Origin: Hymenobacter roseosalivarius DSM 11622
GTDB lineage: Bacteria; Bacteroidota; Bacteroidia; Cytophagales; Hymenobacteraceae
DNA length: 64,000 bases
Reading direction: 5' to 3'
Assembly (NCBI RefSeq): GCF_900176135.1
Contig: NZ_FWWW01000087.1
Coordinates: forward strand, 1 to 64,000
Shown: positions 1 to 64,000 of the stretch, in pieces
Position numbering within the stretch: position 1 is the stretch's first letter
How the letters are laid out: every line of letters begins with the position of its first letter
The notes under the pieces: generated by a model
The model's input: the letters and a program-made list of their open reading frames with translations, nothing else
What the model was told of the DNA's origin: nothing
Database searches by the model: none
Translations under genes and position numbers: made by a program

Positions 1-252
1 ATAAAGCATCCTCTGATGCCCCTCATGGCACCGGTTTCAAGTGGCTCTTCTGCCAAACGCGGAGATTAGCTGCGTAGGGAAGCCCGCTCACTGATTATAA
101 ACCCCCTTATGTCAACTAGCGTCAAAGTAACTGGTGATGCTTTTGTGCCTACCATCACCTTGTTACTCACCACCGAGCCGCCTATACACCGCCAGCATGC
201 TTCCCTTTCGAAGGGCTAAAAGAAACAACAGCTACCCATTACCTTAGCAGCT

Positions 253-1836
253 ATGCGTTGCTACCTGCTACTTATTCTACTACTGTTCGCCCAGGCTACT
301 TCGGCCCAAACCCAGAAGGCCGATATTCTCATCCGCAACGGCCGCCTCTACGACGGCACCGGCAACACCTGGACCCTGGGCGACGTGGCCATCCGGGCGG
401 GCCGCATTGTAGCCGTGGGCCGACTGCCAACAAACTATCCGGCTGATACCGTGCTGGATGCCAAGGGCCTGGCTGTAGCGCCGGGCTTCATCGACGTGCA
501 CACGCACATCGAAGACGACGAGCTGCGCCAGCCCACGGCCGATAACTTTATTTACGACGGCGTGACGACGGTAGTAACGGGCAACTGTGGCTCCTCGCGG
601 TTACCGCTGGGGGGCTATTTTCACGTTCTGGACAGTGCGCGCTTGTCGGTGAATATCGCGTCATTGGTCGGCCACGGCACCGTGCGAAAGGCCGTAATGG
701 GCCGGGCGCAGCGGGCACCCACGGAAGCGGAGCTGCTGCGGATGGAAGGCTTGGTAGACAGCGCCATGCGGGCCGGCGCGGTGGGGTTGTCGTCGGGGTT
801 GATTTACATTCCTGGCACCTATGCGCGTACTCCTGAGCTGGTGCGCCTAGCGCGGGTAGCTGGTCGTCATCATGGCCTTTACGCCACCCACATGCGCAAC
901 GAAACTGACAGCGTAACTTATTCTATTCAGGAGGCGCTGCGTGTGGGGCGGGAGGCCGGCTTGCCTGTGCAGATTTCTCATCTTAAGCTGGGAGGTCAGC
1001 AAAACTGGGGGCGCACCGCCGACCTGCTCGGCCTTATCGAGTCTGCTCGTCAGGCCGGTCAGCAGGTTACCATCGACCAGTACCCGTACACAGCCAGCTC
1101 TACTTCGCTCAGCACCCTGCTCCCCGAGGACGTGCAGGCCGACGGCCGCGACTCCCTGCAAGTCCGCCTGGCGCGCCCCGCCGTGCGCAAGGCCGTAGAG
1201 GCCAGCTTAGTGGCACGCTTGCGCCGGCGCAAGCTCAAGCACTTCAGCTACGCCGTAGTAGCCAGCTTTCCGCCCGACACCAGTTATAACGGCCACAGCA
1301 TCGAGGAGATTAACCGCATGCGGGGCCACAGTCACAAGGCCCGCGCCGAGGCAGCCACCGTGCTCGACCTCGTGTTGCAATATGATGCGGGTATGGTGTT
1401 TCATGGCATGAGCGAAAAGGACGTGCAAAACATCATGCGCTACCCGCAGAATATGGTGGCCTCCGATGCCAGCATCCGGGTGTGGCGGGAGGGCGTGCCG
1501 CATCCGCGTGGCTACGGCTCCAATGCCCGCGTGCTGGGCCACTACGTGCGCGAGCTGCACGTCCTGACGCTGGAAGAAGCCATCCGCCGCATGACCAGTC
1601 TGCCCGCCCAAACCTTCGGTTTCGCGGATAGAGGTCTGCTGCGGCCCGGCTTCGTGGCCGATATTGTTGTCTTCGATCCTACGACTGTTGCTGACCGGTC
1701 CACTTTCGACAAACCCCACCAATATTCCGTGGGTATGCAGTACGTGCTGGTAAATGGTCGCCTCACGTTGCGCGATGGCCATCATACCGGAACCCGTGGG
1801 GGGCAAATTCTTTATGGTGCGGGCCGGCAGCTGTAA
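253..1836 (+). CDS. Secreted N-acyl-D-amino-acid deacylase (D-aminoacylase), amidohydrolase family
   Basis: Predicted zinc amidohydrolase that removes the acyl group from N-acyl-D-amino acids. The 527-residue product starts with a clear signal peptide (MRCYLLLILLLFAQATSAQ), so it is exported. The urease-like fold is indicated by the metal-binding DVHTHIEDD (His83, His85), the GNCGSS segment with the Cys that bridges metal in D-aminoacylases (Cys112), ATHMRNE, ISHLKLGG and the late Asp motif MVASDAS. Length fits the family (about 480-530). The ATG at 253 places the signal peptide directly at the N terminus. The neighbouring amylase gene is convergent and ends only 13 nt away. Substrate specificity (D-amino acid against dipeptide) cannot be read from the sequence. 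Confidence 0.85.
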   Translation: MRCYLLLILLLFAQATSAQTQKADILIRNGRLYDGTGNTWTLGDVAIRAGRIVAVGRLPTNYPADTVLDAKGLAVAPGFIDVHTHIEDDELRQPTADNFIYDGVTTVVTGNCGSSRLPLGGYFHVLDSARLSVNIASLVGHGTVRKAVMGRAQRAPTEAELLRMEGLVDSAMRAGAVGLSSGLIYIPGTYARTPELVRLARVAGRHHGLYATHMRNETDSVTYSIQEALRVGREAGLPVQISHLKLGGQQNWGRTADLLGLIESARQAGQQVTIDQYPYTASSTSLSTLLPEDVQADGRDSLQVRLARPAVRKAVEASLVARLRRRKLKHFSYAVVASFPPDTSYNGHSIEEINRMRGHSHKARAEAATVLDLVLQYDAGMVFHGMSEKDVQNIMRYPQNMVASDASIRVWREGVPHPRGYGSNARVLGHYVRELHVLTLEEAIRRMTSLPAQTFGFADRGLLRPGFVADIVVFDPTTVADRSTFDKPHQYSVGMQYVLVNGRLTLRDGHHTGTRGGQILYGAGRQL

Positions 1837-1849
1837 GACCGCGCCAGTC

Positions 1850-3196
1850 TTACACCTTCTCCAGTACCCGCCAGCCGTGAGCCGGTACGAGCAGGGCTTC
1901 ACTCGCTGAAAGAATAAGCGTAGTGTGAGTGAAAATGTCGGACCAGGTGCCATTAGTTTCCGCAGGCAGGGGTAGCAGCTGTGCGGTGGCGGCGCGGTTG
2001 ATAACGCAGAGCACGGCGGCCCCTTCCTTGTGTCGCCAGAAACCGTAGAGGTCGTCGGGGCCGGGGAGGCGCTGGAAGTGGCCGGTGGCGTCGCCGTTGC
2101 GCAGGGCCGGGTGGCGGCGCTTGAGGTGGAGCAGGTGGGTGTAGAAGTCCTGGAGTGGGAAATTCTGCCAGTCAATGGTATCCTTGTCGAAGAAAGCCAG
2201 CCGCCGGTTCAGAGCCGCTTCCTGACCGGAATAGAGAAGGGGCATGCCGGGTAGTAGCACCGTAAGGACCGCGAAGGGTAACGCCAGCGGACCCAGCCGC
2301 TCGTACTCAGTGCCATCCCAGCTGTTCACGTCGTGGTTGCTGGTAAAATGCATCAGGTACACCGATGGCGGGTACTTGGCCCGCTCGGCGGTCAGGTAGC
2401 CGTCAATGGTCTGGAGTGACTGCCGGCCCTCGGCAATGTGGTCGAGCAGGTAGTGCAGACGCAGGCCGAAGGTCATATTGAAGGCCTTTTCCAGCAGCTT
2501 GGTGTCGCTGTTGAACTCTTCCCAGCTGAGGCCCCCGGAAGGATATAATTCGTCCCACTCAGCCAGCATAAATACGGGCTTCACCGCATCCAGCTCCCGG
2601 CGGGCGTCGTTCCAAAAATCGGTGGGCACGAGGCCCGCCACGTCGCAGCGGTAGCCGTCGATGTCGGCCTCACGCACCCAGTAGAGCAGGGCGTCCGTCA
2701 TGTAGCGGCGCAGCGCCGGGTGGGCATAGTCGAAGGCTACGACGTCGGTCCAGTCGGCCACGGGCGGCACCAGATTATCCAGGGTGTCGTGCTGGTACCA
2801 GTCGGGATGCTCGGTTACCAGCGGGTTGTCCCAACTGGTATGGTTGGCTACCCAGTCGAGCAATACTCGCAAGCCCAGGTCATGCGCCGTTTGTACGAGG
2901 TAGCGCAGGTCGTCGAGGGTGCCGAACTCCGCATTCACCCCGAAATAGTCGCGCACGGCGTATTGGCTGCCCAGGCTGCCTTTGCGTTCCACCTTCCCAA
3001 TCGGGTGAATCGGCATCAGCCACACGATGCTCACGCCCATAGCCGCCAGCCGGGGCAGGTGGGCCGCAAACGCCCGAAACGTGCCTTCCGGGGTGTAGTT
3101 ACGCAGGTTTACTTCGTAAATACTCGCCTGAGCGGCCCACTCCGGGTGGCGAACTTGGAACAGATGAGCATGGGGGTGAGCGGTAGAATCGGGCAC
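1850..3196 (-). CDS. Alpha-amylase family (GH13) glycosyl hydrolase, cytoplasmic
   Basis: A 448-residue GH13 enzyme expected to hydrolyse or transfer alpha-1,4 glucan or maltooligosaccharide chains. The four GH13 regions are present: DWVANH (near 114-119), GYRCDVAG with the nucleophile Asp185, AEWDE with the acid/base Glu213, and TSNHD with Asp289. There is no signal peptide, so it probably acts in the cytoplasm. It is compact, with a short C-terminal beta domain and no added carbohydrate-binding module. It is divergent from the hydrolase at 3395 and convergent with the D-aminoacylase. A GGGGGGCTTTTT word lies just upstream of its start (3206-3217). Confidence 0.88.
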   Translation of the reverse strand: MPDSTAHPHAHLFQVRHPEWAAQASIYEVNLRNYTPEGTFRAFAAHLPRLAAMGVSIVWLMPIHPIGKVERKGSLGSQYAVRDYFGVNAEFGTLDDLRYLVQTAHDLGLRVLLDWVANHTSWDNPLVTEHPDWYQHDTLDNLVPPVADWTDVVAFDYAHPALRRYMTDALLYWVREADIDGYRCDVAGLVPTDFWNDARRELDAVKPVFMLAEWDELYPSGGLSWEEFNSDTKLLEKAFNMTFGLRLHYLLDHIAEGRQSLQTIDGYLTAERAKYPPSVYLMHFTSNHDVNSWDGTEYERLGPLALPFAVLTVLLPGMPLLYSGQEAALNRRLAFFDKDTIDWQNFPLQDFYTHLLHLKRRHPALRNGDATGHFQRLPGPDDLYGFWRHKEGAAVLCVINRAATAQLLPLPAETNGTWSDIFTHTTLILSASEALLVPAHGWRVLEKV

Positions 3197-3293
3197 GGCG
3201 GCAGTGGGGGGCTTTTTGAGCCGGTTAAGGCATGGCTCGTAGCAGCCGCAAGATCACTTAATCAAATTGAATTCGTCGCACTCTTGTTTTGAG

Positions 3294-3327
3294 AAAGGCC
3301 CGCAATCGGTGGTATTTGGGCCTTTTT
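3294..3327 (+). terminator. Terminator-like hairpin in the 5' region of the 3395 gene
   Basis: Stem AAAGGCCC / GGGCCTTT separated by 16 nt and followed by a T run. It lies between two divergent genes, about 70 nt before the start of the + strand gene, where no upstream + strand gene needs terminating. It is either a leader attenuator or chance. Confidence 0.4.
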
Positions 3328-3394
3328 GTGGCTGTTTAATGAAGAGCTTTCGGTAACTTTAAGAGTGCCCAATCAATGTAATCGATCCTCTGCC

Positions 3395-5389
3395 GTGAGA
3401 GTTCTGCTGCTTTCCGTTGTACTCGGGTTGCTGCTTAACGGGTACGCTCGCGCCCAGATGTCTTACAACGTTATTGACTGGAAGGCACCAACTACTTTGA
3501 ATACGTACCTGGTTCAGCAAATGCACCAGCAGTCCGATCAGCGGCGGGCTGCTTTCACGGCTGCTGTGAAGTCGGGGATGGCCATGCAGGCTTATCAGGA
3601 CAGTGCTCGGGCGCGCTACCGCCGTCTGCTGGGCCCGCTGCCGGCCCGCACGCCGCTCAAGGCCCGCGTGGGGGGCAAAATGGAGCGTGCCGGCTATCAG
3701 GTGGAAAAAGTCATCTACGAAAGTACCCCCCGCCACCACGTTACGGCCAACTTATACGTGCCCAAGGGTAAAGGCAAGTGGCCCGCCGTGCTACTTTTCT
3801 GCGGCCACGAAGCCACCGCCAAAGCCACCGAGTCGTACCAGAAAACAGCCATTCTCTTTGCTCAAAATGGCTTCGTGGTGCTGGTCATCGACCCTATTTC
3901 TCAGGGTGAGCGGTATCAGCTCACCGATGCCAGTGGCCAGCCACTCACGCGCGGCGGCACCACTGAGCACACCTTGCTCAATGGGGGCGCGGCCTTGCTC
4001 GGTACCAGCGTGCCCGCCGCCCAGCTCTGGGACAACGTGCGCGGCCTCGATTATCTGCTCACCCGCCGCGAGGTCGACCCTGACCGCATCGGCTGCCTCG
4101 GCAACTCCGGAGGTGCTACTCAGACCGCCTATTTCATTGGGTTCGATCCGCGGGTGAAGGTGGCCGCGCTGTGCAGCTACGTGGCCAGCGGCGAAAGCAA
4201 CCTAGAGCTTACCGGCCCCGCCGACGGCTGCGTGCAGATTCCCGGCGCTGGCCTGGCTGGCCTCGACTTAATGGAGTGGCCGCTCATGTTTGCGCCCAAG
4301 CCCTTGCTGCTCTTGGCTGGCCGCTACGATTTTGTTGATTATGCCAGCATACAAGCTACTTACCACGAGCTAAAGCAGGCCTACACGGCGCTGGAAAAAC
4401 CAGGCCGGATCAACCTGTTTACCTACGACGACGGACACGGCATTTCGCTGCCCAAGCGTGAGGCCGCCGTCGCCTGGTTCCGGCGCTGGCTGCGCGATGA
4501 TGCTCAACTCGTGCCGGAAAGCGACCTGGCTACTCTCTCAGCTGCGCAGCTGCAATGCACTTCTACGGGCCAGGTAAACACGGCCTTTCCCCAGGAAAGT
4601 ACGCTGTCAGCTCAGTATCTGACACAGGCGCAAGCACTGGCTTCCCGGCGCCAGCCACTTCCGTATGCCAGCCTGACGGCGGCTATTCGACACGTATTGG
4701 CCTTGCCCGAAACTACGGCCATAATACCTCCTGTAGAAGCGTCCGACGAAGGCAGCGTGCAGGCCAATGGCATTGCCGTGCGTAAGCTGCTGCTCCGCCG
4801 GGCCGGGCAGCCGCCCTTACCCGCCCTGCTGGCCATGCCACCCAATAATTTGCCCCCCACCAAGGTGATTATTTGGCTGCCTGACCAGGGCAAAGCGGCA
4901 CTTGCTGATAGCGCCCACCTACTCGCCCATTACCTGCAAGAGCGGGCGGCCGTGCTGCTCGTAGACTTGCGCGGCCTAGGCGAAACCACCGACCCGGCCG
5001 CGTTCAACGACCCCAAATACTACAACCGCGAGTACCGCCCGGCGCTGCTGGCGCTGCACCTGGGCCGTCCGTTATTGGGGCAACGGGTAGAGGATGTGTT
5101 TTCGGCATTGAGCTTCATCCGGCAGGATAGCCGGTTCAGCGCCTTGCCCGTGGAGGTATATGCCAATGGTCGGGCTGCGCCGGTGGCCCTGCATGCCGCC
5201 GTGCTGTCGCCTCAGATTACCCGATTAGAACTGAGTGATTTACCTGGCTCTTTCCACGATATTCTGACGCAGCCGACCCACAAGGATTGGTACTCGCTGG
5301 TGCTGCCCAACGTGTTGCGCTACTACGATTTATCCGATCTAGCGGCGGCAATTGGGCCCCAACGACTGCACCGAGGAGAGGTGCGATAA
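3395..5389 (+). CDS. Secreted two-domain alpha/beta hydrolase (dienelactone hydrolase / acetyl xylan esterase-like)
   Basis: A large (about 664 aa) predicted exported esterase or peptidase-like hydrolase. The first alpha/beta-hydrolase domain carries GHEATAK (oxyanion region), DPISQGER, the nucleophile elbow GNSGGA (Ser), a DFVDY Asp and the catalytic His in DDGHGIS. A second, degenerate hydrolase-like domain follows (IIWLPDQGK, VDLRGLGETTDP). I place the start at the GTG at 3395 because it gives a compact signal peptide (VRVLLLSVVLGLLLNGYARAQ). The frame is open further, to a TTG at 3326, but that start would put charged residues before the signal. Substrate unknown. Similar proteins in Bacteroidetes act on acetylated polysaccharides. 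Confidence 0.72.
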   Translation: MRVLLLSVVLGLLLNGYARAQMSYNVIDWKAPTTLNTYLVQQMHQQSDQRRAAFTAAVKSGMAMQAYQDSARARYRRLLGPLPARTPLKARVGGKMERAGYQVEKVIYESTPRHHVTANLYVPKGKGKWPAVLLFCGHEATAKATESYQKTAILFAQNGFVVLVIDPISQGERYQLTDASGQPLTRGGTTEHTLLNGGAALLGTSVPAAQLWDNVRGLDYLLTRREVDPDRIGCLGNSGGATQTAYFIGFDPRVKVAALCSYVASGESNLELTGPADGCVQIPGAGLAGLDLMEWPLMFAPKPLLLLAGRYDFVDYASIQATYHELKQAYTALEKPGRINLFTYDDGHGISLPKREAAVAWFRRWLRDDAQLVPESDLATLSAAQLQCTSTGQVNTAFPQESTLSAQYLTQAQALASRRQPLPYASLTAAIRHVLALPETTAIIPPVEASDEGSVQANGIAVRKLLLRRAGQPPLPALLAMPPNNLPPTKVIIWLPDQGKAALADSAHLLAHYLQERAAVLLVDLRGLGETTDPAAFNDPKYYNREYRPALLALHLGRPLLGQRVEDVFSALSFIRQDSRFSALPVEVYANGRAAPVALHAAVLSPQITRLELSDLPGSFHDILTQPTHKDWYSLVLPNVLRYYDLSDLAAAIGPQRLHRGEVR

Positions 5390-5525
5390 AGCAACCCCAA
5401 CGTTTGGTGTAGAACATGAAACCTGTCTTGTACGATTTTTAAACCCGACAGTGGCAAGAAAATTGAATTAATTCGATGCGGTAGGAATGTAGTGTGGCAG
5501 CTGACGAGTAGCTTCAGTTCATGCA

Positions 5526-5556
5526 GGTACGTACTACTTAGCGTACCTTTTTTTTT
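5526..5556 (+). terminator. Rho-independent terminator 16 nt before the next ATG
   Basis: Stem GGTACG / CGTACC with a 10-nt loop and nine T residues. It can terminate the 3395-5389 gene, but it sits only 16 nt before the phosphoesterase ATG, so it could also act as an attenuator. Confidence 0.6.
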
Positions 5557-5571
5557 CATCATATTAGCTTC

Positions 5572-6702
5572 ATGTCATCTCGTCTTTTTGAGGCTTCCCG
5601 ACGCTTCACACTTGTTATTTGCTTGTGTGTGCTGGCTAAGCTTGGTTACGGGCAGCGGTTTGCGGCCATCGGCGACTATGGCTTTGCGGGCCGGCCCGAG
5701 AAGGAGGTAGCGGATTTGGTTAAAAGCTGGAACCCGGATTTTATCATTACCCTCGGCGACAACAACTACGAGCTAGGTGACTCCGCTACTATTGATCAGA
5801 ACATTGGCCAGTATTATCACGCCTATATTCATAAATACAAAGGCCGCTATGGCCCCAGCGCCTCCACCAACCGGTTTTTCCCTGCGCTCGGCAACCATGA
5901 TTATTATACCTCGAATGGTGAACCCTACCGGGATTATTTTACCCTGCCCGGCAACGGCCGCTACTACGATTTCGTGCGCGGTGATGTGCACCTTTTCGCC
6001 CTCAACAGCGACCCCGCCGAGCCTGATGGCATTGCTGCCAGCTCAGTGCAGGCCCAATGGCTAAAGAAGCGGCTCGCTGCTTCCACGGCGCGGTGGAAAG
6101 TAGTGTATCTGCACCACGCGCCGTATTCATCATCGGGCCACCATGGTAACACCGAGATTATGCAGTGGCCCTTCCGCGAGTGGGGTGCTTCCGTGGTCAT
6201 GGCCGGGCACGACCACCACTACGAGCGGCTGTTGGTAGACGGAATACCGTATTTTGTAAATGGATTGGGGGGGCGGAGCGTGAATCCTATCAAGAAGCAG
6301 CCCTTACCCCAAAGCCAGGCCGTTTACGACGCCAACTATGGGGCAATGCTCCTGAATGCCACACCCGATAGCTTAGTCTTTCAATTCTTTACCCGGCGGC
6401 ATGAGCTCAAGGATACCTATGTGCTACGGCCGGCCCCCATCACGGTGCCCACTCTCTACCCGGTTAGTCCCAATCCTTTCCAGGATGCTGCTCAGATTGA
6501 GTTTTCTCTTCCAGGTTCAGCCGAGGTAAAGGTGCGAATTCTGAATACGTTGGGTCAGGAGGTAAGTACTCTGCAACAAGGCATAGTAAAGGCTGGTTGG
6601 CATCGGCTTACCTGGCAGCGCAACGCCTTGCCTGCTGGCGTATACTACGTACAACTGCTTGGCAGCAACTTCTCACTGGTAACCCGCGCTGTAGCTTATT
6701 AA
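5572..6702 (+). CDS. Secreted metallophosphoesterase (purple acid phosphatase-like) with T9SS sorting domain
   Basis: Predicted exported calcineurin-like phosphatase, 376 aa. A signal peptide ending about residue 28 precedes the dimetal-site motifs AIGDYG, GDNNYE, GNHDYY, the HHAPYSSSGHH segment and AGHDHHYE, in the order seen in tartrate-resistant (type 5) acid phosphatases. The last 75 residues (YPVSPNPF ... LPAGVYYVQLLG ... RAV) form a type A T9SS C-terminal domain that directs export across the outer membrane and attachment to the cell surface. The presumed role is phosphate release from extracellular organic phosphate. No linked transporter is seen. Confidence 0.88.
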   Translation: MSSRLFEASRRFTLVICLCVLAKLGYGQRFAAIGDYGFAGRPEKEVADLVKSWNPDFIITLGDNNYELGDSATIDQNIGQYYHAYIHKYKGRYGPSASTNRFFPALGNHDYYTSNGEPYRDYFTLPGNGRYYDFVRGDVHLFALNSDPAEPDGIAASSVQAQWLKKRLAASTARWKVVYLHHAPYSSSGHHGNTEIMQWPFREWGASVVMAGHDHHYERLLVDGIPYFVNGLGGRSVNPIKKQPLPQSQAVYDANYGAMLLNATPDSLVFQFFTRRHELKDTYVLRPAPITVPTLYPVSPNPFQDAAQIEFSLPGSAEVKVRILNTLGQEVSTLQQGIVKAGWHRLTWQRNALPAGVYYVQLLGSNFSLVTRAVAY

Positions 6703-6724
6703 CTTGTTATCAAGCTACTTATCA

Positions 6725-6776
6725 GCTGCATTTGTGACCAAGCCTTTCGCTAAGGGCAGTCACGAATGCGGCTTTT
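6725..6776 (+). terminator. Rho-independent terminator after the phosphoesterase gene
   Basis: Imperfect stem of about 14 pairs (AGC, a bulge, then GCATTTGTGAC against GTCACGAATGC and GCT) followed by TTTTTC. Confidence 0.6.
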
Positions 6777-7090
6777 TCGTGCAATGAGCAGGAGGTCGTG
6801 AACCTGCTGGCAAGGCGCTTTTGGGTATAGTACCAGTTTGGATATTGCGCTAACAAACGGTTAAAAATAGAGACACTTAATGCGGAATATCAGTTGGTTC
6901 CTGAGCTCAATGAAGCGAATAATCTAATATACGACTTAGTACTTGCTTGAAATACAGCAGCTTATCATGCTCATACTGTCTTCTTATTTTAATTATATAA
7001 TAAGGATTTCTGGCATGCTTTTTAATAGCTGAGTTCAGCTATATAGATGTGTCCTCAGACTGTCGAATCCTAATTTAAAATGAATAAGAG
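6777..7090. other. AT-rich intergenic stretch, no gene seen
   Basis: About 310 bases without a credible reading frame. Base composition turns AT-rich from about 6840 and stays so through the CotH gene. The promoter of that gene must lie here, but I cannot single out a convincing -33/-7 pair. Confidence 0.5.
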
Positions 7091-8818
7091 ATGCGAAAAT
7101 TCTTTACTACCAATAATTTAATAATTATATTTATTGTAATTATTATTACAATCGTGAACGCCGTGGCTGGCGTTACTTTAACTGTTTCCCCCAAGTTCTA
7201 CCATATTGACCACAAAAAGGGGTTAATCCTAGTTAATCAAAATATTAATGAAATAAGCATTGTTGGTGAGGGGGCTATTAGTGATATCCAACTTGACAGA
7301 AAATACAGTTTTATAGAATCGGTTCCAGTTTTAAGCACTACCAATTCCTATCAGGTTAAATCTGAGGAATCAATGTATACTTTGTATTTTACTCAATTAC
7401 CAGTAGTTCAAATTGGCGCTAAGAAGGAAATAGCAGATAGTCCTAGCGTTTATGCTGGCTTCTCTATGTCCGAAATAACTGGTGTTGTAACTGAGTCGGC
7501 AATAGGAATAGAGATTAGAGGTTCTTTTTCGCAGACTTTCCCAAAAAATTCGTATGAGCTAAATTTTTTGAATGATACCGTAACTGCGCAAAGCCGTGAT
7601 ATACGACTATTACAGATGCGCACCGACAATAAGTGGAATTTGCAAGCTATGTACAATGAGCCTTTGCGTATCAGAAGCAAAGTGTCAAATGAATTGTGGC
7701 AGAATATCCACCAGATATATTATAAAGATAAAGAGCCAGAGGCCAAGAATGGAATAGACATGGTTTATGTAGAGCTCTTTGTTAACGCTGAATATAAAGG
7801 TGTATACACCTTAAGCGAGCGGGTTGACCGTAAGCAATTGAAGTTGAAAAAATACAACAACGGGATAAAGGGAGAATTATATAAGGGCAGCGAATGGGGT
7901 GGAGCCGTAACTTTCACCGCATTGCCACCATTCGATAATACCAGTTTAACCTGGGGAGGCTTTGAGTATAAGCATCCAGAAGAGGAAACCAACTGGTCTA
8001 GCATATACAATTTCGTAGATTTTGTCAAGAACAGCCCAAACGAGGAATTCTACCGGGATTACCAGAAAAAATTTAACCTTGAAAATGCCGTCGATTATTT
8101 CATTTTTCTGAATTTATCTAGGGCTGCCGATAATACCGGAAAAAATATTTATATCGCTAAATACAAGACGGACGATCCCTACTATTATGTGCCATGGGAT
8201 CTTGATGGTGTATTTGGTACTGACTGGCAGGGTTGGAATATAAATGTTACGAACGATATCTTATCTAATGGATTTTATGATCGTTTGATGCAGGACCGTT
8301 CCGTAAACGGATTTCGCGCTGCCGTTAATCGCCGCTGGGCTGAGTTAAGAGCAACGGTAGTAACAGAGGAGTTTATACTGGCAAAATTCAGGAATAATTA
8401 TGATTATCTGCTGGCTAACAATGTATACGAGAGAGAAAGAAAGACGTGGCGCGCGTTTGAGCGAGATGCAGAACAGCTGACGTATATATCTACTTGGCTT
8501 AAAAATAGATTAGATTATTTGGACGTAGCTTTTGGTAGTTCATTAATTGCCCCGAATGTTGTTTTAAGTACTGCAAATAATCAGATTAATGCGGCATTTC
8601 AACTTTATCCTAACCCAACCAGCGATTATTTGACTATTACGTTTGACTCAATGCCATTCGAATTGATTATTCAGGATATGAATGGTAAAGTAATATTGAC
8701 GTCAGCCTTATCCGGCAAACTAAATAAAATTGCCGTTCATCATCTAAAGCGTGGTATGTATATGGCTACTGTGAAAAGTGATAAAAATATCAAAACACAG
8801 AAGCTCTTAATAAACTAA
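7091..8818 (+). CDS. CotH kinase family protein with T9SS C-terminal sorting domain
   Basis: A 575-residue secreted CotH-like protein. CotH homologues have a protein-kinase-like fold, and spore CotH phosphorylates coat proteins. The family hallmarks are EIRGSFSQTFPKNSYEL, YNEPLRIRSKVS, VELFVNAEYKGVYTLSERVD and the metal-binding VPWDLDGVFG. The N terminus is a hydrophobic signal segment. The C terminus (FQLYPNPTSDYLTI ... LKRGMYMATVKSD) is a type A T9SS sorting domain, so the product reaches the cell surface. Codon use and base composition are far more AT-rich than in flanking genes, suggesting acquisition by transfer. Followed by a strong bidirectional terminator. Confidence 0.85.
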   Translation: MRKFFTTNNLIIIFIVIIITIVNAVAGVTLTVSPKFYHIDHKKGLILVNQNINEISIVGEGAISDIQLDRKYSFIESVPVLSTTNSYQVKSEESMYTLYFTQLPVVQIGAKKEIADSPSVYAGFSMSEITGVVTESAIGIEIRGSFSQTFPKNSYELNFLNDTVTAQSRDIRLLQMRTDNKWNLQAMYNEPLRIRSKVSNELWQNIHQIYYKDKEPEAKNGIDMVYVELFVNAEYKGVYTLSERVDRKQLKLKKYNNGIKGELYKGSEWGGAVTFTALPPFDNTSLTWGGFEYKHPEEETNWSSIYNFVDFVKNSPNEEFYRDYQKKFNLENAVDYFIFLNLSRAADNTGKNIYIAKYKTDDPYYYVPWDLDGVFGTDWQGWNINVTNDILSNGFYDRLMQDRSVNGFRAAVNRRWAELRATVVTEEFILAKFRNNYDYLLANNVYERERKTWRAFERDAEQLTYISTWLKNRLDYLDVAFGSSLIAPNVVLSTANNQINAAFQLYPNPTSDYLTITFDSMPFELIIQDMNGKVILTSALSGKLNKIAVHHLKRGMYMATVKSDKNIKTQKLLIN

Positions 8819-8905
8819 GCTATTGAGGGAAAGTACCATACGTGGTATATACTAGCTTTTTAACTAGGCAAAACCTCAGGGAAAGCTTGACAGGTAGTGT
8901 ATCTT

Positions 8906-8940
8906 AAAAAAGCCCCCCATGACACCGTGGGGGCTTTTTT
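8906..8940. terminator. Bidirectional terminator between convergent genes
   Basis: AAAAAAGCCCCC ... GGGGGCTTTTTT with a loop of about 11 nt, between the convergent genes at 7091-8818 and 8985-10520. A-tract and T-tract allow use in both directions. Confidence 0.85.
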
Positions 8941-8984
8941 GTGTTTGAGCTACCATCAACTGCCAATTCATTGTGCGACGGAAA

Positions 8985-10520
8985 TTACTTCAGCAGTAGG
9001 AATTTGCGCTGAATAACTTCCTGCACGGGCACATTTTCAATCTTGCTTTCGAGCCAGGAAATAATATCCAGATAGAGAAAGGGACGTCGCTCAAATGGAT
9101 TGGCCGCGATGCTGATGAGCTGGTCTTTGAGCTGTAAAAAAGCCCCCCGCAGCTGGTTGGGCGCTAAGTCGCCTAGGGTGCGTAGAAACTGGAAAATCGC
9201 GACTTGCATCTGCTGTTGCTCGTCCATCTTGCCCAGAAACCGATACACCGATTTGATTTGATACTCCAGCACTTCATCCCGGCCGGCATCGTAATGCGCA
9301 ATCAGGTTCAGGATGCGGGCAAAGCACTGAATATCCTCGCGCAGGCTGACGTCCTTCTGCTGAATAACCTTGTCGAGATACATAATGGCTTTGCCGTAGT
9401 CACCACTCCCAAAATACAGGCTGGCAATTTTGTAGTGAAACACCATTCGGCGGTGCGGGTCCAGCTGATAATGAAATCGGGTTAAGTTGTCGAGCAGGTC
9501 CGGGATGATAGTGAGGCCTTCCGTAAAGCGCCCCCGCATGAAGTAGGCATTGATCCGATTGGTGTAGTAGTACAAAAAGATCAGCATGTTGGTGTTCGGA
9601 CTCGCGCGCCGCTCGGGGTTCGCGGCAAATGCTTCCAACATTTTCAATACCTCACTGAACTTGCTGTAATACTGTAGATTAAAGAGCGAGATGAGCAGGT
9701 TGTGCAAGCCTTTGAGGTAGAGCATAGCTTGCTGCTCCTGCATGGCCGGATAGTGGAAAAACAGATCGACCCACTTCTGCGCGTAGCGGTAGCAAGCCCG
9801 AAAATTCTGCGTGATGGTGTGGTACCACACCTGAGACTGGTAGTAGTAAAGCTTCTCAAAAAAGCCCCCCGCCGTCAGGTCGACTCTCGCTACCGCGGTG
9901 TGAAAAAAAGCGCTGATATTTTCGTGATCCTGCTGGTTGCGGGAGTGGCCGATTTTGATGTACAGCCCGTACATGCGCAGCGCCAGGTTGGACAGCTCAT
10001 GCTCCTGGGTCAGGTGGGCTACCGTATCCAGCACCTCCGCTGATAGGCTCTCGGCCTTGTCGCGCAAGCTGCGCGTGATGTACTGGGCCTCAATAATTTT
10101 TTCGAAGTCGAGGGCCAGCAAAGCGATGTGGGGCATTTCGGCGTGGTGAGCGGCTACTTTCACCTTTTCCAGCATCTTAAGGCTCTGCTGGTACAGGCCG
10201 CGATTGTACAGCACCCTGGCGTAATCGAGCTGCTCGCGCAGCTGAATATCCAGGTTCTGGCCCATATGGTAGAGGCGCAGGCTGGCCAGCATTTGCTTGT
10301 ACAGGTTGGCTTTCAGGTTGGCCAGCTGCACTTTTTTGATGGCCGGTACTTCCGCCAGCACGCGCTCCTCGTCGTAGCGATCCAGCGCGTCGAATAGCTG
10401 TAGAAATTTCAATCCTTCATTGGAGCCTTGCCGGTTGGTGAATAGCCGAAAGTGCCGCTTTTCGGAGCGGGTTAAAGACTTAATTAACTGAAAAACCGGG
10501 TCAAGGCTTTCGTTAGGCAT
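8985..10520 (-). CDS. Conserved helical-repeat (TPR-like) protein of unknown function
   Basis: A 511-residue soluble protein, no signal peptide or membrane segment. It is almost entirely alpha-helical with repeated hydrophobic/Tyr patterns (for example YARVLYNRGLYQQSLKML and IASLYFGSGDYGKAIMYLDK), the latter a good TPR motif. The N terminus (LIKSLTRSEKRHFRLF) is typical of a Bacteroidetes-specific family of which I know no function. It is divergent from the ilv operon and its start is only about 50 nt upstream of the conserved ilv promoter module. Two GGGGGGCTTTTTT words in its coding strand (near 9140 and 9862) encode LRGAF and AGGFF. Confidence 0.7.
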   Translation of the reverse strand: MPNESLDPVFQLIKSLTRSEKRHFRLFTNRQGSNEGLKFLQLFDALDRYDEERVLAEVPAIKKVQLANLKANLYKQMLASLRLYHMGQNLDIQLREQLDYARVLYNRGLYQQSLKMLEKVKVAAHHAEMPHIALLALDFEKIIEAQYITRSLRDKAESLSAEVLDTVAHLTQEHELSNLALRMYGLYIKIGHSRNQQDHENISAFFHTAVARVDLTAGGFFEKLYYYQSQVWYHTITQNFRACYRYAQKWVDLFFHYPAMQEQQAMLYLKGLHNLLISLFNLQYYSKFSEVLKMLEAFAANPERRASPNTNMLIFLYYYTNRINAYFMRGRFTEGLTIIPDLLDNLTRFHYQLDPHRRMVFHYKIASLYFGSGDYGKAIMYLDKVIQQKDVSLREDIQCFARILNLIAHYDAGRDEVLEYQIKSVYRFLGKMDEQQQMQVAIFQFLRTLGDLAPNQLRGAFLQLKDQLISIAANPFERRPFLYLDIISWLESKIENVPVQEVIQRKFLLLK

Positions 10521-10570
10521 TGTATTCTGCTGTTTGGTAAACTATTGTATAAGAGTATATTATGGCTAAG

Positions 10571-10642
10571 AAAGCCGCATTTGGAAATAGTGAATAAAGT
10601 CATTTTTGTTTTTAGCCCGATAAACCTGCGGTGCTACTTGCG
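10571..10642 (+). promoter_or_regulatory. ilv promoter/regulatory module shared with leuA
   Basis: AAAGCCGC at 10571, TTGGAAATAGT ending at 10591, then 43 nt, then TACTTGCG at 10635-10642. The same elements with the same 43-nt gap lie before leuA (18645-18716). TACTTGCG may be a -7 element and GGAAATAGT an activator site. No conserved -33 element is seen between them, which would fit activator-dependent transcription. Confidence 0.55.
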
Positions 10643-10847
10643 TGCAGCTTCCAGCAACAACGCGCCTGCTTTCAGTCGAGCTGCTACACTCAGCCAAAGC
10701 TCACGGTAGCAACGCAAGCTAAACAGAAAGTAGAACCTGCTTATTGCCTGCCCGCTGGTCGTCCTGACCGACAACCCAAACGAACCTACGTGCATAGTTG
10801 GGCCACACTTTCCCGCTCACATCATCAATACTGCCGCCTCAGCCGTC

Positions 10848-10904
10848 ATGCTTTTTACCGTTCTAGTCGTCATTCTGGTCATTATTCAGCTGCCGCCGGG
10901 CTGA
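10848..10904 (+). CDS. ilvL: ilv operon leader peptide, 18 aa, rich in Leu/Val/Ile
   Basis: ATG at 10848 opens an 18-codon frame ending in TGA at 10902-10904. It encodes MLFTVLVVILVIIQLPPG: four Leu, four Val and three Ile, 11 of 18 residues being the end products of the operon. It lies about 95 nt before ilvE and ends exactly at the 5' edge of an antiterminator arm (10905). This is the arrangement of classical ribosome-mediated attenuators such as ilvL/ilvB leaders of enterobacteria. The symbol is by analogy only; no homology to a named leader is claimed. Confidence 0.75.
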   Translation: MLFTVLVVILVIIQLPPG

Positions 10905-10966
10905 AGAAATTGCTTCTGTTTTTCAAGAACAAGCCTTTCTAAGCCCCGCGCTCAGAAAGGTTTTTT
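10905..10966 (+). promoter_or_regulatory. Transcription attenuator: mutually exclusive antiterminator and terminator
   Basis: Terminator: CCTTTCT (10934-10940) pairs with AGAAAGG (10954-10960), extended by AGC/GCT, followed by TTTTTT (10961-10966). Antiterminator: AGAAA (10905-10909) plus GCTT (10912-10915) pair with AAGC (10931-10934) plus TTTCT (10936-10940). The two use the same 10934-10940 strand. A ribosome stalled on the BCAA codons would leave 10905-10915 free and favour read-through. A ribosome at the leader stop codon would cover it and allow termination. Confidence 0.75.
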
Positions 10967-10999
10967 ACTGCTGACTACTTACTCAAATTCACCGCTTCT

Positions 11000-11911
11000 A
11001 TGTATTTCAAGGAAAACACCGTCGCGTTTGTAGATGGTGAGTTTGTTCAGGTCGATCAGGCTACGTGTAGCGTGTATGCGCAGTCGCTGCACTACGGGTA
11101 TGCCGTTTTTGAAGGCATTCGGGCTTACAATACGCCACAAGGCTCCCGGATTTTTAAGGCGCGTGAGCACTACGAACGGCTGGAGTACTCGTGCAATACC
11201 GTCGGGATGCCGCTACCGTATTCGGTGGAGGAGCTGATTCAGATCAGCTACCAGCTACTGGAGAAAAACGGCCTTTCTGACGCTTACATCCGGCCGCTGG
11301 TATACGCCGGCACGCCCAATATGAGCCTGAAATGCCCGAGCAGCAGCAACCTGCTGCTGGCCGTGTGGGAGTGGGGCAAATACCTCGGCGACCAAAGCCT
11401 GCGCCTGACCATTTCGCCCTACGAGCGACCCAACCCCAGAGCAGTGCCCATTGAGGCTAAAATATCCGGGCACTACGTCAACTCCATCATTGCCAGCACC
11501 GAAGCAAAAGGTCGGGGCTACGACGAAGCCTTGCTGCTGGATATGAACGGCTACGTGGCTGAGGGGCCGGGGGCCAATTTTTTCTTCGAGAAGAACGGGG
11601 AGCTGTTTACCGCTCCGGCCGGCAGCATTCTGCGCGGCATCACCCGCAACACCATCATCGATTTAGCTCGGGAAGCTGGCATCACGGTGCACGAAAAATT
11701 CTTCACGCCCGCCGCTTTGCAGGGCGCTACCGGCGCCTTTATGACGGGCACTGCCGCCGAGGTTATTGGCGTGTCTTCCGTGAATGATGTCGTGTTCGAG
11801 AAGCCCTTTCAAGACACCATTGGAGCCCAGCTTGCGCGCCGTTACCAGGATTTGGTAACGGGTCAGGTAGGGGCGCGTCGCACGCGCCCGCTCGTTGAAC
11901 GTCCCGCCTGA
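11000..11911 (+). CDS. ilvE: Branched-chain amino acid aminotransferase
   Basis: Class IV PLP aminotransferase for the last step of Leu, Ile and Val synthesis (2-oxo acid plus glutamate). The 303-residue product has the family N terminus (FVDGEFVQVDQATCSVYAQS, LHYGYAVFEGIRAY), the Lys region IEAKISGHYVNSI, and EGPGANFFFEKNG and LRGITRNTII near the cofactor. First gene behind the attenuator. The normal C terminus appears to run to about YQDLVTGQ. The last 14 residues (VGARRTRPLVERPA) are encoded by one arm of an inverted repeat (11867-11889) and look like a repeat-derived extension. Confidence 0.93.
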   Translation: MYFKENTVAFVDGEFVQVDQATCSVYAQSLHYGYAVFEGIRAYNTPQGSRIFKAREHYERLEYSCNTVGMPLPYSVEELIQISYQLLEKNGLSDAYIRPLVYAGTPNMSLKCPSSSNLLLAVWEWGKYLGDQSLRLTISPYERPNPRAVPIEAKISGHYVNSIIASTEAKGRGYDEALLLDMNGYVAEGPGANFFFEKNGELFTAPAGSILRGITRNTIIDLAREAGITVHEKFFTPAALQGATGAFMTGTAAEVIGVSSVNDVVFEKPFQDTIGAQLARRYQDLVTGQVGARRTRPLVERPA

Positions 11912-11969
11912 GACGCCTAGCCAAAAAACCTCCAAACACCCTAACCGGGCGCGTGCAACGCGCCCCTAC
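11867..11969. repeat. Inverted repeat spanning the ilvE end and ilvD start
   Basis: 23-nt arms at 11867-11889 and 11947-11969 (one mismatch), core GGGGCGCGT. The left arm codes for the ilvE tail. The right arm ends 2 nt before the ilvD ATG, so it supplies the ilvD translation initiation region. Confidence 0.75.
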
Positions 11970-11971
11970 GT

Positions 11972-13645
11972 ATGGCCCTGAACCCTTACAGCCGCATTTA
12001 CACCCAGGACGACAGCTTGCCAGCCTCGCAAGCTATGCTGATTGGCTCCGGCCTGTCGGAGGCCGATTTGCGCAAGCCGTTTGTGGGTATTTGCTCCACC
12101 GGCTTCGATGGCAACACCTGCAACATGCACCTGAATGGGCTGGCCGATCAGGTGAAGGAAGGAGTGGGCGCGCACGGCATGGTGGGCCTGCGCTTCAATA
12201 CCATTGGCGTGAGTGATGGCATTACCAATGGCACGCCGGGCATGCGTTATTCCTTGGTTTCGAGGGAGATAATTGCCGATTCCATTGAAGCCATGGCCGC
12301 CGCGCACAACTACGATGCGCTGGCCTGCGTGGTAGGCTGCGACAAAAATATGCCCGGCTCTCTCATGGCGATGGCGCGCCTGAATCGACCTTCGCTCATG
12401 GTGTATGGCGGCACCATCAAGGGGGGCAATTTTAAAGGGCAGCAGCTCAATATCGTCTCCTGTTTTGAGGCTTATGGGAAAAAGCTGCAAAACGCCATTT
12501 CCGACGAAGATTACCGGGGCATTATAAACCACGCTTGCCCAGGACCGGGCGCGTGCGGGGGCATGTATACGGCCAATACGATGGCCTTGGCGGCGGAAGT
12601 ACTGGGCATGTCGGTGCCGTATTCTTCGTCGGCGCCGGCCGTGAGTGCTGCGAAGCGGGAGGAATGTCTGCACACGGGGGAGTACCTGCTGCGCCTGCTG
12701 GAAAAGGACATTAAGCCGCGGGATATTCTGGTGCGCGAGGCTTTTGAAAATGCTATGGTGCTCATCACCGCGCTGGGGGGCTCTACCAACGCCGTTATTC
12801 ACCTCATCGCCATTGCCGACGCGGCGGGTGTGAAGCTGACGTTGCGAGATTTTCAGCAAGTCAGCAACCGGGTGCCCATGCTGGCCGACCTCAAGCCCAG
12901 CGGTAAGTACCTGATGGAAGACCTCTCGGCGTTGGGAGGCATTCCTGCCGTGCTGAAAACCCTGCTCAACGAGAAGCTGCTGACCGGCGACCTGCTGACC
13001 GTAACGGGCAAAACTCTAGCGGAGAATCTGGCTGGCGTAGCTGCATTGGGGGAGGAGCAGGATTTGCTGCGGCCGTTTTCAAATCCCATCAAAGCCGACG
13101 GTTACATTCAGATTCTGTACGGAAACCTGGCCCCGGAAGGAGCCGTGGCTAAAATCACCGGCAAGGAAGGGACAAAGTTCGTGGGCCCGGCCAGCGTATT
13201 TGATTCGGAAGAGGAGTTGAACGAAGGGCTGATCCAAGGGAAAGTCGAGGCCGGTCAGGTAGTGATTATCCGCTACGTAGGGCCGAAAGGCGGACCCGGT
13301 ATGCCCGAGATGCTCAAGCCGACCTCGGCCATCATCGGGGCTGGCCTAGGCGACAAAGTAGCGTTGGTAACCGACGGCCGCTTTTCGGGCGGCACGCACG
13401 GCTTCGTTATCGGTCATGTGTGCCCGGAGGCGTACGACGGCGGCCCCATCGCGCTGGTTCGCAACGGCGACCAGGTGGTGCTGGATGCCGCCAACAATAC
13501 GATCAGTGTGCTGGTGGAAGAAGACGAAATGACGGTCCGCCGGGCCCAATGGACTCCCCCGGCCGAAAAAACCCCCCGGGGCGTGCTGCGCAAGTATATC
13601 CGCACCGTGGGCTCCGCCAGTGAGGGGTGCATCACCGATTCATAA
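11972..13645 (+). CDS. ilvD: Dihydroxy-acid dehydratase
   Basis: Fe-S dehydratase converting 2,3-dihydroxy acids to 2-oxo acids in Val and Ile synthesis. 557 residues, normal for the family. Cluster-binding and active-site motifs are present: [33 protein letters not shown], and the C-terminal GGPGMPEML and [12 protein letters not shown]. The ATG at 11972 follows directly on a repeat arm. Its stop (13643-13645) is 8 nt before the ilvB ATG, so translation is probably coupled. Confidence 0.96.
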
Positions 13646-13653
13646 GCAAGACT

Positions 13654-15390
13654 ATGTTCACGAAGGAAGAACCCATCCGACTTCTGCAGGAAAAAGCCCC
13701 CCAGACCATGTCGGGAGCCGAAATGACGTTGCGGGCCCTGCTGGCGGAAAGCGTAGACACGGTTTTTGGCTATCCGGGCGGGGCCATTATTCCCATCTAC
13801 GACGCGCTTTTTGACTTTAAAGAGCAGCTGAACCATGTGTTGGTGCGCCACGAGCAGGGCGGAATTCACGCTGCCCAGGGCTATGCCCGCGCTTCTGGCA
13901 AAGCAGGGGTAGTGTTTGCCACCAGCGGGCCCGGTGCTACCAATCTTGTTACGGGTCTGGCCGATGCGCTTATCGACAGCACGCCATTGGTGTGTATCAC
14001 CGGTCAGGTGTTCGCGCATTTGCTGGGTACTGATGCCTTCCAGGAAACCGATATTATCAACATTACGACCCCCGTTACCAAGTGGAATTATCAGGTTACG
14101 GAGGCCAGTCAACTACCGGAGGCGCTGGCCAAAGCCTTCTACATAGCCCGCAGCGGCCGGCCCGGCCCGGTGTTGATTGACATCACCAAAAACGCGCAGC
14201 AGCAGAAGTTTGGCTTTTCGGAGTACACACCTTGCACCCACATTCGTAGCTACCGGCCCGCGCCCATTGTGCGCCCGGAGTATGTGGCCCGGGCGGCAGC
14301 GCTAATCAACCAGGCCAAGCGGCCCTTCGTGCTCTGGGGCCAGGGAATAATATTGGGAGCAGCCGAGCAGGAATTCCTCGCTTTTATCGAGAAAAGTGGT
14401 ATTCCGGCCGCCTGGGCAATTCTGGGTGCTGGTGCTCTGCCTACTGGCCACCCACTAAACGTGGGGATGCTTGGCATGCACGGCAACTATGGTCCCAACA
14501 TGCTGACCAACGAGTGCGACGTGCTCATTGCCATCGGTATGCGCTTCGACGACCGGGTAACCGGCCGCCTCGACAAATACGCCAGGCAGGCCCAGGTAAT
14601 CCACCTCGACATCGACCCCACGGAGATTGACAAAAATGTGGCTACCACCGTGCCTGTGTGGGGTGATTGTAAGGAAACCTTACCCTTACTCACGGAGTTG
14701 ATTGAGGCGAAAAATCATCCGGCATGGCGGCAGCGGTTCGAGCAGTTTCAGACCGAAGAAGTTGCCGCCGTTATTCAGGACGAGCTTTTCCCGACGTCGG
14801 ATGAGCTGACCATGGGCGAAGTTATTCAGCAGCTAAACGAGCTGACCCTAGGCGAGGCCATTGTGGTAACCGATGTGGGCCAGCACCAGATGGTAGCCTG
14901 CCGCTACGCCAAGTTCAACCACTCGCGCAGCAACATCACCAGCGGCGGGCTGGGCACGATGGGTTTTGCCTTGCCGGCGGCCATTGGAGCCAGGTTTGGC
15001 CGCCCGGATCGCACGGTGGTCGCCATCATTGGCGACGGAGGTATTCAGATGACGATTCAGGAGCTGGGAACCATTATGCAGACCGGAGTTGACGTCAAAA
15101 TCATCATTCTCAACAACCAGTTTCTGGGTATGGTGCGGCAGTGGCAGGAGCTGTTCAACGACCGGCGCTACTCCTTCGTGAACATCGCCAGCCCCGACTA
15201 CGTGACGGTGGCCAGTGGCTACAGCATTAGCGGCAAACGCGTTTTGGAGCGCCGTGAGTTGAAAAGTAGCCTCCAGGAAATACTGAACCACGCGGGTTCT
15301 TTTCTGCTGGAAGTGATGGTGACCAAGGAGAACAACATCTTCCCGATGGTCCCGCAAGGCTGCAGCGTCAGCGAAATCCGGCTGCGGTAA
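13654..15390 (+). CDS. ilvB: Acetolactate synthase, large (catalytic) subunit
   Basis: ThDP enzyme making acetolactate or acetohydroxybutyrate, the first common step of Val/Leu and Ile synthesis. 578 residues from the ATG at 13654. Motifs: FGYPGGAIIPIYD, the catalytic Glu in RHEQGGIHAAQGYA, and the ThDP-Mg motif starting GDGGIQM and ending ILNN. An in-frame GTG lies 9 codons upstream inside ilvD, but the ATG is preferred. The 26-residue pre-sequence contains KAPQ encoded by an AAAAAGCCCCCCAG word at 13691, in a segment outside the conserved fold. Confidence 0.96.
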   Translation: MFTKEEPIRLLQEKAPQTMSGAEMTLRALLAESVDTVFGYPGGAIIPIYDALFDFKEQLNHVLVRHEQGGIHAAQGYARASGKAGVVFATSGPGATNLVTGLADALIDSTPLVCITGQVFAHLLGTDAFQETDIINITTPVTKWNYQVTEASQLPEALAKAFYIARSGRPGPVLIDITKNAQQQKFGFSEYTPCTHIRSYRPAPIVRPEYVARAAALINQAKRPFVLWGQGIILGAAEQEFLAFIEKSGIPAAWAILGAGALPTGHPLNVGMLGMHGNYGPNMLTNECDVLIAIGMRFDDRVTGRLDKYARQAQVIHLDIDPTEIDKNVATTVPVWGDCKETLPLLTELIEAKNHPAWRQRFEQFQTEEVAAVIQDELFPTSDELTMGEVIQQLNELTLGEAIVVTDVGQHQMVACRYAKFNHSRSNITSGGLGTMGFALPAAIGARFGRPDRTVVAIIGDGGIQMTIQELGTIMQTGVDVKIIILNNQFLGMVRQWQELFNDRRYSFVNIASPDYVTVASGYSISGKRVLERRELKSSLQEILNHAGSFLLEVMVTKENNIFPMVPQGCSVSEIRLR

Positions 15391-15476
15391 GCGCGGTACT
15401 GCGACAACAAACAGAACCTGTCATACAGAGGCGGGGCCGATGCATGACGTTCGATAATAGAGAAAAAATAAAAATC

Positions 15477-16082
15477 ATGAGTGAGCAACCCATCGACAGC
15501 CAGGAATACAACATCACGGCTTACACCGAGAATCAGATTGGCTTGCTCAACCGCATTGCCATCATCTTCTCGCGCCGCAAAATCAACATTGAAAGTCTGA
15601 ACACCTCGCCTTCTGAAATTGATGGAATTCACCGCTTTAACATCGTGATTCACGAAACGGAAGACGTGGTGCGCAAGATTGCTAAGCAGATTGAAAAGCA
15701 GGTGGAAGTGCTCAAAGTGAACTACAACACCAATCAGGAAGTAATCTGGCAGGAAATGGCGCTCTACAAAGTGCCCACCGATATCATAGCCGAAAAAGCC
15801 TCTGTGGAGCGCCTGCTGCGCGAATATGGTGCTCGTGCCGTCGTGATTCGCCGGGACTACACGGTATTCGAAACCACGGGCCACCGCGAAGAAACCGACA
15901 ATCTGATCGAAGTGCTGCAGCCCTACGGCCTGATTGAGTTTGTGCGCAGCGCCCGCATCGCCATCATCAAACACAGCGACGGCTTTAACCGCAAGCTGCG
16001 CGAGTTTGAGCGCACCGAGCCGGGCTCAGAAGTCATTGAGAACGAATTTCTCAACAGCCGCGATAAAGTCTTTACGATGTGA
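15477..16082 (+). CDS. ilvN: Acetolactate synthase, small (regulatory) subunit
   Basis: Regulatory partner of IlvB that confers valine feedback inhibition. About 201 residues, with an N-terminal ACT domain (YTENQIGLLNRIAIIFSRRKINIESL) and the ALS small-subunit C-terminal domain (RDYTVFETTGHREETDNLI, VRSARIAI). I favour the ATG at 15477, which follows an A-rich stretch. An in-frame ATG at 15444 would add 11 residues. The gap from ilvB is about 85 nt, and a repeat-filled spacer follows before ilvC. Confidence 0.92.
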   Translation: MSEQPIDSQEYNITAYTENQIGLLNRIAIIFSRRKINIESLNTSPSEIDGIHRFNIVIHETEDVVRKIAKQIEKQVEVLKVNYNTNQEVIWQEMALYKVPTDIIAEKASVERLLREYGARAVVIRRDYTVFETTGHREETDNLIEVLQPYGLIEFVRSARIAIIKHSDGFNRKLREFERTEPGSEVIENEFLNSRDKVFTM

Positions 16083-16090
16083 GAAAGGCG

Positions 16091-16246
16091 GTCATGCAGA
16101 ACGCAGTGAAGCATCTCGTGTGCTGACACATGGATTAATAACTGTTATGCAGAGCGGAGCGAAGTATCTCGCGTGCAGTCGTCTGATTACTAATCCTGCC
16201 ACCGCGAGCGAGATGCTTCGCTCCGCTCTGCATGACAGTTATTAAT
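16091..16246. repeat. REP-like inverted repeats (GTCATGCAGAGC family)
   Basis: Three copies of a unit like GTCATGCAGAGCGGAGCGAA followed by GCATCTCGCGTG: two on + (from 16091 and 16143) and one inverted (ending 16236). The second and third form a long hairpin including ATTAATAACTG flanks. The same unit recurs at 18387, 18435-18536 and 54385-54476, always between genes. Confidence 0.8.
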
Positions 16247-16310
16247 CTGAAAAAAGCCCCCCAGACAACAGAAAATCAACTTTAAACCTCAAAACCCCAA
16301 CTCCAATAAC

Positions 16311-17082
16311 ATGGCAACCATCAATTTTGGCGGCGTAGACGAAACCGTAATTACCCGCGACGAATATCCGCTGTTCAAGGCGCAGGCCTATTTGAAGGAC
16401 GAAGTAATTGCCGTGATTGGGTACGGAGTACAGGGCCCCGGCCAAGCGCTAAACCTGCGCGACAATGGCTTCAACGTCATCATCGGGCAGCGCCAGAACT
16501 CGCCTTCTTGGGAGAAGGCCTTGCAGGATGGTTGGGTGGAGGGCGAAACGCTGTTTTCCATTGAGGAAGCGGCGGAGCGCGGCACCATCATCGCCAACCT
16601 GCTGTCGGATGCCGGCCAGATTGCGCTGTGGCCCACGCTGAAAGCCCGGCTCACGCCCGGCAAAACGCTCTACTTCTCGCACGGCTTCGGCATCACCTTC
16701 AACGACCAAACCAACATCATCCCACCCGCCCTCGGAGGCCTTCAATGAAACCGTGGAAGAGCTGACTCAGAGCCTGGTGCCGCTGGTGAGTGAAAACGGC
16801 ATGGACTGGATGTTCAGCAACTGCTCCGTGACGGCCCAGCGCGGGGCCCTCGACTGGAAAGGCCGCTTCCGCGAAGCTACCTTGCCCGTGCTCAATGAAC
16901 TCTACGACAGCGTGGCCTCGGGCAAAGAAGCAGAGCGAACCATTCAGCGCGGCTCGACGCCTAATTATCGCCAGGAGTTAGAAGTGGAATTGAAGGAAGT
17001 CCGCGAGTCGGAGCTGTGGCAGACCGGTGCGACCGTGCGCCAGCTTCGCTCCCTTAAAAAGACCCAGGAAGCTGATGCATAG
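16311..17082 (+). pseudogene. ilvC: Ketol-acid reductoisomerase, internally deleted and frameshifted
   Basis: Codes for the NADPH-dependent isomeroreductase of Val/Ile synthesis, but is broken. 16311 onward gives a normal N-terminal half with the NADP-binding GYGVQGPGQAL, ending at NIIPP. Immediately after, at about 16726, the sequence jumps one frame over into the C-terminal part (PSEAFNETVEELTQ, from about 16728) and continues to the stop at 17082. Comparison with the family as I know it indicates loss of about 97 codons, including the DLTGERG region with Mg-binding acidic residues. The first frame stops at 16748. Neither piece can be a working enzyme. Both flanks are otherwise well conserved, so the lesion is recent or an artefact. 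Confidence 0.85.
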
Positions 17083-18349
17083 CGAAACGATAGCCCCTTC
17101 AGCCCCGGCGGTGCTGCTGAAAAACGTGGAACAAGCCGCCCGCAACCTGCATGGCGTGATCTACGAAACGCTGTTGCAGCAGAATCTGGGCTTGTCGGCC
17201 GCCTACGACGCCACCATTTACCTCAAGCGGGAAGACTTGTAGGTGGTGCGCTCCTACAAGATTCGGGGCGCCTACAACAAAATTTCCATGCTAACGAGGG
17301 AGCAGGGCGCGCAAGATGTAGTGTGTGCCAGCGCCGGCAACCACGCCCAGGGCGTGGCCTACGCGTGCCAGCTGCTGGGACTGAAGGGCTATATTTTTAT
17401 GCCGGCCAATACGCCGGCCCAGAAGGTGAGCAAGGTGCGCCTGTTCGGCAAGGATCAGGTGGAGGTAATCCTGACCGACAACACCTTCGACGACACGTTT
17501 ACGGCCGCCAAGCACTTCTGCGACGAGCGGGGCAGCACCTTCGTTCACCCCTTCGACGACATGGCTATTGTGGAAGGACAGGCCACTGTGGGCCTGGAAA
17601 TTCTGCAGGCGTCGCCCGTGCCTATTGATTACTACTTTATGCCCATAGGGGGTGGAGGGCTGGCCTCAGGTGTGGGGGGCATTTTTCGGCAGTTGAGTCC
17701 GCATACCAAGCTCATTGGGGTGCAGCCGCTGGGGGCGCCTTCCATGCAGCAAGCCATTCAGGCCGGGCGGCGGCAGGCCCTGGAGCATATCGAAAGCTTC
17801 GTAGATGGCGCTGCGGTGAAGTGCCCCGGCGCGCTGACCTTTGAGCTGTGCCGCGAGCTGCTCGACGAGGTGGTGCTGGTGCCGGAAGGGCAGGTGTGCG
17901 AAGACTTGCTCAAAATGTATAATGAAGAAGGTATTGTGCTGGAGCCGGCCGGCACGCTAAGCATCTCGGCCCTGCGCCAATACGCCGATGAAATCAAAGG
18001 AAAAACGGTCGTGTGTGTGCTCAGCGGCAGCAACAACGACATCACCCGGATGGAGGATATCAAGGAGCGCGCCACGCGCCACCAGGGCCTGAAGCACTAC
18101 TTTATGGTCACCTTCAGCCAGCGCCCAGGGGCGCTCCGGCGCTTCGTAAACAACGTGCTCCATCCCGACGATGACATCATTCATTTCCAGTACATCAAGA
18201 AAAACAACAAGGAAAAAGGCCCTGTTTTCGTGGGTATTGAAGTAAAAAAGCCCCACGAAATTGAGGGTATCCAGTTTCGGATGGAGGCGGAAGGCTTCGC
18301 CTACGAATACCTCAATGGTAAGCAGGATTTCTTGAGCCTGCTGGTATAG
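17072..18349 (+). pseudogene. ilvA: Threonine dehydratase (deaminase) with in-frame TAG
   Basis: PLP enzyme making 2-oxobutyrate from threonine for isoleucine synthesis. The ATG at 17072 overlaps the ilvC stop. The frame runs 56 codons to TAG at 17240-17242 and then continues in the same frame, without further lesion, to 18349. The stop falls inside the cofactor-lysine motif, REDL-stop-VVRSYKIRGAYNK, where family members have Gln, so one C-to-T change of CAG explains it. The remainder is intact: SAGNHAQGVAYA, PIGGGGLASG and a C-terminal ACT-like domain (FSQRPGALRRFVN). A restart at GTG 17243 would leave out the N-terminal segment. Confidence 0.85.
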
Positions 18350-18386
18350 CCTTAAGCTAAACGGATTGCCTAAGTCTAAATGGACG

Positions 18387-18536
18387 TCATGCAGAGCGGC
18401 AGCGAAGCATCTCGCGTGCTGACGAATGAATAATAAAAGGCGGTCATGCTGAGCTCGTCGAAGCATCTCTCCCGCAGTGGTAACTAGATGGCACTGCGGG
18501 AGAGATGCTTCGACGAGCTCAGCATAGCTGCCTTTT
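18387..18536. repeat. REP-like unit plus long perfect hairpin of the same family
   Basis: One unit GTCATGCAGAGCGGCAGCGA at 18387, then a 102-nt hairpin at 18435-18536 with arms of about 45 nt (start AAAAGGCGGTCATGCTGAGC). The hairpin can also serve as the terminator of the ilv operon. Confidence 0.8.
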
Positions 18537-18610
18537 GAGGTAGTTTGATAGCATATTGTTAACATAAAATATACTCTATTTAAGCGTTAGCCTTCGTATT
18601 TAGTGGGCTT

Positions 18611-18640
18611 TTTATAAACTGACTATCAATAGTTTATAAA
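18611..18640. promoter_or_regulatory. Operator-like palindrome upstream of leuA
   Basis: Perfect inverted repeat TTTATAAACT / AGTTTATAAA with a 10-nt spacer, 5 nt before the conserved AAAGCCGC element of the leuA promoter module. It has the size and symmetry of a dimeric regulator site. Nothing as clear is seen before ilvE. Confidence 0.45.
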
Positions 18641-18644
18641 TTAA

Positions 18645-18716
18645 AAAGCCGCTATTGGAAATAGTAGGCTTATCGAAAATTCGTTTCTCTCCCTACGTTT
18701 TGCCGGTGTACTTGCG
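18645..18716 (+). promoter_or_regulatory. leuA promoter/regulatory module matching that of ilvE
   Basis: AAAGCCGC at 18645, ATTGGAAATAGT ending at 18665, 43 nt, then TACTTGCG at 18709-18716, 31 nt before the leuA ATG. Same elements and spacing as at 10571-10642. No leader peptide follows here. The rest of the 18350-18747 spacer is repeat sequence. Confidence 0.55.
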
Positions 18717-18747
18717 GGCAGCTATTCGCTAAAAGTACTCCGACTAT

Positions 18748-19914
18748 ATGGCAGCTGAGAAAATTCAAATCTTCGATACCACCCTGCGCGATGGCGAGCA
18801 AGTGCCGGGCTGCAAGCTAAACCGCGATGAGAAACTGATTATTGCCGAACAGCTCGAACGGCTGGGCGTCGATGTTATCGAGGCCGGATTTCCCGTTTCC
18901 AGCCCCGGCGACTTTGAGGCGGTACAAGCTATTGCGGCCCAGACCCGCGAGGCGACCGTCTGTGGCCTGACGCGGGCCGTGGAGAACGACATTCGGGTGG
19001 CGGCTGAGGCGCTGAAGCCGGCGCGCTATCCGCGGATTCATACCGGCATCGGAACCTCCGAGTCGCATATTCAGCACAAGCTGTGCAGCACCCAGGATAA
19101 AGTGCTGGAGCGCGCGGTGGCCGCCGTAAGGCTGGCCAAATCATTTGTGGAAGACGTGGAGTTTTACGCCGAGGACGCCGGCCGCACGGAAAACGCCTAC
19201 CTGGCCCGCGTCTGTGAAGCGGCCATTAAGGCTGGAGCCACCGTCCTGAATATTCCCGACACCACCGGCTATTGTCTGCCCGACGAGTACGGTGCCAAGA
19301 TTAAGTATCTGCGTGAGAATGTGCGCGGTATTGAAAGCGTCTGTTTGTCAACGCATTGCCACAACGATCTGGGGCTGGCAACTGCTAATTCTATTGCGGG
19401 TGTGCTCAACGGCGCCCGGCAGATTGAGTGCACCATCAACGGGGTAGGTGAGCGGGCCGGCAATACGGCGCTGGAAGAAGTTGTCATGATTTTGCGCCAG
19501 CATCCATACCTGCAGCTCGATACCAGCATTATCTCCCAGCGGTTGGCCGACACCTCGGCCCTGGTTTCGGCGATGATGGGGATGCCGGTGCAGCCCAATA
19601 AGGCTATCGTGGGGGCCAATGCCTTTTCCCATTCCAGCGGCATTCACCAGGATGGCGTGATTAAGCACCGCGCAACCTACGAAATCATTGATCCGTGCGT
19701 AGTGGGCGTGGCTGATTCGTCTATCGTGCTTACGGCCCGCTCGGGACGGGCGGCGCTGGCGTATCGCCTGCAAAAGTTAGGCTATGAATTTGACCGCCCG
19801 GCGCTCAATAAGGCCTACGCCTCATTCATGCACCTGGCTGATCGTAAGAAAGAAGTTGTGGACAGCGACTTACACTTATTAGTGGAACAGGAAAACCTGG
19901 TTACGGCCAATTAA
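18748..19914 (+). CDS. leuA: 2-isopropylmalate synthase, short form
   Basis: First committed enzyme of leucine synthesis (acetyl-CoA plus 2-oxoisovalerate). The catalytic TIM barrel is complete: [15 protein letters not shown], the substrate region [18 protein letters not shown] and NGVGERAGN, and SGIHQDGV. At 388 residues it lacks most of the C-terminal LeuA regulatory domain found in enzymes of 500 or more residues. This short form is usual in Cytophaga-Flavobacteria to my knowledge, so feedback by leucine may need another protein. One nt separates it from leuC. Confidence 0.9.
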
Positions 19915-19915
19915 C

Positions 19916-21310
19916 ATGGGCAAAACGCTAGTTGATAAAATCTGGGATGCTCATGTGGTGAAAGCCGTGGGGGGCAATTTGGAAGTGTTTTACATCGACC
20001 GTCACCTGATTCATGAGGTGACCAGCCCCCAGGCCTTCGACGAGCTGGCCGCCCGTGGCCTCACTTTGTACAACCCCGCCCAGATAGTTGCCACCGCCGA
20101 CCACAACGTACCCACGCGTAATCAGCACTTGCCCATTCAGGACCCCCTTTCGCGCTCCCAAGTTGATAAATTGACCGAAAACTGCGCTAGGCACGGGGTG
20201 GAGTTGTTTGGCTTAGGGCATGAATACCAGGGTATTGTGCATGTCATCGGACCTGAGTTGGGCATTACCCAGCCCGGTATGACTATCGTGTGCGGCGATA
20301 GCCACACTTCCACTCATGGCGCTTTTGGTGCCATTGCTTTTGGTATCGGTACGAGCCAAGTGACGCAGGTAATGGCCTCACAATGCTTGCTGATTAGTCG
20401 GCCCAAGCGCATGCGCATCACCGTGGAGAGGCAATTGCGGCGGGGTGTCACGGCCAAAGACTTGATTCTGCATGTGATAGCCCAACTTGGTACGGGTGGG
20501 GCCACGGGCTACTTCGTGGAATACGCGGGCAGCGCTATTCGGGCCCTGAGCATGGAGGGCCGCATGACGGTGTGCAACATGAGCATCGAGATGGGGGCCC
20601 GCGGCGGCCTTATCGCGCCTGATGTCACCACGTTTAGTTATCTAAAAGGCCGCCCTTATGCACCACAGGGCGAGCAGTGGGAGCAGGCCGTGGCTTACTG
20701 GCAAACCCTTTTTTCCGACGCTGATGCCGCCTTCGATACCGAGCTGCACTTCGACGCGGGGGGCATTTCGCCCATGATTACCTATGGTACGAACCCCGGT
20801 ATGGGCATGGTATTGAATGGCAGTATTCCGTTGCAGGTGCTGGAGAGCGAGACAGTCAGCTTCAATAAGTCATTGCAATACATGGGGTTTGCGCCCGGCG
20901 AATCCTTATTGGGCAAGCAGATTAATTACGTGTTTATCGGCAGCTGTACTAACTCGCGCATCGAGGATTTACGCGCCGTGGCGGCCTACGTGAAGGGTAA
21001 GCACAAGGCCGCGCATGTGGAGGCCATCATCGTTCCGGGCTCCAAACAGGTAGAAAAGCAGGCCATTGCCGAAGGCTTGGACCAGGTGTTGACGGCCGCC
21101 GGCTTCGAGTTGCGTGAGCCTGGTTGCAGCGCCTGTCTGGCCATGAACGATGACAAGATTCCGGCCGGCGCTTACTGCGTTTCCACCTCCAACCGCAACT
21201 TCGAAGGACGCCAAGGCCCTGGCGCCCGCACCCTGCTGGCTAGTCCGCTAGTGGCGGCTATTACCGCCGTGGAGGGCCGCATCGTGGACATTACCAAGTA
21301 CTTAAACTAG
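19916..21310 (+). CDS. leuC: 3-isopropylmalate dehydratase, large subunit
   Basis: Aconitase-family isomerase of leucine synthesis, 464 residues. It holds the 4Fe-4S cluster with Cys in [13 protein letters not shown] and in [10 protein letters not shown], plus [14 protein letters not shown] and the N-terminal [13 protein letters not shown]. Acts with LeuD, encoded 9 nt downstream. Confidence 0.95.
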
Positions 21311-21319
21311 GCTGCGCTC

Positions 21320-21916
21320 ATGGAAAAGTTTCAAACGCTCCGCTCAACGGCCGTGCCGCTGCCCATCGAAAATATCGATACGGACCAGATTATTCCCGCC
21401 CGTTTTCTGAAGGCGACTACCCGCGAAGGTTTCGGCGCTAATCTGTTCAGCGACTGGCGCTACACGGCTGATGGTCAGCCTAAGGAGAGCTTCGTGCTGA
21501 ACGATGCGCGCTATGGGGGAAAAATTCTGCTGGGGGGCAAAAACTTTGGCTGCGGCTCCAGCCGCGAGCACGCCGCCTGGGCGCTCTATGACGCTGGTTT
21601 CAAGGTTGTCATTTCCAGCTACTTCGCTGATATTTTTCGCGGCAATGCTTTGAATACCGGATTGTTGCCCCTGCAAGTGTCGGATGAAATTCTGCAACGG
21701 CTTTTCGCGCAGGTAGAGCTGGACCCGCAGACGCAGCTGGTGGTTGACCTGCCCACGCAGACGCTGACGGTGCCCGTCTGGGAAGAAAGTATCGGCTTCG
21801 ACTTAGACCCTTACAAAAAAGAATGCCTCATCAATGGGTACGACGACATTGATTTTCTCTTAAACCAAAAAGCGGCTATTGCCGCCTACGAACAGCAGCG
21901 ACCATGGGCATATTAA
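21320..21916 (+). CDS. leuD: 3-isopropylmalate dehydratase, small subunit
   Basis: Swivel-domain subunit that completes the LeuC active site. 198 residues with [14 protein letters not shown] and the substrate-binding [18 protein letters not shown]. Its 3' end overlaps the leuB start by 13 nt, so the two are translationally coupled. Confidence 0.95.
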
Positions 21917-23025
21917 GAAAGCGAGTTGTAGTACTGGGTGGCGATGGTATCGGCCCGGAAGTGTGTCAGGAGGGCGTGCGGGTGCTGAAAGCCGTGGCCG
22001 AGCGCTTTGGCCACGAATTCATTTTCGACCACCAGCTCATGGGCGCGTGCGCCATTGACGCTACCGGCGACCCGCTGCCCGAAAAAACCCTGGCTGCCTG
22101 TTGGCAGGCCGATGCAGTCCTGCTTGGGGCCATTGGCGACCCGAAGTACGACAACAACCCCGCCGCCAAAGTGCGGCCTGAGCAAGGCCTGTTGAAGCTG
22201 CGCAAGTCGCTGGGGCTCTACGCCAATATTCGGCCCGTCACGGCCTACGACCGGCTGCTGGAGCATTCGCCCCTCAAGAAAGACCGCATCCAGGGCGTCG
22301 ATATGCTCATTTTTCGGGAGCTGACGGGGGGCATTTATTTTGGCGAAAAAGGCCGTACCGGAGACGGAGCTGCTTTTGATCAGTGCACTTATACTCGGGA
22401 GGAAATTGCCCGCGTTGCCCACCGCGCTTTTCACGCCGCCGAAAACCGCCGCCAGAAGCTGACACTGGTGGATAAAGCCAACGTGCTGGAAACGTCGCGC
22501 TTGTGGCGCGAAGTAGTGCAGGAAATTGCCCCCCAATACCCCGGTGTGGTCGTCGATTACCTGTTCGTGGACAACGCCGCCATGCAGCTTATCCTCAACC
22601 CACGGCAGTTTGATGTGCTGTTGACGGAGAATATGTTCGGCGACATCCTCTCCGACGAAGCCTCCGTAATTGCCGGTTCGCTGGGCTTATTGCCCTCCGC
22701 TTCCGTCGGCGACCAGATTGCTCTGTTTGAGCCAATTCACGGCTCTTTCCCACAAGCCAAAGGCAAAGGCATCGCCAACCCCATTGCCACCATCTTATCC
22801 GCTGCTATGTTGCTGGAGCACTTTGGCTTACAAGCCGAAGCGGACTGCGTGAAAGAAGCCGTAGATAATGCCCTGGAAAGGGGAGTGCTCACGCCTGAAC
22901 TGACTTCCGGCGTGCCGTACACCACCGAGCAAGTAGGTAGCTTCATTGCCTATGGCGTCCTGGATTTGCAGGATTGCCAGCTGCACCGAAGCAATATTGA
23001 GGTTGGGTTGAGTACGATTATTTAA
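21904..23025 (+). CDS. leuB: 3-isopropylmalate dehydrogenase
   Basis: NAD-dependent decarboxylating dehydrogenase of leucine synthesis, 373 residues. Family motifs: [37 protein letters not shown] and the metal-binding [12 protein letters not shown]. Last gene of the leu cluster. A large inverted repeat starts 8 nt after the stop and separates it from the convergent glt genes. Confidence 0.95.
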
Positions 23026-23032
23026 TCTGCAA

Positions 23033-23266
23033 AAAAGCCCCCCAGCCATTATAAAACAGCCAGAGCCTATCATAGCCGCGTAGCGGCGACAGATTTGTAG
23101 AATCTGGATTACCAGGCAGACAAAGCCGCATAGCGGCGGTAGAATTGTCCAACGATTCTGCCGCCGCTATGCGGCTTTGGTCGTTTTATTTCTACTTTCT
23201 ACAAACCTATCGCCGCTACGCGGCTATGATAGGCTCTGGCTGTTTTATAATGGCTGGGGGGCTTTT
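23033..23266. repeat. Nested inverted repeat between convergent leu and glt operons
   Basis: Outer arms of 57 nt, perfect, at 23033-23089 and 23210-23266, ending in AAAAGCCCCCC / GGGGGGCTTTT. Inside lies a second hairpin of about 24-nt arms (AAAGCCGCATAGCGGCGG, about 23122-23184) that repeats the GCCGC-TAGCGGCG core of the outer arms. Can act as a two-way terminator. Its structure looks like a composite REP/MITE-like element. Confidence 0.85.
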
Positions 23267-23299
23267 CGTATCCAGATTGACATTACGGCCGCTCATATC

Positions 23300-24769
23300 T
23301 TAGGCAAACATTGCCACGGCATTCTTGCTGGATAACGACGTTTTGCCCAGCAAAAACACGTCTACCTGTCGCGCCGCTTCCCGGCCTTCCGAAATAGCCC
23401 AGACTACCAGTGACTGGCCGCGGCGCATGTCACCGGCCACAAACACATTCGGTAGGCTGGTGCGATACGTATCGTCGGGGGCGAGCACGTTGCCCCGGTC
23501 GTCCAGTTGCACGCCTAGCTGCTCCAATAAGCCTTTGAATTGAGGCGAGACGAAGCCCAGGGCTGGCAGAACCATGTCGCAAGGGATTTCGCGCTCAGAG
23601 CCTTCTATTTCCTGAAAGGCGACGCGACGGCCGAGTACATCGGTTTCCCAGGTTACGTCGGTAACCGGCACGGCCCGTAAGCGGCCTTCATCGTCGCCCA
23701 GGAAGGCCTTCGTATGGATGCCCCAGTAGCGGTGACAGCCTTCCTCGTGGGAAGTGCTGGTGCGGAAAATAGTGGGGTAGCTGGGCCAGGGCGCGTGCAC
23801 GGGGCGGTCGGAGGAGGGCTCGTGCATCAGGGCAAATTGGGTAACGGAGCGAGCCTGCTGTCGGTTAGCCGTGCCCACGCAGTCGGAGCCCGTGTCGCCA
23901 CTGCCAATCACAACTACTTGACAATCAGTGGCAAGAATGGGCTCATCCGTGATAGGCAGCTCGCTCACCCGACGATTGTGCTGGGTCAGGTAGTCCATGG
24001 CAAAGTGAATCCCGGCCAACTCGCGGCCTGGAATGGGTAAGTCGCGGGGCATGAGGGCACCGCCGGCCAGCACTACCGCGTCGAAGGTGCGCGTAAGCTC
24101 AGCGGCTGGCAGGTCTTTGCCGATTTCGATGTTGCAGCGAAACACGATGCCATCTTCCTCCAGCAGCTTGATGCGACGATCAATCACCCATTTGTCCAGC
24201 TTAAAATCGGGAATGCCGTAGCGTAAAAGCCCCCCAGGCCGGTCGTCGCGCTCGAATACGGTCACGGAATGACCAGCTTTGGCTAATTGCGCCGCTGCTG
24301 CCAAACCCGCCGGCCCCGAACCAACTACCGCTACTGTTTTACCCGACTTCAGGATGGGCGCTGTTGGCCTCACGTAGCCTTTGCTAAAAGCAATTTCAAT
24401 AATATGCTTCTCGATTTCCTCAATGGCAACGGGTGCGCGGTTAATGCTCAACACACAAGCCGATTCGCACGGCGCGGGGCAGATGCGGCCCGTGAATTCG
24501 GGAAAATTATTGGTAGAAGACAGAATCTGATACGCTTGCTCCCAATCCTGCTGATGCACCGCGTCGTTGAATTCGGGGATGATATTGCCCAGCGGACAGC
24601 CCGCGTGACAAAACGGAATACCACAATCCATGCACCGCGCCGCCTGCTGATTTAGCTCTTCATCAGAATACATTCCGACAAATTCCTGATTATGCGTTAC
24701 TCGCTCCTGAGGCGCTGCCTTGTGTGGCAATTCCCGCTCAAATTCCTTGAATCCTGTGATGTGCGCCAT
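23300..24769 (-). CDS. gltD: Glutamate synthase, small (beta) subunit
   Basis: FAD/NADPH-binding subunit that feeds electrons to GltB. 489 residues with N-terminal Fe-S cysteines (CMDCGIPFCHAGCPLGN, CPAPCESACV), an FAD Rossmann motif GSGPAGLAAAAQLAKAG, RPGGLLRYGIPDFKL and an NADPH site GSGDTGSDCVGTA. It lies downstream of gltB with about 200 nt of hairpin-forming spacer, so expression may depend on read-through or a separate promoter. Confidence 0.94.
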   Translation of the reverse strand: MAHITGFKEFERELPHKAAPQERVTHNQEFVGMYSDEELNQQAARCMDCGIPFCHAGCPLGNIIPEFNDAVHQQDWEQAYQILSSTNNFPEFTGRICPAPCESACVLSINRAPVAIEEIEKHIIEIAFSKGYVRPTAPILKSGKTVAVVGSGPAGLAAAAQLAKAGHSVTVFERDDRPGGLLRYGIPDFKLDKWVIDRRIKLLEEDGIVFRCNIEIGKDLPAAELTRTFDAVVLAGGALMPRDLPIPGRELAGIHFAMDYLTQHNRRVSELPITDEPILATDCQVVVIGSGDTGSDCVGTANRQQARSVTQFALMHEPSSDRPVHAPWPSYPTIFRTSTSHEEGCHRYWGIHTKAFLGDDEGRLRAVPVTDVTWETDVLGRRVAFQEIEGSEREIPCDMVLPALGFVSPQFKGLLEQLGVQLDDRGNVLAPDDTYRTSLPNVFVAGDMRRGQSLVVWAISEGREAARQVDVFLLGKTSLSSKNAVAMFA

Positions 24770-24832
24770 CGGAAGATAGTTATGTAGAGACGCGACACTT
24801 CGCGTCTTAGCGTTGCTGACGTTGTTTACTTG

Positions 24833-24915
24833 GTCATCCTGAGCTTGCGAAGGACCTTATGCCCGTTGCACTATTTGCGCTAGTGTTATAAGGTCCTTCG
24901 CAAGCTCAGGATGAC
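24833..24915. repeat. Inverted repeat in the gltB-gltD spacer
   Basis: Perfect 28-nt arms at 24833-24860 and 24888-24915 (start GTCATCCTGAGCTTGCGAAG). It is a variant of the GTCATGCNGAGC family. Flanked by GTAGAGACGCG / GTCTCTAC fragments of another intergenic repeat. Confidence 0.8.
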
Positions 24916-24972
24916 AGATATTTGCCATGACTGGCGCTGTATCGTTCAACGCCGAGACACAAATATGTGTCT

Positions 24973-27900
24973 CTACACCGTGGCGTACTGCGCTTTTTGC
25001 AGCACCTTCTTGTATTCGGAGGGAAATACCTTGATGAACTTGCCTGCTTCCTCCGCCCAGCTATCCAGCAGGTAAGCAGCTAGTTGGCTGTGGGTGAGCT
25101 GTACGTGCTTGCGCAGCAGCGCCTGTATCTGATCCTCATCGTCCGCATCTAAGGGGTCCAGCTCCACCATTTCGCGGTTGCAGTTGTCGGGGAAGCTGCC
25201 GTCGGGGTCGTAGATCCAGGCCACGCCCCCGCTCATGCCGGCGGCGAAGTTGCGGCCGGTGCGGCCCAGAATAAGGGCGCGGCCGCCCGTCATATACTCG
25301 CAGCCGTGGTCGCCCACGCCTTCCACTACCGCCGTGGCGCCGGAATTGCGCACCGCAAACCGCTCCCCAGCCTGGCCCCGCACAAACAGCTCCCCGGAAG
25401 TAGCGCCGTAGAGGGCCACGTTGCCGATGATGATGTTTTGCTCGGGTACAAAGTGGCTATTAGCGGAGGGGAGAATGACCAGCTGAGCCCCCGAAAGACC
25501 TTTACCGACGTAGTCGTTGGCCTCGCCTTCGAGCGTAAGCGACAAGCCGCGCACGCTGAACGCCCCAAAGCTCTGCCCGGCCGAGCCGCTAAAGTGAAAG
25601 TTAATCGTGTTATCCGGCAGGTCCGCGGCGTGGTAGCGCTTGGTTATTTCGTTGGAAAGCAGCGTGCCGATGGTCCGGTCGATGTTGCGCACCGCGAAGG
25701 ACGCGAAAACAGGAATGCGCTTGTCCAGCGCCGATCTGGCCTGCTGAAGCAGCTGCCAGTCGAGAATGTTATCCAGCCCATGATCCTGAGTTTCGCTGTT
25801 GTACAACGTGCCCCCCGAAGGGTTGGCGGCTGGGTGAAGCAGGCCACTGAGGTCCAGGGTACGGGCCTTCCAATGGCTGATTTCGCGCACCTTCAGAAAT
25901 TGGGTCCGGCCCACCATCTCATTCACGGTCTGGAAGCCTAGCTCCGCCATGATTTCGCGCAGCTCTTCGGCCAGAAAGCGGAACAGGTTCACAATGTGCT
26001 CCGGCTGACCCGTGAACAGCTTGCGCAGCTCCGGGTCCTGGGTAGCCACGCCCACGGGGCAGGTGTTCAGGTGGCATTTGCGCATCAGCACGCAGCCACC
26101 CGCAATCAGAGCGGCCGTGGCAACGCCCCATTCTTCGGCACCAAGCAAGGCGGCAATTGCCAGGTCGCGGCCGGTTTTGAGCTGGCCATCGGCTTGCAGC
26201 ACCACGCGGCTGCGGAGCTGGTTGCGCAACAACGTTTGGTGAGCTTCCGCCAGACCTAATTCCCAGGGCAAGCCGGCGTGCTTAATGGAGCTCATGGGCG
26301 AAGCGCCGGTGCCGCCGTCGTAGCCGGCAATCAGAATCACGTCAGCATGAGCCTTGGCGACGCCGGCCGCAATGGTGCCCACGCCCGCCTTCGACACCAG
26401 CTTCACGTTGATGCGGGCGGCGCGGTTGGCGTTTTTTAGATCAAAGATGAGCTGGGCTAAATCTTCGATGGAATAGATATCGTGATGGGGCGGAGGCGAA
26501 ATCAGGCCCACGCCAGGTGTCGCGTGGCGAACCCGCGCTATCCACTCATCTGCCTTATGGCCAGGAAGTTGTCCGCCCTCACCGGGTTTTGCCCCCTGGG
26601 CCATTTTGATTTGCAGCTCGTCGGCGTTGGTGAGGTAATGGGCCGTGACGCCGAAGCGGGCTGAGGTAATCTGCTTGATGCCGGAGCGCATGGAGTCGCC
26701 GTTGGGCAGTGCCTCGTAGCGCATCGGGTCTTCGCCGCCTTCGCCCGTGTTGCTCTTGGCCCCAATGCGGTTCATGGCAATGGCCAAAGTGCTGTGTGCC
26801 TCGTGCGAAATGGAGCCAAACGACATGGCCCCGGTGGCAAAGCGCCGCATGATGTCTTCGGCAGGTTCTACCTCCTCCAAAGAAATAGGTTCGCGGTGGT
26901 GGGCAAAATCCAGCAGGCCCCGGATGCTGAACAGCCGCTCGGTTTGCTCATTGAGCAGACGGGCGTAGCGCTGGTAGGTCGCGTAGTTGTTGGTACGGGT
27001 GGCGTGCTGAAGCAGGTGGACGGTTTCGGGGTTGAACATGTGCGCTTCGCCCCGCCGCCACTGGTACACGCCCCCATCGGGCAGTAGCTGTTGCTCTTCG
27101 GGCGTGGTGCTTTTGAAGCCCTGAAAGTGCTTGTAGAGGGTTTCGCGGGCTATTTCATCGAAGCCCAGCCCGCCGATGCGCGTGACGGCCCCCGTGAAAC
27201 AGTGGTCAACTACCTCCTGATTAATACCCAGAATCTCAAACACCTGCGCGCCGTGGTAGGACTGCAAAGTCGAGATTCCCATCTTGGAGAAAATCTTCAG
27301 CAAGCCATCACACACGGCCTTTACGTAGTTTTTGACCAGCTGCGGATGATCTCCCGCCGAGTCAAATTGCCCCCCAGCCTGCATGGTTTGGATGGTGGAA
27401 AGGGCCAGATACGGATTGATCGCCGTGGCCCCAAACGCCAGCAGACAAGCAAAGTGATGCACTTCCCACACGTCGCCTGCCTCCACCACCAGTCCCACCA
27501 AGCCCCGATACCCTTTGCGGATAAGGTGGTGATGCACCGCCGAAACCGCTAGTAAAGAAGGTATAGGTGCGTGCTCGGAATCCAGGGCGCGGTCGGAGAG
27601 AATAAGCACCTCAAACCCGTCGCTCACCGCGTCTTCCGCGTAGCGGCACAGTCGATCGACGCCATTTTGCAAGGAGCCGGGCTTGCCATCGGCCTTGAAG
27701 TAGCTCATCAGCGTCTTGGCATGAAACAGGCCCGTATCGATGCTGCGCAGCTTTTCCAGCTCGTGGTTGGTCAGCACCGGCTGGCGCAGGGCCACGCAGT
27801 GGCAGTGCATTTTGTCCTCGTCGAGGATGTTGCCGTTGTTGCCGATGAAGGTGGCCAGACTCATCACCAGCCGCTCCCGAATCGGGTCGATGGGCGGGTT

Positions 27901-29485
27901 CGTGACTTGGGCAAAAAACTGCTTGAAGTAGCTGGATAGGTGCTGGGGCTGATCAGACAATACCGCCAGCGGCACATCAACCCCCATCGAGCCAATAGGC
28001 TCTTTTCCCTCCACCGCCATCGGCGTAATGATGCTGTCAATATCCTCGCGGATGTAGCCAAAAACCTGGTGGTATTTGAACACCGACTCGGCCGACAGGT
28101 CGGTGAACATCTGGCGCGGCTCGGGCAGCTCTACCAGCCGAATCTGGTACTCGTTCAGCCACTGCCCGTACGGTTGCTGGCTGGCAGCCTGGATTTTCAG
28201 CTCCTCATCGGTAATAATTTGCCCCCCAACCGTATCGACCAGCAGCATTTTGCCGGGCTGCAAGCGGCCTTTCCGCACAATTTTGGAATCGGGAATGGGT
28301 AGTACGCCGGCCTCCGAGGCCACCAGTACCCGCCCATCATTGGTGACCACGTAGCGCAGGGGCCGCAACCCGTTGCGGTCGAGCATGGCCCCGATCATCT
28401 TGCCATCGGTAAAAAGCAAGGCCGCCGGGCCGTCCCAGGGGCCCATAAATGTGGCGTGGAACTCGTAGAACGCCTTTTTCAGCGGGTCCATTTGGGTGTT
28501 GCCGTCCCAGGCCTCGGGCACGAGCAGCATCATCACATGGGGCAGGGAGCGGCCCGAGTGCAGCAGAATTTCGGCGATGTTATCCAAGCAGGCCGAGTCC
28601 GACTGATTGTTGTCGATGACGGGCAGCAGCATGTCCATTTCCTCGGCCGAGAAATAGGGCGAGATAGGAGCGGAGCCCGGCATAAAACCAGTTCAGATTG
28701 CCCTGCAGCGTGTTTATTTCGCCATTGTGCGCCAGCAGCCGAAAGGGGTGAGCCAGCTTCCAGGATGGAAACGTATTCGTGGAAAAGCGCGAGTGCACCA
28801 TCCCGAACCCCGACGTGACGCGCGAATCGGACAGGTCGGGGAAGTAGTGGCGCACCTGATAGGTGGTCAGCTGGCCTTTGTACACGATAACCCGGTAGGA
28901 AAGCGACGCGAAGTAGAAGTCATCTGCCGCCTCCGGCACCGATTTCATAACCGTTTTCGTAATCAGCCGCCGCAGCACAAACAGCTTACGCTCAAATTCT
29001 TCGCTAGTGGTAATGCCGGTGGGCCGGGCCACGAAAACCTGCTCCATCACGGGCTCCGCCGCCAAAGCCGTTTGCCCGATACCCGCCGGATTCACTGGTA
29101 CCGGCCGATAGCCCAGCAGCTGCAAGCCCAGTTTTTCGGTTGTTGCATTAATAATAGAGCGGCAGGATTCGCGCTGGGGGGCATTTTTGGGCAAAAAAAC
29201 CATGCCTACCCCATAGCAGCCCGGCTCAGGTAGCCGAATGTTGAGGGCCGTACACTCTTCCAGGAAAAACCAGTGCGGCACCTGCAGCATTAAGCCGGCC
29301 CCATCACCTGAGTCGGAATCGCAGCCGCAGGCGCCGCGATGCTCCATGTTTTCCAACATGGTCAGCGCATCCGCAATCGTTTGGTGCGACTTATGGCCGT
29401 TGAGGGAAGTGATAAAACCGGTGCCGCATGCATCATGCTCAAATTCAGGACGATACAGGCCTTGCGAGTCAGTAGATTTCATCAC
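24973..29485 (-). pseudogene. gltB: Glutamate synthase, large (alpha) subunit, one-base frameshift
   Basis: Glutamine-dependent GOGAT subunit. Reading from 29485, the N-terminal class II amidotransferase domain is intact (nucleophile in HDACGTGF, MVHSRFSTNTFPSW, LLAHNGEINTLQGN) up to about 28668. The continuing homology (SPYFSAEEMDMLLPVIDNNQSD) is one frame over and runs to 24973. An extra base (A on + near 28666) restores an LRSISPYFS reading when removed. The downstream part is complete: FMN-binding barrel, 3Fe-4S motif CHLNTCPVGVA and C-terminal GXXGXXXG repeats. Total about 1,500 residues, normal for the family. Either a fresh pseudogene or a sequence error. Two separate polypeptides would not form the usual enzyme. 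Confidence 0.85.
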
Positions 29486-29625
29486 TGGAAAGAGGGCGTT
29501 AGGGTTCGGTCGTACTGCTCAGTTGGCGGTAGCACGCTGGGACTCAACAAGCAGCAATAAGTGGGTACGCAGCTTTACAAAGGATGAGATTGAAATCGCC
29601 CTCACCCCTTGAAAAGGTCTTCAGT

Positions 29626-29961
29626 TTACCACAGGCGGGTGTCGCTGACGCCAGGCGGAAGAGGTCGCAACTCGCTCAGACCCAGCACGCACCAGCCATC
29701 TTGCAGGCCGAAGGCACCGCCCTGCAGCACGTAGCTGATCCAGCGGGCCACCGAGCGGCCGCTGTAGGTTTCGCTTTCCGGCTCATACTCCTGCAATTGC
29801 ACGGCATCGCCCACCTGGTAGTTGCGGTCGTTTTCGCGCACATCAAAAGTCTTGGCACCCGACTGCACCGCCTCGAAACACGCCGGCCAGATTTTCAGCT
29901 CGTGAGTGCGGGTATGAGATAGAGCAGTTGGCTGATCTAGGATTATTATGTTGGAAATCAT
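29626..29961 (-). CDS. DUF3850 / ASCH-like domain protein
   Basis: A protein of about 111 residues from the ATG at 29961 (MISNIIIL). It contains the DUF3850 signature THELKIWPACFEAVQSGAKTF, then VRENDRNYQVGDAVQL and YSGRSVARWISYVLQ. The fold is related to ASCH/PUA-type RNA-binding domains and is often carried by phages and mobile regions. The frame is open upstream to 30048 without a better start. Role unknown. The 29962-30540 stretch upstream shows no convincing gene, only short AT-rich frames. Confidence 0.7.
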   Translation of the reverse strand: MISNIIILDQPTALSHTRTHELKIWPACFEAVQSGAKTFDVRENDRNYQVGDAVQLQEYEPESETYSGRSVARWISYVLQGGAFGLQDGWCVLGLSELRPLPPGVSDTRLW

Positions 29962-30542
29962 TGGGTTATCGTCAGAAGTGGTGGCGGGACGAGTACTAGC
30001 ATCGGCCCACCTGCTGGGTAGCCGGTAGGCCAGCGCCCAGCGGTACACCCAGCGTCGGCGCGCAGATCGTCTTTCTCAGGAAATACTACATGCCCACGCG
30101 AAGCACTTGACTTATACTCCAGATTAGTATAAGTATCTGGAAGTCAGTGTTAAAAAAATGTTGCCTTTTGGAAAAGGTCGAAAAAGAGAGAATGTTGGTA
30201 CCGTTGCCCAGCCCCATTATACAGAGGTCAAGCCCCGCCAATGGTCTGGTCCGCCTGCTCCCTGTCGCAGGCGAAATAATGAGCTGGCTGGGTGGGATGG
30301 CGGCGGCAACTCCAGGGCATATATTGGCTTAATATAAGAAATAAATCATTTAGAATTTATATCCTCCTTATTTAAAGTCTGTTCTAAAGGAGAACTAGTA
30401 TTAGGTACAAAAAGCCTGCAACACGAATATGTGGCAAAGTGTGCCATCAAACCTACAGGATTTATTAGCTCGCCTTTAAATAAAGTCAACATCGGCGGCG
30501 CTAACCATGCGGCGTAAAGAATACAAAGCACCCGGAAACACG
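29962..30542. other. Spacer with no supportable gene
   Basis: About 580 bases between the DUF3850 gene and the icd terminator. Short frames occur on both strands (for instance a 61-codon frame at 30346-30531) but none shows a recognisable domain, signal or start context. Base composition is mixed, with an AT-rich part from 30320. Confidence 0.4.
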
Positions 30543-30575
30543 AAAAAGCCCATCCCGTTACCGGATGGGCTTTTT
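30543..30575 (-). terminator. Rho-independent terminator of icd
   Basis: AAAAAGCCCATCC ... GGATGGGCTTTTT with a 7-nt loop, about 20 nt past the icd stop. Confidence 0.85.
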
Positions 30576-30595
30576 ACGGTACGCTTACGTCAGTC

Positions 30596-31828
30596 TTACT
30601 TGCCCAACTTAGCTTTCAGATTTTCGTCCAGCGCTTCCAGGAATTCCTCGGTGTAGAGGTAGTCCTTGCCGTGCGCTACCTTGTTGCCATGAATACAAAC
30701 GGCCAAATCCTTGGTCATTTTACCGCTTTCAACGGTTTCAATGCAGACCGTTTCCAGGGTTTTGCAGAAGTCGATCAGCTCCTGATTGCTATCCAGGATT
30801 CCCCGGAACTCCAGTCCGCGGGTCCAGGCGAAGATGGACGCAATGGGATTGGTAGAGGTTGGCTTGCCCGCCTGATGGTCGCGGTAGTGGCGAGTCACGG
30901 TTCCGTGGGCGGCTTCGGCCTCCATCACGGTGCCGTCTGGAGTCACTAACGTAGAGGTCATCAGGCCCAGCGACCCAAAACCCTGGGCTACGGTGTCGCT
31001 TTGCACGTCGCCATCATAGTTTTTGCAGGCCCAGACAAAGTTGCCATTCCACTTCAGAGCGGAGGCCACCATGTCATCAATCAGCCGATGCTCATAGGTA
31101 ATGCCCGCGGCCGTGAACTTAGCGCGGTAATCCTGCTCGTAGATCCCCTGGAAGATGTCCTTAAAACGCCCATCGTACTTTTTCAGGATGGTATTTTTAG
31201 TCGACAAGTACAGGGGCCAGCCTTTCATCAGGGCCTGATTGAAGCAGGCATGAGCAAACCCCCGGATAGATTCGTCCGTGTTGTACATGGCGAGTGCTAC
31301 CCCGTCACTCTTGAAGTTATATACTTCAAAAGACTGGGTTTCGCCCCCATCTTCCGGGGTAAAGGTGATAGTGAGCTTGCCTTTTCCTTTGGTCACGAAA
31401 TCAGTAGCCCGGTACTGGTCGCCGAAAGCATGGCGCCCGATGCAGATAGGAGCCGTCCAGTTAGGAACCAGGCGGGGCACGTTGCTCATCACGATGGGCT
31501 CACGGAAAACAGTGCCGTCCAGGATGTTGCGGATGGTGCCGTTTGGCGACTTCCACATCTGCTTCAGGTTAAACTCTTTTACGCGCTCCTCATCCGGCGT
31601 GATAGTGGCGCACTTAATGCCTACCCCATACTGGCGGATTGCATTAGCGGCGTCAATGGTAACCTGGTCGCTCGTTGCGTCGCGGTACTCAATTCCCAGG
31701 TCAAAGTACTTAATGTCCAGGTCGAGATAAGGCGTGATCAGCTTGTCCTTAATGAACTTCCAGATGATGCGCGTCATTTCGTCGCCATCAAGCTCCACGA
31801 CCGGGTTTGCTACTTTGATTTTTGTCAT
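30596..31828 (-). CDS. icd: NADP-dependent isocitrate dehydrogenase, eukaryotic-type
   Basis: TCA-cycle enzyme forming 2-oxoglutarate and NADPH, the carbon acceptor used by glutamate synthase. 410 residues, matching the homodimeric eukaryotic-like IDH subfamily. Motifs: [14 protein letters not shown], substrate loop SPNGTIRN, metal-binding YDGDVQSD and the cofactor segment [17 protein letters not shown]. Monocistronic with its own terminator. Confidence 0.93.
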
Positions 31829-32055
31829 TTCCTCAGGGGACAGATGATGAATGTTCTTTCTCTTACTGTGTAGCCCGAAGATACGGACCCACTCTGATCT
31901 TGTTCAGCCCCCAATATTGCGACAGAGCACCGGAATGCCAAACTTCTGTGGCTCGCTAAGACTACGGCTCCGACGTTGGAAAAACGTATAGAGCGAGATA
32001 TTGCTGGTATGCAGTAAATAGAGATTTTTTCTTGATAGTTGTGTCGTAACAAAGC

Positions 32056-32099
32056 AAAAAGCCCACTAATCGACTGATATACAGTTAATTAGTGGGCTT
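32056..32099 (-). terminator. Terminator downstream of tRNA-Glu
   Basis: On the minus strand, AAGCCCACTAAT pairs with ATTAGTGGGCTT, followed by a T-run. It begins about 6 nt after the tRNA 3' end. Confidence 0.75.
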
Positions 32100-32105
32100 G
32101 CAATG

Positions 32106-32177
32106 TAGTCCGTAGGGGAATCGAACCCCTGTTGGTAGAATGAAAATCTACTGTCCTAACCCCTAGACGAACGGACC
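32106..32177 (-). tRNA. tRNA-Glu (anticodon TTC)
   Basis: Cloverleaf on the minus strand: acceptor GGTCCGT with ACGGACT, D arm around CTAGGGGTTAGGAC, anticodon stem GTAGA / TCTAC with loop TTTTCAT (anticodon TTC), and T arm AGGGGTTCGATTCCCCT. No encoded CCA. It stands alone between icd and gap, both at some distance. Confidence 0.93.
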
Positions 32178-32390
32178 AGATGATGTGCCTTACTCGTTTT
32201 TAGTGGTGCAAAGATAAGGCAGAGATAATTCAGCGCAATACGTAGGGTCAAAAAAAATGGCCCCCAGCAGTAAATGGGCTGACTTTCAGGAGGAAATTCT
32301 TTTCGCGGGGGGCATTTTTAAACCTGAAAGCCCGTCGGGAGCGGCCAGAAACCGTAAGAGTAGTTGCAAAGCAGAAGGCTTACTAGCCGA

Positions 32391-32422
32391 TTTGGCTATA
32401 TTCCCCTAGCCCTGTACCTTCG
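32391..32422 (+). promoter_or_regulatory. Predicted gap promoter (-33 TTTG, -7 TACCTTCG)
   Basis: TTTG at 32391-32394, 20-nt spacer, TACCTTCG at 32415-32422. Good agreement with the Bacteroidetes consensus TTTG / TAnnTTTG. It leaves a leader of about 55 nt before the gap ATG. The rest of the 32178-32390 spacer holds no gene, only a GGGGGGCATTTTT word at 32307. Confidence 0.6.
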
Positions 32423-32458
32423 CTCCGCGTTTCCACCCGGCCCTCGTGGTCTACTTAA

Positions 32459-33493
<1,035 letters not shown>

Positions 33494-33517
33494 CGCTTAT
33501 TGTATTGCTTTCTAGTG

Positions 33518-33546
33518 AAAAGCCTGCCCGCTTTGGGCGGGCTTTT
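33518..33546 (+). terminator. Rho-independent terminator of gap
   Basis: AAAAGCCTGCCC pairs with GGGCGGGCTTTT (one wobble), 5-nt loop, about 25 nt after the gap stop. Confidence 0.85.
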
Positions 33547-33681
33547 CTGTTGGTAAATTGAAGCAACTGGGGGGCTTTTTCGATTGTTTTAACCATTGTA
33601 GAAACGCGACGTTTTACGTCCTGCCGCTCCTGCTTACTCCACTACTCAACCTTGCGCTTCGCAACGCGTTTCTATCCATCT

Positions 33682-34560
33682 ATGCCCGCCAAGCCGCGTA
33701 TCTGTTTTATTCTGAATCCTGCTTCCGGCACTAGTCGTCAGCAGGATGTGCCGGCCCTTATTGAGCGCTACCTCGACCATTCCGCCGTTGACCACGCCCT
33801 GCGCCTGACGGCCTACGCTGGCCACGCGGAGGAACTAGCCCGCACCGCTGCCGCAGATGGGTTTCGCACGGTGGTGGCAGTGGGGGGCGATGGTACAGTA
33901 AACGAGGTAGGACGCGGTCTGCTGGGTACGAATGCCGCTATGGGCATTCTGCCGCGGGGCTCCGGCAATGGCCTGGCCCGCCATCTGGAGGTGCCATTGG
34001 CGCTACCTGCCGCTATTAGTCGGATGAGTCAGCCCGAGTTTCAGCGCATGGATGTGGGCCGGATCAATGGCCACCCTTTTTTTTGCACGGCCGGGCTGGG
34101 ATTTGATGCCCACGTAAGCAAGTGCTTCGCCACGGCCGGCACCCGCGGCCTGGCCACCTACGTGCGCGTGGCACTGCGCGAGTACCGAACTTTTCAGCCC
34201 AAGCCTATTACGGTTACGCTCAACAACCGCACGCTGGCCACCGATTGCTACGTGCTGGCCTTTGCCAATGCCGGGCAGTACGGCAACAACGCCTATATTG
34301 CCCCGCGCGCCGACATTCGCGACGGGCTGCTGGACGTGTGCCTGATTGATGCGTTGCCCTTGCGTCGCGCCGTACGCGTGGCCCTCGGCCTGGCCCTGGG
34401 CGATTTGCCACAGTCGGGGGCGGCGGTGTATCATACCTCGCGGCACATATTGGTGGAGGCCGAAGCGCCCCTGGGCTTTCATGTGGATGGCGACTACGCG
34501 GGCGAGGCCACTAGCTTTGAAATTGAATTGCTGCCCCTGGCTCTGGAGGTAGCCGTATGA
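33682..34560 (+). CDS. YegS/BmrU-like lipid kinase (diacylglycerol kinase catalytic domain)
   Basis: Predicted ATP-dependent lipid kinase of 292 residues. Motifs of the NAD/DAG kinase fold: FILNPASGTS, VAVGGDGTVNEVGRGLLG, LPRGSGNGLARHL. I take the ATG at 33682 (MPAKPRICF). The frame extends 10 codons upstream to 33652 through a GTAGAAACGCG-type repeat region. The lipid substrate cannot be told from sequence. Confidence 0.85.
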   Translation: MPAKPRICFILNPASGTSRQQDVPALIERYLDHSAVDHALRLTAYAGHAEELARTAAADGFRTVVAVGGDGTVNEVGRGLLGTNAAMGILPRGSGNGLARHLEVPLALPAAISRMSQPEFQRMDVGRINGHPFFCTAGLGFDAHVSKCFATAGTRGLATYVRVALREYRTFQPKPITVTLNNRTLATDCYVLAFANAGQYGNNAYIAPRADIRDGLLDVCLIDALPLRRAVRVALGLALGDLPQSGAAVYHTSRHILVEAEAPLGFHVDGDYAGEATSFEIELLPLALEVAV

Positions 34561-34645
34561 GATAGTGAAGTGGTGAGATGATGAAATGGTGGGTTTGACG
34601 TTCAATCTTGCGCAAACCGAACGTCAAACTCACCACTCACTATCT
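34561..34645. repeat. Inverted repeat before the SUI1-like gene
   Basis: GTTTGACGTTC (34593-34603) pairs with GAACGTCAAAC (34619-34629), and the outer GATAGTG...AGTGGTGAG pairs with CACCACTcACTATC. It fills most of the gap after the lipid kinase. Confidence 0.65.
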
Positions 34646-34667
34646 CACAACTTTACAACTTCACCAC

Positions 34668-35015
34668 ATGAAAGCTGACAAAAACCGGCGCGGCCGCGAG
34701 GGAGTGGTGTATTCCACTAACTCCGACTTCTCTTACCAGCACGCCGACGAAGAGTCGGTGGTAACCCTGCCGCCCCAGCAGCAAAACCTGCGCGTACACC
34801 TCGACCGCAAAAGTGGGGGCAAGCAAGTAACGCTCATCACTGGCTTCGTGGGGCAGGATGCTGACTTGCAAACGCTGGCGAAGCTGCTCAAAACCAAATG
34901 CGGCGTAGGGGGCAACGCCAAAGACGGCGACATACTCATCCAGGGTGACTTCCGCGACAAAGTGATGGGCGTACTGCTCGATCAGGGCTATAAAGCGAAG
35001 AAAGCGGGCGGCTAG
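34668..35015 (+). CDS. SUI1/eIF1-like translation initiation factor (YciH family)
   Basis: A 115-residue SUI1 domain protein, related to eukaryotic eIF1 and bacterial YciH, which bind the small ribosomal subunit and influence start-codon fidelity. The domain runs from [19 protein letters not shown] to [13 protein letters not shown], with the basic tail KAKKAGG. I use the ATG at 34668 (MKADKNRR). The longer frame to 34608 is encoded by repeat sequence. Confidence 0.85.
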
Positions 35016-35108
35016 TCTGGTGGTAAAAGCGTATGTAGCAGTATTCGGCGTAGATTCTTGCTCTTAACAACTGTGCTTCACTAGTGCAGCCACCTTTTGT
35101 TGTCATAA

Positions 35109-35513
35109 ATGGAAGCGGTAAACCCACGCGAATTAGCCGAAAGCGGCATTATCAACGCCGTGCAGTGGCTGAAGCTGGGGGTCGAAACCGTAGGGGCGTT
35201 CATCATTGCCTTGGGCATCGGAGTAGCGGGCTGGCTGCTGATAAAGGCACTGGTACAGCGTCGTACGGCTAATTTTACGGCTATTCGCCTGACGCTTGCC
35301 CGCTACCTGGCCCTGGCCCTGGAGTTCCAGTTAGGCGCTGATATTCTCTCCACGGCTATTGCCCCCAGCTGGCAGCAAATTGGGCAGCTCGGCGCCATTG
35401 CTGTTATCCGAACAGGCCTCAATTATTTTCTGACCAAGGAAATGAAGGAAGAGGAACGCCAAAGCGCCGAACAATCGGTGACGGAGCGAGCGCACCAAGC
35501 CCCTGAAAACTAG
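35109..35513 (+). CDS. DUF1622 family membrane protein
   Basis: 134 residues with two or three predicted membrane helices (VGAFIIALGIGVAGWLLIKAL; LGAIAVIRTGLNYFL) and the family core LARYLALALEFQLGADILSTAIAPSW. Function unknown. It converges with kdsB. The spacer to kdsB contains a degenerate GTAGAGACACG / GTCTCGACAC inverted repeat at about 35528-35637. Confidence 0.82.
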   Translation: MEAVNPRELAESGIINAVQWLKLGVETVGAFIIALGIGVAGWLLIKALVQRRTANFTAIRLTLARYLALALEFQLGADILSTAIAPSWQQIGQLGAIAVIRTGLNYFLTKEMKEEERQSAEQSVTERAHQAPEN

Positions 35514-35648
35514 GATAAATAGAAGGGTGTAGAGACACGTATTCGTGGCTCCTCTCCTCGTTGCTGCCGTTGTTCAACAGGACGCCCTTAATCGGTCGTT
35601 CCACGATTGAGGTGGGAATACGCGTCTCGACACCGTTCTGACGAAACA

Positions 35649-36401
35649 TTATTCACTTCCCGCCAGCCTCTTTCTGGCCCGCTCCACATCCTCGGGCGTA
35701 TCAATACCGATGGTTTCCAGCTCCGTTTCCGCCGTCAGAATGCGGTAGCCGTTCTCCAGCCACCGCAGCTGCTCCAGGCTTTCGGCTTGCTCCAGCCAGG
35801 AAGGCGACAGCTTCGTGATAGCGGCCAGCACATCGGGGCGGTAGGCATACAGGCCAATGTGGCGCAGATAGCGGTGATGCGCAAGCCACTGGGCGGGTTC
35901 AGCCTGGCGCTGATAGGGCAGGGGATGACGGCTGAAATACAACGCGTGACTTGTAGTATCGAGCACTACTTTGGGCAAGTGCGGACTAAATAACTCCTCT
36001 TCACTGAGCACCGGTTTGACCAGGGTGACAAGCTGGGGGGGCTTTTCAGCGCCAAAAAGTGCTACAAGCGCATCAATTTGGGCGGGGTGAATAAAGGGCT
36101 CATCGCCTTGAATGTTAATGATGCAATCTGCTGCCTCGCCAAGCTGCTGGTAAGCATCGAACACGCGGTCAGTGCCGCTCGGATGCTCGGGCGAAGTAAG
36201 CACCGCCTCACCGCCAAAACCGCGCACGTGCTCCAGAATACGCTCATCATCAGTCGCTACTACCACACGCTGCAACTGAGCCTGCCGGGCCTGCTCCACT
36301 ACTCGTTGAATCATGGATTTGCCCCCCAGATCAACCAATGGCTTGCCGGGCAGGCGAGTAGAAGCGTAGCGGGCGGGAATAATACCAATGGCGTGGACCA
36401 T
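35649..36401 (-). CDS. kdsB: 3-deoxy-manno-octulosonate cytidylyltransferase (CMP-KDO synthetase)
   Basis: Activates KDO as CMP-KDO for lipopolysaccharide inner-core synthesis, so the cell has a Gram-negative outer membrane. 250 residues from the ATG at 36401: IGIIPARYASTRLPGKPL, VATDDERI, SGTDRVFDAYQQL and INIQGDEPFI. A longer frame to 36488 gives a non-homologous N terminus. An in-frame G7CTTTT word at 36028 encodes EKPPQL. Confidence 0.94.
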   Translation of the reverse strand: MVHAIGIIPARYASTRLPGKPLVDLGGKSMIQRVVEQARQAQLQRVVVATDDERILEHVRGFGGEAVLTSPEHPSGTDRVFDAYQQLGEAADCIINIQGDEPFIHPAQIDALVALFGAEKPPQLVTLVKPVLSEEELFSPHLPKVVLDTTSHALYFSRHPLPYQRQAEPAQWLAHHRYLRHIGLYAYRPDVLAAITKLSPSWLEQAESLEQLRWLENGYRILTAETELETIGIDTPEDVERARKRLAGSE

Positions 36402-36582
36402 AAAAAAGAGAATTATTGAAGCGGAATAGAAGCTGGGGGGCTTTTTTGCAAAGAACAGTGAAAACCATGAATCACTTTGTGCTCTCATAAAACACTTGGC
36501 TTAGCTGGCCAATAAATGCAACCCGACCACGTTGGGTACAGGTGGCGTATCAAATGCCATTCAACCCAGCGGAAGTGGCCGT

Positions 36583-36617
36583 TTTGGGACTCAGCCGGGA
36601 TTATTTTTTATCTTTCG
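36583..36617 (+). promoter_or_regulatory. Predicted promoter of the LysM gene
   Basis: TTTG at 36583-36586, 22-nt spacer, TATCTTTC at 36609-36616, about 70 nt before the ATG. The spacer is slightly longer than usual. Confidence 0.4.
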
Positions 36618-36686
36618 GCGCTTTTAAATTTCCCCCAAGCTGCCCCGCCCGATTTTGGGGCCACTCGTTTTTCGCGAACTGCTCGT

Positions 36687-37718
36687 ATGACCCGTTTTTT
36701 GTCGCTGCTGCCCGCGTTTGTTCTCGCTGGCTTCGCTGCCACCGCCGCGCCCCGGCCTGCTCTCCCGCCCGATTCTATTGGAGTTGAGTACCGCAACAAT
36801 AAGATGTTTATTAAGCACCGCGTGGTGGCTGGTGAAACCCTTTATGGCCTTTCGCGGCGCTATGCGGTGCCCGTTGAGCAAATCGTGGAAACTAATTCTA
36901 CCCTCAAAGGAGCCCTCATAACAGGTCAGGTGGTGCTGGTGCCCCGCACGCGGGTAGTAATGATAACGCCCGCGTCAACTGGCAACGCTGCAACGCGACC
37001 ATCAGAGCCCGCCAACACGGCCGCCGCGGCCCGCTCACTACCTACTGATAACAATGGCAACCGCGTGTACACCGTGCAGAAAGGGCAAACGCTGTACGCC
37101 GTGGCGCGCCTCTTTCAACTTCCGCCCGCTGACCTGGCACGTTTTAACGGGCTGCCTGCTACGACCGGTGTAAAAGTTGGTCAGCGCCTGATTATTGTGC
37201 CCGCAGGCGCGCCCAAGTCGCCCGCCACGGCCTCGGCAACGGTGGCTGCGCCGCCCGTAGCGCCCGTTGAAACGCCTGCTCCTGCTACTCCCGCGCCCAC
37301 ATCGGCGCCAGTTGCTACTGTACCCAAGCCAGTTGTGACGCCTCCGGCACCCGTACGGCCGACTTCGAGCCCAACGAACACGAAAGATTCTGTTCGCGCT
37401 CCGGCCCCGCCAGCCGAGGAACGTGTTCCTGAGCGGGCCAGCGAAATAGTGCGCCGCGTAACCGAAAGCGGCTTGGCAACCAAAATTGAAGGGACGGGTA
37501 CCGATAAATATCTGGCCTTGCACAAAACGGCTGCGGTTGGCACCATCATGCAGGTGCGCAACATCATGAACGGGCAGTCGGTGTATGTGCGTGTGATTGG
37601 TCAACTGCCTGATACCGGCGAAAACAGTAATATTCTGGTGCGCCTGTCGCCCCGTGCTGTGCAGCGCCTCTCCACACCCGATAACCGCTTTCGGGTCGAA
37701 ACTTCTTACGTGCCATAA
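36687..37718 (+). CDS. Secreted LysM protein with C-terminal double-psi beta-barrel-like domain
   Basis: A 343-residue exported peptidoglycan-associated protein. Signal peptide MTRFLSLLPAFVLAGFAATA, then LysM 1 (HRVVAGETLYGLSRRYAVP), LysM 2 (YTVQKGQTLYAVARLFQLP), a long Pro/Ala/Thr linker, and a C-terminal segment (EGTGTDKYLALHKTAAVGT, VRNIMNGQSVYVRVIG, VRLSPRAVQRL) resembling RlpA-like barrels. Probably binds cell-wall glycan. Lytic activity is uncertain because the RlpA catalytic residues cannot be confirmed. The ATG at 36687 gives the signal peptide; the upstream open frame is not coding-like. Confidence 0.8.
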   Translation: MTRFLSLLPAFVLAGFAATAAPRPALPPDSIGVEYRNNKMFIKHRVVAGETLYGLSRRYAVPVEQIVETNSTLKGALITGQVVLVPRTRVVMITPASTGNAATRPSEPANTAAAARSLPTDNNGNRVYTVQKGQTLYAVARLFQLPPADLARFNGLPATTGVKVGQRLIIVPAGAPKSPATASATVAAPPVAPVETPAPATPAPTSAPVATVPKPVVTPPAPVRPTSSPTNTKDSVRAPAPPAEERVPERASEIVRRVTESGLATKIEGTGTDKYLALHKTAAVGTIMQVRNIMNGQSVYVRVIGQLPDTGENSNILVRLSPRAVQRLSTPDNRFRVETSYVP

Positions 37719-37730
37719 CAAACTGGAAAC

Positions 37731-37790
37731 TAAGGGCTAAAAGCTAGTTCCCCTCCTCAGCTGAGGAGGGGAACTAGCTTTTAGCCCTTA
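37731..37790. repeat. Perfect 60-bp palindrome
   Basis: Two 30-nt arms with no spacer (TAAGGGCTAAAAGC ... CTCAG|CTGAG ... TAGCCCTTA), between two + strand genes. It could form a cruciform or terminate the LysM gene, although there is no clean T-tract. Confidence 0.85.
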
Positions 37791-37803
37791 ACCTTTAGCT
37801 CCT

Positions 37804-38565
37804 GTGAATCACGCGCAGCTCCGGCAGTTTCTCGACCGCCACCACGACCGCTACAACCGGCCGGCCTTTATTACTAATGACCCAATCAGTATTCCGCACC
37901 GTTTTTCCCAGCGTCAGGATGTGGAAATCAGCGGGCTGTTCGCGGCCCTGCTGGCCTGGGGACGTCGCCCGACCATTATCAGCAAGTGCCACGAGCTGAT
38001 GCGCCGCATGGACGACGCGCCCTATCAGTTCATTACCCAACACTCCGACGACGATTTGAAGAAGCTGCTGGGCTTCTGCCACCGCACCTTCTGCGACACC
38101 GACCTGCTGTATTTCGTGCATTGGCTGCGCTGGTATTATGCCAGCCATGATACGCTGGAAGATGCTTTTTTGCAGGGTAATACCCAGCGCGAACGACTCG
38201 AAAACTTTCACACGCTGTTCTTTAGCCTGCCCGATGCCCCCCAGCGCACCCGCAAACATGTGGCTACGCCCGCTCGCGGTTCGGCCTGCAAACGCGTGAA
38301 TATGTACCTGCGCTGGCTCGTGCGCCGCGACGACCGAGGCGTGGATTTCGGCCTCTGGACGCGCCTGCCCATGGCCGATCTGATATGCCCCTGCGATGTG
38401 CATGTGGAGCGTGTTGCCCGCGGCCTGGGCCTGCTCACGCGCCGCCTAGTCGATTGGGTCGCAGCCGAGGAATTGACCGCCCACCTCCGCGATTTTGCCC
38501 CCCACGACCCCGTGAAGTACGATTTCTCTTTGTTTGGGCTAGGTGTGGAGCAAAAGCTACTCTGA
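37804..38565 (+). CDS. TIGR02757 (DUF2400) family protein
   Basis: 253-residue soluble protein of a conserved Bacteroidetes family of unknown function. Core: DPISIPHRFSQRQDVEISGL, AAWGRR-like LLAWGRRPTII, MYLRWLVRRDD, GVDFGLW and HVERVARGLGLL. Starts at GTG 37804, right after the 60-bp palindrome. GCCCCCCAG at 38235 encodes DAPQRT. Confidence 0.82.
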   Translation: MNHAQLRQFLDRHHDRYNRPAFITNDPISIPHRFSQRQDVEISGLFAALLAWGRRPTIISKCHELMRRMDDAPYQFITQHSDDDLKKLLGFCHRTFCDTDLLYFVHWLRWYYASHDTLEDAFLQGNTQRERLENFHTLFFSLPDAPQRTRKHVATPARGSACKRVNMYLRWLVRRDDRGVDFGLWTRLPMADLICPCDVHVERVARGLGLLTRRLVDWVAAEELTAHLRDFAPHDPVKYDFSLFGLGVEQKLL

Positions 38566-38773
38566 TCTTTGCTTACTTACTGTATTGTTGTCTAGCCGGT
38601 TTTTACTGAAGTACTTCCCAACACCAGCATAGCAGAGTGTAGCTATGGGTCAACTAGAATGATTCGCAGCTGCGCGCTACAAGTTCAGTCAATAGGTTGT
38701 CGGTCACTTCCATTCGTGAGGATGAAGTCAAGTTGGCTAGCCAAAGACTGCGTTAGCGGTAGAGTAAAAAAAA

Positions 38774-39448
38774 TTGATAACCAAGTTATTAATTTTTCAC
38801 CTCCTTTCCTTCGCTAGTATCATTGTCTTACTTATAATAGCCTTAGCCGGAGCTGATTATATCACTCACGTTTCTTATAAATTAACTATCATAGGGCTAT
38901 TCTTATGGTTAGGATTGGGAATAGCGTATATAATATTTTATGTGATATATATACTCGGACGCAAACTCGAATCAGACAGATATTGCATGATTTTTAAAAT
39001 TAAACCTATTGGATTTCGGTTTATTCCGTTAGTGGTTTTTCTGAATGGCATGAGCCCTTACTTGAGTCTTAAGACCCAGACCAGTCTTTCGATGTTCAGC
39101 AATCTTAGGACTGAGGGTGGCATAAGTAATCACCTATTCATGCCTAAAAGCTTGCAAATAAATGGATTGGAAAAAGATTTAGTTAAAATTATTGCTACTG
39201 ATCTTAATGAGTTAAAGCAGTATACTCATAATAAGCAGTACATAACTTATTTCGAATTTCGACGGATTATTAGTGAGGCGAAAACTAATTTATATGTCAA
39301 TTATATGCGAAATGACCAACCACAAACAGTAAAGATTGTAGATGGTAGTAGTACCAAGCCCGAATTATTGGTGCCGCATAATTGGGTCTTAACCAAATTT
39401 GTTCGCTTTCGCCCAATTGATAAAGGCGCATGTTTATGTAAGCACTAG
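38774..39448 (+). CDS. AT-rich membrane protein of unknown function, possibly 5'-truncated
   Basis: 224 residues with two N-terminal hydrophobic segments (about 5-27 and 35-60) and a soluble C-terminal half containing LNGMSPYLSLKTQTSLSMFSNLRTEGG and SNHLFMP. That segment reminds me of the C-terminal region of longer multi-pass membrane proteins, but I cannot name the family. The only start is a TTG directly after an in-frame stop, and the protein begins inside a membrane helix, so this may be the 3' remnant of a larger gene. Composition is much more AT-rich than its neighbours, like 7091-8818, suggesting transfer. Confidence 0.5.
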   Translation: MITKLLIFHLLSFASIIVLLIIALAGADYITHVSYKLTIIGLFLWLGLGIAYIIFYVIYILGRKLESDRYCMIFKIKPIGFRFIPLVVFLNGMSPYLSLKTQTSLSMFSNLRTEGGISNHLFMPKSLQINGLEKDLVKIIATDLNELKQYTHNKQYITYFEFRRIISEAKTNLYVNYMRNDQPQTVKIVDGSSTKPELLVPHNWVLTKFVRFRPIDKGACLCKH

Positions 39449-39584
39449 AAATACTAGTATCATTTAAACATAGCCAACTCGTGATAGTTTTTTACAACAT
39501 TATGATAAGAAATATATTTGTAGAGATTGATATTGAGACGTAGTTACTTAGACTGAAATTTAATGAATAGCTTAGCTTTTGATT

Positions 39585-40880
39585 TTATGGTTGAGCGTAC
39601 AGCACTCCGCCTTTCATTACCAGCTTTACTTGTCGCAGTGCCTTCACATCGCGGGTAGGGTCGCCGGCTACGGCTACCAGGTCGGCAAGCAGGCCGGGGC
39701 GGATGCTGCCGCGGTCGGGGAGATGGAAAATGCGGGCATTGCCGCTGGTAGCGGCGCGCAATACGTCAAGGGGCGGCAGGCCATGGTCTTGCACCAGTTG
39801 TTCCATTTCGCGCACATTGTCGCCGTGGGTAAACACGCCCACGTCGCCGCCTACTACCAAATCGACGCCAGCTTTGCGGGCTGCTTGCATGCTGATGCGC
39901 TTTTGCTGAATCCGCTCGGGCTCCGGCGTGGTGCCTTTGCGCCAGCCCTGATACTGAGAAACGGCATCGCCGGCGGCGACGGTGGGGCAGAGCGCTACGC
40001 CGCGCTGCTTCATCAGCTTGAATATCTCCGGTGTGCCGTTGTCGCCGTGCTCAATGGTTTCTACGCCAGCTAGGGTAGCCCGCCGCATGCCTTCGGGTGT
40101 GCTGGCATGGGCTACTACGGGGCGGCCGGCGGCCCGCGCTGTTTGCACAATCAGGTTCAGCTCCTCCTGCGAAAACGTAGGGCGGGAAGGCTCGCCCTGC
40201 CCCCAACGGTAGTCGGCGTATACTTTAATTATATCGGCACCCTTGCCAATCTGCTCGCGCACCGCCCGCACGATGCCGTCTACGCCATCGGCTTCCTGAG
40301 CGCCCTGGGGGGCATTTACATCCACGGAAAGCTTAGGCCCATAGCTGCCGGTAGCTACCAGCGCCAGCGTGGCTACTAGTAAGCGCGGACCCGGTATAAT
40401 ACCTTGGTTGATAGCTTGTTTCAGCCCAACATCAGCGAAGCCCGCGCCTTCGCTACCCAAGTCGCGGGCAGTGGTGAAGCCGGCTAACAGCGTTTTTTGG
40501 GCGTGAGCAGTAGCGCGGGCCACCCGGAGCGCCTGCGACTCCGTGAGCACCTGATCGTTCCAGCTCGTCTCGTTGTACGGGTGTAGCAGCAGGTGCGAAT
40601 GCCCCTCAATAAGACCCGGCAGCAGCGTAAGACCCGGCAGCTCCAGCGAGCGGGTGCCGGCCGGTGCCGTAATCTGGCTGGCCGGTCCAGCTGCCGTAAT
40701 CTTGTCGCCGGTTACCACTACCACCCAGCCGGAATGCAGACTTTCCCCATCGAAGACAGCAGCCGGGCGAAGTAGCACAGTCGCTGGTGTAGAAAAAGTT
40801 TGGGCCAGCAGTGAGACCGGCGGCCCTAACCAAAAACCAGCCAGCAACAACCCTAAACGACTAAATGAGGAACGCTTCAT
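39585..40880 (-). CDS. Secreted metal-dependent amidohydrolase
   Basis: 431 residues from the ATG at 40880, which places a signal peptide (MKRSSFSRLGLLLAGFW ... LLAQ) at the N terminus. Amidohydrolase motifs: LPGLIEGHSHLLLHP (two metal His), VVAHASTPEGMRRA, GVETIEHGDNGTP and GGDVGVFTHGDNVREME. Close to the imidazolonepropionase-like / Xaa-Pro dipeptidase subgroup annotated in many Bacteroidetes. Substrate unknown; peptides or cyclic amides are likely. A GGGGGGCATTTA word encodes VNAPQG. Confidence 0.83.
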   Translation of the reverse strand: MKRSSFSRLGLLLAGFWLGPPVSLLAQTFSTPATVLLRPAAVFDGESLHSGWVVVVTGDKITAAGPASQITAPAGTRSLELPGLTLLPGLIEGHSHLLLHPYNETSWNDQVLTESQALRVARATAHAQKTLLAGFTTARDLGSEGAGFADVGLKQAINQGIIPGPRLLVATLALVATGSYGPKLSVDVNAPQGAQEADGVDGIVRAVREQIGKGADIIKVYADYRWGQGEPSRPTFSQEELNLIVQTARAAGRPVVAHASTPEGMRRATLAGVETIEHGDNGTPEIFKLMKQRGVALCPTVAAGDAVSQYQGWRKGTTPEPERIQQKRISMQAARKAGVDLVVGGDVGVFTHGDNVREMEQLVQDHGLPPLDVLRAATSGNARIFHLPDRGSIRPGLLADLVAVAGDPTRDVKALRQVKLVMKGGVLYAQP

Positions 40881-41045
40881 AAAAGAAAGAAAAGTATACG
40901 CAAAGCCGACGACTAAGACCAATTTACAGCCCTGTGCAACCTTCATAATCAGTTGGTTATTCGGGGTAGCTCCAAAATATAAATGCATTCCTGTAGGGGC
41001 CATCGCCTTTGCGGCTCCCGCAGGAATGCATTGAAAGGTAGCTTT

Positions 41046-41555
41046 TTAGGAGTGACCCAACTCGGCTACGGCAGGCTGCGATTTATCGGATACAGCAGGT
41101 AAGGAAGGGGCGACAACCACGCCGTTGTTTGGCGCCGCAGATTTGCTTTCCCATGCCTGAAAGCGCGCAATCTCGCCCTGAAACTTGCTGATAAACCAGC
41201 TGATCAGACTCAGATCATCCAGAAAACCGATTACGGGAATAAAATCGGGTACTAGGTCGATGGGCGACAACACGTAGAGGAGCACAGCCAGGCCGGAGAC
41301 GATAGTCGTCGTTTCAATTTGCCGGTACGAGCCACTGGCAAAAGCGCCTATCAAACGAATCAGCGTGCGCCCCATATCGACTACCTGCTGCAGGGGGCCT
41401 TTTTTGCTGTCTTTCGCGTCGAGCTTGGAAGCTACTTCGCGCAGGATGATGGCAATGCGGAAGGGGCGCCCCAGCAGTTTGCCGGCCCGGCCCAGGAATA
41501 CGTTGAAAAGTGCGTTTTTCGAAATAGCGAGGCCTTTTTCGTACAGTGAGGACAT
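41046..41555 (-). CDS. DUF1232 (YkvA-like) membrane protein
   Basis: 169 residues with the DUF1232 core VLLYVLSPIDLVPDFIPVIG followed by FLDDLSLISWFISKFQGEI. Usually a small membrane-associated protein of unknown function. The C-terminal tail is low-complexity. A 334-nt gap to the next gene holds one GGGGGGCTTTTTT and one AAAAGCCCCCC word and the terminator below, but no gene. Confidence 0.82.
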   Translation of the reverse strand: MSSLYEKGLAISKNALFNVFLGRAGKLLGRPFRIAIILREVASKLDAKDSKKGPLQQVVDMGRTLIRLIGAFASGSYRQIETTTIVSGLAVLLYVLSPIDLVPDFIPVIGFLDDLSLISWFISKFQGEIARFQAWESKSAAPNNGVVVAPSLPAVSDKSQPAVAELGHS

Positions 41556-41825
41556 GGAGAATTGGTTAGGTAAAGGGTTAGTTAAAGGGGTACGGTTGAG
41601 AAAGCGCTGGCGTTGTAGAAGCTTTATGATTGGCTATAAATTTTGATAGCAATAATTTGAAAATCAGCTTATTGCAGCAAGTCATGCAGCGAGCTGACCT
41701 ACACCTGTAAAACAGGAAATGAATTGCCGAGCAGCCCAGTTCCCTAAATCCGGGGGGCTTTTTTGAGAACTGTTTACCCCCGATAAGGCTGCCATGTTTA
41801 CTCAGAAAAGCCCCCCAGCCGCCGC

Positions 41826-41871
41826 AGAACAAAGAAGGCCGCACTTAACAAGTGCGGCCTTCTTTGTTCTT
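41826..41871 (-). terminator. Strong hairpin terminator after the T9SS nuclease-like gene
   Basis: AGAACAAAGAAGGCCGCACTT pairs perfectly with the complementary arm across a 3-nt loop, about 20 nt past the stop of 41890-44985. Confidence 0.8.
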
Positions 41872-41889
41872 AAACTGTCAGACGTGGAT

Positions 41890-44800
41890 CTACTGCTTCA
41901 CAAACCGCTTCACATACGTTTGGCTGGGGGTGATAATGCGTAGAATATACACGCCCGCGCTCAGATTAGCTAGCTGCTGGTTAAGCCGTTGGTTTACCTG
42001 CTCCAGCGAGCCCGCAGCCTGCGCCATGGCGCGACCATCGGTGCTCATTACCTGCATGCGCACCGACTGGCCGGCGGAAGCGGGTAGGCGCAACTGCACC
42101 TTGTCAGTGGCGGGGTTAGGGTAAATATCCAGCTGAGTGTTAGCCTGCCGCGCACTGCTGCTGGCCGTTACGTAGCCGAATGCAAAGCGCGTCAAGACAG
42201 GATAATGATCGGAAGTGGTGTTCGCGTAGTTAGGAATCTGGGCCGCCAGATCGGTGCGGAGCTGAGCCGTGGAAGGCAGGTAAAAGGCATTCAGCTCGCT
42301 TGATACTACGACATGGTCAATGACATCGCCAAAATCAACGGTTGAGCGTTGTCCCGTTTGGCTTAGGGGCAAGGTGAGCGCCACGTAGTTAGCCGCGTCG
42401 GCGGTGAAAGCGCTGTACGAGGTAGCAGTGGTATTGATGCCCGAGGCCACGGTTTGGTCGAGGTCATCGTTGAAGTCACCCAGAATAACCACGTTGCCGG
42501 TCCCAAAGCGCGCGTCCAGCTCAGCTTTCAGTGCGTCGGCCCCCACTTTACGGCGGTCGTACGCTGCTTGGGCATCGGCTACGGAGGTGTTTTCGTTGGC
42601 TTTGGCGTGAATAAGCACAAAGTTGATACGCTGCGTCTGGCCATTGACGGTCACGTCGGCTTCCATTAAATACGGAAAGCGTCCCGAAGACCAAGCGTTG
42701 TACTGGGGGCAGGTAGTGCCATTATTGGGGCAGCGCAGCAAACCGGAGAACGTAGGATTACTCACAACACTCGTGCGATACACAAAAACCAATTTCTGGG
42801 CTGACACGTAGTCGGGGTCGTTGTTGTCGGGAGCATTCGAGCCGAAGTCCGCGACCTTGTACTTGTAGCTGCCGGGCAATTGGCGCACTACTGCCCCAAG
42901 GCGGGCCGTATCTACAACTTCCACCAACCCATATACATCAGCATTCAGGTTAGTCAGCATAGTTAGCGCGTTGGCTTGCTGCAAGTCATCGTTGGTGGGG
43001 GCCTGCGCCGGCGAGCCAAACCACTCGATATTCCAGTTGACTACGTCCAGGGTATTATCCGGCGCATACGTGTTGCCGGCCACGGCGACGGTTACATTTG
43101 CAGCGCCCGCAGTACTGGCCGTCAGGGTAGCCGTGTAAGAGCGAGCCGCCAGAGTAGGCGTAAAGCGCACACTTACGGTTGCGGAAGTAAAATTTGCCTC
43201 TTCAACGGTGTATGTCAGAGAGTTAGAGAAGGGGGACGTGCCGCTCTTGGCAAGCTGAAAGGCTGGATCCGACGATGCTATGGTCACGGGGCCGGTCAGG
43301 TTGCGGAAAGTGGCCGTCAGCGTTTGCTGGGCCGCTGCATTCACGGCCTGATAGCCAAACGCCAGGCTAGCGGGACTAACCAGCAAGACGGGCGCAGCGG
43401 GCGCGTTGGCGTTTTGCAGGCGCAAATCGTCCAAAGTCCAACGGGCGGCCCCCACCTCCGGGCCACTCGTATACACAAAGGCCAGGTACACATTGGGGCC
43501 TTTAAAGCGCGTGAGATCAACGTCGGGCGTGAGCGTCCAGACGTCGGAGCCGCTGCCAGGAAAATCGGCGTTCAAATCGGTCCAGGTGACGCCCGCGGCA
43601 GTTGGACTGCCCGTACCCGTGTAGTTGGTCGAAACCCGGAGCCGCAGCGCCGCACCCGAGAAAGCCACCCGACTCCAGAAAGAGAAACGCGGAAATTGAA
43701 AGGTGCTCAAATCGAACGCCGGCGAAATAAGCCAGTCCTCATTGGAGACGCTGGCCCCAGATGCAAAGCCATTGATTTGTAAGCCATTGGGTGCAGAAGC
43801 CCGGTTCGTCGGGTCGTTGGCCGCGCGACCAAAGGTGGTGCATCCCCAGGTTTGAGGTCCCGTTACACTGAAAGCCGTCCAGGTATCGAAGCTGGTAGAG
43901 CCGCTGGGACACACATTAAAGGAAAAAAGATTGTTGTTCGGATCGATGCCCGTACCGGAAACGACTACGTTTTTGGCCTCCGCCCCGGTGCTGGTATGCG
44001 TAATGGTGCCGCTGGTGATGCCGCCGGTTGTGGGCGTAAAGCGCACGTACACCGTTTGGGCCGTGGCTAATTCAGCAGGTGTAAAGGTGAGGGTCGGAGT
44101 AGAGGAGGCTGCGGGTGCGTTGCTTTTCGATAAAGCAAAACCAGCTGGGGCCGTGGCCGTTACGTTGGCCGTCAGGCTACTGCCAGTGAGCGTGTAGGAC
44201 TTCGGCTCAGAATTCGTATTGAGCGCCTGCCGGTCGAAGATGAGGCTGGTAGGTGCTACGCTTAGCGATGGAGAAGTGGCAATATTACTATTGAAAGCCA
44301 AAGAGAAATCATCGATAGCAGAGCTGGGCCGGTTGCCGGCACCCGTCGAGGCCGCCAGTGCCACCACCCGAATCCAGATGGGCTCGTTGATGTTGTTGAG
44401 CGCGGTACCAAAGTTGGCAGTTACAGGAGTAGAGGAGAACGTAGAGCCGCCGGTTGCTGGGGTTTCAGGCGTGGTAGCTACCGGGGTAAAGGTGGTGGGC
44501 GTGGCCCCAATGCCATAGTCAACGCGCCAAGTGGTAGTACGGGTTGAAGTGGCATCCAGCGATTGAAGGGCAAAAGTCAGTACCAGATTGCCTTTCCCGA
44601 CAGTATTAGCTAGTTGAAGCGTAAAAGCGGCGCCCGGTTCGCCGAAGCTGCCGGTCTGCCGTACGCCCAGCGCCCGGTTCGGGGCGTTGTTTTGCTGCTC
44701 AGCGGTGGCTGTGCCTTCGAGGCCGGTAGCCGAAGCAAAGTTTTTGAAGGCACCACTCGTGTTGTTCCAGAGCACCTCTGCTGTCGGGAAAGCAGCCACG

Positions 44801-44985
44801 GGAGTCCCGAGCACGGTAGCCGTAGCTCCCGTGCGGACGCTAAAGCCCGTAGGCTGGGCCGTCTCCAGGTCATCGAAGTTTTCTGTGTAGGGGCTGGTCG
44901 TCAGTGTGACCTGTGCCCAGGTACTAGCCGCAGGCCAGAGGGCGAGCAGGAAGGCCAGCAGTCGAAAGAGTAGCGCGTGTTTCAT
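41890..44985 (-). CDS. Large secreted endonuclease/exonuclease/phosphatase-family protein with T9SS domain
   Basis: About 1,031 residues from the ATG at 44985, which gives a signal peptide (MKHALLFRLLAFLLALWP). In order: a beta-rich N-terminal region (YTENFDDLETAQPTGF), repeated immunoglobulin-like modules (LSVAPTSLIFD, LVSPASLAFGYQAV), a choice-of-anchor-like module (SNEDWLISPAFDLSTF), an EEP catalytic domain (VNWNIEWFGSP, VLIHAKANE, VVILGDFNDDLD, TSDHYPVLTRF) and a type A T9SS sorting domain (LDIYPNPATDKVQL). Likely an extracellular DNase or phosphodiesterase for nutrient DNA. A longer frame to 45090 is unlikely to be translated. Confidence 0.85.
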   Translation of the reverse strand: MKHALLFRLLAFLLALWPAASTWAQVTLTTSPYTENFDDLETAQPTGFSVRTGATATVLGTPVAAFPTAEVLWNNTSGAFKNFASATGLEGTATAEQQNNAPNRALGVRQTGSFGEPGAAFTLQLANTVGKGNLVLTFALQSLDATSTRTTTWRVDYGIGATPTTFTPVATTPETPATGGSTFSSTPVTANFGTALNNINEPIWIRVVALAASTGAGNRPSSAIDDFSLAFNSNIATSPSLSVAPTSLIFDRQALNTNSEPKSYTLTGSSLTANVTATAPAGFALSKSNAPAASSTPTLTFTPAELATAQTVYVRFTPTTGGITSGTITHTSTGAEAKNVVVSGTGIDPNNNLFSFNVCPSGSTSFDTWTAFSVTGPQTWGCTTFGRAANDPTNRASAPNGLQINGFASGASVSNEDWLISPAFDLSTFQFPRFSFWSRVAFSGAALRLRVSTNYTGTGSPTAAGVTWTDLNADFPGSGSDVWTLTPDVDLTRFKGPNVYLAFVYTSGPEVGAARWTLDDLRLQNANAPAAPVLLVSPASLAFGYQAVNAAAQQTLTATFRNLTGPVTIASSDPAFQLAKSGTSPFSNSLTYTVEEANFTSATVSVRFTPTLAARSYTATLTASTAGAANVTVAVAGNTYAPDNTLDVVNWNIEWFGSPAQAPTNDDLQQANALTMLTNLNADVYGLVEVVDTARLGAVVRQLPGSYKYKVADFGSNAPDNNDPDYVSAQKLVFVYRTSVVSNPTFSGLLRCPNNGTTCPQYNAWSSGRFPYLMEADVTVNGQTQRINFVLIHAKANENTSVADAQAAYDRRKVGADALKAELDARFGTGNVVILGDFNDDLDQTVASGINTTATSYSAFTADAANYVALTLPLSQTGQRSTVDFGDVIDHVVVSSELNAFYLPSTAQLRTDLAAQIPNYANTTSDHYPVLTRFAFGYVTASSSARQANTQLDIYPNPATDKVQLRLPASAGQSVRMQVMSTDGRAMAQAAGSLEQVNQRLNQQLANLSAGVYILRIITPSQTYVKRFVKQ

Positions 44986-45128
44986 AGAGTACGGGAGAAG
45001 TGGCGAATAAGTAAAGCTACGTTTTAGCACTAAGAATAGATATAACTTCACTATTAGCTTTCTGTCATTAGCTAACAAAATGCCCCCCAAGTTGGATCTG
45101 GGAGCATTGTAAGCACTTTTATAAATAT

Positions 45129-45161
45129 AAAAAGCCCCCGGACTACTTCCGGGGGCTTTTT
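45129..45161. terminator. Terminator, AAAAAGCCCCCGG hairpin
   Basis: AAAAAGCCCCCGG ... CCGGGGGCTTTTT, downstream of the minus-strand ATP-grasp-like gene at 45220. Confidence 0.88.
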
Positions 45162-45219
45162 ACAATGAGCTTTGGCTACCGATGCTCAGCTCCAGCTTGC
45201 AAGTTCTGTTTCTGTCTTT

Positions 45220-46407
45220 CTACTCAAATAGGCACACCGTACCGCCCACCCAATCCTTGTTCTTATTAAAGTCAACGCCAATCATTTCGCCCCGGCTCAG
45301 GCGGCCCAGGTTGGTGAGCAAGAGTGGGCGTGGTGCCTGATCGGGCCAGCCGTACAGCATCCGAATTTCGCACTTCACCAGTCCATCCGGCGACTGTACC
45401 ACCGGCTCGTACTGTACCTTGCGCTGGAGCAGGTAGTTATGTTTGTCAGTAATAGCATCCAGGTCGGCGGCCGTTACGTGGAGGCGCACGCCGCTGCCCG
45501 CGAAGGAAAACAGGGGTTTTAACACGTAGTTTTCCAGGTCGGTGGGGTAAGCGGGCAGCGTGTGCAGGTAATGGCTTTCGGGTACGAAAGGGCTATGCAG
45601 CAATGGCATTGTGTACTTGCTGATGCGAAAAAACCAGTTCGGGTGCCCCACCCAGGTTACATCCACGTCATCGGTAAGCTGAAACTCCGTTTGCAGATCG
45701 GGGTGTTGGTCCAGCTCGTCAAAAATCAGGCGATTATAGATGCGCTTGATAGGTATACGACGGCCGTCCTTCTCATAATACAGTTGTCGCCCTTCCTTGC
45801 GAACCTTGGTCAAACACACGACCTCGATGCCCAACGCCCGGCGTGTCAGCTCGAAGTCGAGGCGGGTTTTCTGCTTTTCCGGAAACAGCTCCAGCAAGAT
45901 CACCTGCTCCGGGGCTTCATCGGCCACGATAAGCTGACGCAAATGCTCCACATAAGCAGCGCTGCCGCCCGGCTGGAATACGTGCGACACGGAATCCGGC
46001 ACCGGAAAATGCTCACGAAACACCTGCGGCAGATAATCCTGAAAAGCATACAGCGACGGAAAGCCCTGCAATTCAATTAGCTGCGGCTCCAGCTCGCCTT
46101 TTGCATTCCGGCACACCGCGAAGTCGATGGCCAGAAAGGAAGTGTGCTCATTCTCATTGGGTACGCGCTGCCGGGGCGGCACAGCCTGCTCGGTGAGGGC
46201 TTTAAAATCAGGAGCAGTGAGCACGTCAATGATGCTTTCGCCCGCGCTAATGAGCTTGTCGCGCAGAGTCGCTGGCACAAAAATGGGCGTTTCGGCAATA
46301 CGGAAATCCGGCAGGCCAGGCAAGTCCCGCTCAATGTCTGCGAGCATTGCCTGATAGCGCGACACGCTAAAGGCTTGGTTGTACGCTTGGCGGATTTCGG
46401 GAATCAT
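45220..46407 (-). CDS. ATP-grasp-type ligase, glutathionylspermidine-synthase-like, uncharacterised
   Basis: 395 residues from the ATG at 46407 (MIPEIRQAYNQAF). Recognisable pieces: FLAIDFAVCRNAKGELEPQ, LIELQGFPSLYAFQ, KRIYNRLIFDEL, and a nucleotide/Mg-binding style segment NYVLKPLFSFAGSGVRL. This pattern suggests a circularly permuted ATP-grasp fold, which joins a carboxylate to an amine with ATP. I am not certain of the subfamily. Last gene of a five-gene minus-strand cluster with an amidotransferase, a GCS2 ligase, a second ATP-grasp and an esterase. It is separated from its upstream neighbour by a terminator-like hairpin. Confidence 0.6.
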   Translation of the reverse strand: MIPEIRQAYNQAFSVSRYQAMLADIERDLPGLPDFRIAETPIFVPATLRDKLISAGESIIDVLTAPDFKALTEQAVPPRQRVPNENEHTSFLAIDFAVCRNAKGELEPQLIELQGFPSLYAFQDYLPQVFREHFPVPDSVSHVFQPGGSAAYVEHLRQLIVADEAPEQVILLELFPEKQKTRLDFELTRRALGIEVVCLTKVRKEGRQLYYEKDGRRIPIKRIYNRLIFDELDQHPDLQTEFQLTDDVDVTWVGHPNWFFRISKYTMPLLHSPFVPESHYLHTLPAYPTDLENYVLKPLFSFAGSGVRLHVTAADLDAITDKHNYLLQRKVQYEPVVQSPDGLVKCEIRMLYGWPDQAPRPLLLTNLGRLSRGEMIGVDFNKNKDWVGGTVCLFE

Positions 46408-46463
46408 TGCTGGATGGATAGAGGCGGAGAGGAGGGTGAGCGTTTGGCAAGTGTACGCAAAAT

Positions 46464-46505
46464 AAAGAACGTCAGACTCCACCCGCGTGGCACCTGACGT
46501 TCTTT
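46464..46505 (-). terminator. Hairpin between the amidotransferase and ATP-grasp genes
   Basis: AAAGAACGTCAG / CTGACGTTCTTT with an inner CCAC/GTGG. It forms 26 nt after the 46532 stop and before the 46407 start. Confidence 0.6.
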
Positions 46506-46531
46506 CTGCTAAATGCTTGTTTTAACGTTCT

Positions 46532-47365
46532 CTACGCCGGCTGCAACGTAGCTTCTGGCGTTAGCAGAGCGGCAATAGCCTCGCGCAGGAAGGTTGGTAC
46601 AACCACTGACTCCGTTAATTCAATCGTGCCGGGGTCCTGAAGCAGACGCACCATCTCGTTATACTTGTCCTCGCCATGCTCAATTACAATCTGCTGGCGT
46701 TTGGCATCGGTCAGGAAATAGCGCAGCATACCTTCGCCATCGGCCTCGGGATGAAACTGAGTACCAATGATTTCGGGCGTAAACCGGATGGCCATAATGG
46801 CCCGCTCCAGCGGTACGTGCGGCCGTTCCTTCTCTAAGCACAACACTTTGATACCTAGGTCTGCCATGTGGTTGGCATCAGGCTCCGTTACCTGATAATC
46901 GCGCGAATCGACAGCGTAGAATGGGGTCGGTAGAGCGGCGAATAGCGGGTCGGTTTGGCCAGCCTCGGTTTTGCTGATGGGAAAAATGCCGAACGACGTC
47001 GACTTGCGCCTGCCCAACGTGCCAACCCCCAGGTGCCGGCTTACCAGTTGAAAGGAATGACAGATGAGCAACAGATGCTTTTTCCGCACATGAATGCTAT
47101 TCCAGGCAAAGATGCTGTCAATCAGCGCAAAATAAGGCTGCTCCCAAGGTTCATCGGAAGGCAATGGGCTGCCGGGCCCACCCGATGAGATGTAAATATC
47201 ATAATCCAGAGCCGGTAGCTCACCGTTGGCCCGAACATTAAAAACGTCGAAATACAGGGCCGCGCCGTCGGTTTGGGCCTGACGAATTAACCGCAAAATA
47301 CAACGCATGCCTTCGTTAGGCCGGTTGTCGTACATATCTAAAATGGCAATCTTCAAAAACTTCAT
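46532..47365 (-). CDS. Class I glutamine amidotransferase-like protein
   Basis: 277 residues. GATase1 fold with oxyanion strand YDIYISSGGPGSP, nucleophile Cys102 in LLICHSFQL and the His205-Glu207 dyad in GTQFHPEAD, so the hydrolase triad is complete. No synthetase domain is attached. It could release ammonia for a neighbouring ligase or act as a peptidase on gamma-glutamyl bonds. Next to three predicted ATP-dependent ligases. About 60 residues at the C terminus are extra to the core domain. Confidence 0.8.
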   Translation of the reverse strand: MKFLKIAILDMYDNRPNEGMRCILRLIRQAQTDGAALYFDVFNVRANGELPALDYDIYISSGGPGSPLPSDEPWEQPYFALIDSIFAWNSIHVRKKHLLLICHSFQLVSRHLGVGTLGRRKSTSFGIFPISKTEAGQTDPLFAALPTPFYAVDSRDYQVTEPDANHMADLGIKVLCLEKERPHVPLERAIMAIRFTPEIIGTQFHPEADGEGMLRYFLTDAKRQQIVIEHGEDKYNEMVRLLQDPGTIELTESVVVPTFLREAIAALLTPEATLQPA

Positions 47366-47402
47366 TCGTACGTGCCAACTGTTGAGAGTCAGCTAATTAT
47401 TG

Positions 47403-47450
47403 AAAAAAAAGTAGACCTCAACAGTAACCCAATAGGTCTGTGAGGTCTAC
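47403..47450 (-). terminator. Rho-independent terminator after the GCS2 gene
   Basis: GTAGACCTCA / TGAGGTCTAC, 20-nt loop, followed on the minus strand by eight T residues (47403-47410 as A on +). Confidence 0.8.
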
Positions 47451-47513
47451 ACACATTGGCAAGTTACAACGCAGCTAACTGGTAGTACGTTTTAATCCTA
47501 TTATCACTTTGAA

Positions 47514-48617
47514 TTACAGACCAAAAGTGGTCTCAGCAACAATAAAGTCTACTACTTGCTTTAAGTCGCCGGTTTGGCGGAATACAGCTAATTGACGGTC
47601 TGCGCCAGTACCCATTTCCAGCATTTTCAGTACGTATTCTACCTCATGGCGGCTGCCCAGTTCATCTACTACATCATCTACGAAGTCAAGCAGTTCCAGA
47701 ATGAGCGTGCGAGTCGAAATCTCTTCCTGCTTACCAAAGTCAATCATCTTGCCCGCGATGCCGTAGCGGGCGGCCCGCCATTTATTCTCATTAATGAGTG
47801 CCTTGCGGTACTGTCGGAAGCTCAGGTTGCTGACCATCAGCTTATGAATTTTGGCCACCAACGCCTGCATCACGGCCGCTAGTGCGATGGCTTCATCGGC
47901 CCGCAGCATCATGTCGCACACCCGGTATTCAATGGTGTTGAAGAAAGGGTGGAGGCGCAAATCCCACCATATTTTCTTGCCATTATCAATGCAGCCCGTC
48001 TTAACCAGTAGGGCAATGTACTCGTCGTATTCGCTGGCACTGGCGAAATGCTCTGGGATGCCCGTGCGCGGGAAACGCTCGAATACCTTGGTCCTGAACG
48101 ACTTATACCCGGTTTCGCGGCCTTCCCAGAAAGGTGAGTTGGTCGATAAGGCAAAGATGTGGGGCAGAAAATACCGTAGCGAATTCATCATGTACACGCC
48201 CAGTTCGCGGGTTTCGAGGCCCACATGCACATGCATTCCGAATACTAAGTTGGAACGAGCAGCGTCCTGCAGCTCCTCCACAATCTTGTCGTAGCGCACA
48301 TCAGAGGTGATGGGCTGATCCTGCCAGCGCGAGAAGGGATGCGTACCCGCGGCGGCAATCTTCAGTCCTACCTTATCAGCCAGCTCAATTACGTGCTGGC
48401 GCAAATGAATGACCTGATGGCGGGCTTCTTCGATGTTCTGGCAAATAGTAGTGCCCACCTCCACCACCGACTGGTGCATTTCGGCTTTCACCTGCTCCTG
48501 CAACACCATTTTGCCCCCCTCCACAATCTGCGACATGTGGGAGCGCAAATCGCGGGTTTCCGGGTCAATCGTTTGAAATTCTTCCTCAATTCCGAGCGTA
48601 AATACGGGCTTAGCCAT
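47514..48617 (-). CDS. Carboxylate-amine ligase, GCS2/YbdK family
   Basis: 367 residues of the glutamate-cysteine ligase type 2 family, which makes an amide between a carboxylate (often glutamate gamma-carboxyl) and an amine. Motifs: FTLGIEEEFQTIDP at the N terminus, MHQSVVEVGT, THPFSRWQDQP, FGMHVHVGLE, the ALSTNSPFWEGRETGYKSFR region and a DLRLHPFFNTIEYRVCD active-site segment. YbdK itself is a weak glutamate-cysteine ligase, so the true substrates here are unknown. Central gene of the ligase cluster. Confidence 0.88.
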   Translation of the reverse strand: MAKPVFTLGIEEEFQTIDPETRDLRSHMSQIVEGGKMVLQEQVKAEMHQSVVEVGTTICQNIEEARHQVIHLRQHVIELADKVGLKIAAAGTHPFSRWQDQPITSDVRYDKIVEELQDAARSNLVFGMHVHVGLETRELGVYMMNSLRYFLPHIFALSTNSPFWEGRETGYKSFRTKVFERFPRTGIPEHFASASEYDEYIALLVKTGCIDNGKKIWWDLRLHPFFNTIEYRVCDMMLRADEAIALAAVMQALVAKIHKLMVSNLSFRQYRKALINENKWRAARYGIAGKMIDFGKQEEISTRTLILELLDFVDDVVDELGSRHEVEYVLKMLEMGTGADRQLAVFRQTGDLKQVVDFIVAETTFGL

Positions 48618-48648
48618 AGTGGTATCTGGTTATCTAATGGGAAGAAGA

Positions 48649-48701
48649 GGCCTCATTCTCCGGTGTCGCTTCTATAATAAAGAGGACCGGAGAATGAGGC
48701 C
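48649..48701 (-). terminator. Hairpin between ATP-grasp and GCS2 genes
   Basis: 16-nt arms GGCCTCATTCTCCGGT / ACCGGAGAATGAGGCC with a loop of about 21 nt; an AAAAAAGCCCCCC word lies next to it at 48711-48723. Confidence 0.65.
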
Positions 48702-48728
48702 ACATTAGTCAAAAAAGCCCCCCAGCGG

Positions 48729-49853
48729 CTACTCCTGCGCTTTTTTGACTTTGGGAGCTGCAGGGGCTTTGCTTTCTTTCTTGGCAGGAGCTGCGTCTTT
48801 TGTAGGCGCGGCTGCTTTGGACGCCGCCGCTTTGGGAGCGGCTGCCTTCGAGGCTGCCGGCTTTTTAGCTGCCGCTTTGGTTACGGCTGGCATGCTCAGG
48901 GCATCGCGTCGCGCCGATTGCTGCACGAAGGTGCCCCAGGTCAGGTTGTCGCGGCCGGGCTGGTAGGCGCGGGCCCGCTCGATGGCCAGGTTGGCGGCGG
49001 CTTCCACTACCCACTCGAAATTCTGCTGGCCCACGGAGTTCACGTCGGCGTCGGGGGCGGGGTTGCCGAAGTCGATAGCAATTGGGATACCATCACGCAC
49101 GGCGAATTCTACGGTGTTAAAATCGTAGCCCAGGCCTTTGTTTAGGCGCAGCACGTAGTCGTGAATGGTAGCCAAAAGTTTCTCGCCGGCCGGGCCAGTG
49201 GTTTGCATCTCGGTGGCGTAGCGCTGGTGAAACTCGTTGCGCGGCTCGTAGGGCATGATGAGCACTTCTTTGCCGCCAATGCAGTAGCAGCGGAAATAAT
49301 CGTCGAACTCAACGGCTTCCTGCAATAGCATGACCAGCTGGCCGGTTTCGGCGTACGCGCGAAAAAACTCCTCGGGATTGTGGAGCTTATACACGCTTTT
49401 CCAGCCGCCGCCGGAGTGCGGCTTCATAAAGGCTGGAAAACCTATTTTCTGGAAAGCCGCGTCCCAATCCATCATTTGCAAATTGCGGAACGACCGTTCG
49501 CTGGTGTCGTCGGGGCGCTCTTTGGAGGGCAGGAGCAACGTGCGCGGCACGGGCACGCCCAGCTGCACGGCCAGAGCATTATTGAAAAACTTCTCGTCGG
49601 CGCTCCACCAAAAGGGGTTGTTTATAACAGCTGTGCCCGTAAGAGCTGCGTTCTTAAGGAAAGCCCGATAAAAGGGCACATCCTGCGAAATGCGGTCGAT
49701 GATAACGGCGTAGTCGGTGGGCACGTTCTGCTCTACCTGGTCGATGGAGACAAACTCGGCGGTGAACTCGCCGCCGGCTTTCTCATTTACCCGATCGACA
49801 AAAGCTTGTGGAAACGTGCTTTCCTGACCAAAGAGGATTCCGATTTTTTTCAT
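48729..49853 (-). CDS. ATP-grasp ligase (D-Ala-D-Ala ligase-like) with Ala/Lys-rich tail
   Basis: 374 residues. An N-terminal Rossmann-like part (KKIGILFGQESTFPQAFVD) precedes an ATP-grasp domain: FFNNALAVQLGVPVPRT, FPAFMKPHSGGGWKSV, ATP-lid region VMLLQEAVEFDDYFR and metal-binding NTVEFAVRDGIPIAIDFGNPAPD. The last 55 residues are a low-complexity AAAKKPAASKAAAPK-type basic tail, likely disordered and able to bind nucleic acid or acidic partners. Predicted to ligate a carboxylate and an amine, forming a pathway with the adjacent GCS2 ligase and amidotransferase. Confidence 0.8.
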   Translation of the reverse strand: MKKIGILFGQESTFPQAFVDRVNEKAGGEFTAEFVSIDQVEQNVPTDYAVIIDRISQDVPFYRAFLKNAALTGTAVINNPFWWSADEKFFNNALAVQLGVPVPRTLLLPSKERPDDTSERSFRNLQMMDWDAAFQKIGFPAFMKPHSGGGWKSVYKLHNPEEFFRAYAETGQLVMLLQEAVEFDDYFRCYCIGGKEVLIMPYEPRNEFHQRYATEMQTTGPAGEKLLATIHDYVLRLNKGLGYDFNTVEFAVRDGIPIAIDFGNPAPDADVNSVGQQNFEWVVEAAANLAIERARAYQPGRDNLTWGTFVQQSARRDALSMPAVTKAAAKKPAASKAAAPKAAASKAAAPTKDAAPAKKESKAPAAPKVKKAQE

Positions 49854-49939
49854 GGTGTAGAGGTTAAGGTGTTAGGGAGATGTTCAAGGTAGAAGAATGT
49901 CAGGCAGCGCGTGACGTTGTGGAAAGGCTGGGGGGCTTT

Positions 49940-50644
49940 TTACATCAGGGACAAATAATGCGGAAACATGTCGCGCCAGATGGGCCAGTCGTGGGTGCCA
50001 TTGGGCCGAACGTCCAGCCAGTGCCGAATGCCTTTGTTGTGCAGGATGCCGGCCATCTCCTCGTTGCCGGGGCGGCAGAAGTCATGCTCGGCGGTGCCCA
50101 GCACGATATTCATCTGATAAAAATGCTCGTTCTGGGCGTCGAGCATGTACTGCGGCGGGTTGTTGTAGTACACATCCTCGTCGTAGTGCCCGTTCAGGAA
50201 CGGCCGCATATCGAAGGCAGCACCCATCGTAAATAAATAGGCGACCTGGTCTGGATGTCGAAAGGCGAAGTTGAGGGCGTGGAAGCCACCGAAGCTGCAT
50301 CCGGCTACCCCAATCTTATCGACGTGGCACTCCTGCTGGAGCGCGGGCACGAATTCCTGACTGAGGAAACGGTCGTAGCGGTTGTGGTTTTGCACCCGCT
50401 CGGCGGGGTGCAGGTGCTTGGCGTACCAGCTGTCATGGTCGCGGCTATCGAGGCAAAACAGCTTGATTTTCCCCGTTTCGATAAACCAACGTGCCGATTC
50501 GACCAAGAGAAAGTCTTTGGCCTCATGGTAGCGCCCGCCGGAGGTTGGAAAAATGACGATGGGGTACCCGTGCGTACCAAAAACCAGCATTTCGATGGCG
50601 TGACCAAGATGCTGAGAATGAAAGGAGCGGTATTCTTCGTGCAA
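49940..50644 (-). CDS. Alpha/beta hydrolase (putative esterase family)
   Basis: 234 residues, cytoplasmic. Esterase D-like fold with nucleophile elbow VAGCSFGGFHALN (Ser), MGAAFDMRPFLNG and a C-terminal catalytic His in NGTHDWPIWRDMFP. First gene of the minus-strand ligase cluster, divergent from the esterase-DinB gene at 50785. A similar esterase fold occurs in that divergent gene, so the pair may act on the same product. The 86-nt gap to 49853 contains a GGGGGGCTTTTT word. Confidence 0.82.
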   Translation of the reverse strand: MHEEYRSFHSQHLGHAIEMLVFGTHGYPIVIFPTSGGRYHEAKDFLLVESARWFIETGKIKLFCLDSRDHDSWYAKHLHPAERVQNHNRYDRFLSQEFVPALQQECHVDKIGVAGCSFGGFHALNFAFRHPDQVAYLFTMGAAFDMRPFLNGHYDEDVYYNNPPQYMLDAQNEHFYQMNIVLGTAEHDFCRPGNEEMAGILHNKGIRHWLDVRPNGTHDWPIWRDMFPHYLSLM

Positions 50645-50739
50645 AATCGTAAGAACTTAGATAGGGAGAGGAGAGTTGGAGAAAAGTAATGAAATATTTC
50701 ATTGCGCCACGTAAGCTTTAGCGAAGAACCGGAAAAAGG

Positions 50740-50747
50740 TACCTTGC
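50740..50747 (+). promoter_or_regulatory. Possible -7 element (TACCTTGC) for the 50785 gene
   Basis: TACCTTGC 37 nt before the ATG at 50785. No good -33 TTG at the expected distance. Confidence 0.3.
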
Positions 50748-50784
50748 AGGCCCAATACAGCGCCCGCCGATTTAGTTTTTAGTA

Positions 50785-52287
50785 ATGAATCAGTCTCTTT
50801 TTTCGCCTTCGCAAGCCGCCGCCGTACAAGTAATACGCGACGAAGCACTCCGGTCAGCTTCTTTAGAGCGTACGGTGCGGCTTGATGTGGTGTTGCCGCC
50901 CACCTTCGACCCAGCCAGCCACGGGCCTTATCCGGTGTTGTACCTGAATGATGGGCAGGATTTGCGGCGCCTGCGCTTAAAAGCTACCCTCGATGCGCTT
51001 TATCAGCAGCAGGCGCTGCGGCCCTTCGTGCTCATCGCCATTCATGCCGGCGACCGGATACATGAATACGGCGCGGCCGGCCGGCCCGATTATTTGGGCC
51101 GGGGCAGCAAAGCTCATTTGTATACTGATTTTGTGCTGGAGGAATTGCTGCCGTATGTGCAGAAGAAATACCATGTGACCTCCGACCCCGAGCAAGCCGT
51201 TTTCGCGGGCTTTTCGCTGGGTGGGCTTATGGCGTTCGACTTGGTATGGCGCAACCCGGATGCTTTCACGCGGGCAGGCGTTTTTTCCGGCTCGTTCTGG
51301 TGGCGGCGCAAAGCCTTTGAGGACGGCTACATCGATGCCGACCGGATTATGCATTCACTGGTGCGGTCCGGCCGACCGCATCCGGGGCACCGCTTCTGGC
51401 TCCAAACTGGCACCCTGGACGAAACCAACGACCGTAACAACAACGGCATTATCGACTCCATTGAGGATACGCTGGACTTGCTGGCGGAGCTGATCCGCCA
51501 GGGGATTCCCGATCAACATATCCGCTACGTGGAAGTAGCCGGCGGGCGGCATAACCAGGAAACCTGGGGTCGTATTATGCCGGATTTTCTGCGCTGGGCG
51601 TTTGGGAAAGCCACGCTTCGGCCTTCCGATACGTGGCAACCAGCAGGAGCACTACCCTCTAAGCGGAACTGGGGCAGCGGCCAACGCCTGAACCGGCAGC
51701 GGCGCCTGGTAACCAAAAAAGCCCCCCAGGCCGCGGAAGCACTGGTTCCAGCAGAGCCTATAGTCATAAAGCAGCCCATAAGTGGTGAATACCCCGCTTA
51801 TTACGATAACTACCTCCGGCACGTACCCGATACTATCGATCCGGTGGAGCTTCTAGAAAAACAAGGCGCCCACGTTCGTGCGTTGCTCGGCTCCCTCACC
51901 GATGAGCAGGCCCTGCTGGCGTATGCCCCCGAAAAGTGGACTATTAAGGAGATGATCCTGCACATTCTGGATTCGGAGCGCATTTTTGCCTACCGGGCCC
52001 TGTGCATCGCCCGCGGCGACCAACAGTCGCTGCTGGGCTTCGATGAAAATGCCTACGCCCCGGCTTCGGAAGCCAACACCCGCTCGCTGGCTGATTTGCT
52101 GGCTGAGCACGCCGCCGTGCGCGCGGGTACTGTCGCGTTGTACCGGTCATTTGCTCCTCATATCTTCGATAAGGTGGGCCTGGCCAACAAGCATCCGGTA
52201 AGCGTGCGGGCCCTGGTGCATGTAGTGCCGGGCCATGAGGCGCATCATTTAACAATTTTGCATGAACGATATTTGCCGTTATTGTAG
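50785..52287 (+). CDS. Esterase fused to DinB-family domain
   Basis: 500 residues in two parts. Residues 1 to about 290 are an enterochelin-esterase-like alpha/beta hydrolase: YLNDGQDLRRLRL, the nucleophile elbow FAGFSLGGLMAFD, TGTLDETNDRNNNG and catalytic His in VAGGRHNQETW. Residues about 330-500 are a DinB four-helix bundle (YAPEKWTIKEMILHILDSERIF and VPGHEAHHLTILHERYLP, with metal His residues at the canonical positions). The two are joined by a linker containing KKAPQ, encoded exactly by the AAAAAAGCCCCCCAG word at 51715. DinB proteins can be metal-dependent thiol transferases or hydrolases, so a role with the adjacent GCS2-type ligase is conceivable. Confidence 0.85.
   Translation: MNQSLFSPSQAAAVQVIRDEALRSASLERTVRLDVVLPPTFDPASHGPYPVLYLNDGQDLRRLRLKATLDALYQQQALRPFVLIAIHAGDRIHEYGAAGRPDYLGRGSKAHLYTDFVLEELLPYVQKKYHVTSDPEQAVFAGFSLGGLMAFDLVWRNPDAFTRAGVFSGSFWWRRKAFEDGYIDADRIMHSLVRSGRPHPGHRFWLQTGTLDETNDRNNNGIIDSIEDTLDLLAELIRQGIPDQHIRYVEVAGGRHNQETWGRIMPDFLRWAFGKATLRPSDTWQPAGALPSKRNWGSGQRLNRQRRLVTKKAPQAAEALVPAEPIVIKQPISGEYPAYYDNYLRHVPDTIDPVELLEKQGAHVRALLGSLTDEQALLAYAPEKWTIKEMILHILDSERIFAYRALCIARGDQQSLLGFDENAYAPASEANTRSLADLLAEHAAVRAGTVALYRSFAPHIFDKVGLANKHPVSVRALVHVVPGHEAHHLTILHERYLPLL
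51715..51729. repeat. Example of the abundant GGGGGGC-W word (here AAAAAAGCCCCCCAG)
   Basis: One of about 43 sites of GGGGGGC followed by A/T in the window. Others inside genes encoding Ala-Pro-Gln: 13691 (ilvB), 55735 (isoaspartyl peptidase), 29175 (gltB), 38234, 40303 and 63443. Intergenic examples: 16252, 33569, 36434, 41751, 48711, 49929. Confidence 0.7.
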
Positions 52288-52359
52288 CTTTAAAGCGCAC
52301 AACACAAGCAAAGCTGCCTGCGTTAATACTCCCATCTCTCACCTTCATCTGTTCTAGTC

Positions 52360-52479
52360 ATGGCTAAAGCACAAGACGCCCGCAAAGAGAAAAAGAAAGA
52401 ACCCACCAAGACGACTAAAGAAAAAAAAGCCGCCAAGGACGAAAAGAAAAAATCGCGCGAGAGTAGCAGTGAATTGTAA
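52360..52479 (+). CDS. Small Lys-rich protein, 39 aa
   Basis: ATG at 52360 to TAA at 52477-52479. The product (MAKAQDARKEKKKEPTKTTK, then EKKAAKDEKKKSRESSSEL) is about one third Lys, highly charged, without hydrophobic core, so probably disordered and possibly nucleic-acid binding. It lies 72 nt after the esterase-DinB stop and is followed at once by a perfect terminator, which supports a real transcription unit. No named family recognised. Confidence 0.6.
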   Translation: MAKAQDARKEKKKEPTKTTKEKKAAKDEKKKSRESSSEL

Positions 52480-52492
52480 GCTGCTTAAGCCC

Positions 52493-52529
52493 AAAAAAGC
52501 CCCCCGAATACTTATTTGGGGGCTTTTTT
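52493..52529 (+). terminator. Rho-independent terminator after the 39-aa gene
   Basis: AAAAAAGCCCCC pairs with GGGGGCTTTTTT across a loop of about 13 nt. Confidence 0.88.
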
Positions 52530-52540
52530 GTTTGAATAAA

Positions 52541-52599
52541 TAGAAAGGCGGTCATGCTTCATCTGGCGTCCGCGAAGTCGAATCATGACCGCCTTTCTA
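52541..52599. repeat. Inverted repeat, GTCATGC family head
   Basis: TAGAAAGGCGGTCATG (52541-52556) and its exact complement (52584-52599). The AAAGGCGGTCATGC head is shared with the repeats at 16086 and 18436. It lies between convergent genes. Confidence 0.75.
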
Positions 52600-52626
52600 T
52601 AATCAGTGGCTTACCGGCTGTTGGTT

Positions 52627-53247
52627 TCATAACGTATAATAGACTTCCTTCTGCTTGTCGTGGTGGCGCAGATAGCCGTGGAGAACGAGCTTGATCAGGG
52701 TTCTATAGGCTCGTCGTTGCCCCACATTAATGAGCTTTTGGTACTGAGCCAGCGTAATGCGCGGATTCGTGCGCAGGTAGTCCAACACAGCCAACTCGTC
52801 CTTATTTAGCGGAATCTTCTCAAAGGTTGGCTCTTCGCGTTGCAGTACTTTTTCGGTGAGGCTGCTGGTTTGTACGCTTTGGTCGCGCACGCGCACGTAG
52901 CCGCGCCAGTCGCCCTCGGCCACCTGGGCGCGGTGGGGTTTGTGGGCACTTTCGCGCACGGTTACAACGATGACAGTACGGCCGTCTTCCTCTACTTCTT
53001 TGAAAGTGAGTAGAATGGGTGGATCTATATACTGCGCGGCCGCCTCGCGTAGCACATATATTTCCTCTGCCGCATCGCGCACACCCACGATACGCCCATC
53101 ATCATCAACACCGACCAGCACGTAGCCACCCCGAGTGTTGGCCAAGGAAGCTAGGGTGCGCGAAATGCGCGTCGGGTGAGTCGTCTTTTTCTTAAACTCC
53201 ACCTGTTCTCCCTCACCCTCCCGAATCATCTCCTGCAGCGTAGGCAT
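52627..53247 (-). CDS. Schlafen/AlbA_2-domain protein with C-terminal winged helix
   Basis: 206 residues. The N-terminal AlbA_2 (Schlafen-like) domain is marked by EGEQVEFKKKT, LASLANTRGGYVLVGVDDDGRI and GYVRVRDQS. The C-terminal half (LNKDELAVLDYLRTNPRITL, RAYRTLIKLVLHGYL) is a winged helix-turn-helix. Such proteins are usually annotated as putative transcriptional regulators or nucleic-acid-binding factors, and some belong to defence or stress loci. No partner gene is evident here. Confidence 0.82.
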   Translation of the reverse strand: MPTLQEMIREGEGEQVEFKKKTTHPTRISRTLASLANTRGGYVLVGVDDDGRIVGVRDAAEEIYVLREAAAQYIDPPILLTFKEVEEDGRTVIVVTVRESAHKPHRAQVAEGDWRGYVRVRDQSVQTSSLTEKVLQREEPTFEKIPLNKDELAVLDYLRTNPRITLAQYQKLINVGQRRAYRTLIKLVLHGYLRHHDKQKEVYYTL

Positions 53248-53333
53248 GAGCTATAAAGTGATTTTAAGAGAAGAACTAGGTATCGAGGCTTTTGATTTTG
53301 ACAGTAAGTATCATCATGCTCAGTTACTTACAA

Positions 53334-54218
53334 TTACTCCACGCCCGTTTCCTCCTGCGAGAGGCGCCAGAGGCGAGCGGCTTCGGGGCGGCTCTGGGAG
53401 CGGCCGGAGGCGCGGGTGGGCTTGCGGTTTTTGAAATATTTGCCGCTGACACTTTCTACTTCGGGCGAAGAAGCCAAATAGATGCTTGTTCGAGCCCCTT
53501 TTTCGGGGCTGATCATAAACGGCCGGGCAGTCCACCACATTGCTTTCATCAGCGGAGAGCTACCAGTGTTCACTAAGCCAGTATCTACCATGCCAGGGTG
53601 CAGGCAGTTGGCTGTCACTTTGGTTAGGTCGAGGCGGTGAGCTAACTCGCTTGTGAACATTATGTTGGCCAACTTGGAGTCGCAGTAGGCCGTGAACGAG
53701 CTGTACTTCTCGGGGGCGTTGCGGGCCTCCGTCGACTGCTCAATTTCGCCCAGCCAGTGCGCCTCCGACGATACCGTAACGATGCGCGCCTGCGGGGCTG
53801 CCAGCAGCTGCGGCAACAGCAGATTGGTAAGGGCAAACACGGCCAGATGATTCGTGGCCCAGCTCAACTCGTGGCCTTCTTCAGTAATGGTAAGCGGGCC
53901 GGGAAAGATGCCGGCGTTATTCACCAGAATATCAAGCTGATTGAAGCGCCGGGTTACTTCCCCGGCCAATGTGCGCACGTTGGCCAGCAGCGACAGGTCG
54001 CAGAGCAGCAAATCGAGCTGAGCATCAGAACCTACGGCTTCGCGGATGGCAGTGCGGGCTTGCTCGCCGCGCTCCGGATTACGGCACACCATCACTACGC
54101 GGGCGCCGCGCCGGGCCAGCTCGCGGGCCGTTATCAGCCCAATGCCACCAGAGGCGCCGGTAACCAGGGCAATTTTACCGCGCAGAGGAGAAGAAGCAGA
54201 TTCAGAGGACGCGGTCAT
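53334..54218 (-). CDS. Short-chain dehydrogenase/reductase (retinol dehydrogenase-like)
   Basis: 294-residue SDR. Cofactor motif TGASGGIGLITARELARRG with an Arg-containing second strand (MVCRNPER) suggests NADP. LVNNAGIF, the active-site Ser in IVTVSSEAHW and the YCDSKLAN catalytic Tyr/Lys are present. Similar in layout to WW-domain-oxidoreductase and retinol dehydrogenase homologues widespread in bacteria. Substrate unknown. Confidence 0.88.
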   Translation of the reverse strand: MTASSESASSPLRGKIALVTGASGGIGLITARELARRGARVVMVCRNPERGEQARTAIREAVGSDAQLDLLLCDLSLLANVRTLAGEVTRRFNQLDILVNNAGIFPGPLTITEEGHELSWATNHLAVFALTNLLLPQLLAAPQARIVTVSSEAHWLGEIEQSTEARNAPEKYSSFTAYCDSKLANIMFTSELAHRLDLTKVTANCLHPGMVDTGLVNTGSSPLMKAMWWTARPFMISPEKGARTSIYLASSPEVESVSGKYFKNRKPTRASGRSQSRPEAARLWRLSQEETGVE

Positions 54219-54384
54219 CAGAGAAAAGCAAAGTCAGTAGTGGGGGCAAAAATTGAGGTAACGTACGCTTTAGAAGGGCAGACGTTGAACAGTGAGTAGA
54301 ATTTCGGTTATGAACGGCTTTTAGAGCCTAAAAAGTCTGTTTGATCTGAAGGTCATGCGATAAGTGGTGCGACCGGAAAAGAGC

Positions 54385-54476
54385 GTCATGCAGCGCAGCG
54401 CGCAGTATCTCGTGTGCTGATGTCGCCACGGTAATTCAACAAAACACGCGAGATACTGCGCGCTGCGCTGCATGAC
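54385..54476. repeat. REP-like inverted repeat (GTCATGCAGCGC type)
   Basis: Arms of about 34 nt beginning GTCATGCAGCGCAGCGCGCA, with inner CTCGTGTG / CACGCGAG. Same family as 16091-16246 and 18387-18536. Confidence 0.8.
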
Positions 54477-54595
54477 AGTTATGTAACCATGACCATCATT
54501 CGAAACAAAATTTAAGTAAAAAAGCCCCCAGCCGGAAAAAACAATGCCGCCCTCGGTAGAAGGCGGCATTGAGAAGATTCAGCAAAGTCAACTGC

Positions 54596-55024
54596 TTAGA
54601 AAGGTAGATCGTTGTCGTCGTCGCCGGCGATAGGAGCGGCGGGCTGAGCGCGAAGGTTCGGATTTTGGTTGGCCGGAGCAGCGGGGCGAGGAGCCGCTTG
54701 CTGCTGATTGCCGTAGTTGCCGCCAGCAGCGGGAGCGCCGCCACCCGCACCAGCCTCAATGCGCCAGGCTTCCAGGTTGGTGAAGTACAGCATCTGGCCG
54801 TTTTTGTTGAAGCCGCGACCCCGCAGATTGAAGGTCACTTTTACCTCGTCGCCGATTTTGAAAGGATCTATCAGGGCTGTCTTATCCTGCACCAGTTGGA
54901 ACTTGATATGCTCGGGGTACTGGCCCTCCTGAACTTCCAGCACGAACTCGCGCTTGCGGAATTTTTCACTCACCTGCTGTTCGTCGAAAATCTCGTGCAG
55001 GCGGCCGGTAGCGTCGTAAGCCAT
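54596..55024 (-). CDS. DUF3127 OB-fold protein with SSB-like acidic C-terminal tip
   Basis: 142 residues from the ATG at 55024. DUF3127 core: ATGRLHEIFDEQQVSEKF, REFVLEVQEGQYPEHIKFQ, FKIGDEVKVTFNLRGRGF and FTNLEAWRI. The core is followed by a Gly/Ala/Pro/Gln-rich flexible linker and the final residues DDDNDLPF. The layout (OB-like core, low-complexity linker, acidic tip ending in PF) copies that of bacterial single-stranded DNA-binding protein, whose tip DDDIPF recruits repair enzymes. A nucleic-acid role is likely by analogy, unproven. Confidence 0.82.
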   Translation of the reverse strand: MAYDATGRLHEIFDEQQVSEKFRKREFVLEVQEGQYPEHIKFQLVQDKTALIDPFKIGDEVKVTFNLRGRGFNKNGQMLYFTNLEAWRIEAGAGGGAPAAGGNYGNQQQAAPRPAAPANQNPNLRAQPAAPIAGDDDNDLPF

Positions 55025-55223
55025 AAAAAAGAATAGTTGAAATGATGAAAATGGGGAAGTCAAACGTACGAAAAAAAACCCGTTTCGGTTAAAAAAACGG
55101 GCAGATTTACGACCCGTAAGCGGTGTACCAATAAGGACCAGTAAGATCTGAAACTGGTTCACGGAGCTAACCAGGCTTTGTCTTTATCTTGCGCTTTCAA
55201 GCGTATCCACCCATTTATTTCTT

Positions 55224-56174
55224 ATGAAATATACCTTCTCTCTGGCCATACACGGCGGCGCGGGCACCATCTCCCGCGACCAAATGACGCCCGAAAAAGA
55301 GCAGGCCTACCACGCCGCGCTCCGGCAGGTGCTCGAAGCGGGCCACGATGTGCTGCGCCAGGGTGGCGCCGCCCTCGACGCAGTAGAAGTGGCCGTGCGC
55401 CTGCTCGAAGATTCGCCTCTGTTTAACGCTGGCCGTGGTGCCGTATTCACCCACGATGGCCGCCATGAAATGGATGCCGCCATTATGGACGGCCGCGACC
55501 GGAGCGCCGGCGCGGTAGCTGGGGTGCGCAACTTGCAAAACCCGATCAGCGTCGCTCGCCTGATAATGGAAAAGTCGGACCATGTGCTGCTGGCCTGGCC
55601 AGGGGCGGAGGACTTTGCCCGCGAGCATAACCTGCCCACCCAGCCCGACGAGTACTTTTTTACCCAGCACCGCCACGACCAATTGCAGGAAGCCCTAGAA
55701 TCGGGGGGAATTCATCTGGACCACAGCGAATCGAAAAAAGCCCCCCAGCCCAAGAAAATGGGCACTGTGGGGGCCGTGGCCCGCGACCAGCACGGCAATC
55801 TGGCCGCCGCCACCAGCACCGGCGGCATGACCAACAAGCACTACTCCCGCATCGGCGACTCGCCCATCATCGGGGCCGGCACCTTCGCCGACAACCGGAC
55901 CTGCGCTATTTCCTGCACGGGTTCGGGCGAATACTTTATGCGGGCCGTGGCTGCCTACGATGTTGCCTGCCTTATGGAGTATCGCGGCCTGAGCTTGTCG
56001 GAGGCCTGCCGCGTCGTAGTGCACGAGAAATTGGCACCGGTAGGTGGCGAAGGCGGATTGATAGCGGTTGATGCCGCCGGTAATCTGGCGCTGCCGTTCA
56101 ATTCAAGCGGTATGTACCGTGGCTCCATCACCTCAGAAAGTCCTCTTTTTACCGCCATTTATGAGGATAAATAG
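55224..56174 (+). CDS. Isoaspartyl peptidase / L-asparaginase (Ntn hydrolase, plant type)
   Basis: 316-residue precursor that self-cleaves to expose a catalytic Thr. FSLAIHGGAGTISRD and NAGRGAVFTHDGRHEMDAAIM mark the alpha part; the nucleophile is Thr181 in KKMGTVGAVA. The beta part holds ATSTGGMTNK, RIGDSPIIGAGTFAD and CTGSGEYFMR. It cleaves beta-aspartyl dipeptides such as those released from cyanophycin by the enzyme encoded convergently at 56298. The linker just before Thr181 contains KKAPQP from an AAAAAAGCCCCCCAG word. A TATCTTGC element at 55185 may be its -7 box. Confidence 0.92.
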   Translation: MKYTFSLAIHGGAGTISRDQMTPEKEQAYHAALRQVLEAGHDVLRQGGAALDAVEVAVRLLEDSPLFNAGRGAVFTHDGRHEMDAAIMDGRDRSAGAVAGVRNLQNPISVARLIMEKSDHVLLAWPGAEDFAREHNLPTQPDEYFFTQHRHDQLQEALESGGIHLDHSESKKAPQPKKMGTVGAVARDQHGNLAAATSTGGMTNKHYSRIGDSPIIGAGTFADNRTCAISCTGSGEYFMRAVAAYDVACLMEYRGLSLSEACRVVVHEKLAPVGGEGGLIAVDAAGNLALPFNSSGMYRGSITSESPLFTAIYEDK

Positions 56175-56241
56175 CTGCGCTCTGGCTACGACCTATATAC
56201 ATAGGAGTAGCCCGCCTAATATAGAAGCAGCATCCCGTTAC

Positions 56242-56277
56242 CAAAAAAGCCGCTTTCCCAAAGGAGAGCGGCTTTTT
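56242..56277. terminator. Bidirectional terminator between peptidase and cyanophycinase
   Basis: AAAAAAGCCGCTTTCC ... GGAGAGCGGCTTTTT, in the 123-nt gap between the two convergent genes. Confidence 0.82.
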
Positions 56278-56297
56278 GATTGAAAACAGCGAGGCTT

Positions 56298-57218
56298 CTA
56301 CAAAATCTGCGACTCCGACTTGGGTGAAGCTATGGGGGGCAAAATATCCTTGCTTGGATAAAACTTGCGCTCCTTAATATTATAGACGTTGCCTTTCACC
56401 ATTACATGCAGCACCATATTTTCAATGGAGAGGGCGGCACCTTTCTTGGCCAGGCTGGCAGTATTATGCTCCAGACTGTGCCCGTCCATTATCACCACCA
56501 GATTAGAGCCGATAGTTTCAATCAGATTGCCTTCCGTGATAAGGATGCCGGTATCCTCGCCCAATCCGATACCAATGAGCTTGGGATATAAGGCTACGCA
56601 TTCAATAAGCCGGCCGAAGCGGCCGCGCTTCACGAAGTGCGAGTCGATCATGACTTTAGGCATTAAACCCAGCCCGTTTCCAATTTTTACGGCACCTTTC
56701 ATCAGGGCATCGGGCACGCTGCCGCCCCGAATCATGACCTTTGACATAGCCATAGCGCCAGCGCTGGTGCCGGCGATAATAAAATTGGCGTGGTGGTGAT
56801 AGCGCTCCGTGAGAACGCGCAGAAACTCGGTGTTGCCGAACATTTCCGTGAGCCGGGACTGATTGCCCCCGCTAAACATGAGTATGTCGGCTTCGCGTAG
56901 GCGGGCCAGGTGCTCAGGGCGGTCGGTGTCATCGGGCACGCGAATATCAAATACCCCCACGTTGAGGCAGTTGAGCATGGCAAAGGAGGCCACGTAAATG
57001 CGGGCTACCTCTTCCGGAATCATGGAGGCCGTGGTAATCACCTCAATGCGCGGGTCGGCTTTGCCCGATTCGGTCACTATTCGTTTCAGAATACCTAACT
57101 CGAAGAAGTTGAGGTAGTACTTCTTCTTGGTGCGGGGGTTAGGATAAGTGCCTTTATCTTCATTGCCACCGATGGCAATTAGTTTACCGAGAGGTTTTAG
57201 CGTTTCCAATACCAACAT
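56298..57218 (-). CDS. cphB: Cyanophycinase (peptidase family S51)
   Basis: 306 residues. Cyanophycinase hydrolyses the Asp-Arg storage polymer to beta-Asp-Arg dipeptides. Motifs: KLIAIGGNEDKG, ADILMFSGGNQSRLT, nucleophile Ser152 in IAGTSAGAMAMS, SHFVKRGRFGRLIE and GIGLGEDTGILI. Together with the isoaspartyl peptidase on the opposite strand this makes a complete two-step degradation route. No cyanophycin synthetase is in the window, so the substrate could be scavenged, made elsewhere, or be another beta-aspartyl peptide. Confidence 0.9.
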   Translation of the reverse strand: MLVLETLKPLGKLIAIGGNEDKGTYPNPRTKKKYYLNFFELGILKRIVTESGKADPRIEVITTASMIPEEVARIYVASFAMLNCLNVGVFDIRVPDDTDRPEHLARLREADILMFSGGNQSRLTEMFGNTEFLRVLTERYHHHANFIIAGTSAGAMAMSKVMIRGGSVPDALMKGAVKIGNGLGLMPKVMIDSHFVKRGRFGRLIECVALYPKLIGIGLGEDTGILITEGNLIETIGSNLVVIMDGHSLEHNTASLAKKGAALSIENMVLHVMVKGNVYNIKERKFYPSKDILPPIASPKSESQIL

Positions 57219-57381
57219 TCTAGACTAGTTTAACACAAAAAACAGAGCAGTCAGCTCCAAATTTAAGCAACCTTCAGGCAACGCATGGCCTGAGTTAGCT
57301 CCATTAGCAGAGCAGCGGAGTTGGGCAATTAACACCTCAACCACTTAAATCTCCCACTTTCGGCCTTTTTCTTCCAAGGAT

Positions 57382-59196
57382 TTACGCTGGGCGGCCCAGT
57401 AGCGCGTCAAAAGTACTGGTGGCTACGGCGTGATAGTTTGGGCGGGCACGGGCATAAATAGCCTGGGCGCGGGCCTGCCCATCGGGGAGGGCCAGCAGGG
57501 CTTTATAAAGAGGAGTTAAAAATTTGCGCCGGCCCACGCGCAGCAAAAAACGCTGGGTGGCTTCCTCGGCTGGCAGATGCCCCGTAGCCAGCGCCACGGG
57601 TAGCCAAGCCGTCAGAATTTCGGCGTTACCAGATTGGGTGAGCTCGAAGGCCGCATCCAACTCCGCGATTTGCCCCCTGGATAAATCGGTGGGCAGGCCT
57701 TGTATAAAATATACCCACTCATGCGTGCTCCACTCCGATACTACTAGGTCAGCGGCCGGGGTGCCGCGTTCCCACTGACGGCGCGCAGCATCAACGGCCG
57801 CGAAGCGCTCGGAGGTTACCGCCGGGGCCACGCTCGGAATGCCGGGGCCGTTGATCCAGGCGTCCAGCTGTAGCTTTTCTTCCAGGTCCGGTTCCTGGTC
57901 CAATAGCTCGCGGCGCAGGTAAGCCACAAAGGAAGCAGTGTCCATACTCTGAAAACTGTGCTGCGCGAAGTATTCCTTTATAAAGGCGTCGAGGCGGGGG
58001 CGGCCTATCAGGCTCTCAAGAGTAAGGAGGAGGTAGTTGCCTTTTTCGTAGGCAATATCATTGAGTCCTTCGTCAGGGTCGCGGCCGGCCAGGTTGAGGT
58101 AGAGGTGGGTGTCGGGACTCTGGGGGCCAATTTCCTCAATAGTATGGAGCAGCGCATTATGGCCCAGCATCTGGAGCATATCGGCATAGGCCGGACCATA
58201 GAGCTTCTCCATAATCCGCCGCTCAAAGTAAACGGTGAAGCCTTCATTGAGCCAGAAATCGTTCCACGTTGCATTTGTAACTAGGTTGCCCGACCAGGAA
58301 TGCGCAAGCTCATGCGCTATTAAACTGGTCAGGCTACGATCACCGGTAATAACGGTAGGTGTTACAAATGTTAATCTTGGGTTCTCCATTCCACCAAATG
58401 GAAAGCTGGGGGGCAAAACCAATAGATCGTATTGTTCCCAGCGGTACGGCCCATACAGAGCCTCCGCCGTGGCTACCATTTTTTCAAGGTCTCTGAACTC
58501 CGAGGCTGCCGCTGACAAGGTAATCGGTTCGGCGTATATGCCCGTGCGAGCACTGATGGGAGCGTAGCTCAGATCGCCCACGGCCAGAGCCATAAGGTAA
58601 GCGGGAATGGGCTGCGTCATGCGAAAGTGGTACTCGCCCTGCGGCTCTTTCACCTGCGGATTCTCCGCGCTCATCAGCGCCAGCAGATGGGTCGGCACCC
58701 GAACCCAGGCGTCGTAGGTGAAGCGCACGCCGGGCGAGTCCTGGCAGGGGAGCCAGGTGCGCGCCAGAATTGCCTGTGATTGAGTAAACAGAAGTGGCTG
58801 CTCCCGGCCAGCGGTCTGGGCAGGTGCCAGCCATTGCAAAGCGGCTGCTTCGGGTGAGGTCTGGTAGCGAATGGTGATGGCCGTAGTCGCCGGCGTGATA
58901 GCTATGCGCAGGGCCTGACCCAGCACAGGGTCGGGAGCTGCCAACTCGTAGGTGGCAGCTGTACCATCGGGGCCATCGAGCAATACGGACTCTATCTGAA
59001 GGTCGCGGGCATCAAGATATATTTCGGAGGTGCCGCTAAGGTTAGTAAACTGCCAGGTGGCCTGCCCTATGAGTTTTCGCGCGGTAAAGTCTACGCTCAG
59101 CTCAAGGGTTAAGTGGTGGACCCGGACTTCGGCGGGGCGGGCATAGCTGTGAGGATCGGCTGTAGAGAAAGAGGCAGAAACAGGGGAGGTGGGCAT
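57382..59196 (-). CDS. M1 family zinc aminopeptidase
   Basis: About 604 residues from the ATG at 59196 (MPTSPVSASF). Leukotriene A4 hydrolase-like aminopeptidase: GGMENPRLTFVTP exopeptidase motif, zinc site HELAHSWSGNLVTNATWNDFW followed by LNEGFTVYFERR, and a helical C-terminal domain. No signal peptide from this start. A further in-frame ATG at 59235 would add 13 residues. It likely finishes intracellular peptide breakdown, in line with the neighbouring peptidases. A GGGGGGCAAAAC word at 58405 encodes LPPSFPF. Confidence 0.9.
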   Translation of the reverse strand: MPTSPVSASFSTADPHSYARPAEVRVHHLTLELSVDFTARKLIGQATWQFTNLSGTSEIYLDARDLQIESVLLDGPDGTAATYELAAPDPVLGQALRIAITPATTAITIRYQTSPEAAALQWLAPAQTAGREQPLLFTQSQAILARTWLPCQDSPGVRFTYDAWVRVPTHLLALMSAENPQVKEPQGEYHFRMTQPIPAYLMALAVGDLSYAPISARTGIYAEPITLSAAASEFRDLEKMVATAEALYGPYRWEQYDLLVLPPSFPFGGMENPRLTFVTPTVITGDRSLTSLIAHELAHSWSGNLVTNATWNDFWLNEGFTVYFERRIMEKLYGPAYADMLQMLGHNALLHTIEEIGPQSPDTHLYLNLAGRDPDEGLNDIAYEKGNYLLLTLESLIGRPRLDAFIKEYFAQHSFQSMDTASFVAYLRRELLDQEPDLEEKLQLDAWINGPGIPSVAPAVTSERFAAVDAARRQWERGTPAADLVVSEWSTHEWVYFIQGLPTDLSRGQIAELDAAFELTQSGNAEILTAWLPVALATGHLPAEEATQRFLLRVGRRKFLTPLYKALLALPDGQARAQAIYARARPNYHAVATSTFDALLGRPA

Positions 59197-59477
59197 TGGT
59201 AGAATCCAAAAAGTGCGGTTTAATCTTTTCCTCAAAAAGGAAGGCGGGGAAAGTAAAGGTAGCCAAAACTGGTGCTGCCGGGCGGCAATGTGGTATACAA
59301 GTGTGGAAACAAAACGTGTATATTGCCAACTGAGGCGTATTTAGCCCCCCGCGGAAACTTCGCGGGACTGAATACAGTAGAACGCCCAAGCCGCCGACAG
59401 GGACCTATCTTAGGGTAGGTTTTGTTGGGGAGGTTGCTTGGTAATACCTGCGTTTCTTGTCGCTTCTTTATTTACAT

Positions 59478-61235
59478 ATGAAATCTCTCTTTCGCTTTTC
59501 TTTTCTCACCACCTTCATAGTTTGGCTGCTGGGCCTTACAGTGCTTGCCGTGTCCTCATCGTGCAGCCAGGATCAGAAGGCTCAGATTAAGGACGCTCTC
59601 CTCGGTGCCCTCACTAGAGTTGGTGGCCCTCAGCCCAGGCTTGACAGCACGTACGTGATCCGACAAATGAGTGCTGAGCCCGCTTTCAAGGAGCACATTG
59701 AGTGGGGTAAAAAGTTTTACAAAGAGCGAGACTACCGCTTGGGCTGGTTCCGCAACCACGAGTTAGTTCCTCAGGTCAAAACAATGCTCGGTGTGCTCGA
59801 CAAAGCTGCCGATGAAGGATTAGATCCCAAAAACTACAAAATCAAGGATTTTGACAAGCTTTTTGCCAATCTGGAGGCCGCGCAATCTGATTCGAGCAAG
59901 CGCAATGCCCTGGAAAAGGAGATTGACGTGGCTTTATCGAGCACGTATTTCAACTGGGCCTCCGACTTTTATCGGGGAACAGTAAGCCCCCAGGAAGTCA
60001 AGAATATAGATTGGCGGGTAAAGCGTAACAAGATTAAGCTGCATAAGGCCCTGATGACTATTCTTCAGGAGCGGGAAAGCACGTACCCTTATTACGAATT
60101 TGAGCCGCTGCACCCAGAATACAACGCCCTGAAAAAAGCGCTGGCCGACTATCGGGCGTTACAGCGCAACGGTAGCTGGCCTACTATTCCGGCCGGGACA
60201 AATCTGAAACCAGGAAGCTCATCGCCGGCCGTTGCGCAGTTGCGGCAGCGGCTGCTGGGGAGTAAATCCGAGCCCGCTGCTACCCCGGTGCAGCCCGTAA
60301 ATAACACCGGCACCGCCACCGCATCAACCACTGCTACGGCTCCAGCCGCTGTCTACGAAGGCGAATTGATACATGCTGTTAAGGCCTTTCAAACGCAAAA
60401 TGGACTCAGGGCCGACGGTGTAGTTGGGGGCGAAACCCTGCGGCTACTCAACGTGCCGTTGGCGGATCGCATCGATCAGATTATGCTGAATATGGAGCGT
60501 TGGCGCTGGATTCCAAAACGATTGGAACCGGATTATTTGCTGGTTAATATTCCCGATTACAAGCTCCACGTTGTGGAGGACAACAAGGAAGTGTTCAATA
60601 TGCGGGTGATCGTAGGCAAGACTTTAAATGCCACGCCGGTGTTCAGTGATAAGGTGGAGTACGTGGTTTTGTCGCCTTACTGGAACGTGCCCATGAGCAT
60701 CATCCAAAAAGAACTGGCTCCCAAACTAGCCAATGATCCAAGCTACCTGGACCATCTGGATATGGAAGTGGTGAAAGGATATGGAGCCAAAGCGGTGCCC
60801 GTCGACCCCGGCTCCATCGACTGGACTAACGTGGACGAGAAGACATTTAAGTATACGCTGCGTCGTCGTCCGGGCCCCAAAAACGACTTGGGTGAGGTCA
60901 AGTTTATCTTCCCTAACTCCGACGATATCTACCTCCACGACACCCCCAACGACGAGCTATTCAGCCAAAATAAGCGCGGCTTTAGTCACGGCTGCGTACG
61001 GGTGGAGGAGCCCATCAAGCTGGCCGAATACCTGCTCCGCAACAAGCCCGGCTGGAACCGGGAAACCATCCTGGACACCATTCAGGCCCGCAAAGAAAAG
61101 TATGTGACGCTGGCTGAGAAGCTGCCCGTGTACCTGGTCTACTTCACTGCCTGGGTAGGTGATGACGGCACCGTCCATTTCCGCGACGACATATACGGCC
61201 ACGATAAGGTGCTGGCCAAGCAGTACTTCAACTAA
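59478..61235 (+). CDS. L,D-transpeptidase lipoprotein (YcbB-like) with peptidoglycan-binding domain
   Basis: 585 residues from the ATG at 59478. Lipoprotein signal with lipobox before Cys (LAVSSSCSQD). Then an N-terminal scaffold domain, a peptidoglycan-binding domain split around a Thr/Ala-rich insert (SSPAVAQLRQRLLG ... VKAFQTQNGLRADGVVG) and a YkuD catalytic domain ending in the HDTPNDELF and SHGCVRVEEP motifs (Cys near 506). Makes or remodels 3-3 cross-links in peptidoglycan in the periplasm. Size and layout match the WcbB/YcbB-type transpeptidases of Gram-negatives. Confidence 0.9.
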   Translation: MKSLFRFSFLTTFIVWLLGLTVLAVSSSCSQDQKAQIKDALLGALTRVGGPQPRLDSTYVIRQMSAEPAFKEHIEWGKKFYKERDYRLGWFRNHELVPQVKTMLGVLDKAADEGLDPKNYKIKDFDKLFANLEAAQSDSSKRNALEKEIDVALSSTYFNWASDFYRGTVSPQEVKNIDWRVKRNKIKLHKALMTILQERESTYPYYEFEPLHPEYNALKKALADYRALQRNGSWPTIPAGTNLKPGSSSPAVAQLRQRLLGSKSEPAATPVQPVNNTGTATASTTATAPAAVYEGELIHAVKAFQTQNGLRADGVVGGETLRLLNVPLADRIDQIMLNMERWRWIPKRLEPDYLLVNIPDYKLHVVEDNKEVFNMRVIVGKTLNATPVFSDKVEYVVLSPYWNVPMSIIQKELAPKLANDPSYLDHLDMEVVKGYGAKAVPVDPGSIDWTNVDEKTFKYTLRRRPGPKNDLGEVKFIFPNSDDIYLHDTPNDELFSQNKRGFSHGCVRVEEPIKLAEYLLRNKPGWNRETILDTIQARKEKYVTLAEKLPVYLVYFTAWVGDDGTVHFRDDIYGHDKVLAKQYFN

Positions 61236-61268
61236 AGGTTCCTTGTTCGGCCTGTCTCTCTTTACGGA

Positions 61269-61351
61269 GACTGCCTAGATTTCCTGGGCAGCAAAAGCCC
61301 CCGCGACACTAGGTCATGGGGGCTTTTGCTGCCCAGGAAATCTAGGCAGTC
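61269..61351 (+). terminator. Very long hairpin terminator, 34-nt perfect arms
   Basis: Arms 61269-61302 and 61318-61351, with CAAAAGCCCCC / GGGGGCTTTTG next to a 15-nt loop. Far longer than needed for termination. Confidence 0.85.
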
Positions 61352-61445
61352 TTGCTTACTTTGTCTCCGTATCTGGTTTAGAGAAGTCTGTTGAGATAGC
61401 AGTTGACTGCAACAGTTGCGTCTAAGACAGCTTGATTTGTAATTG

Positions 61446-61577
61446 ACATTTGTAAACCATATCGACAGTAGTTACTGATGTTAACATTAGTAACTAGTAG
61501 CAGTAAAGCAGTTTATAAATGTAACTAAAGTGTTGATATGGCTATGATTCACTTATACTCGTACATTTGTAAATCAT
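61446..61577 (+). promoter_or_regulatory. Operator-like region upstream of the XRE regulator
   Basis: Contains a 24-bp near-perfect palindrome (GTTACTGATGTT / AACATTAGTAAC, 61471-61494), a 15-bp direct repeat with one mismatch (ACATTTGTAAAYCAT at 61446 and 61563), and an 11-bp inverted pair (CCATATCGACA 61457, TGTTGATATGG 61531). The second direct repeat overlaps a -7 type TACATTTG at 61562. Suggests autoregulation. No gene in 61352-61593. Confidence 0.5.
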
Positions 61578-61593
61578 TTGTACCGCACGTAGT

Positions 61594-62223
61594 ATGGTTG
61601 AGCGCATTCGGCAGATTCTCCAGACCCGGCAATTGAGCCCTACTCAATTTGCCGATGTTTTGGGCTTGGCGCGACCCATTATCAGCCATGTACTCAGTGG
61701 GCGCAATAAACCCAGTCTGGAAGTGGTACAAAAGATAATTGCGGCCTTTCCAGATTTGTCGCTGCCCTGGCTGCTCAGCGGACAGGGGCCAATGCTAGCT
61801 ACCGCAGCGGCTACACTAACGGCGGCAGTTGCGCCGGGCTTGATGCCGGTTGCGGAGCCTAAACGCGCTAAACGTCCTGCAACACTCGACTCTGATCCTT
61901 TAGCTGCGTCCCCAGCTGCTCCTACACTGCCATTGCCCGCCGCTGAGCCGCCTCGTGTAGTGACTCCCGCAACGTCTGCCGCCATGCCGGTAGAGGCTCC
62001 GCGCACCGCGCCGCTGTCCCTAGAGCCTGCACTGCCAAATGCAGCGGCGTCGGCTGCGGTTTCTAATACTGCCTCCCAGGGCGCAACGATGCCCGCACAG
62101 AGTCCATCGGCTGCCTCCGATATGCTATCTGCTTTTGGGGAACCAGGCAAAACCATTCGTCGCATCGTTATTTTTTATCACGATGGCACCTTTTCTGCAT
62201 ACCAGCCAGAAATGATGGGGTAA
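61594..62223 (+). CDS. XRE-family HTH regulator with long Ala/Pro linker
   Basis: 209 residues. An N-terminal Cro/CI helix-turn-helix domain (about 1-60: IRQILQTRQLSPTQFADVLG, then ARPIISHVLSGRNKPSL) is followed by about 120 residues of Ala/Pro/Thr-rich low complexity and a short conserved C terminus (TIRRIVIFYHDGTFSAYQPEMM). The layout occurs in Bacteroidetes regulators of unknown signal. The rich set of symmetric sites directly upstream suggests it controls itself. Confidence 0.82.
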   Translation: MVERIRQILQTRQLSPTQFADVLGLARPIISHVLSGRNKPSLEVVQKIIAAFPDLSLPWLLSGQGPMLATAAATLTAAVAPGLMPVAEPKRAKRPATLDSDPLAASPAAPTLPLPAAEPPRVVTPATSAAMPVEAPRTAPLSLEPALPNAAASAAVSNTASQGATMPAQSPSAASDMLSAFGEPGKTIRRIVIFYHDGTFSAYQPEMMG

Positions 62224-63034
62224 GGCGTCTTTGCTCATTTAAATGATGTGTATAGCCGCGCACAACACGGCTCAAGATAATACCTGATAGCGCCTTATCC
62301 GTGCCTAACACACAGCTTAGTTGCCCCTGTGTAACGCTTGGTCGCGTGGATCATTTAGGGGCTTATTATTCTCATAAACAGCTTTTGTACTGAGTACTGT
62401 ACAATTGCTGATGGCCTACTCGGCTTATTGAAAATTAACCTGTTTTACGCTAAGATAAAGCCAGTAATATCTATGACAGGATAGCCAGCTAGATGAATAA
62501 AATTATAGTTATTACTACTCTTTCTTGATGCATATAGTTTTGTATATATAAATTATATAAAATGCTATAAATCAGTTGTTTACTATTGCTTAGTTCTAGC
62601 TAAGCTAGTGACTTATTTCTGCGCTAAGCCTATTTGCTGTTTTAACGGTTGGTTACAAAAAAGGACCCGTCGTCAATACATGCTTCGTATTACGGCAGAT
62701 TAACTTAAATGCTAACAATGTTGACAGAGTGTTTGTATGAGAAAAATCAAAGGAAGGCTGCTGATAAGATCCGCTAACAGTGTTAGCAGGCGAGACGGCA
62801 TCTGGTCAAAACTGAAGTTTGTTGAGGATCTAAAAAGAGCTTCTCAAAAAACTCTTCCTTTTAAGTGGATTGAGTAAAGATGGATAGGAGGCAGTTGCCA
62901 AATGTTATCTAGTTGCCGGGGTGAGTCAAAGCTTTGGTAGTGGATAAAGACCTAACCCAGGTAACTAGTAAAGCACAGGCGAAGCTTTTTGATGATAGCT
63001 ACTGATTAACTCAGGTCAATGCCAAGCCCGGCAG
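62224..63034. other. Long non-coding stretch with two related small palindromes
   Basis: About 800 bases with no credible gene on either strand, AT-rich to about 62760. Two similar short symmetric sites are present: GCTAACAATGTTGAC (62711) and the perfect GCTAACAGTGTTAGC (62773). No RNA family recognised; an unannotated small RNA is possible. Confidence 0.4.
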
Positions 63035-63066
63035 TTGGGAGTTTTGATAGGGGGTGCTTACCTTTG
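63035..63066 (+). promoter_or_regulatory. Promoter of the small lipoprotein (-33 TTG, -7 TACCTTTG)
   Basis: TTG at 63035-63037, 21-nt spacer, perfect TACCTTTG at 63059-63066. The ATG follows at 63071, so transcription should start at or next to the start codon. Confidence 0.6.
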
Positions 63067-63070
63067 GAGC

Positions 63071-63250
63071 ATGAAAAAATTCCGTCTGCTTCTGCTGTTT
63101 GCTTCCTGCACCTCGCTCTTTATGACGACCTCCTGCTCAGTGCCACCAAGCGCTGAGGAAGATCCTAATGCTGATGCCGCCTACAAGCGCGCCCATCGCA
63201 CGGAGATGTACCGCAAAGCGCAGAGCAGCGAACCTTCCATTCAACAGTAG
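63071..63250 (+). CDS. Small lipoprotein, 59 aa
   Basis: From the ATG at 63071: a lipoprotein signal (MKKFRLLLLFASCTSLF) with lipobox before Cys in MTTSCSVPPS, then about 33 polar residues (DAAYKRAHRTEMYRKAQ). Probably membrane-anchored. No family or function recognised. The frame is open 12 codons further upstream, but the promoter overlaps that part. Confidence 0.65.
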   Translation: MKKFRLLLLFASCTSLFMTTSCSVPPSAEEDPNADAAYKRAHRTEMYRKAQSSEPSIQQ

Positions 63251-63310
63251 TCTCTTCAAGGTAGCCAGCCTTGGCTGTCTTAGCTTGGTAGACAGACTTC
63301 AGGACATAAC

Positions 63311-63353
63311 GCAGAAGCCCCACCCGACTCAAGTCGGGTGGGGCTTCTGCGTT
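63311..63353. terminator. Hairpin terminator between convergent genes
   Basis: GCAGAAGCCCCACCCGACT pairs with its perfect complement across a 2-nt loop, in the gap between the lipoprotein gene and the convergent 63389 gene. Confidence 0.78.
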
Positions 63354-63388
63354 GCTGTTCAATGTGCCTTTGAAAGACAAGCCTGCTG

Positions 63389-63892
63389 TTAGCTAACCAA
63401 AGCCGCTACTTGCTGCTCTGGGGCCGGGGCCGGAACGGGCTGGGGGGCAAAATCGGGGAGAACAATACCGGCTAGAAGAGAATTCTCCAGCAAGTCGGCC
63501 CAGGTGCGTAGGTACAGCACTACGTCGTCACGCTGATTGTGGCGCAGGGAGTTGCGGCGCTCAAAGGGAATGGCCGCCCGAATAGTGGGGTCGGCGAGGC
63601 GTTCGAGGTGAGTCAGGTCCTGGCGGGAAAAGCCCAGGGCCAGCATTTCATCGATGGTTTGATCAATGGGCAAGCCGCTGGTGGGGCAGTAGTCGATGAG
63701 CTGCCGCTCCCAGTCGCCGTAGCGCTGCATGGCGCGGGCATGAATCTCGGCTTTGGTAAGACGAGTGACGGTTTGGGCGAGGTGGCCGCAATTGCAGCTA
63801 CCCATGTGGCCCCATTGATAAGGAGCCTGGGTGGCAAGGCGCTGAGCCGTATCGCGCAGGACCTGAATAACGGGAAGAGTGCTCTTAGCCAT
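63389..63892 (-). CDS. Conserved hypothetical protein
   Basis: 167 residues from the ATG at 63892 (MAKSTLPVIQVL); an in-frame ATG 8 codons upstream is possible. Soluble, no signal peptide. It contains a Cys-rich segment WGHMGSCNCGHLAQTVT that could bind metal, IDQTIDEMLALGFSRQDLTHLE and a Pro-rich C terminus (DFAPQPVPAPAPE) encoded in part by a GGGGGGCAAAAT word. The pattern is familiar from Hymenobacter-type genomes, but no function is known to me. Confidence 0.65.
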   Translation of the reverse strand: MAKSTLPVIQVLRDTAQRLATQAPYQWGHMGSCNCGHLAQTVTRLTKAEIHARAMQRYGDWERQLIDYCPTSGLPIDQTIDEMLALGFSRQDLTHLERLADPTIRAAIPFERRNSLRHNQRDDVVLYLRTWADLLENSLLAGIVLPDFAPQPVPAPAPEQQVAALVS

Positions 63893-64000
63893 ACAAGGTA
63901 GATCGGGTTGGGACAAGTACTAGATGACTTCCAAGGTTATAAGGTGAAAGAACACCGTTTTGTTTCACAAAAAAGCGGGACCGACTTATCGTCGGCCCCG

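Follow-up and report, generated by a model that had tools for sequence, protein, structure and literature searches.

A putative ribosome-mediated attenuator ahead of the ilv-leu gene run of Hymenobacter roseosalivarius, with serial units in Pontibacter-type relatives

Introduction

Is the synthesis of branched-chain amino acids (BCAAs) controlled by ribosome-mediated attenuation in Bacteroidota, and does the short Leu-, Val- and Ile-rich frame ahead of ilvE in Hymenobacter roseosalivarius DSM 11622 belong to such a switch? The question arises from a first-pass annotation of the window, i.e., the whole 64,000-nucleotide stretch of contig NZ_FWWW01000087.1 analyzed here, in which positions 10848–10966 were read from the sequence as a complete leader-peptide attenuator. 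We examined the parts of this element in the window, in relatives of the same family and across the class, and weighed attenuation against other explanations.

Leader peptide and terminator in the window

The 18-codon frame with 11 Leu/Val/Ile codons that had been annotated as ending at 10904 was confirmed by reading the open reading frame (ORF) at 10848–10904 (Table 1). The stop codon (10902–10904) is followed by 26 nt and then by the hairpin at 10931–10960. In the hairpin, 10934–10940 is complementary to 10954–10960, and pairing of AGC (10942–10944) with GCT (10950–10952) extends the stem. Together with the T run at 10961–10966, this agrees with the annotated terminator with six T. The folding energy of 10928–10968 was -14.8 kcal/mol (z -5.35), a value equalled by 0 of 200 shuffles. 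A mechanical terminator scan listed the hairpin on the minus strand only and not on the plus strand, where, we think, it may run the stem on into the T run; the same scan found terminators in the region no more often than in shuffles (3 vs. a mean of 3.5). The hairpin was also considered as the terminator of the upstream gene (8985–10520), and this was ruled out because that gene lies on the opposite strand.

When the window was searched for an ORF with at least 45% Leu/Ile/Val and at least seven such codons followed by a terminator, the element at 10848–10966 was the only place found in 64 kb, and no place was found in six block-shuffled windows (384 kb). A laxer criterion (35%, six codons) gave two places in the window vs. 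one across the shuffled windows. The sole match to Rfam in the window at the gathering score was a tRNA at 32106–32177. A known Rfam RNA at the element itself was rejected, as a search of 10700–11020 returned no family match, its only hits having E values of at least 3.5.

A block upstream of the leader (10766–10803) could be aligned by eye in 11 of 19 Hymenobacter-type sequences, approximately 45–80 nt 5' of the leader ATG, and may contain the promoter. Comparison of this block with promoter consensus revealed no recognizable match, and a simple promoter scan listed nothing within approximately 260 nt of the leader.

Table 1. Features of the putative attenuator and of the genes 3' of it (window coordinates).
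Feature	Position	Strand	Basis
Conserved upstream block, possible promoter region	10766..10803	+	by-eye alignment
Leader peptide ORF, MLFTVLVVILVIIQLPPG and stop	10848..10904	+	11/18 codons Leu/Val/Ile; corresponding leaders in relatives
Antiterminator 5' strand (strand 2): last leader codons, stop and 11 nt beyond	10894..10915	+	duplex prediction, swap test, covariation
Paired blocks of strand 2	10894-10896, 10898-10902, 10905-10909, 10912-10915	+	duplex prediction
Strand 3, common to antiterminator and terminator	10931..10950	+	folding, duplex prediction, covariation
Intrinsic terminator hairpin	10931..10960	+	z -5.35 for 10928-10968; covariation
T6 run directly 3' of the hairpin	10961..10966	+	read from sequence
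ilvE, branched-chain amino acid transaminase	11000..11911	+	PRK06606 and TIGR01122 above cut-off
ilvD, dihydroxy-acid dehydratase	11972..13645	+	profile match
ilvB, acetolactate synthase large subunit	13627..15390	+	profile match
ilvN, acetolactate synthase small subunit	15444..16082	+	TIGR00119 above cut-off
ilvC, broken: ~293 bp internal deletion, frameshift	16311..17082	+	comparison with relatives
ilvA, interrupted by in-frame TAG at 17240-17242	17075..18349	+	comparison with relatives
leuA, leuC, leuD, leuB; presumed co-transcription	18748..23025	+	~400 nt after ilvA

The gene run and its damaged genes

The annotated placement before ilvE stands, and the target appears to be wider than ilvE alone: ten genes follow the element in the order ilvE, ilvD, ilvB, ilvN, ilvC, ilvA, leuA, leuC, leuD, and leuB. 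We infer that this ilv-leu run, with gaps of approximately 230 nt upstream of ilvC and 400 nt upstream of leuA, is co-transcribed.

Two of the ten genes are damaged in this strain. Compared with its counterpart in relative L229, ilvC is out of frame and lacks approximately 293 bp; 8 bp are shared at the deletion junction. A search of the window's genome found no second ilvC above cut-off, and ilvC was found above cut-off over nearly the whole model in 11 of 11 close relatives searched. Additionally, ilvA carries an in-frame stop at a position where the frame is open in the four relatives aligned. This damage could reflect either a decaying operon or assembly errors. If the former, the element of this strain may be a relic regulating no working pathway, an explanation compatible with attenuation in relatives. 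We regard this as unlikely, though the broken ilvC and ilvA speak for it; against it, all three parts of the element (leader, antiterminator, and terminator) are intact, the leu reading frames are open, and assembly errors are possible in a draft of 122 contigs.

An antiterminator that begins inside the leader

The first-pass annotation drew the antiterminator as 10905–10915 pairing with 10931–10940. This pairing is present, in that AGAAA (10905–10909) is complementary to 10936–10940 and GCTT (10912–10915) to 10931–10934. It forms, however, the inner part of a longer duplex between 10894–10915 and 10931–10950, so that the arm starts not at 10905 but at approximately 10894, inside the leader. 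The segment 10903–10945, which spans the antiterminator as first drawn, did not exceed its shuffles in stability (z -0.20). The extended duplex reached -20.8 kcal/mol, a value that none of 300 shuffled versions of the 5' strand attained. It is mutually exclusive with the terminator, of which it uses the 5' arm. Because strand 2 starts inside the leader, it would lie under a ribosome positioned at the stop codon.

The specificity of this pairing was examined by swapping strands among 35 sequences of relatives. Their own pairs averaged -20.2 kcal/mol, which 0 of 20,000 re-dealings reached; within the 23 sequences outside genus g3 (which holds Pontibacter species), the observed value was reached by 61 of 20,000 re-dealings.

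Equilibrium folding of 35 sequences with assumed ribosome footprints, which is thermodynamic and not kinetic, was used to follow the competition of the strands. When a ribosome was placed on the stop codon and its footprint removed, the terminator had a probability of 1.00 in 35 of 35. With the ribosome at codon -8 and strand 4 not yet made, the antiterminator core had a mean probability of 0.79. Without a ribosome, the outcome differed between species, with means of 0.31 for the antiterminator and 0.60 for the terminator. The strand 2 core paired with the leader in the prefix at a mean probability of 0.66, a control-free figure with no conserved partner identified, and a conserved 1:2 protector hairpin was not demonstrated among the 35 sequences folded.

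Conservation in the same family

An IlvE search of 150 family genomes, including the window's own, gave 48 matches at 1e-60, and all 48 upstream regions were read. The first-pass annotation had staked its claim on conservation of the small frame, its BCAA codons and the stems in relatives, and this was found: a BCAA leader plus terminator is kept in 37 of the 48 loci. The leader and terminator are of the window type in 35 loci, including L027, which is shortened by a premature stop, and the degenerate L046, and two loci (L050 and L051) have second-type leaders only. No recognizable leader was found in the remaining 11 (L012, L016, L018, L019, L022, L025, L026, L029, L033, L034, and L037), four of which (L012, L025, L034, and L037) keep a terminator-like hairpin. 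L012 and L025 look as if the switch were under dismantling, with the terminator staying and the leader ORF lost or unrecognizable.

Leu, Ile, and Val make up 52% of the residues of 49 distinct leader peptides (start Met excluded) vs. 24% of operon codons. One of these residues occupies position -8 from the stop in all 49 peptides and position -7 in 92%. Codon choice also differs, as the leaders outside g3 use ATT for Ile at 0.89 and GTC for Val at 0.73, vs. 0.55 and 0.14 in the operon genes of the window. The C-terminal residues of the leaders vary (PPG, PLG, LAG, AGA, WGC, and others) together with the RNA pairing, and the Leu/Ile/Val content upstream of them is kept.

R1, a covariance model for window-type elements, was run on 204 family genomes. 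Matches with E values of 1e-9 or lower were obtained in 89 (counted from the listing) and matches at 0.01 or lower in 190; the weak ones are probably common terminators. Twenty R1 places were fetched, of which 18 were the best matches of middling-score genomes chosen by the analyst and two were second matches. Among the 18, the first long ORF 3' of the element was ilvD in 15, as recognized from its N-terminus. Since the element stands before ilvD where ilvE does not head the operon, it stays with the operon rather than with ilvE. The ORF downstream was unclear in one genome (L126), where the match was weak and the attenuator unconvincing. The second or weak matches L130 and L131 were rejected as attenuators on reading. 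In two of the 18 (L121 and L129), a methyltransferase-like ORF comes first after the attenuator, where ilvE or ilvD would be expected.

Covariation in both stems

Covariation was analyzed in 40 sequences from outside g3 (38 distinct), comprising 23 of the 35 and 17 of 18 further loci; L079, in which the script detected no leader, was omitted from alignment A3. In the seven-pair antiterminator core, 83.7% of cells were paired and 13 cells were changed on both sides, and 0 of 500 shuffles were as high on either count. The covariation score of the core was 0.152 vs. 0.096 in shuffles (0 of 500). In the terminator, 98.7% of cells were paired and 10 were changed on both sides, again with 0 of 500 shuffles on either. 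The number of pairs with two-sided change and the number of further pair types did not exceed shuffles in the antiterminator (145 and 456 of 500) or the terminator (109 and 108 of 500). Compensatory changes are therefore present in both stems, as the first-pass annotation would predict, and because the sequences are related and the cell counts are not independent events, these numbers are supportive and are not probabilities.

Distribution outside the family

A blind scan was performed upstream of ilvD at 91 places outside the family, 64 in the same order and 27 elsewhere in the class; three of the fetched stretches were shortened by contig ends (L134, L156, and L218), and the ilvD places of the window's family and of G315 and G316 (contig ends) were not fetched. 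Leader-plus-terminator units before ilvE or ilvD were found on the sense strand in 33 of 91 places vs. one of 91 on the reverse strand, and the scan found no unit in the other 58. Some of the 33 are doubtful, e.g., L213 and L216, with weak predicted antiterminators (-4.3 and -4.5 kcal/mol).

The second sample consisted of the 80 genome records with the closest IlvE. A unit was present within 600 nt upstream in 46 of 80 records vs. two of 80 on the reverse strand, where the control was run without that limit. The 46 comprise 23 of the first 35 records (Hymenobacter, Pontibacter, and Cesiribacter), many of which duplicate genomes of the family sample, and 23 of the other 45, including Pedobacter, Chryseobacterium, Kordia, Fulvivirga, and Fluviicola.

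A second model, R2, gave nine matches outside the family with E values below 1e-4 (L086–L094). Six have a BCAA-rich leader and an IlvE-like ORF downstream, and three (L088, L089, and L091) lack this combination. None of the weaker R2 matches that were read (L095–L111, of which L097 and L100 fall within the family) was convincing as a BCAA unit ahead of ilv genes.

A further leader-like ORF was observed at hisG. An ORF with at least four His codons ends 168–240 nt before the hisG match in 15 of 15 loci of the window's own genus (L240–L254, the own genome being L245) and in none of three loci scanned in other families. Eleven of the 15 end like HHSSF, YHSSF, or HHSS, and a terminator was detected after only three. 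From a scan of the sense strand alone, this ORF is a probable his attenuator leader. Genome G173, which like G183 belongs to the same genus as the window's genome, has its hisG match in two overlapping pieces (L255 and L256), as if frameshifted, and both lie outside the His-leader scan.

Two units in series

The less ordinary observation is that two BCAA units stand in series in most Pontibacter-type relatives examined and in some other Bacteroidota. The window has a single unit, and no R2 match was found in its own genome (G000) or in L001. Among the g3 loci with ilvE first, 13 of 15 carry a pair of BCAA leaders, each followed by a separate terminator. Eleven of these combine an upstream-type with a window-type unit (L035, L036, L038–L045, and L047), and two have two upstream-type units (L050 and L051); of the remaining loci, L046 has one degenerate unit and L033 has none. 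When ilvD comes first, two units were found in three of six g3 loci examined (L117–L119) and one in L083, L084, and L128.

Two genomes of another family also have two units (L165 and L167), and the antiterminator of the first unit is weak in both (-6.8 kcal/mol). Re-examination of 12 further genome records gave two units in 11 (L285–L289, L295, L304, L316, L319, L321, and L331), with L285–L288 being Pontibacter species already counted among the g3 loci, and one unit in L313. The antiterminator of the first unit of L304 is weak (z -1.0). At these 12 loci, the hairpin of the most downstream unit begins 23–29 nt past the leader stop.

In the g3 upstream type, strand 2 lies within the last codons and the stop of the leader. 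Covariation of its antiterminator was uninformative, as 97.6% of cells were paired without two-sided changes and shuffles were equal; in its terminator, two-sided changes occur at one pair, in four sequences.

We consider it reasonably probable that BCAA attenuation is general and probably old across Bacteroidota and that a serial arrangement of two attenuators is used in several lineages (Pontibacter, Cesiribacter, Fluviicola, Cyclobacteriaceae, and others). If so, the polymerase would have to clear two independent ribosome checks on its way, and the response would be steeper or amino acid–specific. The serial units uncovered here make this combined response measurable.

Proposed mechanism and alternatives

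These results suggest, with a probability of roughly 0.9, that the element governs the ilv-leu operon by classical ribosome-mediated transcription attenuation, with charged Leu, Val, and Ile tRNAs as the signal sensed. This interpretation, already offered in the first-pass annotation, is supported by the finding that the leader, both stems and the operon context are conserved in different genera. When BCAA-tRNAs are scarce, the ribosome would stall on the Leu/Val/Ile codons of the leader, and its front edge would leave 10894–10915 free to pair with 10931–10950. This pairing would block the terminator, and RNA polymerase would read into ilvE and the later genes. When BCAA-tRNAs are plentiful, the ribosome would reach the stop codon and cover strand 2, and 10931–10960 would fold as the terminator, presumably ending transcripts near 10966.

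Two explanations dispense with a sensing ribosome on the leader. A 5' UTR terminator could be controlled by a protein or a small molecule, with the ORF incidental, and loci L012 and L025 are what such control would allow. We consider it very unlikely, as the element matches no Rfam family, the leader and antiterminator overlap and co-vary, and differently worded BCAA leaders recur in other families. The small ORF could instead encode a functional hydrophobic membrane microprotein, the hairpin being a separate feature. The peptide is indeed very hydrophobic, and the 35 window-type leaders are alike in length (14–23 residues). However, the order and choice of Leu, Ile, and Val vary while their content stays high, the C-terminal residues follow the RNA pairing, and covariation links the 3' end of the ORF to the terminator arm, which makes a microprotein highly improbable. 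A chance meeting of a hydrophobic frame and a hairpin, favored by nothing beyond the short length of the parts, was rejected as having a negligible probability on the conservation, the strand swap, the shuffled windows, both covariation tests and the counts on sense vs. reverse strands.

Attenuation thus remains our preferred reading, and it provides a precise and testable model for Bacteroidota, a phylum for which the literature searched mentions such attenuation of amino acid operons only as a suggestion. The covariance models supplied here can be used for annotating the BCAA attenuator.

Comparison with known systems

The mechanism is classical, and the window element is a new instance of it. 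Attenuators of ilvGMEDA, ilvBN, and leu are listed for Escherichia coli and Salmonella typhimurium in an earlier report (PMC1183508). As in those systems, a leader with codons for the end products would control termination before a biosynthetic operon. The element differs in its lineage and in that the Hymenobacter strand 2 takes in the last codons and the stop of the leader without a demonstrated conserved strand 1. The ilvB-II or ilvBNC attenuator of Corynebacterium and the ilvB-OMG motif likewise have a BCAA-rich upstream ORF before ilv genes (PMC10272879, PMC11857589). The former belongs to Corynebacterium and the latter is said to occur in various phyla (PMC10272879, in excerpt); the window element has no Rfam match. 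Bacteroid-trp RNA (RF01692) is a predicted cis-regulatory RNA of Bacteroidetes tied to trp by name (PMC2864571, Table 1), and it has no match in the window.

The first-pass annotation held such control to be little documented experimentally in Bacteroidota, which needs qualification, as excerpts of one report already give strong clues for leader-peptide attenuation upstream of amino acid biosynthesis operons of Flavobacterium psychrophilum (PMC9723704). That case concerns the same phylum and the same kind of mechanism, and the operons are not named in the excerpted text. Leader-like sORFs are also mentioned for Bacteroides thetaiotaomicron (PMC7366714). The mechanism in Bacteroidota is therefore not a new idea. 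Among the literature matches listed for attenuators of Hymenobacter or Bacteroidota, the window element was not described, and an earlier prediction is possible; likewise, no serial BCAA attenuators were described among the matches listed, which were judged largely from titles and the beginnings of abstracts.

As to serial units, the paper with tandem attenuators in its title among the literature matches listed concerns the Salmonella mgtCBR leader, which it calls unusual for harboring two (PMC3641672, in excerpt). Two leader ORFs in series occur there as in the Pontibacter-type relatives, the window itself having one unit. According to the same excerpt, mgtCBR responds to ATP and proline, and its stems are unlike intrinsic terminators (PMC3641672). 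In contrast, both leaders of the Pontibacter-type pairs are rich in BCAA codons, and their terminators are of the intrinsic type.
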